Positions 1 through 55,938 of a stretch of DNA of 55,938 bases are shown in pieces. Numbering within the stretch: the stretch's first letter is position 1; every line of letters begins with the position of its first letter. The stretch comes from Bacteroidia bacterium. GTDB lineage: Bacteria; Bacteroidota; Bacteroidia; JAIBAJ01. Made by a program: the position numbers and the translations under genes. Below the pieces are notes generated by a model, which saw nothing but the letters and a program-made list of their open reading frames with translations, was not told where the DNA came from and made no database searches. The stretch covers positions 1 through 55,938 of the forward strand of contig JAIBAJ010000010.1 in NCBI GenBank assembly GCA_019695265.1. The letters are read 5' to 3'.

Positions 1-22
1 ATTTTCCGGAAGGACCGATTTA

Positions 23-178
23 AAAGATGGACATGTGCGAAAGGATAAGTGGGTCAGCGTCCATCTTTGACCCATTGCTTAGTTTTTCAGGGAACAGCAA
101 GAGCGGGTGGACGTTTGCTGAGCCTAGTCCCGAAGAAATTTCGGGATGGTTACTTTTTGGGGCAATGCCAAAAAGTGA
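23..178. repeat. Structured intergenic element of stacked inverted repeats
   Basis: No gene is recognisable in the first ~650 bases, but 23-178 is dense in inverted repeats: AAAGATGGAC (23-32) with GTCCATCTTT (59-68); TGGGTCA (50-56) with TGACCCA (68-74), which would form a pseudoknot-like or alternative fold with the first; CAGCAA (95-100) with TTGCTG (115-120); TCCCGAA (128-134) with TTCGGGA (140-146); and ACTTTTTGG (152-160) with CCAAAAAGT (168-176). An 80-codon reading frame (27-269) crosses it but looks like no known protein and is probably accidental. It could be a REP-like repeat or a non-coding RNA. Bases 180-400 are AT-rich with nothing I can identify. Confidence 0.45.
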
Positions 179-400
179 CATAAATAATTCCTATAAAAAC
201 AAACAATCCATCCAAAAAAATGACATAAATGAAATTCCTTTGAATTTCAAAAAGCTAAATCTTAACTAAACGTCATTTCCCTGACCAGAATTTCTACGTT
301 TTATAGAGCTTATTCCTATCAAAAATATCTTTTGTCAAAGGAAGGCCAGCCATTAGTTAGCTGTTTTATTCTAGAAGTTTAACTTCTTTTGGAATTCAGG

Positions 401-425
401 CTAAACATAATGTCCATTCGGTATT
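401..425. repeat. Solo terminal fragment of the 142 bp MITE-like repeat
   Basis: About 24 bases here are the same as the right-hand terminus of the MITE-like repeats at 25819-25960 and 27510-27651 (ctaaacataatgtccattcg followed by gtat). The rest of the element is absent, so this is a decayed or truncated copy. Confidence 0.6.
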
Positions 426-456
426 AAATACAGGACCGGACAAAGATTGCCAATAA

Positions 457-515
457 GAAAAAACCTCCTGCATTTGATTCAAGTTTCAAGAAGAAACGTA
501 TCAAAAACAGGAGGT
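457..515 (-). terminator. Probable rho-independent terminator of recA
   Basis: Read on the minus strand, ACCTCCTG (515-508) pairs with CAGGAGGT (470-463). The stem extends inward through TTTTGAT and ATCAAA to about 15 bp with one mismatch, and is followed by TTTTTT (462-457). It lies ~145 nt downstream of the recA stop codon on the same strand with no gene between. Confidence 0.7.
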
Positions 516-658
516 CGGAACGTTGAAATGAAGAAATGACTTTTTCATAAAGAGAATAGAATCCAAGTTAGGGTAGAAGTTCCTGAACTATTGAGAAGGT
601 TTTAATTTCTAAAGAGCAACTAACTTAAATCTATTTTCTTTTTGGAAGCTTACCGAAA

Positions 659-1678
659 TTATTTTTCTGTGTCCTGAGCCAAAGCAATCCGAAGTTTAGC
701 TTCAATTTGATCTGCCATTTCCGGATTATCGCTTAGGATTTGTTTAACGGCTTCTCTTCCCTGTCCAATTTTGGAACCTTCATAACTAAACCAGGAGCCA
801 CTCTTTTGAATGATGTTGCGTTCCACACCCAAGTCGATGATTTCACCGATTTTGGAGATACCTTCACCAAAGATGACATCAAATTCTGCGGTTCGGAATG
901 GTGGAGCAACTTTGTTTTTAACCACCTTCACTTTTACCCGGTTACCGGTAGCGGTTTCTCCATCTTTTATTTGTGTACTACGGCGAATATCGATACGAAC
1001 GGAGGCGTAGAATTTAAGGGCATTACCGCCGGTTGTTGTTTCCGGGTTGCCAAACATTACTCCGATTTTTTCCCTTAATTGGTTGATGAAGATGCAGCAA
1101 CAGTTGGTGCGGCTGATGTTAGCAGTTAATTTACGCAGGGCCTGAGACATCAATCGGGCTTGCAATCCCATTTTGGATTCACCCATTTCCCCTTCAATTT
1201 CGCTTTTTGGAGTTAAGGCCGCAACAGAGTCAATAACAATAATATCAATGGCGCCTGAGCGAATCAGGTTATCAGCGATTTCCAGGGCTTGTTCTCCGTT
1301 ATCAGGCTGAGAAATTAATAAATTCTCAATATCAACACCAAGTTTTTGGGCATAAAAGCGGTCGAAAGCATGCTCAGCATCAATAATAGCGGCAATTCCA
1401 CCTTTCTTTTGACTTTCTGCAATGGCATGAATGGCCAAGGTTGTTTTACCGGAACTTTCAGGTCCATAAATTTCGATGATTCTTCCTTTTGGGTAGCCTC
1501 CAACACCTAGAGCAATATCTAAGGAAACGGAGCCGGAAGGAATAACATCCAGGGCTTCGATAGCCGTATCGCCTAATTTCATAATGGTTCCTTTGCCATA
1601 GGACTTCTCGAGTTTATCTAAAGCACTGGCTAAGGCTTTTAGCTTGTCTGCACTAGGTTTGATTGTTTCTGTAGACAT
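659..1678 (-). CDS. recA: Recombinase RecA
   Basis: RecA forms ATP-dependent filaments on single-stranded DNA, drives homologous strand exchange and stimulates LexA-type self-cleavage. The 339-residue length is normal for the family. Walker A is GPESSGKT at about residues 72-79; the adenine and DNA-binding core ([18 protein letters not shown], then [13 protein letters not shown], then [19 protein letters not shown]) is intact, with the usual small C-terminal domain. The gene stands alone. A TAnnTTTG promoter element lies ~65 nt upstream (1741-1748) and a strong hairpin terminator lies downstream (457-515). I see no obvious LexA-type palindrome in the short upstream region. Identification is certain. 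Confidence 0.98.
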
Positions 1679-1740
1679 TTTTAATGATAATAATTAAATA
1701 GTAAGATTGTATTTTGCCAAATTTTCAACTTGGAACTCTC

Positions 1741-1748
1741 CAAAAGTA
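1741..1748 (-). promoter_or_regulatory. -7 promoter element (TACTTTTG) upstream of recA
   Basis: The minus strand reads TACTTTTG, an exact match to the Bacteroidota -7 consensus TAnnTTTG, about 65 nt before the recA ATG. A TTTG (1774-1777) lies 25 nt further upstream, somewhat longer than the usual 17-23 nt spacing. Confidence 0.5.
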
Positions 1749-1782
1749 GCTAGATTTAAAATCGAAATTTCAGCAAAAATAT

Positions 1783-2247
1783 TTAGTTTTCAACCGCTGC
1801 CAGAATTTGCTGAGTATGGTTGCTTGTTTCAACCTTGGTGAACACTGTCAACAACACTCCGTCTTCCCCAATTACAAAGGTGTAGCGGTGCATTCCCATG
1901 TATTCTCTACCCATAAATTTTTTTAAACCCCAAGTGCCATAGGCATTGGCAACTGCCTGATCGGTGTCTGCCAAAAGCGGGAAAGGAAGGTCGAATTTCT
2001 TAATAAACTTTAAATGGGATTTTTCGGAATCGGCACTAACCCCTAAAATAGCAAATCCTTTCTTCATTAACTCTTCATAATTATCTCGCAAATTGCAAGC
2101 TTCTGCAGTGCAACCCGGGGTATCATCTTTTGGATAAAAATACAAAATCAGTTTTTTGCCCGCAAAATCGCTTAGTGAAACGGTGTTGCCATTTTGGTCT
2201 TTTGCCGTAAAGGCAGGCGCTTTATCTCCTTCTTTTAAATGTGACAT
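1783..2247 (-). CDS. bcp: Thioredoxin-dependent thiol peroxidase (Bcp/PrxQ-type peroxiredoxin)
   Basis: Reduces hydrogen peroxide and organic hydroperoxides using thioredoxin. The AhpC/TSA fold is complete and contains PKDDTPGCTAEAC, with peroxidatic Cys about 46 and resolving Cys about 51, the five-residue spacing typical of atypical 2-Cys PrxQ proteins. I place the start at the internal ATG (MSHLKEGDKAPAF) at 2247, giving 154 aa, not at the ATG at 2274. The family usually begins there, and the apparent -7 element (2272-2279) overlaps the longer start, which would then not be transcribed. The gene is monocistronic, just upstream of recA on the same strand. Confidence 0.93.
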   Translation of the reverse strand: MSHLKEGDKAPAFTAKDQNGNTVSLSDFAGKKLILYFYPKDDTPGCTAEACNLRDNYEELMKKGFAILGVSADSEKSHLKFIKKFDLPFPLLADTDQAVANAYGTWGLKKFMGREYMGMHRYTFVIGEDGVLLTVFTKVETSNHTQQILAAVEN

Positions 2248-2271
2248 GTTGTTTTGTTTTTGGTAAGTTGG

Positions 2272-2302
2272 CAAAGATGCTGGTTTTCTGAACGCTTGTC
2301 AA
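2272..2302 (-). promoter_or_regulatory. Probable bcp promoter (TTG-N20-CATCTTTG)
   Basis: On the minus strand a TTG (2302-2300), a 20 nt spacer and CATCTTTG (2279-2272; 7 of the 8 TAnnTTTG positions) precede bcp. The predicted transcription start is near 2265, supporting translation from 2247. Confidence 0.45.
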
Positions 2303-2512
2303 GTCTGTTCAAAACTTGTTTTTCCCAACTAATCAACAGCTATGGTCTATCCCGCCTGCAACCTGAAACAACGGTTCTGTTGCTTGTGCTTCGATTGGGT
2401 TATTTTACTGAATTTTATTCTTGAAAATGAGCAAGCAATGGTGCGATTATTAAACCGTTCCCAACAAGTTAAGGATTAAATTGTGGTTTCCCGACAATCT
2501 TTGCCAGATATA

Positions 2513-2544
2513 TTTGTGGTTTCCCAAGAATTTCCTTAGTTTCG
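2513..2544 (+). promoter_or_regulatory. Promoter of the collagen-like gene (TTTG-N20-TAGTTTCG)
   Basis: TTTG (2513-2516), a 20 nt spacer and TAGTTTCG (2537-2544), close to TAnnTTTG, lie ~52 nt before the start codon. The motif TTGTGGTTTCCC occurs twice (2481-2492 and 2515-2526), a short tandem duplication over the promoter. Confidence 0.5.
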
Positions 2545-2596
2545 CCCACTTTTTTAGTATTTATCTGGAAAAAAGGAAAAAAACCTCTCTTTATAA

Positions 2597-3757
2597 ATGA
2601 AGAAAAAACTACTACTTTTTGTTCTTTCCATTGGCTTTGCCCACTTTGGCTTTGCCCAAAATAACGTTGGTATAGGTACAACATCGCCGGACCTTTCCTC
2701 TGTTTTGGATGTTTCAGCAACCGATAAAGGATTGCTGGTTCCACGTCTGACCATTTTGCAGCGTTTGGCTATTAACAATCCTGCAACCGGATTGTTAGTG
2801 TATGATATTTCTGACAACTGTTTTTGGTACTTTAAAGATCCTGTAAATGGCTGGACTTCTTTATGTACTTCTTCAGGTAGTTCCGGAGCTACAGGCCCAA
2901 CAGGTCCAACCGGACCTAATGGTTCAGCCGGATCCGCCGGTCCTGCCGGTCCAACCGGACCACAAGGTCCAACCGGTGCTGCCGGACCTGCCGGTACAGT
3001 TGGTGCAACCGGTCCAAGCGGTAATGCCGGACCAACCGGACCAACCGGCCCTTCAGGCGTTGATGGTGTTACCGGACCAACCGGCACCGACGCCCAAACA
3101 CTTAGCTACAACTCCGGTACAAACACCCTATCTATTTCCAATGGTAATTCCGTGGTATTGAATGGTTCTGGCTCAGGCGCAACAGGTCCAACAGGTCCTT
3201 CCGGGGTAGATGGCGTTACCGGTCCAACCGGAACAGCGGGTACAGCAGGTGCTACCGGAGCTACTGGAGTTACCGGCCCAACTGGAGCCACCGGTTCAAC
3301 CGGTGCAACAGGAGCCACCGGAATCCTGAACAGGTTTCACCTATACTGCACCGCAGGTCGTGCTTCTGTTAATACCAACACCTTAACCCTTCAACCGGGC
3401 TTAACCCAAACTTTTAACGTTACCGCCACTACAACGGTAGCTGTTTTTGCTTCAATTGGTGGATTAAATGCATCTACTACTGCCGGTGATTATTCCGTAG
3501 TTGATATGGTTGTTTATCTCGATGGTAACCCACTTACCGATGGGGGATGGAATAGGTTTAGCGTATTAAATCCTTCTGGAGCTGCTGTCAATGGTTTTGC
3601 AACTTCTTCCATTAATACGGTTTTCTCCGTTGCTGCCGGAACTCATACCATTGAATTAAGAACGGCTTTCAATTCAGGAACTTCCGCTGTTAATATTGGA
3701 GGTAACTCTACAACGGAAGTAAACCCGGGAGAATTAACCATTCTATTATTGAACTAA
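2597..3757 (+). CDS. Secreted collagen-like (Gly-X-Y) repeat protein
   Basis: A 386-residue predicted surface protein. It starts with a signal peptide ([20 protein letters not shown], then Q) and a short NVGIGTTSP segment common at the start of Bacteroidota collagen-like or tail-fibre-like proteins. Two Gly-X-Y stretches follow, roughly residues 97-165 and 195-240, rich in GPTGPTGP and GATGATG triplets. They are separated by a non-collagenous [20 protein letters not shown] segment. The C-terminal ~145 residues are Gly/Ala/Thr-rich and beta-predicted, and may be a trimerising head like the BclA/TNF fold, but I cannot assign a family. There is no T9SS sorting domain, so how it is held at the surface is unclear. 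Four bases separate it from the next small gene. The collagen DNA gives long shadow frames on both strands. Confidence 0.85.
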
Positions 3758-3760
3758 TTC

Positions 3761-4042
3761 ATGAAGAAAGGTATTCTGCTTAGTGTTTGCCTCACCGGTT
3801 TTTGGGCTCTTGCCGGTGCCCAAACCAATACTGCGGCCAAACGATATAACCAATCAGCCCAAAAGGCCGATCCGACTTCTGTTGCTCCGGCAGCTCAACC
3901 CATAAATTCTGCTGAAGTTCAAATCAATTCCACCAAACGTAATGCTACGCCAACCGTTACCAAAGTAGATTCGGTGCGTAGAAAAGAAGAATTGATTCCC
4001 GGAACTCCGGTTAAAAACACTACATTAAGGCAGCCTAAGTAA
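3761..4042 (+). CDS. Small secreted protein of unknown function
   Basis: A 93-residue protein with a signal peptide (MKKGILLSVCLTGFWALAGA, then QTNT). The mature part is low-complexity, polar and Pro/Ala/Thr/Lys-rich (SAQKADPTSVAPAAQP, then TKRNATPTVTKVDSVRRKEE) and probably disordered. It starts four bases after the collagen-like gene and ends inside the hairpin terminator, so the two genes very probably form one transcript. I recognise no family. A role as a partner of the collagen-like protein is inferred from position only. Confidence 0.7.
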   Translation: MKKGILLSVCLTGFWALAGAQTNTAAKRYNQSAQKADPTSVAPAAQPINSAEVQINSTKRNATPTVTKVDSVRRKEELIPGTPVKNTTLRQPK

Positions 4043-4059
4043 TACAGGCTGCCTTTTTT
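4028..4059 (+). terminator. Rho-independent terminator overlapping the stop of the small secreted protein
   Basis: AGGCAGCCT (4028-4036), a 9 nt loop containing the TAA stop, AGGCTGCCT (4046-4054), then TTTTT. The stem is a perfect 9 bp. It lies only 9 nt before the ubiX start. Confidence 0.85.
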
Positions 4060-4067
4060 ATTTCTAT

Positions 4068-4643
4068 ATGAATCAAACAACGCGTAGTAAAAAAGTGGTG
4101 GTGGCTATTACCGGCGCCAGTGGTTCTATCTATGCGAAAGTGCTATTACAAAAACTGAAGGCCTTGCAAGATCAAATCCACTCGGTTGGGTTGGTATTAA
4201 GCGATAATGCCCACGAAGTTGCTTTGCATGAATTAGGTCATTCTCCCTACGAAGAATTTGGTTTTAAAACCTTTGGCAAAATGGATTTTAATGCTCCTTT
4301 TGCCAGTGGTTCTGCCGGTTATGAAGTGCTGTTTGTATGCCCTTGTTCCATGGGAACCCTGGCCAGAATCGCACATGGAGTTTCTTCCGACCTGATCACC
4401 CGTGCAGCAGATGTGGTCCTTAAAGAAAGAAGAAAGTTAATCCTAATTCCCAGGGAAACACCTTACTCTCTGATCCATATCAACAACATGAAGGCTGTTA
4501 CCGAAGCTGGTGGAATTATTGTACCGGCTTCTCCTTCTTTCTATAGTAAACCTCAAACCTTTGAAGAGCTGGCTGCCACCGTGGTAGATCGTGCCTTGGA
4601 TTTGGCCGGATTTCAACACTCTTCCTATCGCTGGCAGGAATAA
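4068..4643 (+). CDS. ubiX: Flavin prenyltransferase UbiX
   Basis: UbiX joins a dimethylallyl group to FMN to make prenylated FMN, the cofactor of UbiD-type decarboxylases. The family signature is complete: ITGASGSIYAKVLL near the N terminus (FMN phosphate binding), CPCSMGTLARIAHGVSSDL in the middle, and LIPRETPYSLIHINNMK with the conserved Arg/Glu. The 191-residue length is normal. No UbiD partner is nearby. The gene starts 9 nt after a terminator, so its promoter must overlap the preceding gene or it relies on read-through. It converges with the response-regulator gene. Confidence 0.93.
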   Translation: MNQTTRSKKVVVAITGASGSIYAKVLLQKLKALQDQIHSVGLVLSDNAHEVALHELGHSPYEEFGFKTFGKMDFNAPFASGSAGYEVLFVCPCSMGTLARIAHGVSSDLITRAADVVLKERRKLILIPRETPYSLIHINNMKAVTEAGGIIVPASPSFYSKPQTFEELAATVVDRALDLAGFQHSSYRWQE

Positions 4644-4749
4644 TCACTGCTTACCCTAACTGCATTTTCGGGCTAGTATAGAGCCGTTGCCCGCTTTCCA
4701 TCTTTTGCTCTTAAAACGGAATCTCGGAATTAATTATACCTAAGTATAA

Positions 4750-4778
4750 AAGGCTACATGTTTTAAAACAGCAGCCTT
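4750..4778 (-). terminator. Terminator hairpin between ubiX and the response regulator gene
   Basis: AAGGCT (4750-4755) pairs with AGCCTT (4773-4778), with an inner palindrome TGTTTTAAAACA-like core. On the minus strand it is followed by TTTATAC, so it best serves the minus-strand response regulator gene that ends at 4831. It may also stop ubiX transcripts. Confidence 0.6.
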
Positions 4779-4830
4779 CTATTAATAAAAATGGTATAAA
4801 AGATATAAATAGTTTAGCGTCCTAAAAAAG

Positions 4831-5514
4831 CTAGAATTCAAATTTATATCCAACGCCCTTTACGGTTTTTATTGAATCTTCGCCAATCTTCTCGCGTAGT
4901 TTACGGATGTGAACATCAATGGTGCGATCTCCAACAACCACTAAATCGCCCCAAACACGGTCTAATATTTCATCTCTCGTAAATACTTTTCCAGGTTTGG
5001 ATGCCAACAAGGCAAGTAGCTCAAATTCTTTCTTGGGTAGGTTAAAAACTTCGCCATCCTTGGTAACCAGGTAACGGCTGCGATCAATAACCAAACCCTG
5101 CACTTCTACTACCGCTTCGGAAGTGTCGGCTATGCCTGAACGTCTTCTTAATAAAGCCTTAATTCTACTGATCAATACCCTGGGCTTTATAGGCTTGGTA
5201 ATGTAGTCGTCAGCTCCACTGTCAAATCCGGCAATTTGACTATAATCTTCGTTCCTGGCTGTTAAAAATGCAATAATGGTATTTTGTAATTTGGGAATTT
5301 CTCTCAACTCTCTGCAGGTCTCAATACCATCCATTTCCGGCATCATTACATCCAATACCACCAAATCCGGTATTTCGCTTTTGGCTATTTCAATGGCTTC
5401 CTTGCCTGTACCGGCTGTTAATACCTTAAACCCTTCTTTTGCCAAATTGTACCGAATAAATTCCAAAATATCCGGTTCGTCATCTACTAATAAAATTTTG
5501 TGGTTTTCAGCCAT
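4831..5514 (-). CDS. OmpR/PhoB-family response regulator
   Basis: A DNA-binding two-component response regulator of 227 residues. The receiver domain (about 1-120) has the acidic pocket DD 11-12, the phospho-acceptor Asp about 55 in LVVLDVMMPEMDG, and Lys in DDYITKPIKPR. The winged-helix domain (about 135-227) ends in the typical SIKTVKGVGYKFEF. No sensor kinase lies beside it, so it is an orphan here. The sequence resembles PhoB/RprY-type regulators, but the regulon cannot be told from this window. Upstream is an exact -7 element (TACTTTTG) and a TTAA-rich repeated region that could be its own operator. Confidence 0.92.
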   Translation of the reverse strand: MAENHKILLVDDEPDILEFIRYNLAKEGFKVLTAGTGKEAIEIAKSEIPDLVVLDVMMPEMDGIETCRELREIPKLQNTIIAFLTARNEDYSQIAGFDSGADDYITKPIKPRVLISRIKALLRRRSGIADTSEAVVEVQGLVIDRSRYLVTKDGEVFNLPKKEFELLALLASKPGKVFTRDEILDRVWGDLVVVGDRTIDVHIRKLREKIGEDSIKTVKGVGYKFEF

Positions 5515-5530
5515 GTAATTTTTATTTTCT

Positions 5531-5572
5531 CAAAAGTAAATGCCTTCCCTTAATCCTCGCATTAAGATTAAG
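5531..5572 (-). promoter_or_regulatory. Promoter and candidate operator upstream of the response regulator gene
   Basis: The minus strand has TACTTTTG (5538-5531), matching TAnnTTTG, ~17 nt before the start codon. Just upstream, CTTAATC (5549-5555) and GATTAAG (5566-5572) form an inverted repeat inside a TTAA-rich run continuing to about 5577. Such TTAA-rich repeats are plausible sites for an OmpR/PhoB-type regulator. The -7 match is seen; operator function is inferred. Confidence 0.4.
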
Positions 5573-5645
5573 TTAACATTTTTTGAAAGTAAATTTACGG
5601 TAAAGCCGAGATTAATTCCCTAACTTGCATGCTCTTAGAAAGAAA

Positions 5646-6008
5646 ATGAAAAAGCTATTTCTTTTTATTGCCCTGACAATTAGCTATTTAGCTTCATATT
5701 CCCAGGAAGTTACCCCACAACCTGAAAAGGGAAAAGCCAGTTTCTACAGTAAAAAATGGGATGGCCGACGCACTTCAAGTGGAGAAAAATTGAGTTCAGC
5801 ACTCTTTACAGCAGCACATAAAACCTTGCCCTTTGGAACCTTGGTTAGGGTTACTAACTTAACCAATTGCAACTGGGTTATTGTAAAAATAAATGACCGT
5901 GGCCCCCATATTAAAAGTCGGGTTATTGACCTAAGCTGGGGTGCAGCCAAACAATTGGGTATGATTGCCGCCGGAATTGCCGAAGTGGAAGTGGAGGTTT
6001 TGCAATAA
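5646..6008 (+). CDS. RlpA-like double-psi beta-barrel secreted protein
   Basis: A secreted septal-ring or peptidoglycan-associated protein of the RlpA / lytic transglycosylase-like family. I choose the ATG at 5646 (MKKLFLFIALTISYLASYSQ) over the one at 5625 because it gives a clean signal peptide; the result is 120 aa. The mature part shows the DPBB signature: GKASFYSKKWDGRRTSSGE, then LPFGTLVRVTNL and VIVKINDRGPH, with the conserved Asp in NDRGP, then VIDLSWGAAKQLGM. There is no SPOR domain, as in many short Bacteroidota versions. It diverges from the response regulator gene. Confidence 0.88.
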   Translation: MKKLFLFIALTISYLASYSQEVTPQPEKGKASFYSKKWDGRRTSSGEKLSSALFTAAHKTLPFGTLVRVTNLTNCNWVIVKINDRGPHIKSRVIDLSWGAAKQLGMIAAGIAEVEVEVLQ

Positions 6009-6192
6009 CTCTCCTTTATCCGGTTTGCCCAATTTTGCCTTTGCTTTCCTGGCCTTAAATATACCACAACGATTTAGGCAATAAACTCCAATTCTGCTTA
6101 ATCAACCTTGGTTAAATTTGCTAGAAGTCTGATTAAAAATTAAACCGGATTTAACTTTCATGGCGCTATAATTTCCCCAATTTTACATCCTT

Positions 6193-7050
6193 ATGAGTTT
6201 TTATTCCAATTCCATTTTCATCATTACCGGGGCAGCCTCCGGTATGGGCAAAGCGATGACCGAACAGTGTTTGCAAAATGGTGCAACTGTTTTTGCCCTG
6301 GATATTCGTGCGGAGTTGCTGCAACAATTGTCCCAACGGTTTCCCAATGCCCACCTTCATACTCAAATCCTGGATGTTTCTGATGCCACCGCTATTGCCG
6401 ATTTTGCCGATCGAACCATTCCTTTATTGAACGGTAAAACCCTGGTACTGATTAACAATGCCGGAGTTGCTCTCGCTACCGGAAGGTTTATCGATACGCC
6501 TTTGTCCGATTTTGAATGGTTGCTTAATATCAACTTGTGGGGTGTAATTCGCATGACTAAGGCCTTTCTACCCTATATGCTGAAAACTCAAAAGGGTAGA
6601 ATAGTCAATCTTTCCAGTGTTTTCGGACTGGCCGGAGTGGCCAATCAATCAGCCTATTCAACTTCTAAATTTGGAGTGAGAGGCTTTAGTGATGTTCTTC
6701 GGATGGAGCTTCACGATACGCCTATTAAAGTAACAACCGTGCATCCGGGTGGAGTAAAAACCAATATTACCCGGTTCAGCAAAATGGGAGGAAAGGTGTT
6801 TACTTCTAAAATGATGGAAGAAACTATTTCCCGATTCGATGAAATAGCCAAAACCTCTCCGGAAAAGGCTGCCGGTCTCATATTAAAAGCTGCTGAAAAA
6901 GGACAGGCCCGACTGATCATTGGTGCCGATGGTCGATTGTTTGAATGGATTACTCGACTTTTTCCCACTGCCTACATCGGAATGATTAAATTTGGTCTGG
7001 AGAAGCGCTTTGGAGATATATATGATAAACACGGTATTCCGAAATCTTAA
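6193..7050 (+). CDS. Short-chain dehydrogenase/reductase (classical SDR)
   Basis: NAD(P)-dependent oxidoreductase of 285 residues. It has the TGAASGMG cofactor loop (about 12-19), NNAG, the catalytic Ser in VNLSSVFGLAG, and Tyr/Lys in YSTSKFG. The C-terminal extension ends in a weakly hydrophobic stretch, as in SDRs acting on lipids or retinoid-like substrates. It is the first gene of a three-gene plus-strand unit; the SRPBCC gene starts 5 nt after its stop. A near-match -7 element, TAACTTTC (6152-6159), lies upstream. The substrate is unknown. An SDR with a flavin monooxygenase recalls the mycobacterial mymA/sadH pair, but that is analogy only. Confidence 0.9.
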   Translation: MSFYSNSIFIITGAASGMGKAMTEQCLQNGATVFALDIRAELLQQLSQRFPNAHLHTQILDVSDATAIADFADRTIPLLNGKTLVLINNAGVALATGRFIDTPLSDFEWLLNINLWGVIRMTKAFLPYMLKTQKGRIVNLSSVFGLAGVANQSAYSTSKFGVRGFSDVLRMELHDTPIKVTTVHPGGVKTNITRFSKMGGKVFTSKMMEETISRFDEIAKTSPEKAAGLILKAAEKGQARLIIGADGRLFEWITRLFPTAYIGMIKFGLEKRFGDIYDKHGIPKS

Positions 7051-7055
7051 GTTCA

Positions 7056-7562
7056 ATGCCGGAAGTAAAAGTCAACATACAAGAACAGTTTAATTGTTCC
7101 CTCGAACGGGCTTTTAAATCTCCTATGCTTTGCGATGTTTTGAAAGTTCATACCGGCTTCCTGTTTATGCCTAAAGCTCTCCGGGTTTTTAACGATGAAA
7201 AATGGGGAGAACCGGGCGAAACCAAAGAAATTGTTTTTGCAAAGTCTATTGCCGCTTCTGCAGAAATGGTATTGCACGACCAGGTGTTGGAGCGCAAAGA
7301 AAATAAGTATTGGAAAATTAAGGTTTGGAATCCCGGAGGACTGCTCTTGTTTTTTACCCATTTTGTTGGAGAGTGGGAGGTGAAATCTGAATCTTCCAAC
7401 GCTGTTTCTATCGTTTACACCTATACGCTCTGTTTTAATTCCCCTCTTTTGTATCTCCCGGCTCTGATGTTTGCCCATTTTTTTTGGAAAGCCTATATGG
7501 GTAATGTGATGCGCAATATCAAAGCTATGGCTCAGGGAAATGAAGCATTTTTGTACCCTTAA
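7056..7562 (+). CDS. SRPBCC (START-like) domain protein
   Basis: A 168-residue protein that looks like a START/Bet v 1-type ligand-binding fold: an N-terminal strand (KVNIQEQFNCSLERAF), a Gly/Glu-rich central region (FNDEKWGEPGETKEIVF), antiparallel strands, and a long C-terminal helix preceded by a hydrophobic stretch (LLYLPALMFAHFFW). Such proteins bind hydrophobic ligands or act as cyclases. Its position, 5 nt after an SDR and 15 nt before a Baeyer-Villiger-like monooxygenase, suggests it binds the substrate or product of that pathway. No catalytic residue can be assigned. Confidence 0.75.
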   Translation: MPEVKVNIQEQFNCSLERAFKSPMLCDVLKVHTGFLFMPKALRVFNDEKWGEPGETKEIVFAKSIAASAEMVLHDQVLERKENKYWKIKVWNPGGLLLFFTHFVGEWEVKSESSNAVSIVYTYTLCFNSPLLYLPALMFAHFFWKAYMGNVMRNIKAMAQGNEAFLYP

Positions 7563-7577
7563 TAAAATGAATGTGTT

Positions 7578-9059
7578 ATGAATATTGACTATCAGGTTGG
7601 AATAATTGGTGCAGGTTTTGGCGGACTCGGTGCGGCAATTCAGCTACATCGCCTTGGAAATGATAATTTTATAGTGTTTGAAAGGGCTTCTGAACTTGGT
7701 GGTACCTGGCGCGACAACACTTATCCGGGTTGTGCCTGTGATGTTCCTTCGCATTTGTACTCCTTTTCTTTTGAACCCAATTCGGAGTGGAGCAGGAGTT
7801 ATTCAGGTCAGGCAGAAATTTTAGATTACCTGCGAAACACCGCACAACGAAATGGAATTACTGAAAAAATCCGGTTTAATTCGGAAGTTAAATCGGCCAT
7901 TTTCGATGAAAAGGAGGGTGTGTGGGAGATCAAAGACCAAAATGGATTCACCTGCCGGGTTCAATTCCTGCTGTCGGCAACGGGTCCTTTAAACCGTCCC
8001 AATCGCCCCAAATGGAAAGGACAAGAATTGTTTAAAGGTAAAATTTTTCACTCTGCCGAATGGGATCACAGCTATGATTTGGCAGGAAAACGAGTAGCCG
8101 TAATTGGAACCGGTGCCAGTGCCATTCAAATTGTGCCCAACATCGCACCGGTGGTTAGTCAATTGTTTGTTTTTCAGCGTACTCCGGCCTGGGTTATGCC
8201 TCGACACGACCGGAATTTTACCTCATTGGAGCAAGGTTTGTTTAAAGCAATTCCGGGTTTTAGAATACTCTACCGCGAGTTCTATTATTGGTTAAACGAA
8301 TTTTTTGGTATGCAATTCGTTGGCAATAAAATCATGAATAAAATCGCTGCCTGGGCTGCAAAAAGGCATATTCAAAAAACCGTGAAAGACCCCGAAATTG
8401 CCAAAAAGCTTACTCCCGAATATACCATTGGCTGTAAACGCATTTTGCTCTCCGATGATTATTTTCCGACCTTTAACCTTCCGCATGTTTCGCTCCAATG
8501 CGACGCTATTGCTGAATTGATACCGGAGGGAATCCTTACTCAGTCGGGCGAAAAGGTGGAGGTGGATGCCATAATTTTTAGTACAGGATTTGTTGCAGCC
8601 GATGTGGATGATGTTGCCCTTGAATACCAATTTATAGGACTTAATGGACGAAATTTATTGATGGAATGGAAGGAAAAGGGTGCCGAAGCCTACAAAGGAA
8701 TTACGGTTTCGGGTTTTCCGAATTTGCTGCTTTTGCTGGGCCCAAATACCGGCTTGGGGCATACCTCGGTGGTTCACATGATGGAGAGTCAGTTGAACTA
8801 TATCCTCGATTATTTGGGTCATTCCAAAACCTTGAAAAAAGGCAAGTATTATGATCTTAATCCTCAGGTTCAGGAGCGTTACAATCAGCGCTTGCAGGAT
8901 GAGTTGAAGAATACGGTATGGTCGTCGGGTTGTAAAAGTTGGTATGTGAATTCGGCCGGTCGAAATACCACTTTGTGGCCTAAACTTACGGTTGCGTATC
9001 GGCGCGAAACCCGGGTAATGGACGTGGAGAATTACCTGATTAAAGGAAAATCGATGTAG
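7578..9059 (+). CDS. Flavin-containing monooxygenase (Baeyer-Villiger type)
   Basis: FAD- and NADPH-dependent monooxygenase of 493 residues. The FAD Rossmann motif is GAGFGG (about 11-16), the type I BVMO fingerprint FxGxxxHxxxW(P/D) appears as FKGKIFHSAEWD (about 152-163), and the NADPH Rossmann motif is GTGASAIQ (about 177-184). C-terminal motifs (LLLLGPNTGLGHTSVVHMME) also fit. The enzyme should oxygenate ketones, or possibly aldehydes or sulfur compounds. It closes the SDR-SRPBCC-monooxygenase operon: the SDR could make or use the carbonyl substrate. Repeat element R1 begins 16 nt after its stop codon. Confidence 0.92.
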   Translation: MNIDYQVGIIGAGFGGLGAAIQLHRLGNDNFIVFERASELGGTWRDNTYPGCACDVPSHLYSFSFEPNSEWSRSYSGQAEILDYLRNTAQRNGITEKIRFNSEVKSAIFDEKEGVWEIKDQNGFTCRVQFLLSATGPLNRPNRPKWKGQELFKGKIFHSAEWDHSYDLAGKRVAVIGTGASAIQIVPNIAPVVSQLFVFQRTPAWVMPRHDRNFTSLEQGLFKAIPGFRILYREFYYWLNEFFGMQFVGNKIMNKIAAWAAKRHIQKTVKDPEIAKKLTPEYTIGCKRILLSDDYFPTFNLPHVSLQCDAIAELIPEGILTQSGEKVEVDAIIFSTGFVAADVDDVALEYQFIGLNGRNLLMEWKEKGAEAYKGITVSGFPNLLLLLGPNTGLGHTSVVHMMESQLNYILDYLGHSKTLKKGKYYDLNPQVQERYNQRLQDELKNTVWSSGCKSWYVNSAGRNTTLWPKLTVAYRRETRVMDVENYLIKGKSM

Positions 9060-9075
9060 TTTTATTTTTATTATT

Positions 9076-9230
9076 GGGCGGGTCCTTTTTTGCCTACCGG
9101 GTTTATTTTGAATTTTCAGACTGAATCAAAGGCAAAAAACGCCGGGCTATTCGTTCCAAGTCCTCGCCGCCCGGGCTAGCGCCACGGCCGTCTGTGGGCT
9201 TTCCACTGCTATCCCTACCCGGGGTGCAAC
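9076..9230 (+). repeat. Structured intergenic repeat R1 (type A)
   Basis: One of eight related elements. It opens with GGGCGGGTCC. Stem 1 is TTTTTTGCC (9086-9094) with GGCAAAAAA (9131-9139), closed by GGCG (9077-9080) with CGCC (9140-9143). Then come the conserved core CAAGTCCTCG, GGCTAGCGCC and CTGTGGGCT, and the 3' end CTATCCCTACCCG. It starts 16 nt after the monooxygenase stop, and R2 faces it 33 bp away. Confidence 0.8.
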
Positions 9231-9262
9231 TAAAACGTTTGGTAAGTATGTCGGTCGTTTGG

Positions 9263-9419
9263 GGTTGCACATCGGGCAACGATAGAGGCAAGTAGCTCCC
9301 GGCAAAGCAATGGCTTCTGAGCGTTGGCTGCCGGGACTACAGACGATAGCGTGACCCGAAAGCCCTTGCATACATGCTTGTTCCCGGCTAAAAGGCCTCC
9401 GGGCTGAAGGGGGCCCGCC
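9263..9419 (-). repeat. Structured intergenic repeat R2 (type B), tail to tail with R1
   Basis: On the minus strand it runs from GGCGGGCCCCC (9419) through GTCACGCTATCG, CTGTAGTCC, the central stem CCCGGCA/TGCCGGG, and CTACTTGCCTCTATCGTTGC to the GCAAC end (9263). With R1 it makes a 344 bp imperfect inverted repeat. Together R1 and R2 fill most of the 528 bp gap before tatA. Confidence 0.8.
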
Positions 9420-9543
9420 AACGAATAAAAAAATGGAAGGGCAAAACTCAAAAACAAGCTTTGAAGAACCAAAACCGGATCCGGAATACCTTGCATCTTT
9501 GCTGTATGACCCGCCCAGACTTAAAAAAGTAGAAAATCGTACT

Positions 9544-9572
9544 TTTGGTATAAAAAGTAATCCCTATCTTTG
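9544..9572 (+). promoter_or_regulatory. tatA promoter (TTTG-N17-TATCTTTG)
   Basis: TTTG (9544-9547), a 17 nt spacer and TATCTTTG (9565-9572) fit the Bacteroidota -33/-7 consensus exactly. The predicted transcript starts near 9579, leaving a very short leader before the ATG at 9587. Confidence 0.7.
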
Positions 9573-9586
9573 CCGAAATAATTGTC

Positions 9587-9769
9587 ATGTTCGCTTCAAT
9601 TTTACTAGGAATGCTTGGAACTACCGAAATCATCCTCATTATTGCTATTGTGGTTTTATTATTCGGTGGAAAGAAAATTCCGGAACTAATGAGAGGTCTT
9701 GGTCAGGGTATGAAAGAGTTTAAAGACGCTTCCAAAGGAGAGACCAAAACCAACGGAGAGTCTAAATAG
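9587..9769 (+). CDS. tatA: Sec-independent protein translocase TatA
   Basis: A 60-residue TatA/E protein: a short N-terminal transmembrane helix (about 8-25, [20 protein letters not shown]), then [16 protein letters not shown] with the hinge Gly and amphipathic helix, then a short charged tail. TatA oligomerises to let folded proteins cross the inner membrane together with TatC. tatC is not in the window. The gene has its own promoter, and its last 8 bases overlap the end of the convergent glycosyltransferase gene. Confidence 0.95.
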
Positions 9770-10442
9770 ACCCTTGATTACGCTTAGCATCTAAGCGCAT
9801 TTTCAAAATTTTCGCAAAATCTTTGCCCAAGGTAGGCGATGCACTTAAATTGGTGACGTGTAGCCTGCGCCTTACAAGTATGGGTTCGATATGTCCGTAA
9901 CGAATGCCTTGGTCCTGAGCCCTGGAAAACCATTCCACAAAGTCGCCGGTTCGGTAGTTTTCATTAAACTTTCCATATTTTTCAAATGCTTCGCGTTTTA
10001 TAAGCATGCAGCATTTCATTAGTCCAATCAAGGGTTCGGGAGGACAAAGGATTTTTGATTTTTCGACTTCGTTTAGTTCAGGACTGATAAAGTTTTGTAT
10101 CCGGCAAAAAACAGCTTCCCAATCCGGATTTTGTTCCAAAGCCTGAACTTGCAAGGCTATTTTGTTAGTTTCCCAACAATCGTCGGCATCATTAAAGGCA
10201 ATGTAAGTTCCGGTGGCGGCATCAATTCCGGCATTTAGAGCAGCCGAAACACCCTGATTGGTTTGGTTTAGGATTTTAATTTCAGGGTGGTTTTTTAGGA
10301 TTTCAACGGTATGATCGGTAGAGCCATCGTTAATGGCAATAAACTCATGGCAGTGGTAGGATTGGCTTAACATGGAAGACAAACATTCTTCCAGGTATTT
10401 ACCTGCATTGTAGCATGGCAAAATAAAGCTGATTTCCTTCAT
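9762..10442 (-). CDS. Family 2 glycosyltransferase
   Basis: A 226-residue GT-A fold glycosyltransferase. The nucleotide-sugar binding start is [18 protein letters not shown], with INDGSTDHT, and the metal-binding DxD-like motif is NDADD. It transfers an activated sugar to an unknown acceptor; no transmembrane segment is visible, so it is cytosolic or peripheral. It starts 2 nt after the stop of a second GT2 and is the last gene of the pqqD-like/hprK-like cassette. The two GT2s are clear paralogs. It ends 8 bp inside tatA on the opposite strand. Confidence 0.9.
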
Positions 10443-10444
10443 TA

Positions 10445-11158
10445 TTAAAGGTCCTTCAATTGGGTGTGTGGTTTAATTTCGCCGTTGTTTCTGCGTCGGT
10501 CCAATGAAACTTTTAAAGCCTTAATAATGCCTTGAGCGGTATCTAAGCGGTTCTTGGTTAAATTGGTAGAGTGCATGTGGTAATTCAAAGTAACCTCGTT
10601 TAGAATAATGATTTTTTCACCGCTTTCTCGGAGTCGGTTCACTATATCTACATCTTCGGCATACACCAGATTTTCATCAAAAAGACCGTATTTTTCAAAA
10701 ACTTCTTTTCTAAACAGCATACTTCCTAAGTAGTAACCATGAACCTGGTGGCTTTCGTCGGGGAAAATGACTAAGTCGGGGTTTGCGCCTTCGCTAAAAT
10801 GGTAGTGCGATTTACCTACGGTTGCCAGGGCGGAGGGGTTTTCTTGTAATGCTTTAACCTGAATTTCCAGTTTATTGGGTGTAAAGGTATCGTCATGGTC
10901 TAAAAAGGTAATAAATTCACCTTGTGCCAATGCGAGGCCGGTATTTTTAGCAGCTGAAGGACCACCGTTTTTACGGTTTACATAGCGTATTTTGTCGCCA
11001 TAACCTTGGAGTAGTTCTTCGGTATTGTCGGTAGATTCGTCGTTTACCGCAATGATTTCGAAGTGGGTATAGGTTTGGTTAAAAATGCTTGCCAGGGCGT
11101 TGTGAATAAACCTGGAAGAATTGTAGCATGGAATAATAATACTAACTAGGCCTTTCAT
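10445..11158 (-). CDS. Family 2 glycosyltransferase
   Basis: A GT2 enzyme, 237 aa from my chosen start. Motifs are LVSIIIPCYNSSRFI, VNDESTDNTEELL, NGGPSAAKNTGLALAQG and the metal-binding DHDD. I use the ATG at 11158 (MKGLVSIIIPCYN), not the upstream ATG at 11236, because the extra 26 residues are Pro/Asn-rich translation of the end of the preceding gene. This ATG also overlaps the upstream TGA as ATGA, a classic coupling arrangement. Donor and acceptor are unknown; the context suggests glycosylation of a peptide or of a product made with the PqqD-like and kinase-like proteins. Confidence 0.9.
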   Translation of the reverse strand: MKGLVSIIIPCYNSSRFIHNALASIFNQTYTHFEIIAVNDESTDNTEELLQGYGDKIRYVNRKNGGPSAAKNTGLALAQGEFITFLDHDDTFTPNKLEIQVKALQENPSALATVGKSHYHFSEGANPDLVIFPDESHQVHGYYLGSMLFRKEVFEKYGLFDENLVYAEDVDIVNRLRESGEKIIILNEVTLNYHMHSTNLTKNRLDTAQGIIKALKVSLDRRRNNGEIKPHTQLKDL

Positions 11159-12174
11159 TGGGTTTGTAACAGGATTTTTAGTTGGTTTGGAATTTGGGTT
11201 AGGTCGGTACCGGTTTGGAGGTGATAACAGGGCCATAAACGAACCATTTCAGCTAGTTTAGCGAAATAAAAAGGTTCGGCCTTTAGGAGAGCCATGGTTG
11301 ATGGGGCAAGTGCACGCAAAGAATCAGCGCTGTTGGCTTTTTGAACCAAGGTATTCAAATTGCCGGAAAACTTAGGTAAAACAATTTTTATTAACGGAAA
11401 GTTAAGCACGAGTTCGTCCGGGAAATGTTGCCACAAAAATACTTGTCCTTTTTGTTCCGGCATTTTTTCTTTGTTGAATAAATAGGATTCCAGAAAAGGG
11501 AAATTTCTCAATCCGTTTTCGTCTAGTTTAGCTACATTGTATAAGCTGTAAACAAGGCGGGTTTCTACATCTAAAAGAATAAAGTCGTCGCCTGCATATT
11601 TTAATCCGGAGCCGATGCAAGCTAAGGTGGAACTTGATTTTCCGGAGCCCCCGGCCCCTGCCAATAATATTCCGCCGGTTTCGGTTCCAACCGCCCCGGC
11701 ATGTAGCATTACACAGGAGGTGTTTTTGGTAAAATGATACAAGATTTTTCGAAAAGGAAAGCTGCGTTCCCATTCGGGTAATTTTGTAACGGATTTGCTC
11801 CATTGTAATGCTCGTTTTCCATCCGGGTCGACCAGGGTAAAGGTGTCAGATTCAAACTGGTAATCGGCGTAATAACCTGCTGAAAGAAAAGATTTTATGA
11901 CGCCAAAGCCATCCACTTCTTTCCAATCCCAGCAGGGTTTTGGAAGAAAGATTCCACTTTCTTCGGCATCGATGGTGTAAACAATAAAGTCGGGTAGTTG
12001 CTCGGATTGTATTTGGAGATGAGCAAGAGCAAGATGAAAAAAAGGCAGTGAAGATTGACCAATTCCCGAATGGCTCAAAACAAATGGACCAATTTTAAAC
12101 CGGGCACTTGCTTCATTTCCGGAATGGCTACGGCAGAGGTTGAAGCATTCCTCCACAAAAGCGTGAATAGGCAT
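11155..12174 (-). CDS. HPr kinase-like (HprK-related) P-loop protein
   Basis: A 339-residue protein. The C-terminal half resembles the HPr kinase/phosphorylase core: Walker A GAGGSGKS at about 173-180 within GGILLAGAGGSGKSSSTLAC, then YAGDDFILLD (about 193-202) as the acidic site, like VADD in true HprK. A His precedes the loop (VMLHAGAVGTE). The N-terminal ~140 residues are not recognised. No PTS or HPr gene is nearby. HprK-like proteins beside PqqD-like proteins are typical of peptide natural-product loci, where they can phosphorylate a precursor; this role is inferred. Its start overlaps the pqqD-like stop (TAATG) and its end overlaps the GT2 start (ATGA), so translation is probably coupled. 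Confidence 0.8.
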   Translation of the reverse strand: MPIHAFVEECFNLCRSHSGNEASARFKIGPFVLSHSGIGQSSLPFFHLALAHLQIQSEQLPDFIVYTIDAEESGIFLPKPCWDWKEVDGFGVIKSFLSAGYYADYQFESDTFTLVDPDGKRALQWSKSVTKLPEWERSFPFRKILYHFTKNTSCVMLHAGAVGTETGGILLAGAGGSGKSSSTLACIGSGLKYAGDDFILLDVETRLVYSLYNVAKLDENGLRNFPFLESYLFNKEKMPEQKGQVFLWQHFPDELVLNFPLIKIVLPKFSGNLNTLVQKANSADSLRALAPSTMALLKAEPFYFAKLAEMVRLWPCYHLQTGTDLTQIPNQLKILLQTQ

Positions 12175-12602
12175 TAACTTTCTTTGCGAAAAGGCCAGCC
12201 TTTTTCTTCTTCTACCTCATGGATAGGATCTAATAAAAGCAAATCCTGCATATCGGTAAACATTTCTATTGTAAGAGGTTGGAATTCTTTTGGAAGTCCA
12301 TTCGTTGAAACCGGGGCAAAATCTGTGGCAGTACTTTCAGTTGCTTTTATCAGGTTTTCTTTTTCCAACCTGGAAATGAATTCGGAATAACTTTTATCCA
12401 GGTTTCCATTTTCGGAGGGGTACAAGTTGTGTAATTCTTTTTGAATCATTTCACTTGGCATTCCGGCTTCCAGACAAGACCAGGCATAGAAGGAAAGGCC
12501 ACGCAAACTATAATAATTTCCTGCAATTAAATTGATAATAATTGCTTCATCTTCAAAACGTTCTGATACTATGTTCGTTGCTAATTTGTATGTCTTTTCC
12601 AT
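12174..12602 (-). CDS. PqqD-like peptide chaperone (RRE-type) protein
   Basis: A 142-residue protein whose first ~85 residues look like PqqD: EDEAIIINLIAGNYYSLRG followed by LSFYAWSCLEAGMPSEMIQK. This fold binds leader peptides (RiPP recognition element). The C-terminal ~55 residues are extra and acidic. I choose the ATG at 12602 (MEKTYKLATNIVSERF), because the promoter -7 element at 12621-12628 covers the longer start at 12623. It opens a four-gene unit with an HprK-like protein and two GT2s. I found no small precursor gene, radical SAM enzyme, ATP-grasp or lasso cyclase here. Confidence 0.78.
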   Translation of the reverse strand: MEKTYKLATNIVSERFEDEAIIINLIAGNYYSLRGLSFYAWSCLEAGMPSEMIQKELHNLYPSENGNLDKSYSEFISRLEKENLIKATESTATDFAPVSTNGLPKEFQPLTIEMFTDMQDLLLLDPIHEVEEEKGWPFRKES

Positions 12603-12620
12603 TGCCTCAAAATGGGGGCG

Positions 12621-12628
12621 CAAAAGTA
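12621..12628 (-). promoter_or_regulatory. -7 element (TACTTTTG) for the pqqD-like/hprK-like/GT2 cassette
   Basis: An exact TAnnTTTG match on the minus strand in the 37 bp between the GIN-domain gene and the PqqD-like gene, 18 nt before the chosen ATG. It suggests the cassette can be transcribed separately from the lipid operon above. No clear -33 box is visible. Confidence 0.5.
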
Positions 12629-12639
12629 AATATAAAAAC

Positions 12640-13371
12640 CTAATCTACATGAATCAACTTTCCAATTCCTGAAATTTCTGTTTCTAAAATGGGAGAGCCT
12701 TTGTATTTCACTGTTCCGCTGCCTGAAATTTTGGTGTGAAGGCGTTTGATGGCGGTTAGTTCGATGTTGCCGTATCCTTTCAAATCAATCCGGGCATCGT
12801 TGCTTGCCATAGGGAAACCATTGATTTGGCCGCTGCCGCCGAGGTAAATCGTGTGCGAATTGCTGCTGCCATCCAGGGATATATTTCCTGACCCGTTCAA
12901 GGTGGTAATAAGTTTATTGGCATCAGTTGATACTTGTAAAGTACCGGCACCACCAAGTTTAACTTCTAAAATGTCGCAAATTAAGCGATCAGTAAAAATT
13001 CGTCCGCTTCCGGTTACATCCAGTCGGGTAATTTCAGGAATGGTTACATAAACTCGGGGCAATGAACCTTCTTCTGAAAAGCAGCGATCAGAATACAATC
13101 TTAAAGCTCCGCCGGAAACTTCGGTTTTTAGGTTTTCCAAATGTTTTGACTGACCAACAATTCGAATGGATTGAGTGCTTCCTTGTTTAACAAAAACTAC
13201 TACATCGGCATCCACTTCAATACCTGAAAAGCTTTCGAAGCTGGGGTTTTTGCTAATACTATCGTTGTCGCCTGTGATGCAGCCTTTCAAGCCTTGCTTT
13301 TCGCAGGAAACTAAGGAAAGACCGATTAGAAGGACCAGGATTGAAAAGGGAACTAGTTTTTTTGCTTTCAT
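12640..13371 (-). CDS. GIN-domain (DUF2807) lipoprotein
   Basis: A 243-residue lipoprotein: lipobox LVSC at about residues 20-23, then a DUF2807/'putative auto-transporter adhesin, head GIN' domain. This shows as a beta-helix-like ladder of SGSGxI/SGSGxV repeats (LDVTGSGRIF, LNGSGNISL, LGGSGQI, KISGSGTVKY). Such proteins sit at the cell envelope; no enzymatic role is known. It starts one base after the desaturase stop, so it belongs to that operon. Confidence 0.88.
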   Translation of the reverse strand: MKAKKLVPFSILVLLIGLSLVSCEKQGLKGCITGDNDSISKNPSFESFSGIEVDADVVVFVKQGSTQSIRIVGQSKHLENLKTEVSGGALRLYSDRCFSEEGSLPRVYVTIPEITRLDVTGSGRIFTDRLICDILEVKLGGAGTLQVSTDANKLITTLNGSGNISLDGSSNSHTIYLGGSGQINGFPMASNDARIDLKGYGNIELTAIKRLHTKISGSGTVKYKGSPILETEISGIGKLIHVD

Positions 13372-13372
13372 T

Positions 13373-14332
13373 TTAAGTTGCTTTTGACATGGCTTGTTTC
13401 ATTACCTTCCAATAACTTTCTTCAACCAGTGCGTCTTTTAAAAGACCCTTTTTTTTCATTAATTCATGCATGGCCGGCAGATTATAGGAAGGAACAGTCA
13501 TGAGTAAATGGTGTTCCAAATGGTAATGAACATTGTGGGGGGCAAAGAGTAATTTTTGATACCAACTGGCAATGGTTGTTCGGGTATTTTGTAATGGATT
13601 AGTGCGGTCGGGGGTAACACCATGTTCGGCTATGCTTCTGATTCGTAAAAAAAACATGGAAGAAGTAAGCAAAGGCCAAAGCCATACCAGCGGGAACAGC
13701 CAGGGTTTTCCAAGAAGATAAAAGCCAATAAACAAAACGGTATTTACGAGAAATGGACCTGTCCATGCTTTAATTAAAGAAAGAATTTGTTCTGATTTGG
13801 TGGTACCCGGATGCAATTTAACTACTGCCCCCCCCAGTTCATATTCCAGTAAACCCATGTTCATCATAGCTAGTCCAATGTAGGATTTTACCCCGGTAAT
13901 GCCAATTAAATCCCTTCCAAATTTCCTGATCAAACTTTTTTCGGTAGTTGGGTACATATTCACCAGGTACAAATCCGGATCTTTATCACTTCCGGTGTGG
14001 CTGTGGTGACGCAGGTGGTATGCCCTGTATTTTTCCAGGTCTAACAGCATCGGATAGGCACAAAGCCATTGTCCAACCAATTGATTGGATCGTTTGCTTT
14101 TAAACATGGAATAATGGGAGAGGTCGTGCATTAAGATGGCCAGGGCCAACTGACGCGCTCCAACAATTAGCCAGGCAAGAGCAATGGTAAATGGATTAGT
14201 CCAAACGATTGCTATTCCCATTGCTGCTAAAATTACGCCCCAGGTAAAGGCAACTTCCCCGGCGGCTTTGAGGGTAGACCTTTCCATTAAGCCGGTCATT
14301 TCCTCTTTTGTAAATTCCTTCGATACATTCAT
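13373..14332 (-). CDS. Membrane fatty acid desaturase
   Basis: A 319-residue membrane di-iron desaturase. The three His boxes are HDLSHY (HxxxH), HLRHHSH (HxxHH) and HYHLEHH (HxxHH). Hydrophobic segments lie between them. It puts a double bond into a fatty acyl chain and needs an electron donor, not encoded here. It lies 17 nt after the SGNH hydrolase gene and one base before the GIN gene. Together with a secreted esterase, FadL-type porin and lipase this suggests uptake and modification of exogenous fatty acids (inferred). Confidence 0.9.
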   Translation of the reverse strand: MNVSKEFTKEEMTGLMERSTLKAAGEVAFTWGVILAAMGIAIVWTNPFTIALAWLIVGARQLALAILMHDLSHYSMFKSKRSNQLVGQWLCAYPMLLDLEKYRAYHLRHHSHTGSDKDPDLYLVNMYPTTEKSLIRKFGRDLIGITGVKSYIGLAMMNMGLLEYELGGAVVKLHPGTTKSEQILSLIKAWTGPFLVNTVLFIGFYLLGKPWLFPLVWLWPLLTSSMFFLRIRSIAEHGVTPDRTNPLQNTRTTIASWYQKLLFAPHNVHYHLEHHLLMTVPSYNLPAMHELMKKKGLLKDALVEESYWKVMKQAMSKAT

Positions 14333-14349
14333 AGGGTTTAAAACTGGAA

Positions 14350-15720
14350 TTATGGAAATTTAATGCCTTGTGTTGCACCAACGCTTATGGATGGAATATT
14401 AGCTTTGTAAGATTCGTTGATAACACGAATAAATTCATTGGCAACAATGGCCTGTCCCCGCTTAGAGGGATGTAAACCATCGAGGGAAAAGAAAGCTCCG
14501 GAAACCAACTCTCCGCTGAATTCGATACCATCATAATAGGTGTGATTGAAAATGGTTTCAAACAGTTTTTTGATGTCAACCACCGGAATTCCTTTTTCTT
14601 CGGCCTTGGCCAGTAAAACGGAATTAAATTGTTCGGTGGCGGTTCGGATGTTGTTGAGTTCTTCCGGGGTTAAGATGTATTCTTTGTTGAGCGGTTTTTC
14701 AGCCCCCCAGCCAGCACATTTCAGCGAATCAACCGGGGTTTTTAGGGTAACGTGTTCCTCAGCGGTAATAAATCGGGCGGTGTTTCCATCTTTTATAACA
14801 AATGGGTTTTTACCTAACTTAAATATCATACCGGTTCCGGAATATTGAGAATTTAAGGCATCAACCCGACTTTGCTCAGTTAATTCCAAATCATCGTATT
14901 TAATTCGGGTGATGTAAGGGAAAACAGTAATATCCGGAATGTTGGCCATAACCCCCAAAGCGCCTCTGGCTGTTAATGAATCAACCAGTGCATTTAAGGA
15001 GTAGGTAAAATCATTTAAGCTGGAAATTTTGTCGGTTACTTTTCCATTTCCGCCTTCTGTAGCATAACTAAGCACATCGCTGGTTCCTAAATCGATGGTA
15101 TAAAAGGTGGGTTGGGCTTTAAGTGATTCGAAAAGCACATTGGTGAAGAAGGAGTTTTGCACCATTCTCCAAAAGAATGGACTAAACGGAGAATTGTTGG
15201 TATAGCTTGATAATTCTCCGTATGATGGGGCCAGCAAGTCGGTCATTTTAAATGCCGGAATTCCCCAATGCTGATAAGGAGAGCTAGGGTTGGCAATTTT
15301 CTGGCTGTTATCGTTTAGATCTAGTTCGTTGTCACCGCTTAGTGCTAGTCGTTTTGGAAGCATTACCAGGTTTCCTTCGCAGTCGGTAAAGCGCTGCAAG
15401 GTCAACATAGAAAGGGTTCGGCTGTAATTGTTATTAATGGCATCGTAATCGGGATATACTCCGAGACTGCCTTTCAAATAAGGAATAGAAAAGTCTGAAC
15501 CACCTGCCAATTTAAACTGTTGAGCCAGTAGGTTGGGGTAGGAGGCTTCTTGACCTTCTTTACTCAAAGCTCCATCTGCAAATCCGGCGGCCATGCTACC
15601 GCCATAGGCTACATAGGATGAGAAATTAGCCGTTCCGGCCGAAGGTGTTGCTTTTTCAAATTCCTTTTGGCAGGAGGTAAATCCGACGATTGCCAGGGAA
15701 GCAAAAAATAGTCTTTTCAT
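14350..15720 (-). CDS. SGNH/GDSL-family lipoprotein hydrolase
   Basis: A 456-residue lipoprotein (lipobox GFTSC at the end of the signal peptide) of the Bacteroidota SGNH hydrolase group. Block I is YGGSMAAGF, with the nucleophile Ser in a Gly-Gly-Ser setting instead of GDS, and block V is DGLHPSKRG with the catalytic Asp and His. It is likely a lipase or esterase on the outer or periplasmic side. It starts 10 nt after the FadL-like gene and precedes the desaturase, which fits fatty acid release from lipids. The substrate is not known. Confidence 0.85.
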   Translation of the reverse strand: MKRLFFASLAIVGFTSCQKEFEKATPSAGTANFSSYVAYGGSMAAGFADGALSKEGQEASYPNLLAQQFKLAGGSDFSIPYLKGSLGVYPDYDAINNNYSRTLSMLTLQRFTDCEGNLVMLPKRLALSGDNELDLNDNSQKIANPSSPYQHWGIPAFKMTDLLAPSYGELSSYTNNSPFSPFFWRMVQNSFFTNVLFESLKAQPTFYTIDLGTSDVLSYATEGGNGKVTDKISSLNDFTYSLNALVDSLTARGALGVMANIPDITVFPYITRIKYDDLELTEQSRVDALNSQYSGTGMIFKLGKNPFVIKDGNTARFITAEEHVTLKTPVDSLKCAGWGAEKPLNKEYILTPEELNNIRTATEQFNSVLLAKAEEKGIPVVDIKKLFETIFNHTYYDGIEFSGELVSGAFFSLDGLHPSKRGQAIVANEFIRVINESYKANIPSISVGATQGIKFP

Positions 15721-15730
15721 GTTTTAACAA

Positions 15731-16966
15731 TCAAAATAGGATATGCAATCCAAAACTTGGAATGAGGGCAGAGGATTTATAGGTACCATAAAAACCGGTT
15801 TCGGGGCTACCACCGTAGCGTTTTCCGGAGGCGGTGTAAACCACAGCTACATCCAAGCCCAATGTTTTGGCAGCTTGGTAGGATAGTCCACCGGTTACTC
15901 CCCAGCGATTCGCATCCGGGGTTTCGGGGGTTAAGTAGTCCGACTGAACAGGACTCATATCAAAATAGCCACCGGCTCGCAAGGTCAATCGTTCCACCAC
16001 CCGGTATTCTGCACCTAATCTGAAGCAAAATGCATTTTTGTAAGCCTTGGTTAGTTTGGTGTCTTGCAATGGTTCTGAATTGGTTTCATAATCAAATTTC
16101 AGGGTATCGTAGCTGGACCATCCGGTGTAATTCACATCCAGGGCCAGGGTTAATTGTTTGTTTGGTTTGAAAGCTGCACCTAGGCTCAAACAAAAAGGAA
16201 GGTTAATGGACGATTTAAAGCCGGTTGAAGGAAACGAATCGGCCAAGGCAGTTGGAACATCAAACTCTGCTTTTCCATTGTTTAGGTTTAGTAGCGCGTT
16301 GGAACGGTAGTTTAAACCCAATTGAAATTTCTCATTTAGTTTATATAGCACTCCCAGATTAAATCCAACCGAGGTAGAAATTCCGGTTAACAAAGCTTGA
16401 CCCGGATTACCCAAAGTATCGGTTGTTGGGATAGCTCTGCGTAGGTAAATATTCCCGGAATAGATGCATAACCCTGCACCAACACCCAGTTGGTCGGTAA
16501 TTTTATAAGCAACGGTGGGTTGAAATGAAAACGTTTTCAGCGAAATTTCCCGAATGGCATATTGTCCCCGCCAATCATCTGCATATTTTAAACTTGAACC
16601 AAAAGGATTGTTGATGGAAATGCCGATGCTGAGTTTTGGGTGTTTTTTGAATCGGTGCGACATATAAAAGAAGAGGGGAGTGCCCAATTTGCTTTCATTG
16701 CGAGCGGTATAAAACCGGTCTTGGCTAACAAAGTCGACGGTAGCAAAAACTAAGCTGGCACCGACATTGACGTGAGAGCTGCTATCGAGGAAATTAACCG
16801 CGCCCGGGTTAAAGAACAAGCTGGAGGCATCTTGAGTTAATGCGGTTCCGGTTTGAGCCATACCATTTTGTCTGGCACCTTGCAATCCAACCTGAAAGCC
16901 TCCTGCATACAAAAAAGCCGGAACTGCCACTAAAAGCAGTCCCGGCAAATAGTTTCCGATTTTCAT
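15731..16966 (-). CDS. OmpP1/FadL/TodX-family outer-membrane transporter
   Basis: A 411-residue outer-membrane beta-barrel with a signal peptide (LLLVAVPAFLYAGGFQVG). The N-terminal hatch region has the family pattern GARQNGMAQTGTALTQDASS followed by LFFNPGAVNFL, and the rest alternates amphipathic strands to a terminal aromatic residue (GLHILF). The family takes up long-chain fatty acids or other hydrophobic compounds. Its start codon directly follows the stop of the secreted esterase gene, and a lipase follows, supporting fatty acid import. Confidence 0.92.
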   Translation of the reverse strand: MKIGNYLPGLLLVAVPAFLYAGGFQVGLQGARQNGMAQTGTALTQDASSLFFNPGAVNFLDSSSHVNVGASLVFATVDFVSQDRFYTARNESKLGTPLFFYMSHRFKKHPKLSIGISINNPFGSSLKYADDWRGQYAIREISLKTFSFQPTVAYKITDQLGVGAGLCIYSGNIYLRRAIPTTDTLGNPGQALLTGISTSVGFNLGVLYKLNEKFQLGLNYRSNALLNLNNGKAEFDVPTALADSFPSTGFKSSINLPFCLSLGAAFKPNKQLTLALDVNYTGWSSYDTLKFDYETNSEPLQDTKLTKAYKNAFCFRLGAEYRVVERLTLRAGGYFDMSPVQSDYLTPETPDANRWGVTGGLSYQAAKTLGLDVAVVYTASGKRYGGSPETGFYGTYKSSALIPSFGLHILF

Positions 16967-18202
16967 TTATTCGAAAATAATTCGTTTGGTGATGGTATTT
17001 TTATCTGAGCTGATTTTCACTAAATACAAACCTGCTCCTAAGTCTTCTTTATTTAGAACCATGCGACTTCCGGAAGCAGCAAGGGTTTTGATTTTTTTAC
17101 CGGTTAAATCATAAACCTCAGCGGTAAAGCCAATGAATCCGGTTTCTAACACCATGGTATTGTTAGATGGATTTGGGAAGGCACGGATGGTGTTTTCTTT
17201 GTTTGGACCATGGATACCCACCTCTCCACAAACTTGTTCAAACAAGAAATCGGTGGTGAAGGTGATGGTAGAATCCATGTATTTAGCTCCGTCACTACCC
17301 GGGATGATATAGTTTACAAAAGGAACGTGGTCTGCACCCGGCCAGGTATGGAAAGAATGTGTAAGGCCTAAATTTCCGGCACGAATATCTAAAGATGCAC
17401 TTCCATCCACTTCTAAAATTTTAACACCGGAAACATAGATGGTATCTGAACCATAAGGAACCGTTCCGTCATCGGTGCCATGCATACTAACGATGGCAGC
17501 ATTTCCGGGTTCCATCCAGGTGGTATCGCCAATGGCACCACAAAGATTTACAACGCCTTTTACTTTGGAAGAGTAACCGGGATTACCGCTGTTTCCTTCA
17601 ATTCCACCAAGGGCAACAGCTTCAGATTGAATCCAAGGCTGAAGTTCACTTATTTTATCCATGTAAGCAGTATGAATACCTACAAAAGCTCCTGCCGATA
17701 CTCCTCCTACAAAAATATTGTTGGTATCGATTCGGTAGGAATTAGAAGTTGCGGCATCTTTATAAAAATAACGAACACAGGCTTTCATGTCCTGAACACC
17801 ACGCAACACGGCTTTCATCATGTTTACCGAGTCGATTGGGTCGGCTCCGATGCGGTATTTAATGGAAACAGCCACATATCCTTTTTTTACATAGGCATTG
17901 CAAAGTTTAAGAATATCCGGACTTTCTTTTACCCCTGAAATAAAGCTACCTCCAAAGGCCATAATAACCAATGGGCGGTGACTCATGGTATCTCCTTCCG
18001 GTTCAAAAACATACATGTCTAAGGATTCGGTGGTGCCTTGGTAATTGGGGGCAGAGCCGTACACTACCGCGCCAGGCAAGCTGGGAAAACCGCTATCCAT
18101 AAAGCCGGGGAAGAGGTTGTTTTGAAAGCGACCGCCTTCACACTGAGCAAAGGCTTGAGTGCCAAGGAGAATGGTACATACGAGGGTAAACAGTTTTTTC
18201 AT
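16967..18202 (-). CDS. Secreted alpha/beta-hydrolase esterase with T9SS sorting domain
   Basis: A 411-residue secreted enzyme: signal peptide (LVCTILLGTQAFAQ); carboxylesterase/BD-FAE-type alpha/beta-hydrolase core with oxyanion region PLVIMAFGGSFISG, nucleophile GVSAG, acid Asp in HGTDDGTVPYG and a likely catalytic His in GADHVPF; then a ~75-residue type A T9SS sorting domain (AFPNPSNNTMVLE, VYDLTGKKIKTL, GLYLVKIS). It is a paralog of the protein at 36908-38182. It heads the presumed lipid operon. Function as an ester or lipid hydrolase is inferred from fold and neighbours. Confidence 0.9.
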   Translation of the reverse strand: MKKLFTLVCTILLGTQAFAQCEGGRFQNNLFPGFMDSGFPSLPGAVVYGSAPNYQGTTESLDMYVFEPEGDTMSHRPLVIMAFGGSFISGVKESPDILKLCNAYVKKGYVAVSIKYRIGADPIDSVNMMKAVLRGVQDMKACVRYFYKDAATSNSYRIDTNNIFVGGVSAGAFVGIHTAYMDKISELQPWIQSEAVALGGIEGNSGNPGYSSKVKGVVNLCGAIGDTTWMEPGNAAIVSMHGTDDGTVPYGSDTIYVSGVKILEVDGSASLDIRAGNLGLTHSFHTWPGADHVPFVNYIIPGSDGAKYMDSTITFTTDFLFEQVCGEVGIHGPNKENTIRAFPNPSNNTMVLETGFIGFTAEVYDLTGKKIKTLAASGSRMVLNKEDLGAGLYLVKISSDKNTITKRIIFE

Positions 18203-18443
18203 TTACAGATTTTTAAGGAGCCCAATATTATGAAAAAATCTTAGACAGGTAAAGCTTTCCTTAAAAAAATACAGCCTGTATTTCGGAAAGGTTAAGCTTT
18301 TGGAAGTTCAAAGTTTGTAAACCTGGTTCGACGCCATAGAATTTAGGTTAAAACCGATAGGAAATCTTTAATAAATGGATGTAACCAAACGAGGCTAAGA
18401 AGTTAAATTGGAGAAATCGACTATTATTATTTATGCTTTTTAT

Positions 18444-18595
18444 GCGGGCCCCCTCCGCCCCAAATAGCTTTTTGCTAAGCTCCAATCAACTTGCATGGGC
18501 GTTCGGGTCACGCTTTCGGCTGTAGTCCAAGCCCACTCCGCTAAATCGCTGCGTTGGCTTGGAGCTACTTGCCTCTATCGTTGCCCGAGGCGCGA
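18444..18595 (+). repeat. Structured intergenic repeat R3 (type B)
   Basis: Plus-strand copy: GCGGGCCCCC at the 5' end, GGGTCACGCTTTCGGCTGTAG, central stem CCAAGCC/GGCTTGG, and CTACTTGCCTCTATCGTTGC near the 3' end. R4 faces it tail to tail, 117 bp away. R3 and R4 account for most of the 687 bp gap at 18203-18888; nothing else is recognisable there. Confidence 0.78.
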
Positions 18596-18712
18596 TCTAT
18601 TAGTGTATTGTCTAATCCAACCATTCATGGTATCTATTAGGTTTCTGCAAGGAATTTCCGGTTTCATAAGAAAAGCCATGCAATTTGCCGGGGTAAAAGG
18701 CTTACAGCTTGG

Positions 18713-18867
18713 GGTTGCGCCTCGGGCAACGATAGAGGCAAGTAGCCCACAGTACACCTACGGCGATAGCCTAGGTGGACGAGGACTACAGCCGAAAGCG
18801 TGACCTGAACGCCCTTTGCAGATGCTGTTTAATTTGGCACGAAACAGTATGGGCGGAAGGGGCCCGC
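18713..18867 (-). repeat. Structured intergenic repeat R4 (type B), tail to tail with R3
   Basis: Minus-strand copy from GCGGGCCCC (18867) to GCGCAACC (18713). The central stem is CACCTA/TAGGTG, and the conserved AGTCCTCG, GGCTATCGCC, CTGTGGGCTACTTGCC and ATCGTTGCCCGAG are present. Its 5' end lies 21 nt downstream of the stop of the minus-strand gene at 18889. Confidence 0.8.
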
Positions 18868-18888
18868 ATCTAAACTAATACAGTGGAT

Positions 18889-19845
18889 TTAGTTTTTTCC
18901 AAACAAGAAATTCATACCGATACCAAATCCGATGTTGCTAAATGGGGATGAAACCCTCAATTCGTCTTTGGGCTTGGAGAGATCGGTATTGCTGTTGATT
19001 TCTGTGTTATTGCTGTTTTGATTCAGTTCGGTTACAAAATTAATTTCGTTATCGTAGGTAGTAGCGGTTAAATCGTTGAGTTGATTGATGGTAAAGCCAT
19101 TAATAGTAAGATCGTATCGGGTGATTTGAAGGCTTTTGCCAAACAAACTCATGTGTTGACCTGTAATACCGGCAAAGATTTCGAAATGTTGACCAAGGCG
19201 TCTGTGTAAACCTAGTCCGCCATTAATTCCAAGGGAAAAAGTAGGTTTAGTTTCGGAAGTAATTTTAGCGGTTGAATTTCCCAGAAAGGAGTTAGGGCCG
19301 TTTAATTCAACATCGTGGTAAATGGCGCCTGCAACCGGAATAGACAAGCCAAAACGGCCTTGGATAAACCAGTTGGTTCCAAGCGGAAAGTCGTAGGTAA
19401 CGGCAGGTAAAATGGCCAGTCCTCGGGAATAAGTCGATACGTCCATTACGGCGGAAGGACCCAACAAGGTATTGCCTTCAATGACAGAGTGCGACTTTAT
19501 TTTTCCGCCTTGAAGCCAAAGTACGCCCAGTTCGAGTCCGATGCGGGAAGGAAGCTTTACGCCGAAAGCTAAAAGGTAGTTGAAACCTTTGGAATAGGTA
19601 TCATGAACCAAGGAACGTTGTCCGGTGGAGTCGATGTTATTGGTCATGTCTTGAATGCTACCCTCCGTAACTTTGAGACTGGTATTGGAAGGAGAAATGG
19701 ATTTTACGGTAAACTCTTGAGGCAGAAGTCCTTTGGTGCCGTAGCCTACCGCGGCTTTAATATACCAGCGTGATTTAGGTTTAGGTGAATTTTCTTGAGA
19801 AAAGCCTATTAAAGGCAACAGGAAGAGCAATACGAGGTAACGCAT
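18889..19845 (-). CDS. Outer-membrane beta-barrel protein of unknown function
   Basis: A 318-residue protein with a signal peptide (MRYLVLLFLLPLIGFSQ) and alternating strands typical of small Bacteroidota porin-like or OmpW/PorT-like barrels: RWYIKAAVGYGTKG, FNYLLAFGVKLPSRIGLELG, GTNWFIQGRFGLSIPV, FSLGINGGLGLHRRL, and a terminal GFGIGMNFLFG. A polar Asn-rich insertion lies near residues 250-290. It stands alone, divergent from thrS. I cannot assign a substrate or family name. Confidence 0.8.
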   Translation of the reverse strand: MRYLVLLFLLPLIGFSQENSPKPKSRWYIKAAVGYGTKGLLPQEFTVKSISPSNTSLKVTEGSIQDMTNNIDSTGQRSLVHDTYSKGFNYLLAFGVKLPSRIGLELGVLWLQGGKIKSHSVIEGNTLLGPSAVMDVSTYSRGLAILPAVTYDFPLGTNWFIQGRFGLSIPVAGAIYHDVELNGPNSFLGNSTAKITSETKPTFSLGINGGLGLHRRLGQHFEIFAGITGQHMSLFGKSLQITRYDLTINGFTINQLNDLTATTYDNEINFVTELNQNSNNTEINSNTDLSKPKDELRVSSPFSNIGFGIGMNFLFGKN

Positions 19846-19873
19846 GGGATACTAATTTTGGTAAAACAGGCTT

Positions 19874-19881
19874 CAAAAATA
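19874..19881 (-). promoter_or_regulatory. -7 element (TATTTTTG) of the outer-membrane barrel gene
   Basis: An exact TAnnTTTG match on the minus strand, ~29 nt before the ATG at 19845; no clear -33 partner. In the 385 bp divergent region between this gene and thrS I see only this element and the thrS promoter. Confidence 0.45.
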
Positions 19882-20148
19882 GACGAATGTTGGTATGGCC
19901 GCCCCGGTTTGCCGTAATTTTAAAAAAAGTTCCGGGCTTGCCTTGCCTGGTCAAGAGGAATGCGATAAAGAAGCAATACCGGCTTAAACCGGAGTAAGGC
20001 CGTAGTGTAGAAGCAAAGCAATAAGGTTGAATAATTGAAACGGGAAAAATCAAGTGATAATAGTGGGGAGCCAAGGGTTTTTATGAAGGAATAAAAGGCT
20101 AAAATTTTTGGCGGTTTTCATTTTTATTTTTCGGGTAATGACAAGCTG

Positions 20149-20213
20149 TTTGATGTGTGAGAAAAAATCCGAACTTTGCGCCCGCATTTCAAAGAGCTCG
20201 TATTTTTTGAAAT
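20149..20213 (+). promoter_or_regulatory. thrS promoter and leader hairpin
   Basis: TTTG (20149-20152), an 18 nt spacer and GAACTTTG (20171-20178; 7 of 8 bases of TAnnTTTG) lie before thrS. The short leader holds an inverted repeat ATTTCAAA (20186-20193) / TTTGAAAT (20206-20213), ending 17 nt before the ATG. A hairpin that close to the start could modulate thrS translation; that is inference. Confidence 0.45.
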
Positions 20214-20230
20214 AGCGAACTAAACTACAC

Positions 20231-22168
20231 ATGATAAAAGTTACTTTACCTGATGGCTCCGTAAGGGAATACGAAAATGGAGTTTCGGCTCTGGATGTTG
20301 CCAAAAGTATTTCAGAAGGATTAGCTAGAAATGTACTAGCTGCAAAAGTGAATGGTACGGTGGTGGATGCTGTGCTTCCATTGCCGGGAGATTGCAGTGT
20401 GACCCTGCTGACAGACCGAGACAAGGATGGAATGAATACCTTATGGCATAGTTCGGCCCACTTGATGGCAGAAGCTATTGAGGCTTTTTATCCGGGAACT
20501 AAATTTGGAATTGGTCCGCCAATTGAAAATGGTTTTTATTACGACATTGAAATTCCGGAGCATTCCTTAACCCAGGATGATTTTGAAAAGATTGAACAGA
20601 AGATGTTGGAGTTGGCCCGTCAAAAGAATGCCTATCAGCGTAAGGAGGTGGGCAAGGCTGATGCTATTGCCTATTTTACCGAAAAGGGAGACAACTACAA
20701 ATTAGACTTATTGAAAGACCTGGAAGATGGGAAAATCACTTTTTACACCCAGGGCAACTTTACGGATCTTTGCAGAGGGCCTCATATTCCGGATACTTCG
20801 TTTATTAAGGCCGCCAAGCTATTAAATGTTGCAGGAGCGTATTGGAGGGGAGATGAAAAAAGCAAACAACTTACCCGGGTTTACGCGATAACTTTTACCA
20901 AGGAGAAGGACTTGAAAGAGTACCTAACCATGTTGGAAGAAGCCAAAAAGCGCGATCACCGAAAACTGGGTAAAGAGTTGGAGTTGTTTCATTTTTCTGA
21001 AAAGGTGGGATCCGGATTGCCGCTTTGGCTGCCAAAAGGAGCGGCCTTGCGCGATCGATTGGAGCAGTTTTTAAAGAAGGCACAATTGCAATCGGGTTAT
21101 TTGCCGGTTATTACACCGCATATTGCCAATAAGAATTTGTACATTACTTCGGGGCACTATGAAAAATACGGTAAGGATAGTTTTCAGCCCATTCGCACTC
21201 CGGAAGAAGGGGAGGAGTTTTTCTTAAAACCAATGAATTGTCCGCACCACTGTGAAATTTACAAAAGCAAACCACGCAGTTACCGTGATTTACCATTGCG
21301 TTTGGCCGAGTTTGGAACGGTGTATCGATACGAGCAAAGTGGGGAGTTGCATGGATTAACTCGGGTTCGGGGATTTACCCAGGACGATGCACATTTGTTT
21401 TGCCGTCCCGATCAGGTAAAGGAAGAATTTGCCAAGGTGATAGACTTGGTATTGTTTGTTTTTAAATCGTTGGGCTTTACGGATTACGTGGCACAGGTAT
21501 CGTTGAGGGATCAGGAGAATCGGGAGAAGTACATTGGTACAGACGAAAACTGGGAACGTGCCGAAACCGCTATTGTTGAAACGGCAAAAGAAAAGGGTTT
21601 ACCAACGGTGGTGGAATATGGAGAAGCAGCGTTTTATGGTCCAAAACTTGATTTTATGGTAAAGGATGCCATTGGAAGAAAGTGGCAATTAGGAACCATT
21701 CAAGTGGATTATAATCTGCCCGAACGTTTTGAATTGGAATATATGGGAAGTGATAACCAAAAGCACCGTCCGGTTATGATTCACCGCGCTCCTTTTGGGT
21801 CACTTGAGCGTTTTGTAGCTGTACTTATTGAGCATTGTGCAGGTAAATTTCCGTTGTGGTTAACTCCGGAACAGGCGGTAATACTGCCTATTTCAGATAA
21901 ATACAACGACTATGCAAAAAGTTTTCAACAGTATTTAAATAATTCCGATATTCGCACCCTCGTTGACGAAAGGAACGAAAAAATCGGGAAAAAGATCCGA
22001 GACGCTGAATTATCTAAGGTTCCAATGATGTTAATTGTTGGAGAAAAGGAAGTTGAATCAGGAGGTGTTTCAGTTCGGATTCAAGGTGATGGAGACAAAG
22101 GGATGTTAACAAAAGATGATTTTGTTGCCTTTTTCAATGAGGAAGTAAAGAAGTCGTTTAACCAATAA
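20231..22168 (+). CDS. thrS: Threonyl-tRNA synthetase
   Basis: Class II threonyl-tRNA synthetase of 645 residues, full length. Order: TGS domain (about 1-62); editing domain with [11 protein letters not shown] and [11 protein letters not shown]; catalytic core with [14 protein letters not shown] (zinc-binding region), [14 protein letters not shown] and [13 protein letters not shown] (motif 3); anticodon-binding domain at the C-terminal ~105 residues. It charges tRNA-Thr with threonine and removes mischarged serine. It leads the classical thrS-infC-rpmI-rplT operon; infC follows within ~10 nt. Confidence 0.98.
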
Positions 22169-22178
22169 ATTTAGCACT

Positions 22179-22784
22179 ATAGAACCAAGATTTACTCCAA
22201 ACAAGCCTGCTCCGCAAGGAGGACCAAGGCCACTTCCGGTTGGAAGATTTGGAAAGAGAAAGCAATCCGATGAACATGAAAATCACCGGATTAACCGCCA
22301 GATTAACAACGTAACCGAGGTAAGGGTAGTTGGCGAAAACTTCGAACAGGGAGTTTATCCAATTTCCAAAGCGATTGCCATTGCCGAGGAGCTTGGTGTT
22401 GATTTAGTGGAGATTTCTCCAAACGCTGTACCTCCGGTTTGCAGGTTGGTAGATTATGGCAAGTTTCTTTACGAGCAAAAAAAGAAACAAAAGGAACTAA
22501 AAGCCAAAGCCTCCAAAGTGGTGGTGAAGGAAATACGTTTCGGACCGCAAACGGATGAGCATGATTTTAATTTTAAATTGAAACATGCCATGAAATTCCT
22601 CGAAGAAGGATCTAAGGTGAAAGCCTATGTGTTCTTTAAAGGAAGGTCAATCGTGTACAAAGAGCAAGGGGAAGTGCTATTGCTAAAATTTGCCAACGAA
22701 TTAGAAAACGTTGGAAAAGTTGAGCAATTACCCCTCATGGAAGGCAAGAAAATGCAGATCATGATTGCACCAAAGAAAAAGTAA
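22179..22784 (+). CDS. infC: Translation initiation factor IF-3 with non-ATG start
   Basis: IF-3 binds the 30S subunit, prevents early 50S joining and checks the start codon. The first in-frame ATG (22407) would remove most of the N-terminal domain. In-frame translation upstream gives [20 protein letters not shown] and [20 protein letters not shown], which are conserved IF-3 sequences, so the gene must start before 22250. No ATG/GTG/TTG that suits is available between the thrS stop and this region. The ATA at 22179 is the best in-frame candidate, giving 201 aa. Rare AUU/AUA-type starts are the known basis of IF-3 autoregulation. The C-terminal domain ([20 protein letters not shown], then [10 protein letters not shown]) is complete. 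Confidence 0.9.
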
Positions 22785-22810
22785 ACTATCAACATAAATA
22801 CAAATAAACA

Positions 22811-23011
22811 ATGCCAAAAATGAAGACCAATTCCAGTGCGAAAAAACGCTTTTCGTTCACCGGAACCGGCAAAATCAAAAGGAAGCATGCTTTCAAAAAT
22901 CACATCCTGACCAAAAAGGAAACCAAGCAAAAACGCAATTTGGGTAAATTTGCTATCGTTTCTTCAAGCGACGAAGGAAGAGTGAAAATGCTATTAGCAG
23001 TAGGAAAGTAA
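22811..23011 (+). CDS. rpmI: 50S ribosomal protein L35
   Basis: 66 residues, very basic, with the family pattern [20 protein letters not shown], then [24 protein letters not shown]. It lies 26 nt after infC in the standard operon order and is followed by a long (110 nt) spacer before rplT. Confidence 0.97.
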
Positions 23012-23121
23012 ACCTTTTTATCCGGTAAACAATTTAACAAATCAAAAGTTTAACCAGGGGGCAGGCCAAAAGAATCCCAATATAGTAGGGTCGCCAGTCA
23101 CCAAAATCAGTAAAACAAAAA
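23012..23121 (+). promoter_or_regulatory. Long rpmI-rplT spacer, candidate regulatory leader
   Basis: 110 nt separate rpmI and rplT, longer than usual for this operon. The spacer contains a GC-richer block (about 23056-23100, ccagggggcaggcc to gggtcgccagtcacc) with a possible CCC-N9-GGG hairpin. L20 is known in other phyla to repress its own operon by binding an rRNA-like leader fold; whether this spacer does so is inference. Confidence 0.3.
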
Positions 23122-23466
23122 ATGCCACGTTCAGTCAACGCAGTAGCCTCCAGGGCAAAAAGAAAAAAAGTTCTAAAACAAACCAAAGGTAATTGGGGCG
23201 GTAGAAAAAATGTATGGACCGTTGCCAAGAATACCTTGGAGAAAGGTCTAGGTTACGCTTACCGTGACCGCAAAACCAAAAAACGCAATTTCCGCGGTCT
23301 TTGGATTCAACGTATTAATGCCGGTGTTCGCGAGTTCGGTATGAGCTACAGCGAATTCATGGGAAAAATTCACGCTAAAGGTATCGAGCTAAACCGTAAG
23401 GTGTTGGCCGATTTAGCTATGAATAACCCGGAAGCATTCAAAGCAATTGTTGAGTCTGTAAAATAA
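23122..23466 (+). CDS. rplT: 50S ribosomal protein L20
   Basis: 114 residues, typical L20: [77 protein letters not shown]. It binds 23S rRNA early in 50S assembly. It is the last gene of the thrS operon, followed by a strong terminator. Confidence 0.98.
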
Positions 23467-23480
23467 TAAAGCTCAATTTG

Positions 23481-23516
23481 AAAGGCCGGATTGGAATTTT
23501 CCAGTCCGGCCTTTTT
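23481..23516 (+). terminator. Rho-independent terminator of the thrS-infC-rpmI-rplT operon
   Basis: AAAGGCCGGATTGG (23481-23494), loop AATTTT, CCAGTCCGGCCTTT (23501-23514), then a T run. The stem is ~14 bp with one G-T pair. It sits between convergent genes and may also stop the minus-strand FAD oxidase transcript. Confidence 0.9.
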
Positions 23517-23543
23517 GTTTCTACTACTTTGATGAATTTAGGT

Positions 23544-25700
23544 TTAAGCCGGTTCCAAAACTTCCTGCATACGTTTTACCTTGGGTTTGGAATGCCATTC
23601 ATAAAACAAAGAATTCGGATCCCACTTTTCTCTAATGCGCTGAACTTGTTCCAAATGATGGTCCGACATGAATGAAAAGGTTCGTTTGTGCAATCCTTCA
23701 TCAGCAAGCTGAATACCCGTTGATAGATGTTCCATCGATTTCATGGTTTCAAAGGCCCATTTCCCATATTTGGCAGTATCTTCCGGGTTTTTCCAACAAC
23801 TGTACAAAGCTAAATACAGCTTGTCTTCTTTGCTGTGGGCCATATTGGTCGGTATTTGATCGGCTTGCCAGTTTAACCACAAAAAATGTGAAGGAGAGGC
23901 CGGTAGGTGGTGGGCGATGTTTTTGATATGGGGCAATAGTTCTTCTATACCGGCATGGGTCCACATATTATCTACTCCCCAATGGTGGTCTTCCGGGTAA
24001 TGGCTCATAACAGCGCGGTAAAAAAGTTCCATTCCGGGATTAAAGGTGGGTAAGGAAAACAAGGCTTTTTTTCGAATCGGACTTTCTTTCATAAACCGCT
24101 GAGCCTCTTCAAACTCGTCTCTGCTATCTGCGAAAATGGGAGCAAAAGCCTCCATTCCCGGCCCCAGGAAGCCATTCATATTTCGGTTCATTAGAATTTG
24201 AAATTCAACGGCCTTTGGAATGGATGGCCCAACTTCATGAGCCCAACGATACACTTCTTCCAAATGGGCCATTCGGAAATTCTGTATCATAACTCCACGA
24301 TAGGCTGGCAGAGGAAATAGCTTCAGATAAAATGCAACCACTACTCCAAAAAAGCCCGGACCCGAACCCCTTGCCGCCCAAAACAAATCGGCATTTTCCT
24401 TTTCACTGGCATGCACCAGTTCGCCACTTGCTGTCACAATATCCATGGCTGCAATGTGTTGACACGCAATTCCCATTTTTCGGCCGTTCCATCCATAACC
24501 GCCTTGCAATAAATAGCCACCGATGCAAACGCCTTTGCAATGCCCCGCCGGAAAAAAGAGATTTTGATTTACCAAGGCTTTTAGCAACACACTTCCTCCT
24601 ACTCCCGGACCCGCTTTGGCAAGCATGGCCTCTTTGTTCACTTCAAATTGGTTGAAGTTTTTCATCAGAAGCAAAATACCATTGTCGCGTATGAAGTTTG
24701 CACTAAAGCTATGTCCACCCGATGAAATGCTGACCTTTTTCCCAACTCCTTTGGCGTATTTCAGCACAGCAATTACGTCTTCGATGGTTTGGGGTTCTAT
24801 CACCATGGAGGGTCGAATGCCATGGTCCCATTTGTTAAAAAGGGTGCTTTTTACCAGGGTATCAAAGCCAGGTTCTCCGGCTTGGGTAACTTTACCTGCC
24901 AAAGCCAAGCTTTCGGTTTGGTGGGTTTGGTATAATTCAGGAAGAAAGCCGGCCAAATGTCCCATCTCTTCACCGCAATGCAATAAAAGGTTTTGAGCAA
25001 AATTTTTGGGAAGAGGCTTTAATTTAGAACCGATGAATTTGGCCAATTCAGGAATTTTGCCTCCATTTCTTAATCCAAGGTATGCTGCCCCAATCCAGAA
25101 TCTGGAACGCATTTCGGAACCGTTTTCTGTTTGGCGAATCTGGTGTACTAAATATCCAAAATCAATAGGGGCATCTACCAAACCTAGTCGGGCACAAATA
25201 AAAACCTGCTTGTTTTTTTCTGAAATGGAGGCTTTGGAAAACCCAAAATCAAGGGGAGATTTGAACTGTATGGCAGCATCCGACAATTCTTCTCCGATAT
25301 ATTCACGAATGATGGAAGTGCGTCCAATGTAACAGGAATCGGTTTTCCCATCGGACCAGCGCGCTGAAACATGGGCCCCGGGATGCCAAAGTCGGTAACG
25401 TTGGTCCTGTGAACCGTGCCAGCCAAACCACCAATCCCACATTTCGGGCTCTACTCCGGGCATAGGTGTTAGAACCGCTATTTTAATACTGCCGTCGGAC
25501 TTTTGGCAATATCCGTTTTCAACAGGTTGGTATCCCGGATTTTCAAGTTCTGCCACTTGCTCAAAATCAGGGAGCTTTTCCCATGGCAGGGAGCCGGATG
25601 CAATGGCTTTTTTTATTTCTAAATCCGGTTGATATATAGTTTCATTGAAAAACCCTGCAAGGTCTTGATCGAAAGTGATTGGTTTTACCTGATTAGCCAT
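23544..25700 (-). CDS. Fusion: PhlG-like C-C hydrolase domain + berberine-bridge-type FAD oxidase
   Basis: 718 residues, two enzyme parts. Residues about 1-265 resemble the DAPG/phloretin hydrolase (PhlG) family, zinc-dependent enzymes that cut acyl-aryl C-C bonds of acylphloroglucinols: MWDWWFGWHG, RLWHPGAH (His 106/110) and HCGEEMGH (His 241, Glu 245), the HxxxE spacing of the metal site. Residues about 290-718 are an FAD-binding oxidase of the vanillyl-alcohol/berberine-bridge group: SISSGGHSF (His ~330) and FPAGHCKGVCIGGYLLQGG (Cys ~388), the two sites of bicovalent FAD, with the BBE-type end WDPNSLFYEW. No signal peptide. It stands alone with an exact -7 element upstream. Predicted action on plant-type phenolics is inference. 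Confidence 0.82.
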   Translation of the reverse strand: MANQVKPITFDQDLAGFFNETIYQPDLEIKKAIASGSLPWEKLPDFEQVAELENPGYQPVENGYCQKSDGSIKIAVLTPMPGVEPEMWDWWFGWHGSQDQRYRLWHPGAHVSARWSDGKTDSCYIGRTSIIREYIGEELSDAAIQFKSPLDFGFSKASISEKNKQVFICARLGLVDAPIDFGYLVHQIRQTENGSEMRSRFWIGAAYLGLRNGGKIPELAKFIGSKLKPLPKNFAQNLLLHCGEEMGHLAGFLPELYQTHQTESLALAGKVTQAGEPGFDTLVKSTLFNKWDHGIRPSMVIEPQTIEDVIAVLKYAKGVGKKVSISSGGHSFSANFIRDNGILLLMKNFNQFEVNKEAMLAKAGPGVGGSVLLKALVNQNLFFPAGHCKGVCIGGYLLQGGYGWNGRKMGIACQHIAAMDIVTASGELVHASEKENADLFWAARGSGPGFFGVVVAFYLKLFPLPAYRGVMIQNFRMAHLEEVYRWAHEVGPSIPKAVEFQILMNRNMNGFLGPGMEAFAPIFADSRDEFEEAQRFMKESPIRKKALFSLPTFNPGMELFYRAVMSHYPEDHHWGVDNMWTHAGIEELLPHIKNIAHHLPASPSHFLWLNWQADQIPTNMAHSKEDKLYLALYSCWKNPEDTAKYGKWAFETMKSMEHLSTGIQLADEGLHKRTFSFMSDHHLEQVQRIREKWDPNSLFYEWHSKPKVKRMQEVLEPA

Positions 25701-25722
25701 GTTGATACCGAAATAGAGAGGC

Positions 25723-25730
25723 CAAAAGTA
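25723..25730 (-). promoter_or_regulatory. -7 element (TACTTTTG) of the hydrolase/FAD oxidase fusion gene
   Basis: An exact TAnnTTTG on the minus strand 22 nt before the ATG at 25700; no clear -33 box. Confidence 0.5.
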
Positions 25731-25818
25731 GGGGAGGGGAAGAAAATAAACACTTGAATTAATTCAATAAATGCCTCACCTGCAGGTTAACCCAAATTTA
25801 TCTAATGTATAGTCTAAT

Positions 25819-25960
25819 TATACCAATTTTAATTTATAAGTAGTCCAAAGGGTTTTTATAAATTTAGATTGGTAAGTACCGAGTATACAGTATGTTAGGT
25901 CAAATTTCTCAATAAAAATTAATACCAAAATTGGACTAAACATAATGTACATTCGGTATA
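25819..25960. mobile_element. MITE-like AT-rich repeat, copy 1
   Basis: A 142 bp AT-rich element, ~90% identical to 27510-27651 with a one-base indel. Ends are imperfect terminal inverted repeats of about 28 bp: TATACC...TAGTCC at the left and GGACTA...GGTATA at the right. It has no coding capacity. No certain target duplication is visible, though TA at both ends would fit a Tc1/mariner-like target. It lies in the 489 bp gap between the FAD oxidase and the Crp-like gene, next to R5. Confidence 0.7.
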
Positions 25961-26018
25961 AGTTTAGAAATGGAAATGGATGGGTGTTTTTTTGGGTAAA
26001 GGGCGATACTTTTCGGAT

Positions 26019-26169
26019 TTGCACCTCGGGCAACGATAGAGGCAAGTAGCCCACAGAACCCCGACGGGGCTAGCCTAGGGGGGCGAGGACTACAGCCGAT
26101 AGCGTGACCTTTTCGCCTTCCATAATAAGTTGATATTCGCATAATTGCCGGTGGCGAAAAGGGGCCCGC
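26019..26169 (-). repeat. Structured intergenic repeat R5 (type B)
   Basis: Minus-strand copy. Stem 1 is a perfect 10 bp CCTTTTCGCC/GGCGAAAAGG, closed by GCG/CGC; then CTATCGGCTGTAGTCCTCG, GGCTAGCCCCG, CTGTGGGCTACTTGCC and TATCGTTGCCCGAGG. Its 5' end starts 19 nt after the stop of the Crp-like gene, in the same direction. Confidence 0.8.
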
Positions 26170-26188
26170 ATAAACAGAAAAAAAGGAA

Positions 26189-26773
26189 TTATTTCCGGGA
26201 CAAACGTTTTAATTTGGATAGCCATTCGGGCGAAATACCCATTAGTTCCGCAATGTATTTGGATGGTACGTTTTGAATTAAAGATGGAAGATTTTTTAGG
26301 AAATAAGCATACAAATCCTCCGAACGGTAAGCGATAATTTTCAATTTTAAATCGTTTTCTTCCGTTAAGGCTTTAATGATGGTCGAATGATAAAAGCGAT
26401 GTAGCTGCGGGTCGCGATCAATAATTTCCACCAAAATCTGTTTAGATAAGGCCAATACCGTGGAGGGTGAAATAGCTCGCAATTCGCAATGAGTGGGAGT
26501 TTCTTCAAAAAAGCTATCGACACAAACCATGAAAGGATGCAAGTCGGGCAGAAAAAAATTGATGGTTTTGAAAATGTCTTTTTCTTCATCGATGTACCGG
26601 CAAACAAAACCACCTTCAACCACGACATATAAAGTATCATTGATTTGTCCGGGCTGTACCAAAACCTGGTTGGATTTGAGTTGGATAGCCGTTCCATTGG
26701 CTAACATTTCCGACAGTGTACCTTCTCCAAATTCGGGTAGTATTAAGTTGGAAATGAATTGATTGGGGTTCAT
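26189..26773 (-). CDS. Crp/Fnr-family transcription regulator
   Basis: A 194-residue protein: N-terminal cyclic-nucleotide-binding-like beta-roll (about 15-120; LYVVVEGGFVCRY, then a divergent phosphate-binding region) and a short C-terminal helix-turn-helix (VPSKYIAELMGISPEWLSKL). Such short Crp-like proteins are common in Bacteroidota; the ligand is unknown. It starts 24 nt after the BP74-like secreted protein gene, so the two are probably co-transcribed. Confidence 0.88.
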   Translation of the reverse strand: MNPNQFISNLILPEFGEGTLSEMLANGTAIQLKSNQVLVQPGQINDTLYVVVEGGFVCRYIDEEKDIFKTINFFLPDLHPFMVCVDSFFEETPTHCELRAISPSTVLALSKQILVEIIDRDPQLHRFYHSTIIKALTEENDLKLKIIAYRSEDLYAYFLKNLPSLIQNVPSKYIAELMGISPEWLSKLKRLSRK

Positions 26774-26797
26774 GCCGGAAAAAATGGAATAGGAAAA

Positions 26798-27490
26798 TTA
26801 ATTAGAAGTTAGTCCAAACCTTTGACGAAAGCATTGATTCATAGCGTTGTATATTTCGAATAGGTAATAACCATTTTCCAAATCGGGCAATGAAAGTAGG
26901 AGCAGGGGCGAATTCGTTTTTCCGGTTTTTAGGCGTTTGCCCTGTAAATCATAAATTGTCCACGTATACCAATCGGTATCAGGCAGGGTCATTTTCAACT
27001 CTTTTCCCTGTTGTTGCAACACCAAACCGGATGGGTTCATGGAGTAGGGTTGAATGGAAATGGGCTGACTAATTTCCCTTGCCGGACGGCCGGACCAGGG
27101 GCAAAATTGTCCAAGGGTTTGCAACCAATACGCTGTGTCTGCGTCTACATCCGAATAAGGGCAACCATCGCATACCTCGATGGCAAGTTCGGCCAGGTTC
27201 CATTGGTTGGGGTTAAAGTGCCAAAGAAACCAATGGTTGGCATTGTGGTTGTACCCTGAATTTCCTGCTTCAATAGTCCCGCTAATAAATTTGCGATTCT
27301 CTATTGGTCTGCCCAGGTTGGCTAATACGGTATCAATTAATTCGGGGTTGGAAGTCGCGGCAATGAAGGAGGTATCTTGCCAGGCTCCATGGCCACATTG
27401 GGTAGTAAATTCAAAATACCTCCAGGTTTGGGCTTGGGAAACCGAAAGATATAAACAGGCTGAAAGGGCGCACAGCAACAAGGTTTTCAT
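26798..27490 (-). CDS. Secreted BP74-like protein with T9SS-type C terminus
   Basis: 230 residues with a signal peptide (LLLCALSACLYLSVSQAQ). Residues about 22-140 resemble the BP74-like domain known from actinobacterial 'calmodulin-related' proteins: RYFEFTTQ, LIDTVLANLGR, FISGTIEAG, WFLWHFNPN and AIEVCDGCPYSDVD. The C terminus (TWTIYDLQGKRLKTGK, then LENGYYLFEIYN) looks like a type A T9SS sorting domain, so the protein is probably exported to the surface. The molecular role of BP74 proteins is not established. It is followed by the Crp-like gene. The BP74 assignment is from memory of the pattern and needs a profile search. Confidence 0.65.
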   Translation of the reverse strand: MKTLLLCALSACLYLSVSQAQTWRYFEFTTQCGHGAWQDTSFIAATSNPELIDTVLANLGRPIENRKFISGTIEAGNSGYNHNANHWFLWHFNPNQWNLAELAIEVCDGCPYSDVDADTAYWLQTLGQFCPWSGRPAREISQPISIQPYSMNPSGLVLQQQGKELKMTLPDTDWYTWTIYDLQGKRLKTGKTNSPLLLLSLPDLENGYYLFEIYNAMNQCFRQRFGLTSN

Positions 27491-27509
27491 GTCCTAAAAG
27501 TAATAAATA

Positions 27510-27651
27510 ATACCAATTTTAATTTATAAATAGTCCAAAGGATTATTATAAATTTAGATTGGTAAATACCGAGGATACAGAATGTTAGGCCAATTTTCTC
27601 AAGAAAAATTAATACATTATATTGGACTAAACATAATGTCCATTCGGTATA
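27510..27651. mobile_element. MITE-like AT-rich repeat, copy 2
   Basis: Second full-length copy of the 142 bp repeat, 20 bp upstream of the BP74-like gene start and 8 bp from the end of the OYE gene. Its termini (ATACCAATTTTAATTTATAA at the left and ATGTCCATTCGGTATA at the right) match copy 1, and its right end is the same as the solo end at 401-425. Confidence 0.7.
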
Positions 27652-27659
27652 ACCGGCTA

Positions 27660-28730
27660 TTAAATGCCTGAATAATCCGTGTAGCCAACAGCGTCGGCCG
27701 TGTAAAACGTTTCAGGATTTGCCTGATTTAATGGTAGTTTTCCGGCAATTCGGGCGGCGAACTGTGGGTTAGCCAAAATACCTTTTCCAAATCCAACTAA
27801 ATCAGCAATTCCTTCTTGTAATTTTTGTTCGGCACTTTCAGGGTTTAATCCATTACAAAGGATAAGGGTTTTTTGAAAAGCATCCCGAATTCCTTGCAAA
27901 GTGCGGTCTTGCATTGCCGGATTGATGGATAAGTGAATGTAAGCAATTCCGATTGCATTTAGTTTTTGCGCCAAATACACGTACAATGCATGAACTTCTT
28001 CTGGGTCATAAGCCGGCAAATCGTTGTAGGTTGAATAAGGCGAAAAGCGGATTCCGATGCGTTCGGCTCCAATTTCGGCGCTCATTTTTTCAACAAGTTC
28101 TATTACAAATCGGGAACGGTTTTCGTATTCTCCACCGTATCCATCTTCACGGCTGTTTACCGTTGGATGCAAAAATTGTTCTAATAAATAACCATTAGCC
28201 GAATGCAATTCAACGCCGTCAAATCCGGCTGCCATAGCGTTTTTACCTGCTTCCACAAAGGCATTCATAACCTTTTCAACCCCGTCTGAGGTAAGAGCCA
28301 AAGGTTGAGAATTATCCACCATTCCCAGGCTGTCTGAAAATATTTTTCCGGACGGCTTTTTGGCAGACGGCCCCACTAAATAAAATCCTTTCGGGAGGTT
28401 TGATTCATGCCCCACTCGTCCGGTATGCATCAACTGAATAAAAATCTTAGCTCCTTTTTGATGTACAGCCTTGGTAACTTTTTTCCAGGCTTCGACTTGT
28501 TCACGGTTAAAAATTCCGGGAATTCGGGCGTATCCAAGTCCTTCCGGCGAGGGAGAAGCTCCTTCTGTAACAATCAGTCCAATGTCGGCTCGCTCGGAAT
28601 AATACGTTGCCATTAATTCGTTCGGTAGGTTGCCAATAGCCCTGCATCGGGTCATCGGCGCCATAACAATATGATTTTGTAAGGACAATCCTTTTTGTTT
28701 GTAAGGACTCAACAGTTTCAAATCAGCCAT
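27660..28730 (-). CDS. Old Yellow Enzyme family NADH:flavin oxidoreductase
   Basis: An FMN-dependent alkene reductase of 356 residues. TIM-barrel landmarks: LQNHIVMAPMTRCRAIGN at the N terminus, GFDGVELHSANGYLLEQF, REDGYGGEYENRSRF, and VGFGKGILANPQFAARI near the end. It reduces activated C=C bonds of enones or nitro compounds with NAD(P)H. I set the start at 28730 (MADLKLLSPYKQKGLSLQNH), because the exact -7 element TAGGTTTG (28752-28745) lies inside the longer frame that begins at 28778. Confidence 0.93.
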   Translation of the reverse strand: MADLKLLSPYKQKGLSLQNHIVMAPMTRCRAIGNLPNELMATYYSERADIGLIVTEGASPSPEGLGYARIPGIFNREQVEAWKKVTKAVHQKGAKIFIQLMHTGRVGHESNLPKGFYLVGPSAKKPSGKIFSDSLGMVDNSQPLALTSDGVEKVMNAFVEAGKNAMAAGFDGVELHSANGYLLEQFLHPTVNSREDGYGGEYENRSRFVIELVEKMSAEIGAERIGIRFSPYSTYNDLPAYDPEEVHALYVYLAQKLNAIGIAYIHLSINPAMQDRTLQGIRDAFQKTLILCNGLNPESAEQKLQEGIADLVGFGKGILANPQFAARIAGKLPLNQANPETFYTADAVGYTDYSGI

Positions 28731-28744
28731 AATCTTTCGGGACG

Positions 28745-28752
28745 CAAACCTA
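28745..28752 (-). promoter_or_regulatory. -7 element (TAGGTTTG) of the OYE gene
   Basis: An exact TAnnTTTG on the minus strand, 14 nt upstream of the chosen ATG, with a TTG 23 nt further upstream. It rules out the start at 28778. Confidence 0.55.
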
Positions 28753-28855
28753 GGAATATTAAGCCTTGCAGTACCCAAGAATTTGTAAACTTTTGTGAAA
28801 ATTATTTTACCCGGATTAAGGTATCAACTGATTTTGATTTTTTTCCGGATTATTT

Positions 28856-28999
28856 GGCGGGCCCATTCGCATTAGATTTTGGGTTTTGTCCGAAAATTAA
28901 CTGGCTCATGGCCGGGCTATCGGCTGTAGTCCTCGTCGCACTTGGCTAGCGCCGCGTGCTCCTGTGGGCTACTTGCCTCTATCCCTGCCCGAACCTAAG
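28856..28999 (+). repeat. Structured intergenic repeat R6 (A/B hybrid)
   Basis: Plus-strand copy. Its 5' end is type A-like (GGCGGGCCCATTCGC, GGCTCATGGCCGGGCTATC), while the core and 3' end are type B-like (GGCTGTAGTCCTCG, CTGTGGGCTACTTGCCTC). The central stem is GCAC/GTGC. It is opposite in direction to both neighbouring genes. The hybrid structure suggests recombination between subtypes. Confidence 0.75.
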
Positions 29000-29020
29000 C
29001 CCGAAGTTCTCACCATTTCC

Positions 29021-31507
29021 TTACTCCCGGTAATACACCCGCTTTACCCTTCTCGAAACTCCGGTAAGTATTTCATACGGAATGGTTCCTTGCAAGGCCG
29101 CCAGATCCGAAATACTAAATCCTTCTCCAAAAACAGTTACGGAGTCACCTTCTTTACACGATATTCCGGTAATGTCTAGCATACACATATCCATACATAC
29201 ACTGCCAACAATGGGAGCCATTTTCCCATTCACCAGCATTCGTCCTTTTCTATTGCCTAAAACTCTACTTAATCCATCGGCATATCCAATTGGTACCGTA
29301 GCAATGGTTTCAGGGTTCACTACCATTTCTTTTCGTCCATAACCCACGCTGTCGCCGGGTTTAATGTATTTGATTTGCGAAATAATGGTTTTCAACGAGC
29401 TAACATTTCGTAAATGGCGCTGTTCTGCTGAATTGGAAGCAACTCCGTATAATCCAATTCCTAATCGTACCATGTCAAATTGGGCGTCCGGAAAACGGGT
29501 AATACCACTGGAATTTAAAATATGTCTCAGCACCGGATAGCCCAGGTGCGAGATAATTTCTTCGCTCATTTTCTTGAAGAGGTTAATTTGTCCGTTTGTA
29601 AACCTATCATGAGCCTGGTCTTCGCTGGCTGCCAAATGGCTAAACAAGGAAACAACTTTTACCCGTTTTAGGTTTTTGAGCCGGATGATGAGTTCATTGA
29701 TGTCTTCCGCTTCAAAACCAAGTCGATGCATGCCGGTATCCAATTTTATATGGATGGAAATGGGTTCTAAAATACGGTCGGTATTTCGTTGAAGCGCACG
29801 TTCAAAATGACCAAGAATTCTAAAACTATACAGTTCAGGTTCTAGTTTATATTTAATCATGGCATCGAAACTTTGTTCTTCGGGGTTCATGACTAAAATG
29901 GGTAAACTAATTCCGGCTTTTCTTAATTCTACTCCTTCATCCGCATAGGCAACAGTAAGGTAATCAACCCGATGAAACTGCAATAAGGATGCAATTTCAT
30001 GTCCGCCACTACCATACGAATAGGCCTTAACCATGGTCATTAGTTTGGTTCCCGGGCTCAGCAAGGATCGGTAATAGTTCAGGTTGTGAACCATCGCGTC
30101 CAGGTTGATTTCCATTACGGTTTCGTGGGCTTTTTGCTGTAAGAATTTGGTTATTTCTTCAAACCCGAACGACCGAGCTCCTTTTAGCAAGATGGCTTCG
30201 TTTTGGAAGGAGTTGCTGCTCGACTTTTCAAGAAAAGAATCTGTATCGGAAAAAAATTGTTTATTGAGGTTGAATAAAGCCTGGTGTTTGGTAATCTCGG
30301 TTCCAATTCCTATCAGCTTGTCAATTTTATAGGTATGAATCAGTTCGGCTACTTCGTGGTAAAGTTGGTCTGACCCTTTTCCACTTTGCAGAATATCCGA
30401 TAAAACCAACGTTTTGGTCGGGTGTTGGTGCTGTTGATTCAGGAAATCCAGGGCAACGGCCAAAGAACCTAAGTCGGAATTGTAGCTATCGTTGATAATC
30501 GAGCAATTGTTAACACCTTCTTTGAGTTCCAGTCGCATCGCCACCGGACTCAGGTAGGACATGCGTTGCGAGATAATTTCGTTGGAATATCCTTCGCTCA
30601 ATAAAAAGGCCCAACAATGAATGGCATTTTCTATGGAAGCTTCATCTGAAAAAGGAATGGAAATGCTAATGAAACGGTAGTCGAAAATGCCTGAAATTTC
30701 AGTTTCTCCTTTGTTTTTACTAACTTTAGTAACAGCTAAATCCGCTTTAGTTCTTCTGCTCCAGGTAAAAAGTTTGCAATCCGATTCCAGGTTTTCGCCC
30801 GGCATGGCCAGTCGGTAAATATCATCGTAATCCTTGCAAAAAATCAACTTTTTTACATGCTTAAACAATCGTAGTTTTTCCCTGGTTTTTTGCTCCAAAT
30901 CCTTAAAATTTTCCGAATGGGGCTGTCCTATATTCGTAAAAATGCCGATGGTAGGGGAAATAATGCTTTCAAGTTTATCCATTTCTCCCGGTAAGGAAAT
31001 TCCGGCTTCAAACAGGGCCAGGTTATGTTGTTCCTCCATTTCCCAAACACTTAATGGAACCCCAATTTGGGAATTGAAACTTTTTGGACTTCGAACAATG
31101 GAATAGTCTTCTTGCAGCAAAGTGTATAACCATTCTTTTACAATGGTTTTTCCATTACTCCCGGTAATTCCAATAACCGGATACCGGAATTGTTGCCGGT
31201 GAAATTTGCTTAATTTTTGTAATGCCAACAAGGTATCCGAAACCTGAATAAAACAAGAACCCGGGAAATGTTCCGGTTTAAAAGTTATATCAGAAACCAA
31301 AAACACCCGAATACCTTTGTTGTATAATTCCGGAATATACAAATGGCCATTGTGCCTTAATCCTTTAATGGCTACAAATAAAGCACCTTCAATACTGGAT
31401 AGTTTGCGGCTATCCAACAATATTTCGTGTATTACTAGGCTTTTTTCCCCATGTAATTGGGCTGACAATAACTGGGCAATTTCTTCGCAAGTATAGGTTC
31501 GATGCAT
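29021..31507 (-). CDS. Bifunctional MurF ligase / alanine racemase
   Basis: 828 residues from my start, fusing two cell-wall enzymes. The N-terminal ~455 residues are MurF, which adds D-Ala-D-Ala to the UDP-MurNAc-tripeptide; the ATP loop is GITGSNGKT. The C-terminal ~370 residues are PLP-dependent alanine racemase, with Lys in MVKAYSYGSGGHEIA and GYADGLSRVLG, GSVCMDMCMLDI. The fusion supplies D-Ala next to its use and is known in Bacteroidota. I start at MHRTYTCEEIAQLL (31507), the usual MurF N terminus, not at 31549. A -7-like TTCCTTTG (31521-31514) lies just before it, so the leader may be nearly absent. MurF Walker-type residues and the racemase site look intact. Confidence 0.95.
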   Translation of the reverse strand: MHRTYTCEEIAQLLSAQLHGEKSLVIHEILLDSRKLSSIEGALFVAIKGLRHNGHLYIPELYNKGIRVFLVSDITFKPEHFPGSCFIQVSDTLLALQKLSKFHRQQFRYPVIGITGSNGKTIVKEWLYTLLQEDYSIVRSPKSFNSQIGVPLSVWEMEEQHNLALFEAGISLPGEMDKLESIISPTIGIFTNIGQPHSENFKDLEQKTREKLRLFKHVKKLIFCKDYDDIYRLAMPGENLESDCKLFTWSRRTKADLAVTKVSKNKGETEISGIFDYRFISISIPFSDEASIENAIHCWAFLLSEGYSNEIISQRMSYLSPVAMRLELKEGVNNCSIINDSYNSDLGSLAVALDFLNQQHQHPTKTLVLSDILQSGKGSDQLYHEVAELIHTYKIDKLIGIGTEITKHQALFNLNKQFFSDTDSFLEKSSSNSFQNEAILLKGARSFGFEEITKFLQQKAHETVMEINLDAMVHNLNYYRSLLSPGTKLMTMVKAYSYGSGGHEIASLLQFHRVDYLTVAYADEGVELRKAGISLPILVMNPEEQSFDAMIKYKLEPELYSFRILGHFERALQRNTDRILEPISIHIKLDTGMHRLGFEAEDINELIIRLKNLKRVKVVSLFSHLAASEDQAHDRFTNGQINLFKKMSEEIISHLGYPVLRHILNSSGITRFPDAQFDMVRLGIGLYGVASNSAEQRHLRNVSSLKTIISQIKYIKPGDSVGYGRKEMVVNPETIATVPIGYADGLSRVLGNRKGRMLVNGKMAPIVGSVCMDMCMLDITGISCKEGDSVTVFGEGFSISDLAALQGTIPYEILTGVSRRVKRVYYRE

Positions 31508-31592
31508 GGTTGATACAAAGGAAGCAAGGAAATTAAAACCAAAAACCAAAACCCGAATTGTTTTTTGGCATAGTTTTTATGATTTACCTGTT

Positions 31593-31600
31593 TATATTTG
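31593..31600 (+). promoter_or_regulatory. -7 element (TATATTTG) of the DUF2147 gene
   Basis: An exact TAnnTTTG 22 nt before the ATG at 31623; a TTTG lies 25 nt upstream. Confidence 0.55.
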
Positions 31601-31622
31601 CCATAACTAATTCAAATTTCTT

Positions 31623-32048
31623 ATGAAAAAACTAAGCGTAGTATTTGCCTTTTTATTAATGGTTTCTTTGGCCAATGCCCAAAACATTGTTGGAAAATGG
31701 AAAACAATTGACGATGAAACAGGTAAGCCAAAATCTGTAGTAGAGATTTACCAGAAAGGAAACGAGTATTTTGGACGGGTAATTAAACTGTTTCGTGAAC
31801 CAAGTGAGCCTCAAGATCCGGTATGTGATAAGTGTTCCGACGACAGAAAGGGTAAAAAAGTATTGGGAATGGAGGTTATTCGCAACTTGAAAAAGAAAGG
31901 TAACGAATATGCCGATGGCACCATTATGGATCCTAAAAAAGGACAAGTTTATGATTGTAAAATCTGGTTGGAAGGAAATACCCTGAAGGTACGTGGATAT
32001 GTTTTGTTTTTATACCGCACCCAAACCTGGCATCCTTACAAAGAATAA
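31623..32048 (+). CDS. Secreted DUF2147 protein
   Basis: 141 residues: signal peptide (LSVVFAFLLMVSLANAQ), then a DUF2147 domain with the family pattern IVGKWKTIDDETGKPKSVVE, YFGRVIKLF, CDKCSDDRKGKKVLGMEVI, and WLEGNTLKVRGYVLFLYRTQ followed by TW. DUF2147 proteins are small periplasmic beta-barrel-like proteins of unknown role. It has its own promoter and a terminator 28 nt after the stop. Confidence 0.9.
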   Translation: MKKLSVVFAFLLMVSLANAQNIVGKWKTIDDETGKPKSVVEIYQKGNEYFGRVIKLFREPSEPQDPVCDKCSDDRKGKKVLGMEVIRNLKKKGNEYADGTIMDPKKGQVYDCKIWLEGNTLKVRGYVLFLYRTQTWHPYKE

Positions 32049-32075
32049 GTGGATTTAAACTTTTTTTGAAACCAG

Positions 32076-32104
32076 GCCTCTAAGATTCTTAGGGGCTTTT
32101 TTTT
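32076..32104 (+). terminator. Rho-independent terminator of the DUF2147 gene
   Basis: GCCTCTAAGA (32076-32085) pairs with TCTTAGGGGC (32087-32096) with one G-T pair, followed by TTTTTTTT. Confidence 0.85.
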
Positions 32105-32254
32105 GGAAATTATTAATAATGTTAAATGCCAAAGCAAAAGCGCCATGGTTCAAATGCCGGTGAAGAATAATTGGACTATTATTGATTTGCAATAGGTATA
32201 ATTAGGAATAAACAACCTTAATTGAAAATTATCGTACCATTACATTGAAAAAGG

Positions 32255-35083
32255 ATGAGGCCTGTTTTGTTTTTCCATCTGGCAGTATTGCTGTTGTTAG
32301 GCTTGAATAAAAAAGTACAGGCACAACAACTGCAGCAAGATTGTTTTTCGGCGATTAATGTTTGCACGGCTTCTTATTCTCAAAACTCCATAAACAGTGG
32401 CTTTGGTTCAGTTCTGGATGTTGCCCCGTTAACAACCTGTTTAGATAGTGGTGAGGCCAATTCCAGTTGGTTTATTTTTAGGGTAATAAGTGGAGGCAGT
32501 TTTAACTTTCAAATTGCGCCCAATACCAGCAGCGATGATTATGATTTTGCACTCTATAATTTATCCGGAGATAGTTGCGCTTCTATTGCCAATGGTGGAT
32601 TACAGCCTTTGCGTTGCAATTATTCCTCTACTCCGGGAAGCACCGGTTTGCAAAATGGTGCCACCGGAACCCAGGAACCAACTGCAGGTCCTAATCAATG
32701 CTCGCCTTTAACGGTAACTACCGGACAAATTTATGCCCTGATGGTCAATAACTTTACCGGATCCACCAATGGTTATGTGCTCAACTTAGGCGGAACAGCC
32801 AGTGTTTTCGACAATGTTTCTCCACAAGTTGATACCATTACCCACGGAACAGCCTGTAATCCTAAAACCATTTACCTGTATTTCACCGAACCGATTCTTT
32901 GCAGTAGTATTTCTTCCGACTTAAGTGAGATTACTATTACCGGACCGGCGGCACCAACCATAACAAGTTTTACTGCGGTAGGCTGCAATTCCAATGGAAT
33001 GACCAACCGAATTAATATCACTTTTGCCTCAGCAATAAGTGCCATTGGAAATTATGTGGTCCATTTTGGTAATGGCTCAGATGGTGATACTTTTATAGAT
33101 GGTTGTAATAATTATTTGAATCCCTCTTATACCTATACCTTCCCGGTTGATCACATTGGCCCAACAGTTACCTTGGTTTCAGTAACTAATTCCAATTGCA
33201 CCTCCAATACCGGAGCTGTAGATGTTTCTGTTTCCGGAGGGCAACCACCTTATACCTATTCTTGGAATTCAAATCCTGTTCAAACTACTCAAGATCTTTC
33301 CGGAGTGGGCAATGGCACCTATTCTCTGGTGGTAACAGATGCTATCGGTTGCACCGCTTTTTATTCTAAAACCATAACCGACCTAAACTCTCCGACCTTA
33401 ACCCTGGTACAAAATTCACCAATTACCTGTTATGGGCAAAACAATGGTAGCGCCAGTGTGTTAGCAAGTGGAGGAACTCCACCCTATATTTATACATGGA
33501 ACACCACTCCTGTGCTTACCGGATCTTCTGTTAACTCCTTAGGTCCGGGTGCACATAGCGTAACAGTAACAGATTCGCAAGGCTGTTCCCGGTCCTTGAA
33601 TGTTACTACCATTCAACCCGGACCTCTCAATATTCAAATTTCAAAGAATAATACTACTTGCGGAAACTCCATCGGATCTATTAATGCAACTGTTTCAGGG
33701 GGAATTCAACCATATTCTTATTCCTGGAATACAAGCCCGGTTCAAACCGTCCCTAATTTAACCAATTTGCCGGTAGGAATTTACACCCTTACTGTCCGCG
33801 ATTCGAACAATTGTGTGAGTGCTTCCACTGTTACCATAGCCAGTACAACCGCTCAATTGGGGTCTATTCAATCGGCTACTCCCTCTTGCGACGAACCCAG
33901 TGGAACAGCCACAGCTATTGCCACAGGACCTAATCCGCCCTATACATTTTTATGGAACACCCAACCTCCGCAAAATACCGCCGCGGCTTCCAATCTTTCG
34001 GCAGGAACCTACTATGTGGTTATTACCGGAAGTGACAATTGTTCCCAAATTTTGAATGTAAAGGTCGACACTCTCATGGATGTGATAGGAAATCTGATAG
34101 TTTCAAACGATGCTTCATGTGGTGAAGCGGATGGTTCTGCTACGGTAGACGGTTTATTGGGATTAAGCCCTTATAGTTTTCAATGGCAAACAAATCCTGT
34201 TCAAACTTCCGCTACAGCCACCGGATTATCTGCCGGAACCTACCCGGTAATAATTACAGATGCCAATGGTTGTGATGATACTCTTCAGGTGGTGGTAAGC
34301 GAATTGGTTGGAACAGCAGATTTTACCTGGAGTCAAACTTGCTTTGGATATATAACTGATTTTTATGCAGTTACTAATCTTGATTCTGCTTTTTTTGTTT
34401 GGAGTTTTGGCGATACAACCAATTTATTAACCAATGCAGATACCGGGCAACAGGTAACTCACTATTTCCCAAGTCAGGATTCATTTTATGTTACCTTAAT
34501 CTCTTCCGGAGGATGTTTGCAAGACACTTTAACCAAGGCATATGCCGTAAATCCTTTACCGGAACCTTCTTTTACAACAGGCAACTCGACGCTATACACG
34601 GAAAATAACTTACAATTTCAATATACTGGAACCCCGGCGCAAACCTATTATTGGGATTTTGGAAACAATACCACTTCCACTTCTTCAACGCCCAATACGA
34701 CTTACCTGGATAGCGGAACACATGTGGTAACCTTAGCTGTGATAGACGCGAATGGTTGCACTGATACCATCCAAACCACCATATTTGTTGCTAAAAAGCC
34801 AAACATTTACATGCCAAATGCTTTTGTTCCGGTTAATCAAAGTAAAAATCCCATTTACAAGGTTTATGGTTATGATGTAGATGAAATAGATTTTAGGATT
34901 TACAGCAGGTGGGGAAACGTTGTTTTTGCTACCCAGGATCCTCAGCAAGCCATGGATAATGGCTGGGATGGAACATATTTAGGTAAACCCTTGCCCCAAG
35001 GTGTTTATGGTTATAAAATTTGGGTTAAGTTTGCTGACCAAAGAGAATTTGAGAAAACAGGAACAATTACTTTAGTGCGTTAA
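32255..35083 (+). CDS. Large secreted SprB-/PKD-repeat protein with T9SS type B sorting domain
   Basis: 942 residues, surface-exposed. Signal peptide about 1-23. The first ~300 residues are a Cys-containing region of unknown fold (QDCFSAINVCTASYSQN). Then come about five SprB-like repeats, each with GGxPPYxYxWN...TxDLSxxGxGTYSLxVTDxxGC; two PKD-like domains near 690-850 (FFVWSFGDTT, YYWDFGNNTTST); and a ~90-residue type B sorting domain (NIYMPNAFVPVNQSKNP, FRIYSRWGNVVFAT, NGWDGTYLGKPLPQGVYGYK). It is likely an adhesin or gliding-related surface protein exported by the T9SS. It is followed within 4 nt by a small YciI/muconolactone isomerase-like gene. Confidence 0.92.
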   Translation: MRPVLFFHLAVLLLLGLNKKVQAQQLQQDCFSAINVCTASYSQNSINSGFGSVLDVAPLTTCLDSGEANSSWFIFRVISGGSFNFQIAPNTSSDDYDFALYNLSGDSCASIANGGLQPLRCNYSSTPGSTGLQNGATGTQEPTAGPNQCSPLTVTTGQIYALMVNNFTGSTNGYVLNLGGTASVFDNVSPQVDTITHGTACNPKTIYLYFTEPILCSSISSDLSEITITGPAAPTITSFTAVGCNSNGMTNRINITFASAISAIGNYVVHFGNGSDGDTFIDGCNNYLNPSYTYTFPVDHIGPTVTLVSVTNSNCTSNTGAVDVSVSGGQPPYTYSWNSNPVQTTQDLSGVGNGTYSLVVTDAIGCTAFYSKTITDLNSPTLTLVQNSPITCYGQNNGSASVLASGGTPPYIYTWNTTPVLTGSSVNSLGPGAHSVTVTDSQGCSRSLNVTTIQPGPLNIQISKNNTTCGNSIGSINATVSGGIQPYSYSWNTSPVQTVPNLTNLPVGIYTLTVRDSNNCVSASTVTIASTTAQLGSIQSATPSCDEPSGTATAIATGPNPPYTFLWNTQPPQNTAAASNLSAGTYYVVITGSDNCSQILNVKVDTLMDVIGNLIVSNDASCGEADGSATVDGLLGLSPYSFQWQTNPVQTSATATGLSAGTYPVIITDANGCDDTLQVVVSELVGTADFTWSQTCFGYITDFYAVTNLDSAFFVWSFGDTTNLLTNADTGQQVTHYFPSQDSFYVTLISSGGCLQDTLTKAYAVNPLPEPSFTTGNSTLYTENNLQFQYTGTPAQTYYWDFGNNTTSTSSTPNTTYLDSGTHVVTLAVIDANGCTDTIQTTIFVAKKPNIYMPNAFVPVNQSKNPIYKVYGYDVDEIDFRIYSRWGNVVFATQDPQQAMDNGWDGTYLGKPLPQGVYGYKIWVKFADQREFEKTGTITLVR

Positions 35084-35087
35084 TACC

Positions 35088-35384
35088 ATGAACCACTTTT
35101 ATATTGAGATTACACTACCCGATTATTTTTCGGAAGATTTTATTAGGAAAATCCCTCAACAACGCGAAGTGGTTGACGATTGGATGCAAAAAGGCATTAT
35201 TTTAAATTATGCCTTAGCATATGACCGAAGTAAATTGTGGATTGCCATGTTAGCCGATTCAGAGCAGGAAGTGATGGATGTTTTGGCAACATTTCCGCTA
35301 GTCGATTATATGAAACCCGACATTTTTAAACTGGCATTTTACCAAGGTGTAGCTCCAGGTATTCCTTCCTTTTCGCTCAATTAA
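35088..35384 (+). CDS. Small YciI / muconolactone isomerase-like protein
   Basis: 98 residues with the pattern of the small ferredoxin-like fold of YciI and muconolactone isomerases: an N-terminal strand (HFYIEITLPDYFSEDF), helix, KLWIAMLADSEQEVMDVLAT, then FPLVDYMKPDIFKLAF. There is no signal peptide. It starts 4 nt after the large T9SS protein, so they may be co-transcribed, but the pairing makes little functional sense. Activity is unknown. Confidence 0.7.
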   Translation: MNHFYIEITLPDYFSEDFIRKIPQQREVVDDWMQKGIILNYALAYDRSKLWIAMLADSEQEVMDVLATFPLVDYMKPDIFKLAFYQGVAPGIPSFSLN

Positions 35385-35459
35385 TTGAACCCCAGGGAAT
35401 TTCAAAATTCCGCATTAAATTCTTTTTCAACCTTAGCCACTTTGTGTTGATCCCCCACC

Positions 35460-35467
35460 TAAATTTG
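35460..35467 (+). promoter_or_regulatory. -7 element (TAAATTTG) of the threonine dehydrogenase gene
   Basis: An exact TAnnTTTG 20 nt before the ATG at 35488; TTTG at 35441-35444 is only 15 nt away. Confidence 0.45.
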
Positions 35468-35487
35468 CCTCGTTAAACCTGTATAGA

Positions 35488-36438
35488 ATGCCTAAAGAAA
35501 GAATTTTTGTAATAGGAGCCGGTGGGCAGATTGGAACAGAATTGGTGGAGGGCCTAAGGAAAATATATGGCGAGGAAGGAGTAGTTGCCTCGGATATCAA
35601 AAAAGCAAGCGATTCGGTAAAACAAGGCTTGTTCGAACCATTGGATGTGTTGGATAAAGACCGTTTATTAGAACTGGTAAAGAAGTATGAGGTAAAACAA
35701 ATTTACTTGTTAGCCGCCTTGCTTTCTGCAACAGCCGAGCAAAAATTAAAATCCGCCTGGAAACTCAATATGGAAGGGCTTTTTAATGTGTTGGATTTAG
35801 CTAAGGAAAAGCAAATTCAAAAGGTTTATTGGCCAAGCTCAATTGCAGTTTTTGGTCCCAATACTCCAAAGCAAAACACTCCACAATACACTGTAATGGA
35901 ACCGAATACAGTGTATGGAATCAGCAAACAAACCGGAGAAAGGTGGTGCCAATATTACCATGAAAAGTTTGGAGTGGATGTTCGAAGCTTACGTTATCCG
36001 GGATTAATTGGATATAAATCCGATCCGGGAGGAGGAACCACCGATTATGCAGTTCATATTTTTCATGAAGCCATCGAAAAGGGTCAATATGAGTGTTTTT
36101 TGTCAGAGAACACCTATTTGCCAATGATGTATATGCCCGATGCTATTAAAGCAACAGTTGGGATTATGGAAGAAGAATCAAACAAAATCAAAATAAGAAG
36201 CAGTTACAATCTTTCCGGGATGAGTTTTTCTCCAAAAGAACTTTCGGAAGAAATAAAAAAACATATACCCCATTTTTCCATTTCCTATAAACCCGACCAT
36301 CGTCAAGCCATTGCAGATAGTTGGCCGGCAAGCATAAACGACTCTGAAGCACGCCAGGATTGGGGATGGAAACAGGAGTATGGTTTGAAAGAAATGGTTA
36401 ATGATATGTTGTTGCACCTGCAACCGGTGGAAGGATAA
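35488..36438 (+). CDS. SDR-type L-threonine 3-dehydrogenase
   Basis: 316 residues, NAD-binding epimerase-like fold. GAGGQIGTELVEGL is the cofactor loop, SSIAVFGP holds the catalytic Ser, and YGISKQTGE holds Tyr/Lys. LRYPGLIGYKSDPGGGTTDY, TYLPMMYMPDAIKAT and DSWPASINDSEARQDWGWK match the SDR-type L-threonine 3-dehydrogenases of bacteria and animals. They oxidise L-threonine to 2-amino-3-ketobutyrate, which a CoA ligase (not here) converts to glycine and acetyl-CoA. The next gene starts 3 nt after the stop. Confidence 0.9.
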   Translation: MPKERIFVIGAGGQIGTELVEGLRKIYGEEGVVASDIKKASDSVKQGLFEPLDVLDKDRLLELVKKYEVKQIYLLAALLSATAEQKLKSAWKLNMEGLFNVLDLAKEKQIQKVYWPSSIAVFGPNTPKQNTPQYTVMEPNTVYGISKQTGERWCQYYHEKFGVDVRSLRYPGLIGYKSDPGGGTTDYAVHIFHEAIEKGQYECFLSENTYLPMMYMPDAIKATVGIMEEESNKIKIRSSYNLSGMSFSPKELSEEIKKHIPHFSISYKPDHRQAIADSWPASINDSEARQDWGWKQEYGLKEMVNDMLLHLQPVEG

Positions 36439-36441
36439 CCC

Positions 36442-36864
36442 ATGGCAAAGTTTGTTCTTCAAATGGATGAACCTACCCCGGATTATATCCTAATTGGGGT
36501 TTCTTGTCACCAGAAGGATTACCGGGCTGCGTGGGCCATTGGCAATTCCATGGGACTGGAGTTTGCCCGGGACGAAGAACCATATACCATTGTGCAAAAG
36601 AATGGTACCAAGGCCTATTTCACTTCCTTTTCCTATTTTCCCAGCCAGGAAGAACGCTACCTGTTGTTAGCCAATAAGAGTGAATTTGGCACTTTGCTTC
36701 CTGAGCTTACTCAGTTTGATTTTATTTTGCTGATATATTCTCTTATTTCGGATGAAGAGGTGGAAGATTTGGTTAAACAAATTAGATCACATTCCTTAAT
36801 ACAATTTTGCAGTTTATTTAATGGAGAGCAAATGAAACACGCCTCTCGATTGCCTATTTTTTAA
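36442..36864 (+). CDS. IPExxxVDY-family small protein
   Basis: 140 residues resembling the IPExxxVDY family of Bacteroidota: LIGVSCHQKDYRAAWAIGN at the N terminus, a central region around YFTSFSYFPSQEERYLLLAN, and DFILLIYSLISDEEVEDLVK near the C terminus. The family is uncharacterised and often found near housekeeping genes. It is close behind threonine dehydrogenase, but no shared function is evident. The defining IPE motif is not exact here (LPELTQFDF sits in its place). Confidence 0.65.
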   Translation: MAKFVLQMDEPTPDYILIGVSCHQKDYRAAWAIGNSMGLEFARDEEPYTIVQKNGTKAYFTSFSYFPSQEERYLLLANKSEFGTLLPELTQFDFILLIYSLISDEEVEDLVKQIRSHSLIQFCSLFNGEQMKHASRLPIF

Positions 36865-36907
36865 ATCAATTAAAACTTATCTTTACCAACAAACTAATTT
36901 CCTGCCA

Positions 36908-38182
36908 ATGAATAAATTATTTACCCCTGTTCTTCTAGCTTTCAGCCTTTTTTTGAGTTCCTCTCAAGCTCAAGTTGTTACCAATGCCTACTGCGATGGA
37001 ATTCGATACAAGAACCAAATTTTTACAAATACTGTAGTTACTTCCAATGTACAGTATGGACAGAATACCGGTTATTGTGGAGAGAGTTACAGTCTTAAAA
37101 TGGATATTTACGAACCGGAAGGTGACGCAGCAACTGCTCGTCCGGTTTTATTTGTAAACTATGGAGGGTCTTTTATTAATGGTTCTAAAACAGATGGTTA
37201 TGTAGTGAATATTTGTAAAGATTTTGCTAAACGTGGTTTTGTGACTTGTGCGATTGATTATCGTTTATTTGACTTATGTAATTTTCCCGATTCGGCAATT
37301 ATGTTAGATGTAGTGGTGAAGGCGGTTGGAGACCAGAAAGCTGCCATCCGGTTTATGCGTGAACATGCTGCAGATTACAAAGTTGACACCAATTTTGTGT
37401 TTTTGAGCGGTGTTTCGGCAGGAGGTATTTTGGCCTTGCACACAGCTTATATCGACGATGTGAATGAAGTGCCGGATTATGTTGCCAATACCATTCTATC
37501 CAATGGAGGAATTGAAGGAAATAGCAGCACCAATACCCAATTTTCTTCTGCTGTTCAAGGTGTTTGGAGCATGTCGGGTGGTTTGCATAAGGCAACTTGG
37601 ATCGATAGCAATGACCCTTTGTTAATTGCCATTCATGAAACCCAGGATCCTACTGTTCCTTATGCCCATGGTTTTGCTCAAGTGTCAGGTTTAAACCTTA
37701 TCTCTATTGATGGTGGTTCCCTAATGCACAATCAATGCGATAACCTTACCAAACCAAATGTGTTTTTCTCAATCGCCAACGCCGGACATACCGCATATAT
37801 TCAAAAGCCAGCCATTATGGATACGCTCTCCAATTCGGCTGCAACCATGTTCGAATCAATTTTATGCGGTAATACTGCGCCAAATTTTGTTGCAGAAATG
37901 CCATTGAATTATAGTCCAAACGGTATCGAGGAAGTTCAACCGGCTCTTTTTACCTTAAGTCCAAATCCTGCACAATCTGAACTAGTAATTACCTTGGAGA
38001 ATAAGGCTAAACTTGGAAGTATTTCTATAAAAGATCAATTAGGAAGAGTGGTGTATTCATCTGATTTAAATAACCAAAGTTCAGTAACCATTTCACGTGG
38101 TAATTGGAAAGCCGGATTATACTTTGCACAAGTTAATATTCCAAACCAAGGTACTCAAACACTTAAAGTGGTTGTAGAATAA
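36908..38182 (+). CDS. Secreted alpha/beta-hydrolase esterase with T9SS sorting domain (paralog)
   Basis: 424 residues, paralog of the protein at 16967-18202. Signal peptide (LLAFSLFLSSSQAQ); hydrolase core with ARPVLFVNYGGSFINGSK, nucleophile GVSAGG, a possible acid Asp in HETQDPTVPYA and His in NAGHTAY; then a ~75-residue type A T9SS sorting domain (TLSPNPAQSELVI, SIKDQLGRVVYSS, GLYFAQVNIP). The GIEGNS motif around residue 210 is shared with the paralog. It is followed by the S46 peptidase; a -7-like TATCTTTA (36878-36885) lies upstream. Confidence 0.9.
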   Translation: MNKLFTPVLLAFSLFLSSSQAQVVTNAYCDGIRYKNQIFTNTVVTSNVQYGQNTGYCGESYSLKMDIYEPEGDAATARPVLFVNYGGSFINGSKTDGYVVNICKDFAKRGFVTCAIDYRLFDLCNFPDSAIMLDVVVKAVGDQKAAIRFMREHAADYKVDTNFVFLSGVSAGGILALHTAYIDDVNEVPDYVANTILSNGGIEGNSSTNTQFSSAVQGVWSMSGGLHKATWIDSNDPLLIAIHETQDPTVPYAHGFAQVSGLNLISIDGGSLMHNQCDNLTKPNVFFSIANAGHTAYIQKPAIMDTLSNSAATMFESILCGNTAPNFVAEMPLNYSPNGIEEVQPALFTLSPNPAQSELVITLENKAKLGSISIKDQLGRVVYSSDLNNQSSVTISRGNWKAGLYFAQVNIPNQGTQTLKVVVE

Positions 38183-38217
38183 CTAGATCCAATTAATTGT
38201 ATATATTTTTTTACCAA

Positions 38218-40383
38218 ATGAGAATTTTTGGAGCCTTTGTATTGGCTATTATCCTGCCTTTTTCTTTGTTGGCAGACGAAGGAATGTGGCTGCCCAACCT
38301 GCTTAAGGCCTTAAATGAAAAGGAATTGGCTGCCAATGGTTGTCAATTAACTCCCGAACAGATTTATTCAATCAACAAAGGATCCCTAAAAGATGCTGTT
38401 GTGCATTTCGGTGGTGGCTGCACCGGTGAGGTTATTTCATACCAAGGTTTGATATTAACCAATCACCATTGTGGCTTTAGTCAAATACAAGCTCACAGTA
38501 GCCTGGAACATAATTATATTCGGGATGGATTTTGGGCAATGAGCCAAAAGGATGAATTGCCTAATCCGGGATTAACCGTAACCTTTATTAAGCGAATTGA
38601 TGATGTTACCGCCCAGGTGATGGAAGGTGTTTTGGATTCTATGTCAAATGCCCAAAAAGAGGAAAAAATTCTTGCCAATGTAAAAAGGATAGAAGCCGAA
38701 TCAGTGAAAGGAACACATTATACCGCTAAAATTAAGTCCTTTTTCTATGGAAACGAATACTATATGTTTACCATGGAAACCTTTAAGGATATACGGTTGG
38801 TGGGTGCTCCACCTGAATCCATCGGCAATTATGGAGGCGATGAAGATAATTGGGTTTGGCCTAGGCATACTGGCGATTTTTCCCTGTTTAGAATCTATGC
38901 CGATAAAGACAATAAACCGGCTGAATTTTCTTCTGACAATGTACCCTATAAACCCAATTATTCTTTTCCGATTTCATTGAAAGGGGTAAAAGAAAATGAT
39001 TTTACCATGGTTTTTGGATTTCCCGGAAGGACTCAAGAATACCTCAGTTCTTTTGCGGTTAAGCAAATTGTTGAAGTCGTAAATCCTATCCGAATTAAGG
39101 CAAGACGAATCAGACTTGGAATTTGGGATAAATACATGCGAAGCAGTGAATTGGACAAAATAAAATATGCATCTAAATACAATCGCTTATCCAACTATTA
39201 CAAAAAATGGACAGGGGAAAGTAAAGGACTGGAAAGGTTTAATACAGTTGGTAAAAAGAAAGATTTTGAAGCCGGATTTGAAACTTGGTGCAAAGCTGAT
39301 TCTGTTCGAAATAAAAAGTATGGTAGCCTTTTGAAAGAATTGCAAAAGGAGTATGAGGCAAATGATAAGTTAGCCGCCGCTGCTGAGTTGTTTTCTGAAG
39401 CCGCTTCCGGAATTGAATTAATGACCTTTGCCAATTACTTTATGCCTTTGTATGAAAAAGCTAAATCTGCTAATGCAACGGTTGAAGAGTTTGAAGCTGA
39501 AAAGAAAAGATTGAAAGATAATTTTGGGGGTTGGTTCAAAAATTACCAGGTTAAGGCAGACAAGGAAATTTGCCCTCAATTGTTAGGTCTTTACTTGCAG
39601 GCACTCCCGGAAGAGTATAAACCTGATTTTTTAACGGTAAGTATTCAGGTTAAATTTAAAGGTGACATTGTTGCTTTTGTAGAGAACCTGTATCAACAAA
39701 GCAATTTTACTACCGAAGAAGCTGCAAAAGACCTGGTAGACAAATTGAGTAAAGACAATATTAAAAAGTTAGAGAGCGAACCTGCATTTGCCCTTTGGAT
39801 GGATTTAGTTGCCGTTTACACGTTTAAAGTTCAGGATGCTTATCTGAAATCAAGTGACCGAATTGCCGCCTTAAACAAGCAATGGATGCAGGCTCAACGC
39901 ACTTATGGAAAAGGAAAAAAATTCTATCCGGATGCCAATTCAACTTTGAGGCTGAGTTATGGCAAAGTGAAAGGATATGAGCCCAAAAATGGAGTTTTTT
40001 ACCAACCATTTACAACGGCAGATGGTATTTTAGAAAAATCCAAAGACACCTTGATACCGGATTATAAGGTCAATCCAAGGTTATTGGAGTTGATAAAAAA
40101 CAAGGATTTTGGACCTTATTCCTACAAAGGTAAATTACCTGTGGCATTTTGTGCTTCCAATCATACCACCGGAGGAAACAGTGGAAGTCCTGTTTTAAAT
40201 GCCTATGGTCAATTAATTGGAACCAACTTCGACAGAAATTGGGATGGAACCATGAGTGATATCAGTTACGATCCGGATAGGGTTAGAAACATTGTTTTGG
40301 ATGTGCGATATACACTTTTTATAATTGATAAATTCGCCGGAGCCTCCCATTTGTTAAAGGAAATGAAGATTGTAACAAATTAA
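38218..40383 (+). CDS. S46-family dipeptidyl-peptidase (DPP11-like)
   Basis: 721 residues from my start (MRIFGAFVLAIILPFSLLAD, a signal peptide), which I prefer over the ATG at 38197. S46 serine exopeptidases release dipeptides from oligopeptides in the periplasm. His: LTNHHCGF; Asp: GDEDNWVWPRHTGDF; Ser: GGNSGSPVLN. In FDRNWDGTMSDI the residue after FD is Arg; in DPP11 an Arg there gives Asp/Glu specificity, while DPP7 has Gly (family knowledge). So this is probably DPP11-like. The gene follows a T9SS esterase gene and precedes a membrane glycosyltransferase. Confidence 0.93.
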   Translation: MRIFGAFVLAIILPFSLLADEGMWLPNLLKALNEKELAANGCQLTPEQIYSINKGSLKDAVVHFGGGCTGEVISYQGLILTNHHCGFSQIQAHSSLEHNYIRDGFWAMSQKDELPNPGLTVTFIKRIDDVTAQVMEGVLDSMSNAQKEEKILANVKRIEAESVKGTHYTAKIKSFFYGNEYYMFTMETFKDIRLVGAPPESIGNYGGDEDNWVWPRHTGDFSLFRIYADKDNKPAEFSSDNVPYKPNYSFPISLKGVKENDFTMVFGFPGRTQEYLSSFAVKQIVEVVNPIRIKARRIRLGIWDKYMRSSELDKIKYASKYNRLSNYYKKWTGESKGLERFNTVGKKKDFEAGFETWCKADSVRNKKYGSLLKELQKEYEANDKLAAAAELFSEAASGIELMTFANYFMPLYEKAKSANATVEEFEAEKKRLKDNFGGWFKNYQVKADKEICPQLLGLYLQALPEEYKPDFLTVSIQVKFKGDIVAFVENLYQQSNFTTEEAAKDLVDKLSKDNIKKLESEPAFALWMDLVAVYTFKVQDAYLKSSDRIAALNKQWMQAQRTYGKGKKFYPDANSTLRLSYGKVKGYEPKNGVFYQPFTTADGILEKSKDTLIPDYKVNPRLLELIKNKDFGPYSYKGKLPVAFCASNHTTGGNSGSPVLNAYGQLIGTNFDRNWDGTMSDISYDPDRVRNIVLDVRYTLFIIDKFAGASHLLKEMKIVTN

Positions 40384-40415
40384 TAACCTGAATTGACCAG
40401 AAAATAAAGCTGCCG

Positions 40416-42005
40416 ATGTTTAAAAAGAACTGGATTGGTTTAGCAGGGCTATTGGTTGTTATAACTATTCAAATGGCTTTGTATGGTTTTCCAAAATTGC
40501 TGAAACAAGGTCCTGCATCCATTCACCAATGGAGACAATGCGATTGTTTGGCAATGACCCAAATGTACTATGAGTACAACAATCCGTTTTTGGATCCGGA
40601 ATTGTTGTTTTTAGGACCCGGAGGTAATGGAAAATGCACTCCTTCTGAATTTCCAATTATTTATTACAGTGTAGCTCAGGCCTGGAAGGTTTTTGGAAAA
40701 AGCGAAACCATTTACCGATTGTTGGATTTAGCATTTATGGTAATGGCCTTAATAGCTTTGTTTTATTTATTTAAGTTATACATTCCAAACCAATGGCTGG
40801 CTATAGGTCTTACTGCTCTTGTATTTACTTCCCCCATTTTAGTTTTTTATGGGGTGAGCTTTCTTTCTGACCCTTCAGCATTGTTTATGGCTATAGTTGG
40901 TAGCAGCTTATTTTTTTACTACTTACATCACAGATCTTGGACTTACCTGTTAGCCTCGGCTTTGTTTTTTTCGATTGCCGGTTGGTTTAAAATCAGTGCC
41001 GCCGCCGCATATGCAGCCATAAGCCTATTGTTGTTTACCGATTTAATTCGACTTTCCAATTTTGGACTTTGGCCTAAGAATCAAGTTTTGAAAATGATGG
41101 CCATTTGGGCCATTCCGGTATTGGCCTGGTTGCCTTGGTATGGTTATGCCTATTACCGAGGATTAATAGTTACACAAGGTAAAATGGAGTTTTTTCTGAT
41201 AGGTATTTTACCTATTTGGAAAATGGATAAGGATTGGATTTGGAGTACCATAGGCCTATGTATTTCGGATATAAAACCACAAGTGTTTCATAGATCGGTT
41301 TTATTATTGTTGGTATTTGGACAATTATTCACTTTCTTTTTCTACCGGTATAGCAATAAACTTCTGTTTTGGTTATCCAATGTTTTTGTGCTTTTGTTTG
41401 TGGTTTATGTGTTATTGTTTTTCCAGGTATTTAATGTTCATGACTACTATTTTGTGAATATGATGGTAGTTCCAATATTTTTATTGTTGAATATTTCAGT
41501 GACTCTTTATCATGCTATTCAAACTGTTGAAGTAAAACGATTTGCCTTGGTTCTGTTTAGTATTTTATTAGTTTTTAATGTATACTATTGCTCTGCAAAG
41601 ATGTCGGCACGGGTTCGTTCGCCAAAGGGTAAAACCCTTTATTCGTATGCATTAACCCCACGAGAAAAGGCTTTTTGGGATTGGTTTCACTGGGATCAGG
41701 AGCAGCACATGGGTAAGTTGAAAACCTTAAAGGATAAATTACCCGGATTGGGTATTCCAAAAGAAGAGCCGGTGGTAGTAATGGGCGATATTAGCATTAA
41801 CGTATCGTTGTACCTACTGGAAAAGCGAGGGTTTACCGATTTTATGATAGGGGAGAGGAGAAATAATATTGATGTAACTAAATTTAAACACATCATTTTT
41901 TTATATGATCAGGCCAAAGAAAATGATGTTATAAAGCCTTACATTGGAGAAGAAATATACCGGGATGGCGAGCTAAGTATTTGTAAAACCAAACCTGCAG
42001 AATAG
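40416..42005 (+). CDS. Polytopic membrane glycosyltransferase (ArnT/PMT-like)
   Basis: 529 residues with about ten or more hydrophobic helices, an ArnT/dolichyl-phosphate mannosyltransferase-like (GT39/GT83) membrane protein. The first periplasmic loop has SIHQWRQCDCLAMTQMYYE, with acidic Asp where such enzymes keep catalytic or metal-binding Asp/Glu. The C-terminal soluble part (about 420-529) is polar. It uses lipid-linked sugars to modify an unknown acceptor. It lies 32 nt after the peptidase gene and may be in the same transcript. R7 follows. Confidence 0.78.
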   Translation: MFKKNWIGLAGLLVVITIQMALYGFPKLLKQGPASIHQWRQCDCLAMTQMYYEYNNPFLDPELLFLGPGGNGKCTPSEFPIIYYSVAQAWKVFGKSETIYRLLDLAFMVMALIALFYLFKLYIPNQWLAIGLTALVFTSPILVFYGVSFLSDPSALFMAIVGSSLFFYYLHHRSWTYLLASALFFSIAGWFKISAAAAYAAISLLLFTDLIRLSNFGLWPKNQVLKMMAIWAIPVLAWLPWYGYAYYRGLIVTQGKMEFFLIGILPIWKMDKDWIWSTIGLCISDIKPQVFHRSVLLLLVFGQLFTFFFYRYSNKLLFWLSNVFVLLFVVYVLLFFQVFNVHDYYFVNMMVVPIFLLLNISVTLYHAIQTVEVKRFALVLFSILLVFNVYYCSAKMSARVRSPKGKTLYSYALTPREKAFWDWFHWDQEQHMGKLKTLKDKLPGLGIPKEEPVVVMGDISINVSLYLLEKRGFTDFMIGERRNNIDVTKFKHIIFLYDQAKENDVIKPYIGEEIYRDGELSICKTKPAE

Positions 42006-42040
42006 CCATAGAAAGCACAACCTTCATTTGACCTTTTTGG

Positions 42041-42191
42041 TACGAGATAGCGTCGGGTAGGGATAGTAGTGGAAAGCCCACAGCCGACCGTGGCGTTAGC
42101 ACGGGCGGCGAGGACTTGGAACGGATAGCCCGACCATTCGCGTGCAGAAAATTTGTATTTGCAGACCCGGTTTTTGCGAATGGGACCCGCC
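42041..42191 (-). repeat. Structured intergenic repeat R7 (type A)
   Basis: Minus-strand copy. Stem 1 is CCATTCGC/GCGAATGG; then CTATCCGTTCCAAGTCCTCG, stem CGTG/CACG inside GCC/GGC, CTGTGGGCTTTCCACTACTA and CCCTACCCG. Its 3' end is 35 nt after the stop of the glycosyltransferase, on the opposite strand. The rest of the 387 bp gap (42192-42391) is AT-rich with no clear feature. Confidence 0.8.
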
Positions 42192-42391
42192 AAATGAAAA
42201 CACTGAAACTCGATCGTTTTCAAAGTTAGAAATAGAAGAGTCGGATGTTAATTGCCCAAGTTTTTAGTTGAAAAACTATGTCGTTCGTCCAAATTTTGGT
42301 GTTTTACTAAAACCTTTTTCTGTTTTTCGCCTATAAATGCCCTGTTTAATTCCATTGGATTGAACATTTTGAACTTTTTGACTATTTTGAC

Positions 42392-45300
42392 ATGAAAAGA
42401 GCTTTACTAACCACCCTGACCTTGATTGTTGTGTTGTTGCTGACTAACCAACGATCGTTTTCCCAGTGTACCACGGGATGTACGGTAACAATCTCCACAA
42501 ACACCACTTCCTACAGTGTCCCGAGCGGGGCAACAGTATGTATTGCTTCGGGTGTTACGGTTGGAACTTTGAGCAATGTAACCTCCGGTAAAACGGTCAT
42601 AAACTGTGGTACTGTGAATAGCTTTTCCATTGGTGGTGGTATCATCCAGAACTATGGAACCATGAAAACGACTGCCGGTTTGAATAGCGGTACCTTAAAC
42701 AACAACGCGGGAGGCACTATCAATATCACCGCTAATTTAGCGTTTGGATCGGGTTTGGTTTTTACCAACTCTGGTACTTTTTCAGCCAGTGGTAATATCA
42801 CCTTAAACTCCTCATCTACCTTTAATGCGGGTGGAACGGTAAGTATTGGAGGGAACTTAGTGGTTAAAGGGACCATGGTGGTTAACACCTCCATTTCGAA
42901 TATCAGTGGTTCGATAACTGTTAACTCAGGAGGTATTATCAGAGGAGGTACAAATTCATGTAATCGAATTTGTGCTACCGGCAATATCAGCAATTCCGGT
43001 ACAATTGGTGGAGGGTCATATGCATTGGTGGTTTGTAAAGCATTGAATTCAGGCAGTGTTACTTCTCCGGCGGTTGTTTCAACTGCTACAGGTGAGCCTA
43101 CCAACTCACCTACATCATTGAGTTTATCGTTAAGTTCCTCTTCATCAAATGGAACCTTTACTGCAGCGGCAGCGGGTTCGGCAGCGGCAACCGGTTATCT
43201 GGTATTAAGACGAATTGGTTCGGCAGTAACCGATGTACCGGTTGATGGAACCACCTATTCCGTTGGAAATACCATCGGTAGCAGCACTGTAGTTAGTGTA
43301 AATAATACCGCTACTACCACCTTTTCAGATAATATTTCAACGTGCGGAACCTATTATTATGCAGTTTTCAGTCTTCGTGGTGCCGGAAACTGCCTTGATT
43401 ATAAAACGAGTTCGCCTTTAACTGGTAGCATTTCTACCATTCCAACCGTTACTTCCACTACGCCCGGTTCCGGTTGTGGAACGGGTAGTGTTACTTTAGG
43501 TGCTACAGCATCCAATGGAACGTTAAGTTGGTATGCTGCTTCAACCGGAGGATCTTCCTTGGGAACCGGTACAAGTTTTTCAACCCCATCCATTTCTTCC
43601 ACTACCACTTATTATGTGGATGCAACCAATGCGGGTTGTACTTCTGCCTCCAGAACAGCAGTAACGGCAACAATAAATCCTTCAGCTACCATTTCTAGTT
43701 CATCCGGGGCAAGCCGTTGTGGAACAGGTACCTTGACTTTAACAGCAACAGCTTCCAATGGAACAGCTACCTTAAACTGGTATGCTGCCTCATCCGGTGG
43801 CTCTTCATTAGGTACAGGCACATCCTATACAACTCCTTCTATTTCTTCAACTACTACGTATTATGTTTCTGCAACGCTAGGTAGTTGCACCAGTGCAAGA
43901 ACTGCAGTTGTGGCTACGGTGAATGCAATACCTACCATTTCTACTGCAACTTCGGCAAGTCGTTGTGATGCCGGAACAGTCTCCCTTTCAGCAGCCGCAT
44001 CCAACGGAACAGCAACAATTAATTGGTATGCAGCTTCGAGCGGGGGATCCAGTTTTGCTACCGGAACAACCTATACAACACCTTCCTTGTCCACCACAAC
44101 TACCTATTATTTAGATGCCACTTTAAATGGTTGTACAACAGCTTCCAGAACAGCTATTACAGCTACTATCAACGCCACCCCTAGCATTTCAACTTCTACA
44201 GGTGGCTCGCGTTGTGGAACCGGAACTGTTACACTTTCTGCCACAGCATCCAATGGATCGGCTACATTAAACTGGTACGCTGCTTCTTCCGGTGGTTCTT
44301 CTTTAGGGACCGGAACTTCTTTTACAACTCCATCCATTTCAACTACCACAACGTATTATGTAATTCCAACATTAAACAGTTGTACCCCAGCCTCCAGAAC
44401 CGCAGTGGTGGCAACAGTAAATTCCATACCAACCATTTCATCTACTACCGGTGCAGCAAGGTGCGGCGCGGGAACGGTAAGTTTAGCTGCAGCCGCATCT
44501 AATGGAACAGCAACCATAAATTGGTATGCCGCTTCTTCCGGTGGTTCAAGTTTAGGAGCAGGAACATCTTTTACTACACCTTCTATTTCATCTACCACCC
44601 TGTATTATGTAGATGCCACATTAAATGGATGTACCACCGCTTCAAGAAGTTCGGTTACCGCAACCATAGATGCCTCTCCAACTGTTTCCAATGCCGGAAG
44701 TAGCATCAGCCAATGTAATACTTCAGCCTTTGTAATGGCAGCGAATGTGCCTTCTGTTGGTACAGGAGCCTGGTCGGTAGTTAGCGGTTCCCCAACAATT
44801 TCGAATTCGGCTTCTGCAACTTCAGCAGTAACCTTGGCGGCAGGAAATACGGCAACCTTACGTTGGACTATCTCCAATGGAAGTTGTCCGGCATCAGCCA
44901 GCACGGTAACCATTACCAATAGTTCATTGGGTACAACTGCAACGGCCGGTACAACAACCGCTCAATGTAACAATGGCCTTTTTACTGCAACAGGAAATAT
45001 TCCTTTGGTTGGAGTTGGTTCTTGGAGCTTGGTAAGTGGTTCCGCAACCATTGCTTTGCCGGCAGTGAATATTACAACGGTTTCGGGTGTTCCGGTTGGA
45101 ACAGCTGCCGTTGTTCGTTGGACCATTACCAATGGAGCTTGTTCTACCGGAGCAAACGTGACTTTTACCAACGATGCTTCTCCTACCACTTCGGCCGCCG
45201 GGTCAAATATAACCCAATGTAATACCTCCACCTTTGTAATGGCTGCCAATACTCCGGTAGTTGGTACAGGGTTGTGGTCAGTTGCAAGCGGTACTGCAAC

Positions 45301-48300
45301 TATTGCAACACCATCTTCACCAACTTCGAATATAACTGTAGCCGCAGGAGCAACAGCTACCTTACGTTGGACCATTTCCAACGGATCTTGTGCTTCGTCT
45401 CAAAGCACTGTGGTTTTAACCAATAGTGCAGTTCCTACAACTTCCAATGCAGGAACAGATCTAAACAACTGTAACAACGGTAGCTTTACCTTAGCCGGTA
45501 ATTCTCCTTCAGTTGGTACAGGTGCATGGAGTGTGGTAAGTGGTACAGCAACCATTACCACCCCAAGTTCAAGAACTTCAGGAGTTACGGGCGTGCCTGT
45601 AGGTAGTTCTGCAACCTTGGCCTGGACTATTACCAATGGAGCTTGTACTTCAACAGATAATGTAGTATTGACAAATTTTGCAACTCCGACTACTTCCAAT
45701 GCAGGTGCAGCCATATACAATTGTAACAATACCGTATTTACCATGGCGGCTAATACTCCAACAGTGGGTACCGGCTCCTGGAGTGTAGTTAGTGGTTCTG
45801 CTACCATAGCAACACCAAGTTCACCAACATCTTCAGTAACTTTAACTTCAGGAACAACCGCCACATTAAGATGGACTATTAGCAATGGCCCTTGTACTGC
45901 AAGTACTTCCAATGTTGTAATTACCAATGTTATTATTTCATCCAGTATTTCCGGTACTAATATTTCTTGTCCGGGTGGAAGCAATGGAACAATTACTCTT
46001 TCTTCTGTTGCCAATGGTTTAGCGCCATACACGTACTTATGGAGCAATGGATCAACTTCTCAAAATCAGTCTGGTATAGTAGCAGGTGCTTATACCGTAA
46101 CTATCACCGATAGCAGAGGTTGTACCGGTACCAATAATATTACTCTAACTCAACCGAACGTTATTGCAGGTTCGGCAACAGTTACCAATGCTACTTGCGG
46201 TTGGTGTTCTGATGGTTCTGCTACAGTATCTGCTTCTGGCGGAACAGGTCCCTATACCTATTTGTGGGACAATGGCTCCACCTCTACTTCCCGCTCAGGA
46301 ATGGCGGTAGGAACTTATCCGGTTACTATAACCGATAGCAGAGGTTGTACCAACACCTATAATGTTGTGGTACGTGGTCCAATTGCAGCATCTATTACCA
46401 GTGGTAGCTCTTGTTCTGCCAATGCTGGTACAGCCACCGCAACAGGTGTGGGTGGTTTCCCTCCTTATACCTATTCCTGGAGCACCGGTTCAACATCTCA
46501 AACTATTTCCAACCTTGCTGCTGGCACTTACACGGTTACTGTTAGAGATGCCACCAACGCTACTGCTACCCAATCAGTTACTATTACCAATACAGTTGTT
46601 AACCTAAGCGTTAGCCCTTCCACTTCCACTATCTGTTTGGGTGGTTCGGTAAATATTACAGCTTCCGGATCTAGCTTCTATTCTTGGTCACCTTCTACCG
46701 GATTGAGCAATGCCAGCATATCAAATCCGGTTGCTACACCAACTGTTTCAACCACCTATACCTTAACCGGTAGCACTACAACTGCCAACTTGGTTACCAA
46801 TGGTGATTTTTCTTCCGGAAATACCGGTTTTACAAGCGACTACATTTACGTGAGCCCTGCAGCAAATGCGGCAAGTTCAGGCGGAAACACCGGATTGTGG
46901 CCTGAAGGTGATTATGCCATTACCAACAATGCTGTGACTTACCACCCGCATTTTTCCGGTACCGGTCACGGTGGAAGCGGAAACTGTATGGTTATTAATG
47001 GTGCTCCTGCTTCAGGGGCAGAAATTTGGAGACAAAACATTTCGGTTACTCCCAACACCGATTACACCTTTTCAACCTGGATTTCTAGCGTGGTAGCTAG
47101 CAGCCCGGCCCAACTGCGCTTTGGAATTAATAATGTGGTTCAAGGTGCTGTTATTACCAGCCCCAACACCACCGGTTCCTGGGTTCAATTCAGTACAACC
47201 TGGAACTCCGGTTCTAATACCTCGGCTGAAATTGCCATTGTAAACAACAATACAGTATTAAGCGGTAACGACTTTGCATTAGATGATATCATGTTTACTA
47301 CCCAATGTTCGGCATCCGGAACAGTTGCTATTACAGTAAATAATCCTCCAGCTATAACAACCCATCCAAATGATGCTGCTGCCTGTGCCGGTGATTCAAA
47401 AACCTTTACTGTAGCTGCTACCGGTTTTGGTCCGCTTAGCTACCAATGGCAAGTGAGCACCAATGGTGGAGGTTCTTATTCCAATATTTCAAATGGTGGA
47501 AACTACTCCAATGCCACAACAGCTAGTTTAACCGTTTCCGGTATTACTACTGCCCTTAATTCATACAAATATCGTTGTGTAGTTACCGGAGGTTGCTCCC
47601 CAACAGCAACTTCCAATGCGGCAACTTTAACCGTAACCGCTATTCCAACCATTACATCGGTTACCAACGGACAAGTTTGTTTTAGTGGAACTGTTTCTCT
47701 TGCTGCCGTTGCATCCAATGGTTCTGCTACCATTAATTGGTATGCTGCCTCCACCGGAGGTTCAAGTTTAGGAACTGGTTCTTCGTTTACCACACCATCT
47801 ATTTCTTCAACTACCAACTACTATGTAGATGCAACTTTGAATGGTTGTACAACCGCTTCACGCACCTTGGTGGTTGCAACCGTTATTGCAATGCCTAGCT
47901 TTACTTCCACTACTCCGGCCAGCCGTTGCGGTTCCGGTTCAGTGGTTTTAGGTGCAGCAGCAACAGCCGGAACCATTAATTGGTATGCTGCGTCGGCAGG
48001 CGGTTCAAGCCTTATCGCCGGAACTTCCTACACCACCCCTAGCTTGTCGTCTACTACAACCTATTATGTCGATGCAACCACCAGCGGTTGTACTTCCTCT
48101 CCAAGGGTTTCTGTAGTGGCTACTATCAATACCATTCCAACTATTACCGGTACTACTCCGGCCTCAGCTTGCGGTACCTCCTCGGTTGCGCTTGCTGCTA
48201 CTGCCTCAGGTGGAACCATCAACTGGTATTCAGCATCTACCGGAGGTTCAAGCCTTGGATCAGGGGCCACTTTTAATACCCCATCGCTTGCTACCACCAC

Positions 48301-50152
48301 CACGTATTATGTGGATGCAACCCTCGGAAGCTGTACCTCTACTTCAAGAACAGCAGTTACTGCTACTATTAATCCTATTCCTAGCATTTCAAGTGCAACT
48401 TCAGCATCTCGTTGTGGAAACGGAACAGTGAATCTAACCGCCGCAGCTTCAACCGGAACTATCAATTGGTATGCAGCTTCAAGCGGTGGATCTAGCTTAG
48501 GAACCGGAACTACCTACACTACACCTTCTTTGTCTACAACTACCACATACTATGTAGATGCAACTGCTAGCGGATGTACCACCGGTTCTCGCACCGCTGT
48601 GACGGCTACAGTCATTGCTGTGCCAACTATCACGGCCTCCACACCTGGCTCTAATTGTGGCCCCGGAACCGTTAGCTTGGGAGCAACAGCTTCTGTTGGA
48701 ACGGTTCAATGGTTTGCCGCTGCCTCAGGCGGATCTGCATTGGCAAGTGGAAATAGTTATACCACTCCGCTAATCAGCACCAATACCACCTATTATGCCG
48801 GTGCCGATAACAGTGGTTGCACTACCGCTTCCCGAACAGCAGTCCTTGCAACCATTTACACTATTCCTACTGTGACCGCAACAACACCCGGTTCTAATTG
48901 TGGAACAGGTACCGTAAACTTGGGTGCTACTGCCTCCGCCGGAACGTTGAATTGGTACGCAGCCAGTTCAGGAGGAGCAAGCCTTGGCTCAGGTACCAGC
49001 TTCACCACTCCTTCCATTTCTTCTTCAACTACTTACTATGTTGATGCTACCGCAAATGGTTGTACCACTGGTTCCCGCAGTTCGGTTTTGGCTACTATCA
49101 ATGCCATTCCAAGCATTACTTCCACTACCGCCGGAAGCCGTTGTGGATCGGGTACGGTAAGCCTTTCCGCAGCTTCCTCTGCCGGAACCATCAGTTGGTT
49201 TGCCGCTTCTACCGGAGGCTCCGCTCTTGGAACAGGTACTTCTTTTACCACGCCTTCCTTGTCTTCTACCACCACCTATTATGTTTCTGCAACTGCCAAT
49301 GGTTGTACAACAGCTAGTCGTTCCAGCGTAACAGCTACCATCAATACGGCTTTGGGAATCGTAACTCAACCTACCGCTCCTTCATTATGCCTTGGAAACA
49401 ACGCAACCATAGCCGTAGTGGCAGTAGGTTTATTGCCTAGTTACCAATGGCAAGTAAGCACTAATGGTGGTAGCACCTTCTCCGATATTCCAAACGGTGG
49501 TGTTTATTCCTTGGCTACAACTCCTGCTTTACTTATTACCGGTGCAACAACTGCTATGAACAATTACCAATACCGTTGCGTTGTAACTAGCGCCGGTTGC
49601 GGAACAGGTGCCACAACCAACGCCGTAACCATGACAGTTCAAAATCCTTCCCTTGGTTTAACCGGTTATTCACCACAAGCAGGTGATTACTTCTGGACCG
49701 GTCTTTCTTCTATTGGTTGGGATTTGCCCGGCAACTGGTTGTCATTCGATGGGGTTAACTGGTTGTTGCCAAGCATCTTACCGGCTACCACCAACAACGT
49801 GGTTATCAGAACCGGTGGGGTAGGAAATGCCTGCATATCCGGTAGCAATCAACCAACAATCTATGCCACTTCTTTCGCTAAAAAATTATTTATCGAAGCA
49901 GGTGCAACACTTACCGTTTCTGGTAGCAACGTGTTGAAAGTGTCAAACGACTGGACCAACAACGGAACCTTCGTTCCAAGTACCGGTACAGTGGAGTTTA
50001 ATGGCACCGGAAATCAAACCGTAATCACCGGTGGAGTAGGGGTTGGAAAACAATTTTACAATGTTTCAATTAAAACACCAAACGACCGCAGATTGATCGT
50101 TCCTTCCGGCCAGGAAATGAAAGTGTTGGGTAGCGTAACCGTTCAACCCTAA
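42392..50152 (+). CDS. Giant secreted repeat adhesin (2586 aa) without sorting domain
   Basis: Signal peptide (TLTLIVVLLLTNQRSFSQ), then an N-terminal ~300 residues of beta-helix-like Gly/Asn/Thr repeats. Then about twelve ~80-residue Ig-like repeats with WYAASxGGSSLGxGTSxTTPS and TTTYYVDAT, in blocks of five and seven; five ~80-residue repeats with FxMAANxPxVGTGxWSVVSG and ATLRWTISNG; three SprB-like repeats (PPYTYxWSxGSTSQ); a jellyroll-like region (NLVTNGDFSSGN); and two Ig-like domains with SYQWQVSTNGG. The C terminus (VPSGQEMKVLGSVTVQP) shows no T9SS sorting domain. The DNA repeats invite recombination. Likely an adhesin, inferred. A T9SS-tagged protein follows 59 nt later. Confidence 0.9.
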   Translation: MKRALLTTLTLIVVLLLTNQRSFSQCTTGCTVTISTNTTSYSVPSGATVCIASGVTVGTLSNVTSGKTVINCGTVNSFSIGGGIIQNYGTMKTTAGLNSGTLNNNAGGTINITANLAFGSGLVFTNSGTFSASGNITLNSSSTFNAGGTVSIGGNLVVKGTMVVNTSISNISGSITVNSGGIIRGGTNSCNRICATGNISNSGTIGGGSYALVVCKALNSGSVTSPAVVSTATGEPTNSPTSLSLSLSSSSSNGTFTAAAAGSAAATGYLVLRRIGSAVTDVPVDGTTYSVGNTIGSSTVVSVNNTATTTFSDNISTCGTYYYAVFSLRGAGNCLDYKTSSPLTGSISTIPTVTSTTPGSGCGTGSVTLGATASNGTLSWYAASTGGSSLGTGTSFSTPSISSTTTYYVDATNAGCTSASRTAVTATINPSATISSSSGASRCGTGTLTLTATASNGTATLNWYAASSGGSSLGTGTSYTTPSISSTTTYYVSATLGSCTSARTAVVATVNAIPTISTATSASRCDAGTVSLSAAASNGTATINWYAASSGGSSFATGTTYTTPSLSTTTTYYLDATLNGCTTASRTAITATINATPSISTSTGGSRCGTGTVTLSATASNGSATLNWYAASSGGSSLGTGTSFTTPSISTTTTYYVIPTLNSCTPASRTAVVATVNSIPTISSTTGAARCGAGTVSLAAAASNGTATINWYAASSGGSSLGAGTSFTTPSISSTTLYYVDATLNGCTTASRSSVTATIDASPTVSNAGSSISQCNTSAFVMAANVPSVGTGAWSVVSGSPTISNSASATSAVTLAAGNTATLRWTISNGSCPASASTVTITNSSLGTTATAGTTTAQCNNGLFTATGNIPLVGVGSWSLVSGSATIALPAVNITTVSGVPVGTAAVVRWTITNGACSTGANVTFTNDASPTTSAAGSNITQCNTSTFVMAANTPVVGTGLWSVASGTATIATPSSPTSNITVAAGATATLRWTISNGSCASSQSTVVLTNSAVPTTSNAGTDLNNCNNGSFTLAGNSPSVGTGAWSVVSGTATITTPSSRTSGVTGVPVGSSATLAWTITNGACTSTDNVVLTNFATPTTSNAGAAIYNCNNTVFTMAANTPTVGTGSWSVVSGSATIATPSSPTSSVTLTSGTTATLRWTISNGPCTASTSNVVITNVIISSSISGTNISCPGGSNGTITLSSVANGLAPYTYLWSNGSTSQNQSGIVAGAYTVTITDSRGCTGTNNITLTQPNVIAGSATVTNATCGWCSDGSATVSASGGTGPYTYLWDNGSTSTSRSGMAVGTYPVTITDSRGCTNTYNVVVRGPIAASITSGSSCSANAGTATATGVGGFPPYTYSWSTGSTSQTISNLAAGTYTVTVRDATNATATQSVTITNTVVNLSVSPSTSTICLGGSVNITASGSSFYSWSPSTGLSNASISNPVATPTVSTTYTLTGSTTTANLVTNGDFSSGNTGFTSDYIYVSPAANAASSGGNTGLWPEGDYAITNNAVTYHPHFSGTGHGGSGNCMVINGAPASGAEIWRQNISVTPNTDYTFSTWISSVVASSPAQLRFGINNVVQGAVITSPNTTGSWVQFSTTWNSGSNTSAEIAIVNNNTVLSGNDFALDDIMFTTQCSASGTVAITVNNPPAITTHPNDAAACAGDSKTFTVAATGFGPLSYQWQVSTNGGGSYSNISNGGNYSNATTASLTVSGITTALNSYKYRCVVTGGCSPTATSNAATLTVTAIPTITSVTNGQVCFSGTVSLAAVASNGSATINWYAASTGGSSLGTGSSFTTPSISSTTNYYVDATLNGCTTASRTLVVATVIAMPSFTSTTPASRCGSGSVVLGAAATAGTINWYAASAGGSSLIAGTSYTTPSLSSTTTYYVDATTSGCTSSPRVSVVATINTIPTITGTTPASACGTSSVALAATASGGTINWYSASTGGSSLGSGATFNTPSLATTTTYYVDATLGSCTSTSRTAVTATINPIPSISSATSASRCGNGTVNLTAAASTGTINWYAASSGGSSLGTGTTYTTPSLSTTTTYYVDATASGCTTGSRTAVTATVIAVPTITASTPGSNCGPGTVSLGATASVGTVQWFAAASGGSALASGNSYTTPLISTNTTYYAGADNSGCTTASRTAVLATIYTIPTVTATTPGSNCGTGTVNLGATASAGTLNWYAASSGGASLGSGTSFTTPSISSSTTYYVDATANGCTTGSRSSVLATINAIPSITSTTAGSRCGSGTVSLSAASSAGTISWFAASTGGSALGTGTSFTTPSLSSTTTYYVSATANGCTTASRSSVTATINTALGIVTQPTAPSLCLGNNATIAVVAVGLLPSYQWQVSTNGGSTFSDIPNGGVYSLATTPALLITGATTAMNNYQYRCVVTSAGCGTGATTNAVTMTVQNPSLGLTGYSPQAGDYFWTGLSSIGWDLPGNWLSFDGVNWLLPSILPATTNNVVIRTGGVGNACISGSNQPTIYATSFAKKLFIEAGATLTVSGSNVLKVSNDWTNNGTFVPSTGTVEFNGTGNQTVITGGVGVGKQFYNVSIKTPNDRRLIVPSGQEMKVLGSVTVQP

Positions 50153-50211
50153 AAACCTGTCGATTGTCGGAATTTTTGCAACTTTAATTATTAACCTTAG
50201 TTATAAGCCAT

Positions 50212-51729
50212 ATGAGAAGAAGTTTACACATAGCCTTTCTCGGTTTGGGTTTGTTCATCCAAAATGCCCAATCTCAAACGGTAGTTATCGAAGGCACTAT
50301 CCATGTGGATAAGGATTGGACTGAATCGTCCTCTGCAGTTGTTAGGGCAGAAGATGGATCTACAGGTGTAGCATCCAGAGTTATTTTCGAAAGCACCAGC
50401 GCTTCAAATGTTACCATGAACAGTGGTTCCTATTTCTATAACCTGGAAGTAAACAAAACCGCAGGATCTAGTCCCAACAATTACCTAACCCATTTATCTG
50501 ATATCACTGTTAATAATAACCTGGTTCTTACAGCAGGTATTCTTAACCTAAATAGCAAAAGCATGGTGCTGGAAAATTCCGCAGCTTCTGCTATCACCTT
50601 TGCTGCCGGAACCGGAATTTTAGCCGAAACCGGACCTGCAACGGTAGCTCCCGGTGGTGGAACCCCAAGCTCCGGATATGGATACGTTAAATGGAAAACC
50701 AAAAGCGCTACCGGCAATTACATTGTGCCTTTTATCAAATCAGCCGGTAACGATGTTCGCCTTCGCTACCAAATTACCAATGCCGGCGACGCTTCCGGAC
50801 AAATTAACTTCAGCACTTACGGTACTCCTTCCAATAACAGACCTTGGGCTGCCGGTGTAACTCAACTGAATGCAGGTGCTACCGATGGATCTTCTTCAGT
50901 TGCCAACCGTTACTACATCATCGAACAAGGAACTTACGGTACCAAACCCAAAGGTTACCTTACCTTTAAATACCTTACCGCTGAACTTGACCCAACTATT
51001 AATGAAAGTCGCCTGGCTGCCCAACGGTTTAATACAGCCTCGCATGCCTGGGGCGATTGGTTGTATAGCCACACCGCCGATGTGTCCCAAAAAACAGTGA
51101 CTATCTTTGTTTCTAACCCTCTCGACTACTATGACTCATGGGTGTTGGCCGATAATGGAAACCCTCTTCCAATTGAGTTAATCGAGTTCGAAGCCAGAGC
51201 AAATGGCGACCACGTTGACTTGTCCTGGATTACTGCCTCCGAAATTAATTCCGATTACTTCCTGGTTGAAAAAACCCAAGATGGCGAAAACTTCAGCGAA
51301 GTAACTAAAGTGGATGCCGCTAATTTCTCCAACAATACGCTTAATTACTCAGCTATCGACCCCAATCCCTTCGAAGGGTTATCCTATTACCGCCTTAAAG
51401 AAGTGGATAACGATGGCCAATTCGAATACTCCGAACTCAGACCTGTTCAGTTCTCTAAAGGAGCTGTCGATCAAGGAATTGAAATATTCCCTAACCCTAA
51501 CCAAGGCGATATGTTTAACCTCGAATTGAAAGGTTTCGAAAAAGAAAAACCGGTGTTGGTAGTGGTTCAGGATATTGCCGGTCGAACCTTCTACTCCAAA
51601 ATTACCTATGTTGAAAGTGAGCACAGTATTAAGCTAATTAGCTCCGATGATAATTTGGCCAAAGGGGTTTACCTGGTTGTGGCAAGCACCGATAATAGGG
51701 TATATTCCAAAAAAATGATTGTAGATTAA
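50212..51729 (+). CDS. Secreted surface protein with T9SS type A sorting domain, partner of the giant adhesin
   Basis: 505 residues: signal peptide (IAFLGLGLFIQNAQSQ); beta-helix-like region (NSGSYFYNLEVNKTAGSS, LVLTAGILNLNSKSMVLENS) that continues the style of the giant protein's C terminus (FNGTGNQ, FYNVSI); a central domain of unknown fold; a FN3-like segment (VDLSWITASEINSDYFLVEK); and a type A sorting domain (IEIFPNPNQGD, VQDIAGRTFY, KGVYLVVASTD). It starts 59 nt after the giant gene, with its own signal peptide, so it is not a frameshifted end. It is probably co-expressed with the giant protein. A strong terminator follows. Confidence 0.88.
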   Translation: MRRSLHIAFLGLGLFIQNAQSQTVVIEGTIHVDKDWTESSSAVVRAEDGSTGVASRVIFESTSASNVTMNSGSYFYNLEVNKTAGSSPNNYLTHLSDITVNNNLVLTAGILNLNSKSMVLENSAASAITFAAGTGILAETGPATVAPGGGTPSSGYGYVKWKTKSATGNYIVPFIKSAGNDVRLRYQITNAGDASGQINFSTYGTPSNNRPWAAGVTQLNAGATDGSSSVANRYYIIEQGTYGTKPKGYLTFKYLTAELDPTINESRLAAQRFNTASHAWGDWLYSHTADVSQKTVTIFVSNPLDYYDSWVLADNGNPLPIELIEFEARANGDHVDLSWITASEINSDYFLVEKTQDGENFSEVTKVDAANFSNNTLNYSAIDPNPFEGLSYYRLKEVDNDGQFEYSELRPVQFSKGAVDQGIEIFPNPNQGDMFNLELKGFEKEKPVLVVVQDIAGRTFYSKITYVESEHSIKLISSDDNLAKGVYLVVASTDNRVYSKKMIVD

Positions 51730-51754
51730 TTGCCTCATCGTATTTCTTCAAATT

Positions 51755-51784
51755 AGGGATGTTCGTATGAATATCCCTTTTTTT
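51755..51784 (+). terminator. Rho-independent terminator after the T9SS surface protein gene
   Basis: AGGGATGTTC (51755-51764), loop GTAT, GAATATCCCT (51769-51778), then a T run to 51784. The 10 bp stem has one G-T pair. R8 begins 8 nt later. Confidence 0.88.
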
Positions 51785-51791
51785 GTTTTTT

Positions 51792-51937
51792 GGCGGGTCC
51801 CATTCGCACCAATTTTGTTCTTCTGCCAAACCCTGGTAAGGCTCATGGTCGGGCTATTCGTTTCAAGTCCTCGCCAACCGGGCTATCGCCACGTTTGGCT
51901 GTGGGCTTTCCAATGCTATCCCTACCCGGGCTGCAAC
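51792..51937 (+). repeat. Structured intergenic repeat R8 (type A)
   Basis: Plus-strand copy: GGCGGGTCCCATTCGC at the 5' end, GTCGGGCTATTCGTTTCAAG, central stem CCAAC/GTTTGG, CTGTGGGCTTTCC and CTATCCCTACCCGGGCTGCA. Stem 1 is degenerate (CCAT/ATGG only). It lies after the terminator at 51755-51784, so it is not part of the upstream transcript. Confidence 0.78.
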
Positions 51938-52103
51938 CCCGAACATTGGTGTTTTTTTCTTGGCTTTTTGCACATCACTTAGGCTTTTTTTTTGTTTGAT
52001 ATTTCAGTATTAAATGTCTTATATTTTGAAACTTTTTTCATAAACCCCTGTTACAATAGTCAGAACTGACAAGTTCTAGTAGTAATTTTTCATTGGGTTT
52101 GGG

Positions 52104-52136
52104 AGTCCTGGCGTGGTTGCCGGGACTTCTTTTTTT
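52104..52136 (+). terminator. Intrinsic terminator just upstream of the alpha/beta-hydrolase gene
   Basis: AGTCCTGGC (52104-52112), loop GTGGTT, GCCGGGACT (52119-52127), then a T run to 52136. The 9 bp stem has one T-G pair. It sits 17 nt before the ATG at 52153 and ~320 nt beyond the previous terminator, so it may end an unknown transcript from 51785-52100 or attenuate the gene. Apart from R8 that stretch has nothing else recognisable. Confidence 0.65.
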
Positions 52137-52152
52137 ATACCTTGGGCAAGTC

Positions 52153-52836
52153 ATGAAAAAACTGATTCTTTTGCCCGGAGCACTGGGTAGTTCCCACCAA
52201 TTTGTTCAACTTACCCAAAGACTAACCCCTTTTTTTCAAATTCTTCAACCCAATTATCCCGGTCATGCAGGTTTGCCCATGTTGAACTCCGAACTTAGTG
52301 TCAACTCACTTACCGATTGGTTGCTTTCATTTTTAGAGCTAGAAGAGCAACCCGTGGCATTAATGGGTTATTCCTTGGGAGGGTATCTGGCTTTGAATGC
52401 AGCAGCTATTGAGCCATCTAAAATTCACGGAGTGTTAACCCTGGCAACTAAAATAGATTGGAATCCACAACAAGCACTCTCTGAAACTCAAACCCTTAAT
52501 ACAAATTTTCTTAGCCAAAAAGCTCCGGAATTTCTCCAACAACTTCAACAAGTTCATGGCTCTAACTCCCTTGAAAGTTTACTCCAATTAACCCAACAAC
52601 TAATGCTCAACCTGGGTGAAAATCCGGTTCTAACTCCCGAAAGGCTTTCTGGCATAAGAGTTCCTGTTCGAATGGGTGTTGGAGATAAGGATAAAATGGT
52701 AGGAATTTTAGAGACTTTTTCCGCTGTAAAATCCATTCCAAATGCCCAGTTTTTCGTTTTGCCCAATACCAAACACCCGTTTGAATCTGTCAACCCCGCC
52801 CATCTGGAGTTTCAAATTCGTGATTTTTTTAAGTGA
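52153..52836 (+). CDS. Alpha/beta-hydrolase
   Basis: 227 residues from MKKLILLPGALG at 52153. The longer start at 52093 would translate the terminator hairpin, so I reject it. Catalytic residues are visible: Ser in LMGYSLGGYLA, Asp in GVGDKDKMVG, His in NTKHPFESV; the oxyanion region is PGALGSSHQF. It resembles small cytosolic esterases or MenH/RutD-like hydrolases; the substrate is unknown. tilS follows 29 nt later. Confidence 0.88.
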   Translation: MKKLILLPGALGSSHQFVQLTQRLTPFFQILQPNYPGHAGLPMLNSELSVNSLTDWLLSFLELEEQPVALMGYSLGGYLALNAAAIEPSKIHGVLTLATKIDWNPQQALSETQTLNTNFLSQKAPEFLQQLQQVHGSNSLESLLQLTQQLMLNLGENPVLTPERLSGIRVPVRMGVGDKDKMVGILETFSAVKSIPNAQFFVLPNTKHPFESVNPAHLEFQIRDFFK

Positions 52837-52865
52837 TAAACTAGCCTGTTTACCTTTACCCGCCC

Positions 52866-54170
52866 ATGATTTCTCGTTTTTCAAAATATATAAGCCAAAA
52901 CCTCCTCTTTGGTCCCGACGATAACCTGCTAGTGGCATTTAGCGGTGGAGCAGATAGTGTTTGTTTGCTGCATTTATTGCTTAAAAGTGGATATAAAGTG
53001 AGCTTGGCTCATGCCAATTTCGGGTTGCGGGGCACCGAATCCCAATTGGACGAATCCTGGGTTATTCAAACTGCTCAACAATGGGATGTGCCACTTTTTA
53101 CCAAACAGTTCAATACCCAATCCTTTGCCAAAAGAGAAAAAATTGGAATAGAAGAAGCCGCCCGAAACCTACGCTATGAATGGTTTTCTGAATTAATGCA
53201 ACAACATGGGTTTAATTATCTCCTAACCGCTCACCATGCCGACGACCAAACCGAAACCTATTTGTTGAACCTTATTAAGGGAAGAGGCGTTTCCGGCCAA
53301 ACGGGCATCCTTCCTAAACGCAATTACTTGGTTCGCCCGCTCTTGTTTGCTAAAAAGTCTGAAATTCTTGCATATTGTGAAAGCAACAGACTTACTTACC
53401 GAAACGATTCAAGCAATTTAGATGAAGCCTTCCAACGTAATTTCCTTCGATTAAAGGTTATTCCCTTGCTAAAAGAGTTAAACCCGGCATTGAATGAGGC
53501 TATTCAAAAAGAAATCGATTACCGAAGAAGAGCTGCATTGATTTATGAAAAACATTTACAAAGCCTGTCGGCAAATTATTCCGGTAAGGCTGGTCTTGAA
53601 CTTTCCGCATTGAAAGAGGATCCGGATGGACTAATGGCTTTATTCCGCTACTTGGAAAACTATCAATTTACTTTTAATCAGGCCAAAGATTTGTGGTACG
53701 GGAAGGAAAATGGAAGAAAAATTGAAAACACCTCCTACGTGGCTTTGGTGCATCAGGGTAAGGTAGTGGTTGGGAATAGAACAGATGAAAAACCTCAAGA
53801 AGTATATTGGCTGGAAAATGGAGGAAAAATTGAACCTCTGGGTCTAAGCTGTGAGGAAGTCCCGGTGAGCGAAGAAACCATAAAAGAGCTTGGCGCCATC
53901 TTTTTGGATTGTCAAAAATTGCAATTCCCTTTAAAGCTCAGGCATTGGCAAAAAGGCGATTATTTTTTCCCTTCCGGAATGAAAGGCAAAAAGAAGCTTA
54001 GCGATTTCTTTATCGATCAAAAAATGAGCAAATTTGAAAAAGATAATACCTGGTTGCTTTGTTCCGGAGATGATATTGTATGGGTGGTAGGCAAACGTCT
54101 CGATGGCCGGTTTTTACCCAATTCAACTTCCAAACACCTTCTTGTACTGAAACTTGACCCAATTTCTTGA
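52866..54170 (+). CDS. tilS: tRNA(Ile)-lysidine synthase TilS
   Basis: 434 residues, PP-loop ATPase that attaches lysine to C34 of tRNA-Ile(CAU), changing its reading from AUG to AUA. The PP-loop is AFSGGADSVCLLHLL, followed by LAHANFGLRGTES, LLTAHHADDQTETYLLNLIKG, and RNDSSNLDEAFQRNFLRLKV, all classical. The C-terminal domain (LRHWQKGDYFFPSGMKGKKK, then LSDFFID) is complete. It lies between the hydrolase and the GH92 gene in one direction. Confidence 0.96.
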   Translation: MISRFSKYISQNLLFGPDDNLLVAFSGGADSVCLLHLLLKSGYKVSLAHANFGLRGTESQLDESWVIQTAQQWDVPLFTKQFNTQSFAKREKIGIEEAARNLRYEWFSELMQQHGFNYLLTAHHADDQTETYLLNLIKGRGVSGQTGILPKRNYLVRPLLFAKKSEILAYCESNRLTYRNDSSNLDEAFQRNFLRLKVIPLLKELNPALNEAIQKEIDYRRRAALIYEKHLQSLSANYSGKAGLELSALKEDPDGLMALFRYLENYQFTFNQAKDLWYGKENGRKIENTSYVALVHQGKVVVGNRTDEKPQEVYWLENGGKIEPLGLSCEEVPVSEETIKELGAIFLDCQKLQFPLKLRHWQKGDYFFPSGMKGKKKLSDFFIDQKMSKFEKDNTWLLCSGDDIVWVVGKRLDGRFLPNSTSKHLLVLKLDPIS

Positions 54171-54178
54171 TCTGTTCC

Positions 54179-55938
54179 ATGCAAAAGTCTCTATTGGTTT
54201 ATTGTCTCTTGTTGATTGCACTCCTCAACACTATTAAAAAGTGTTCAGCTCAAACCGATCTTAAAGCCTATATAAAACCCCATATCGGTACCAAAGGTTG
54301 GCTTTTCCATGGCCGCACCACGCCCTTCGTAGCTGTACCCTTTGGCAATACCCATTGGACCGCCTGCACCGCCATGGGACGCATCAGCAAGGTGCTATAT
54401 CATTACAAACACAGACGAATTCTGGGCTTCCGTGCCACCCATAAGCCCGCCATGTGGATGGGCGATTATGGCTTTATGCAAGTTATGCCGGATTTTGAAA
54501 ATAAGATGCCAGGTAACCTGATTGCTTCGGCCCGATTTTCCCACCATAACGAAGTGTTACAGCCCCATTACTATGCCGTTACTACCCACCATACCCATAA
54601 CCAAAAGGTTTTTACCGAAATGTCCTCCACGGCAACTTGCGGTTTTTTGCGGTTTCACTTTTCCGGAAAGGAAAATCCAACCCTCAACTTTCGCATGAGT
54701 AACCCGGGAAACGGACTAGGTTGGGTGAAAATCGACACCATGAAGCAGATAATCTTTGGGTATAACACCGACCGCGAATCGGCCCATTTAGGACCGCCCT
54801 TGCCTAATTTTAAAGGCTATTTCTTCATTCGTTATTCTCAGAAGGCTTTAGCATTCGCTTATTGGAACCAACTAGGCGATCTTCCAGGTTCAATTGAATG
54901 TTCAGGTGATGAATGTGGGGTAAAACTCGTTTTTCCCTTGGATGCCAAACTGGTGGAAATTAAAGTTGGAACGTCATTTATCAGCCTCGAACAGGCCGAA
55001 GCAAACCTGAATGCCGAAATTGTTAGCGCAGATTTCGAAGAGGTAAAAACACGAAGTGCATGCCTTTGGGATCAGCATTTAAGTTCCCTTCAAATCCAAA
55101 CCAATTCAAAAAAGGAAAAAGAGATTTTTTATACGGCTATGTACCACAGTCTGCTTTTTCCCCGCAAATTTTCGGAGCAAGGACGTTACTACAGCGCTTT
55201 CGATGATAAAGTTCATCAGGGCGAAAGTTATAACGACTACTCTTTGTGGGATACCTACCGGGCTTTGCATCCTCTCCTTTTGTTCATTGCACCCCAACAT
55301 GTTTCTGGTATGTGCAACGCTCTCATTCAGATGTACCGCGAAGGTGGTTACATGCCTAAATGGCCCAATCCAACCTACACCAATATTATGATTGGCACCC
55401 ATGCCGATGCGGTTTTGGCTGATGCACTCGTAAAAGGAGTGAAAGGCATTGATGTAAAGGGTGCTTATGATGCTTGTATGAAGAATGCCTTTGTTCCACC
55501 TGCCGGCGATAGCGTCAAATGGTGGGGCGACCGGGAATTGTGGCCGGGTTATGAAGCCCGCTCTGGTTTATATTGGTACAAAAAGTTAGGCTATGTGCCG
55601 GTTGATAAAACTGCCGAAGCCGCGGCCAACACCCTCGAAGGTGCCTTTGATGATTTTTGCGAAGCACAGGTTGCCGGAATAGCCGGTCATGACAGTATAA
55701 AACAGGTTTTGGAAGCCCGAAGCAAGAATTACCGCAACCTGTTCAATTCCCAAACAGGGTTTATGAGTCCGCGCAATGCCGATGGCTCCTGGGCAGCAAC
55801 AAAACGGTCCGGTTTTACCGAAGGTGGTCCCTGGACTTACCGCTTTGCCGTGCAACACGATGTTCCCGGACTAATCGAACTCATGGGTGGCAAGGAGATT
55901 TTTGTGAGAGAGTTGCGTAAGAATTTTATCCCACTTCG
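54179..55938 (+). CDS. GH92 family alpha-1,2-mannosidase-like glycosidase, 3'-truncated by the window
   Basis: 586 codons are visible without a stop; the gene runs off the window. It begins with a signal peptide or lipoprotein-type leader (MQKSLLVYCLLLIALLNTIK, then KCSAQT) and shows the GH92 layout: IGTKGWLFHGRTTPFVAVPF (GH92 starts with a similar N-terminal motif), NPGNGLGW, GESYNDYSLWDTYRALHPLL, YREGGYMPKWPNPTYT, and IGTHADAVLADALVKG. GH92 enzymes are calcium-dependent exo-alpha-mannosidases acting on N-glycans or mannans, usually secreted by Bacteroidota. The first ~100 residues look divergent. It begins 8 nt after tilS. Confidence 0.85.
   Translation, partial: MQKSLLVYCLLLIALLNTIKKCSAQTDLKAYIKPHIGTKGWLFHGRTTPFVAVPFGNTHWTACTAMGRISKVLYHYKHRRILGFRATHKPAMWMGDYGFMQVMPDFENKMPGNLIASARFSHHNEVLQPHYYAVTTHHTHNQKVFTEMSSTATCGFLRFHFSGKENPTLNFRMSNPGNGLGWVKIDTMKQIIFGYNTDRESAHLGPPLPNFKGYFFIRYSQKALAFAYWNQLGDLPGSIECSGDECGVKLVFPLDAKLVEIKVGTSFISLEQAEANLNAEIVSADFEEVKTRSACLWDQHLSSLQIQTNSKKEKEIFYTAMYHSLLFPRKFSEQGRYYSAFDDKVHQGESYNDYSLWDTYRALHPLLLFIAPQHVSGMCNALIQMYREGGYMPKWPNPTYTNIMIGTHADAVLADALVKGVKGIDVKGAYDACMKNAFVPPAGDSVKWWGDRELWPGYEARSGLYWYKKLGYVPVDKTAEAAANTLEGAFDDFCEAQVAGIAGHDSIKQVLEARSKNYRNLFNSQTGFMSPRNADGSWAATKRSGFTEGGPWTYRFAVQHDVPGLIELMGGKEIFVRELRKNFIPL

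Follow-up and report, generated by a model that had tools for sequence, protein, structure and literature searches.

A single-chain fusion of a PhlG-type C-C hydrolase and an EncM-like flavin oxidase as a candidate two-step enzyme

We describe a 718-residue protein in which a PhlG/phloretin-hydrolase-type C-C hydrolase domain and an EncM-like flavin oxidase domain are joined in one reading frame, encoded in the window (the whole 55,938-nucleotide stretch of Bacteroidia DNA that was analysed). We consider it probable, at somewhat better than even confidence, that the protein is a self-contained, inducible two-step enzyme, which would combine an O2-dependent oxidation with a hydrolytic (retro-Claisen-type) C-C cleavage on one substrate. 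The fusion is a new combination of two known families. An earlier note, made from the DNA letters alone, was aware of no characterised example, and the open literature that we searched agrees with it, having yielded no paper that describes the fusion or the gene pair, and none with both phlG and berberine bridge.

Layout and active sites of the fused protein

The fused gene, its domains and the gene upstream of it are as follows (coordinates of the window).

23544..25700, minus strand: fused gene, 718 aa, PhlG/phloretin-hydrolase-type C-C hydrolase plus VAO/PCMH FAD oxidase (single ORF, Pfam, PDB sequence matches, AF2 and Foldseek)
24927..25574, minus strand: DAPG-hydrolase domain PF18089, residues 43-258, with ligands H110, E133, H241 and E245 (Pfam, PDB alignment, homologue alignment)
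24897..24926, minus strand: linker of ~10 residues (259-268) from hydrolase end to oxidase start (length comparison of fusions)
24408..24812, minus strand: FAD-binding PCMH domain PF01565, residues 297-431, with H330, C388, V391 (gatekeeper), G386 and C392 (Pfam, EncM alignment, homologue alignment)
23547..24407, minus strand: oxidase substrate-binding region, residues 432-718, without a Pfam match, residues 585-700 aligning with EncM (PDB sequence match, Foldseek)
26189..26773, minus strand: Crp/Fnr-like regulator with a cNMP-binding domain, 194 aa, upstream of the fusion and co-directional (Pfam, neighbourhood)

The gene is one unbroken ORF of 718 codons for amino acids, with its ATG at 25700 and its stop at 23544, which bears out the earlier description of a single chain free of frameshifts, and it is present in single copy in the source genome. 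The PF18089 match spans the full profile (1-223 of 223, E 2e-59) and scores 201.3 bits against a curated cut-off of 22.7, and the PF01565 match (E 2.9e-28) scores 98.7 bits against a cut-off of 26.4. The segment from residue 258 to 297 measures 40-44 aa in 28 of the 29 fusions known to us and 48 in the remaining one (L028), only ~10 residues of it being true linker. An AlphaFold2 model, for which the 29 fused sequences served as input (mean pLDDT 78, pTM 0.65), gave Foldseek matches, from this one model, to EncM (E 4.6e-27, target TM 0.82) and to phloretin hydrolase (E 3.6e-20, target TM 0.77). A chance origin of the fusion is excluded by the E-values, the 62% full-chain identity to a second fusion and the existence of 28 single-frame fusions in total apart from the window protein, which also rule out an assembly or frameshift artefact.

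The solved structures nearest in sequence to the N-terminal half are the M. abscessus phloretin hydrolase (E 5e-31) and PhlG. The DAPG-type hydrolase domain claimed in the earlier note is there at full profile length, with the HCGEEMGH metal motif at residues 241-248, and alignment to the two structures places the four ligand positions at H110, E133, H241 and E245, the aligned PhlG residues being its metal ligands. Both the N-terminal family match and the metal site, on which that note had made its reading depend, are present on the evidence of sequence and fold. The four ligands are invariant in 56/56 hydrolase halves, and also in the further loci examined, coupled or uncoupled; H186, the counterpart of the catalytic His of PhlG, is kept in 55/56, and Y102 is likewise kept in the family alignment. 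The phloretin hydrolase of Mycobacterium abscessus (5xe5/5xey) and PhlG of Pseudomonas fluorescens (3hwp) share with the window protein the fold, the whole domain length, the four ligands, H186 and Tyr102, whereas they are stand-alone proteins and have Tyr at the position of Phe201. That Tyr (Tyr229 of PhlG) and Asn132 are the phenol-hydroxyl contacts of PhlG, and their equivalents here are Phe201 (56/56) and Ala113 (51/56), which makes an acylphloroglucinol, and indeed the phenolic nature of the substrate, uncertain. The window protein falls far below the cut-off of the PhlG equivalog NF047887 (82.9 bits against 600). We had considered F201 as a marker of the oxidase-coupled group and rejected it, since most uncoupled PF18089 proteins also have Phe; a PhlG-like Tyr is retained in one uncoupled group (L062-L064).

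These residues bear on the version of the two-step idea given in the earlier note, a special case in which hydrolysis comes first, the N-terminal half deacylating a compound that resembles an acylphloroglucinol or acylresorcinol and the C-terminal half oxidising the phenol or acid so freed. DAPG and phloretin are the substrates of those PF18089 members whose activity is known, and the nearest structures and the kept Y102, H186 and metal ligands fit such breakdown of acylphenols; the Phe201/Ala113 replacements and the PhlG-like Tyr of uncoupled L062-L064 speak against it, and we regard it as rather unlikely.

For the C-terminal half the best solved match by sequence is EncM (E 1e-34), with BagK/FevA1 also among the nearest relatives. 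Both FAD anchors reported earlier lie where they were said to, namely H330 (in GGHS), which falls on the histidine anchor in the EncM alignment, and C388 (in PAGHC), which lies opposite a Val of EncM, at the Cys site of bicovalent family members. H330 is kept in 52/56 (Arg in L002, L006, L017 and L019, of Saprospiraceae/Chitinophagales type) and C388 in 54/56 (Ala in the two proteobacterial members), so the bicovalent FAD of the earlier note stands as a likely property of the window protein but not as a universal one of the family. C392, opposite a Gly of EncM, varies with C388, both being replaced together (Ala, Gly) in proteobacterial L053 and L054 and retained together elsewhere. The gatekeeper position (EncM T139 by alignment) is held by Val391, and by Val in 55/56; a valine there gives a fast reaction with O2 in BBE-like enzymes (PMC4513132), and an oxidase rather than a dehydrogenase is therefore predicted.

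The label "berberine-bridge-type" in the earlier note needs narrowing. The window protein does have in common with BBE-like oxidases the PF01565 domain, the His and Cys anchors and the oxygen-reactivity positions Gly386 and Val391. However, of the profiles that the note had proposed, PF18089 and PF01565 were matched but PF08031 (BBE) had no hit in the window protein at E 1 and only weak ones in 5/29 fused proteins (best E 0.027), and the Y/FxN motif that BBE-subfamily members carry at the C terminus (PMC11375781) is absent, the C terminus in this family reading F-x-E-W-H-S or similar. Judged by these profiles and motifs, the C-terminal half is an EncM-like VAO/PCMH oxidase and not a proven member of the BBE subfamily. 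EncM itself (Streptomyces, enterocin pathway) is its best match in both sequence and fold, at 22% identity in the structural alignment, and shares the His anchor; unlike the window protein, it has Val at the Cys388 site, flavin-N5-oxide chemistry and no hydrolase domain.

Distribution of the fusion and of the separate gene pair

A scan of 84,980 species genomes gave 57 loci, and the architecture, which the earlier note had proposed to count across genomes, was found in 28 fusions beyond the window protein (L002, from the Bacteroidota sample, included; L033, L037, L060 and the second copy of L027, which look frame-broken, left out). These 28 single-frame proteins are 54-63% identical to the window protein over the full length, and 29/29 fused proteins match PF18089. 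They come mainly from Saprospiraceae/Chitinophagales MAGs and from Spirosoma, Runella, Larkinella, Emticicia and Sphingobacterium, with a single Ignavibacteria MAG in addition. The PF18089 domain was found in 3/395 sampled Bacteroidota genomes, the window genome included, and in 0/59 class-level relatives of the window genome, and within the Bacteroidota family of Runella 15/15 strong PF18089 matches are fused to or adjoin the oxidase. Two loci show variants of the arrangement: a Saprospiraceae MAG (L027, 3586-8517) carries the fusion twice in tandem, the copies being separated by a Crp-like gene and the second one looking frameshifted, and a Runella MAG (L045, 2426-4521) has retained a TetR gene and the oxidase, with only a remnant of the hydrolase half.

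At 22 loci in Bacteroidota, Acidobacteriota, Planctomycetota and Pseudomonadota the halves are separate adjacent genes in the order hydrolase-oxidase, the gap usually being within 160 bp or an overlap (660 bp in one case). In a tree of the joined sequences all fused proteins fall into one clade (90/92), which is nested in a clade of 33 rows (100/100) where the other deep branch, L012 and L058, has split genes; two seeming splits within the fused clade (L037 and the second copy of L027) look frameshifted. The tree is consistent with one origin, and the simplest reading would be a single fusion event in Bacteroidota from an ancestral two-gene operon.

Mycobacteriales carry PF18089 in 19/299 genomes, and at 12/20 places there the order is reversed, the oxidase gene immediately preceding the hydrolase gene on the same strand. 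PF18089 genes are uncoupled at the other 8/20 places and in 7/8 cases in the Pseudomonadota sample; with so many uncoupled genes in other groups, the hydrolase chemistry needs no oxidase in general. In the tree of the hydrolase domain, 49/50 coupled proteins fall into one group (SH-aLRT 93) with a single uncoupled tip inside, the exception being coupled L060, which has a long branch; on the evidence of this tree, the oxidase-coupled hydrolases are one subfamily.

The mycobacterial pair can be connected to published annotations. Rv1775 of M. tuberculosis is a PhlG-like C-C hydrolase by structure modelling and probably not a phloretin hydrolase (PMC8562490), a judgement that, as Rv1775 is probably a member of the present group, also counts against the acylphenol version above. 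Rv1774 is an oxidoreductase resembling cytokinin dehydrogenase (PMC11925245), and nearby numbers include Rv1771 (L-gulono-1,4-lactone dehydrogenase), Rv1777 (P450) and Rv1781c (MalQ-type enzyme) (PMC4880925). Several of the mycobacterial loci have the order gulonolactone-oxidase-type gene, IclR, oxidase, hydrolase, in some with P450 and MalQ-like genes beyond (the MalQ-like identity by inspection). Rv1774-Rv1775 combine adjacent locus numbers, a PhlG-like hydrolase with an oxidoreductase, and flanks that match those of our loci, and differ from the window protein in being separate genes with the oxidase first. Synteny and the published annotations suggest that the reversed-order mycobacterial pair is Rv1774-Rv1775.

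Local regulators and the proposed reaction

A gene of the Crp/Fnr-like family is found immediately upstream in ~28 loci, the window among them; its product in the window is 57% identical to that of L005, and the gap there is 488 bp, as against 65-110 bp in most of these loci. Most split Bacteroidota loci have a TetR-family regulator in its place (12 loci, gaps of 71-147 bp, by Pfam), and in mycobacteria this place is taken by a divergent IclR-family gene (9 loci). That three regulators of unrelated families occupy this one position suggests that local, inducible control has been selected for more than once. Across the neighbourhoods compared, the regulator is the only neighbour that recurs beside the pair; neither a transporter nor another catabolic gene does so. 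The same neighbourhoods bear on a role in natural-product tailoring, in which an EncM- or BagK-like oxidative rearrangement would belong to a biosynthesis and the hydrolase half would trim the product. The nearest relatives of the oxidase half are indeed biosynthetic (EncM, BagK/FevA1), but polyketide and peptide synthase genes are absent from the examined parts of the window, and among the neighbours of the relatives only regulators recur consistently and no biosynthetic gene does; we judge tailoring to be improbable.

The reaction that we propose for the two-step enzyme would run as follows. The C-terminal EncM-like flavin domain, its FAD held by His330 and Cys388, would pass two electrons from the substrate to O2, an acceptor predicted on the strength of the gatekeeper Val391. 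In the N-terminal half, the Zn-type hydrolase domain would hydrolyse a C-C bond beside a carbonyl in retro-Claisen fashion, by analogy with DAPG or phloretin. Both domains would act on one and the same compound, the probable candidates being an acylated phenol and a beta-diketone that arises from the oxidation. The dedicated local regulator would probably control expression, and we therefore infer a role in inducible catabolism or detoxification. As to the order of the steps, we lean slightly, barely past even, towards oxidation before hydrolysis: the beta-dicarbonyl required by a retro-Claisen hydrolase would arise if oxidation came first, whereas hydrolysis first would fit the known acylphenol substrates.

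A shared pathway is supported by the conservation of both active sites together with the fusion and the pairing in both gene orders. The two-step reading is weighed down by the missing recurrent transporter or catabolic gene, by the uncoupled PF18089 genes and by the search having turned up no member whose activity is known, and the Phe201/Ala113 residues make a phenolic substrate uncertain. Of the "two-step enzyme for plant or algal phenolic breakdown" put forward in the earlier note, the two-step part is strongly supported by the conserved gene coupling, whereas a plant or algal phenolic, though possible, lacks support. The two activities might also have been joined for co-regulation only and act on different molecules, e.g., as a hydrolase beside an H2O2-generating oxidase, and such a reading draws on the existence of uncoupled hydrolases and on neither half having a known substrate. 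However, the two halves have stayed together across several phyla, in either gene order as well as in fused form, and alongside different regulators, which favours a shared pathway, and we hold co-regulation alone to be improbable.

Extending the two-step reading beyond the fusion, we see a previously undescribed, widespread two-enzyme route as a real possibility that falls somewhat short of even: an EncM-like oxidase would prepare the substrate for a PhlG-type C-C hydrolase, in a pair ancestral to several phyla and fused in Bacteroidota, with Rv1774-Rv1775 as the mycobacterial form. C-C bond hydrolases are uncommon and few members of the PhlG family have known substrates, and the fusion and the pairing conserved over several phyla link two orphans, a hydrolase subfamily and a flavin oxidase. 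With the single fused protein, a reaction that would otherwise need two separate proteins, including those of the apparently orthologous M. tuberculosis pair, can be put to a direct test.

Other genes of the window

Directly before the Crp-like regulator lies a gene with a BP74 N-terminal domain (26798-27490, minus strand; PF23621, E 1.9e-22) and a weak secretion tail, which is not conserved beside relatives of the fusion. We had considered a flavonoid pathway of enoate reductase plus phloretin hydrolase, and dropped it when neither the OYE-like gene (27660-28778) nor the BP74 gene was found to recur beside the relatives. About 5 kb downstream of the fusion, a tight run on the minus strand (14350-18202) comprises GDSL lipase-like, FadL/TodX-type outer-membrane transporter and BD-FAE (feruloyl-esterase-like) genes, an uptake and ester-cleavage set of which the BD-FAE protein ends in a type IX sorting tail. 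Further along, on the plus strand (42392-50152), a 2586-aa protein with twelve Ig_7 repeats (CHU_C-associated) is likely a large surface or secreted protein.
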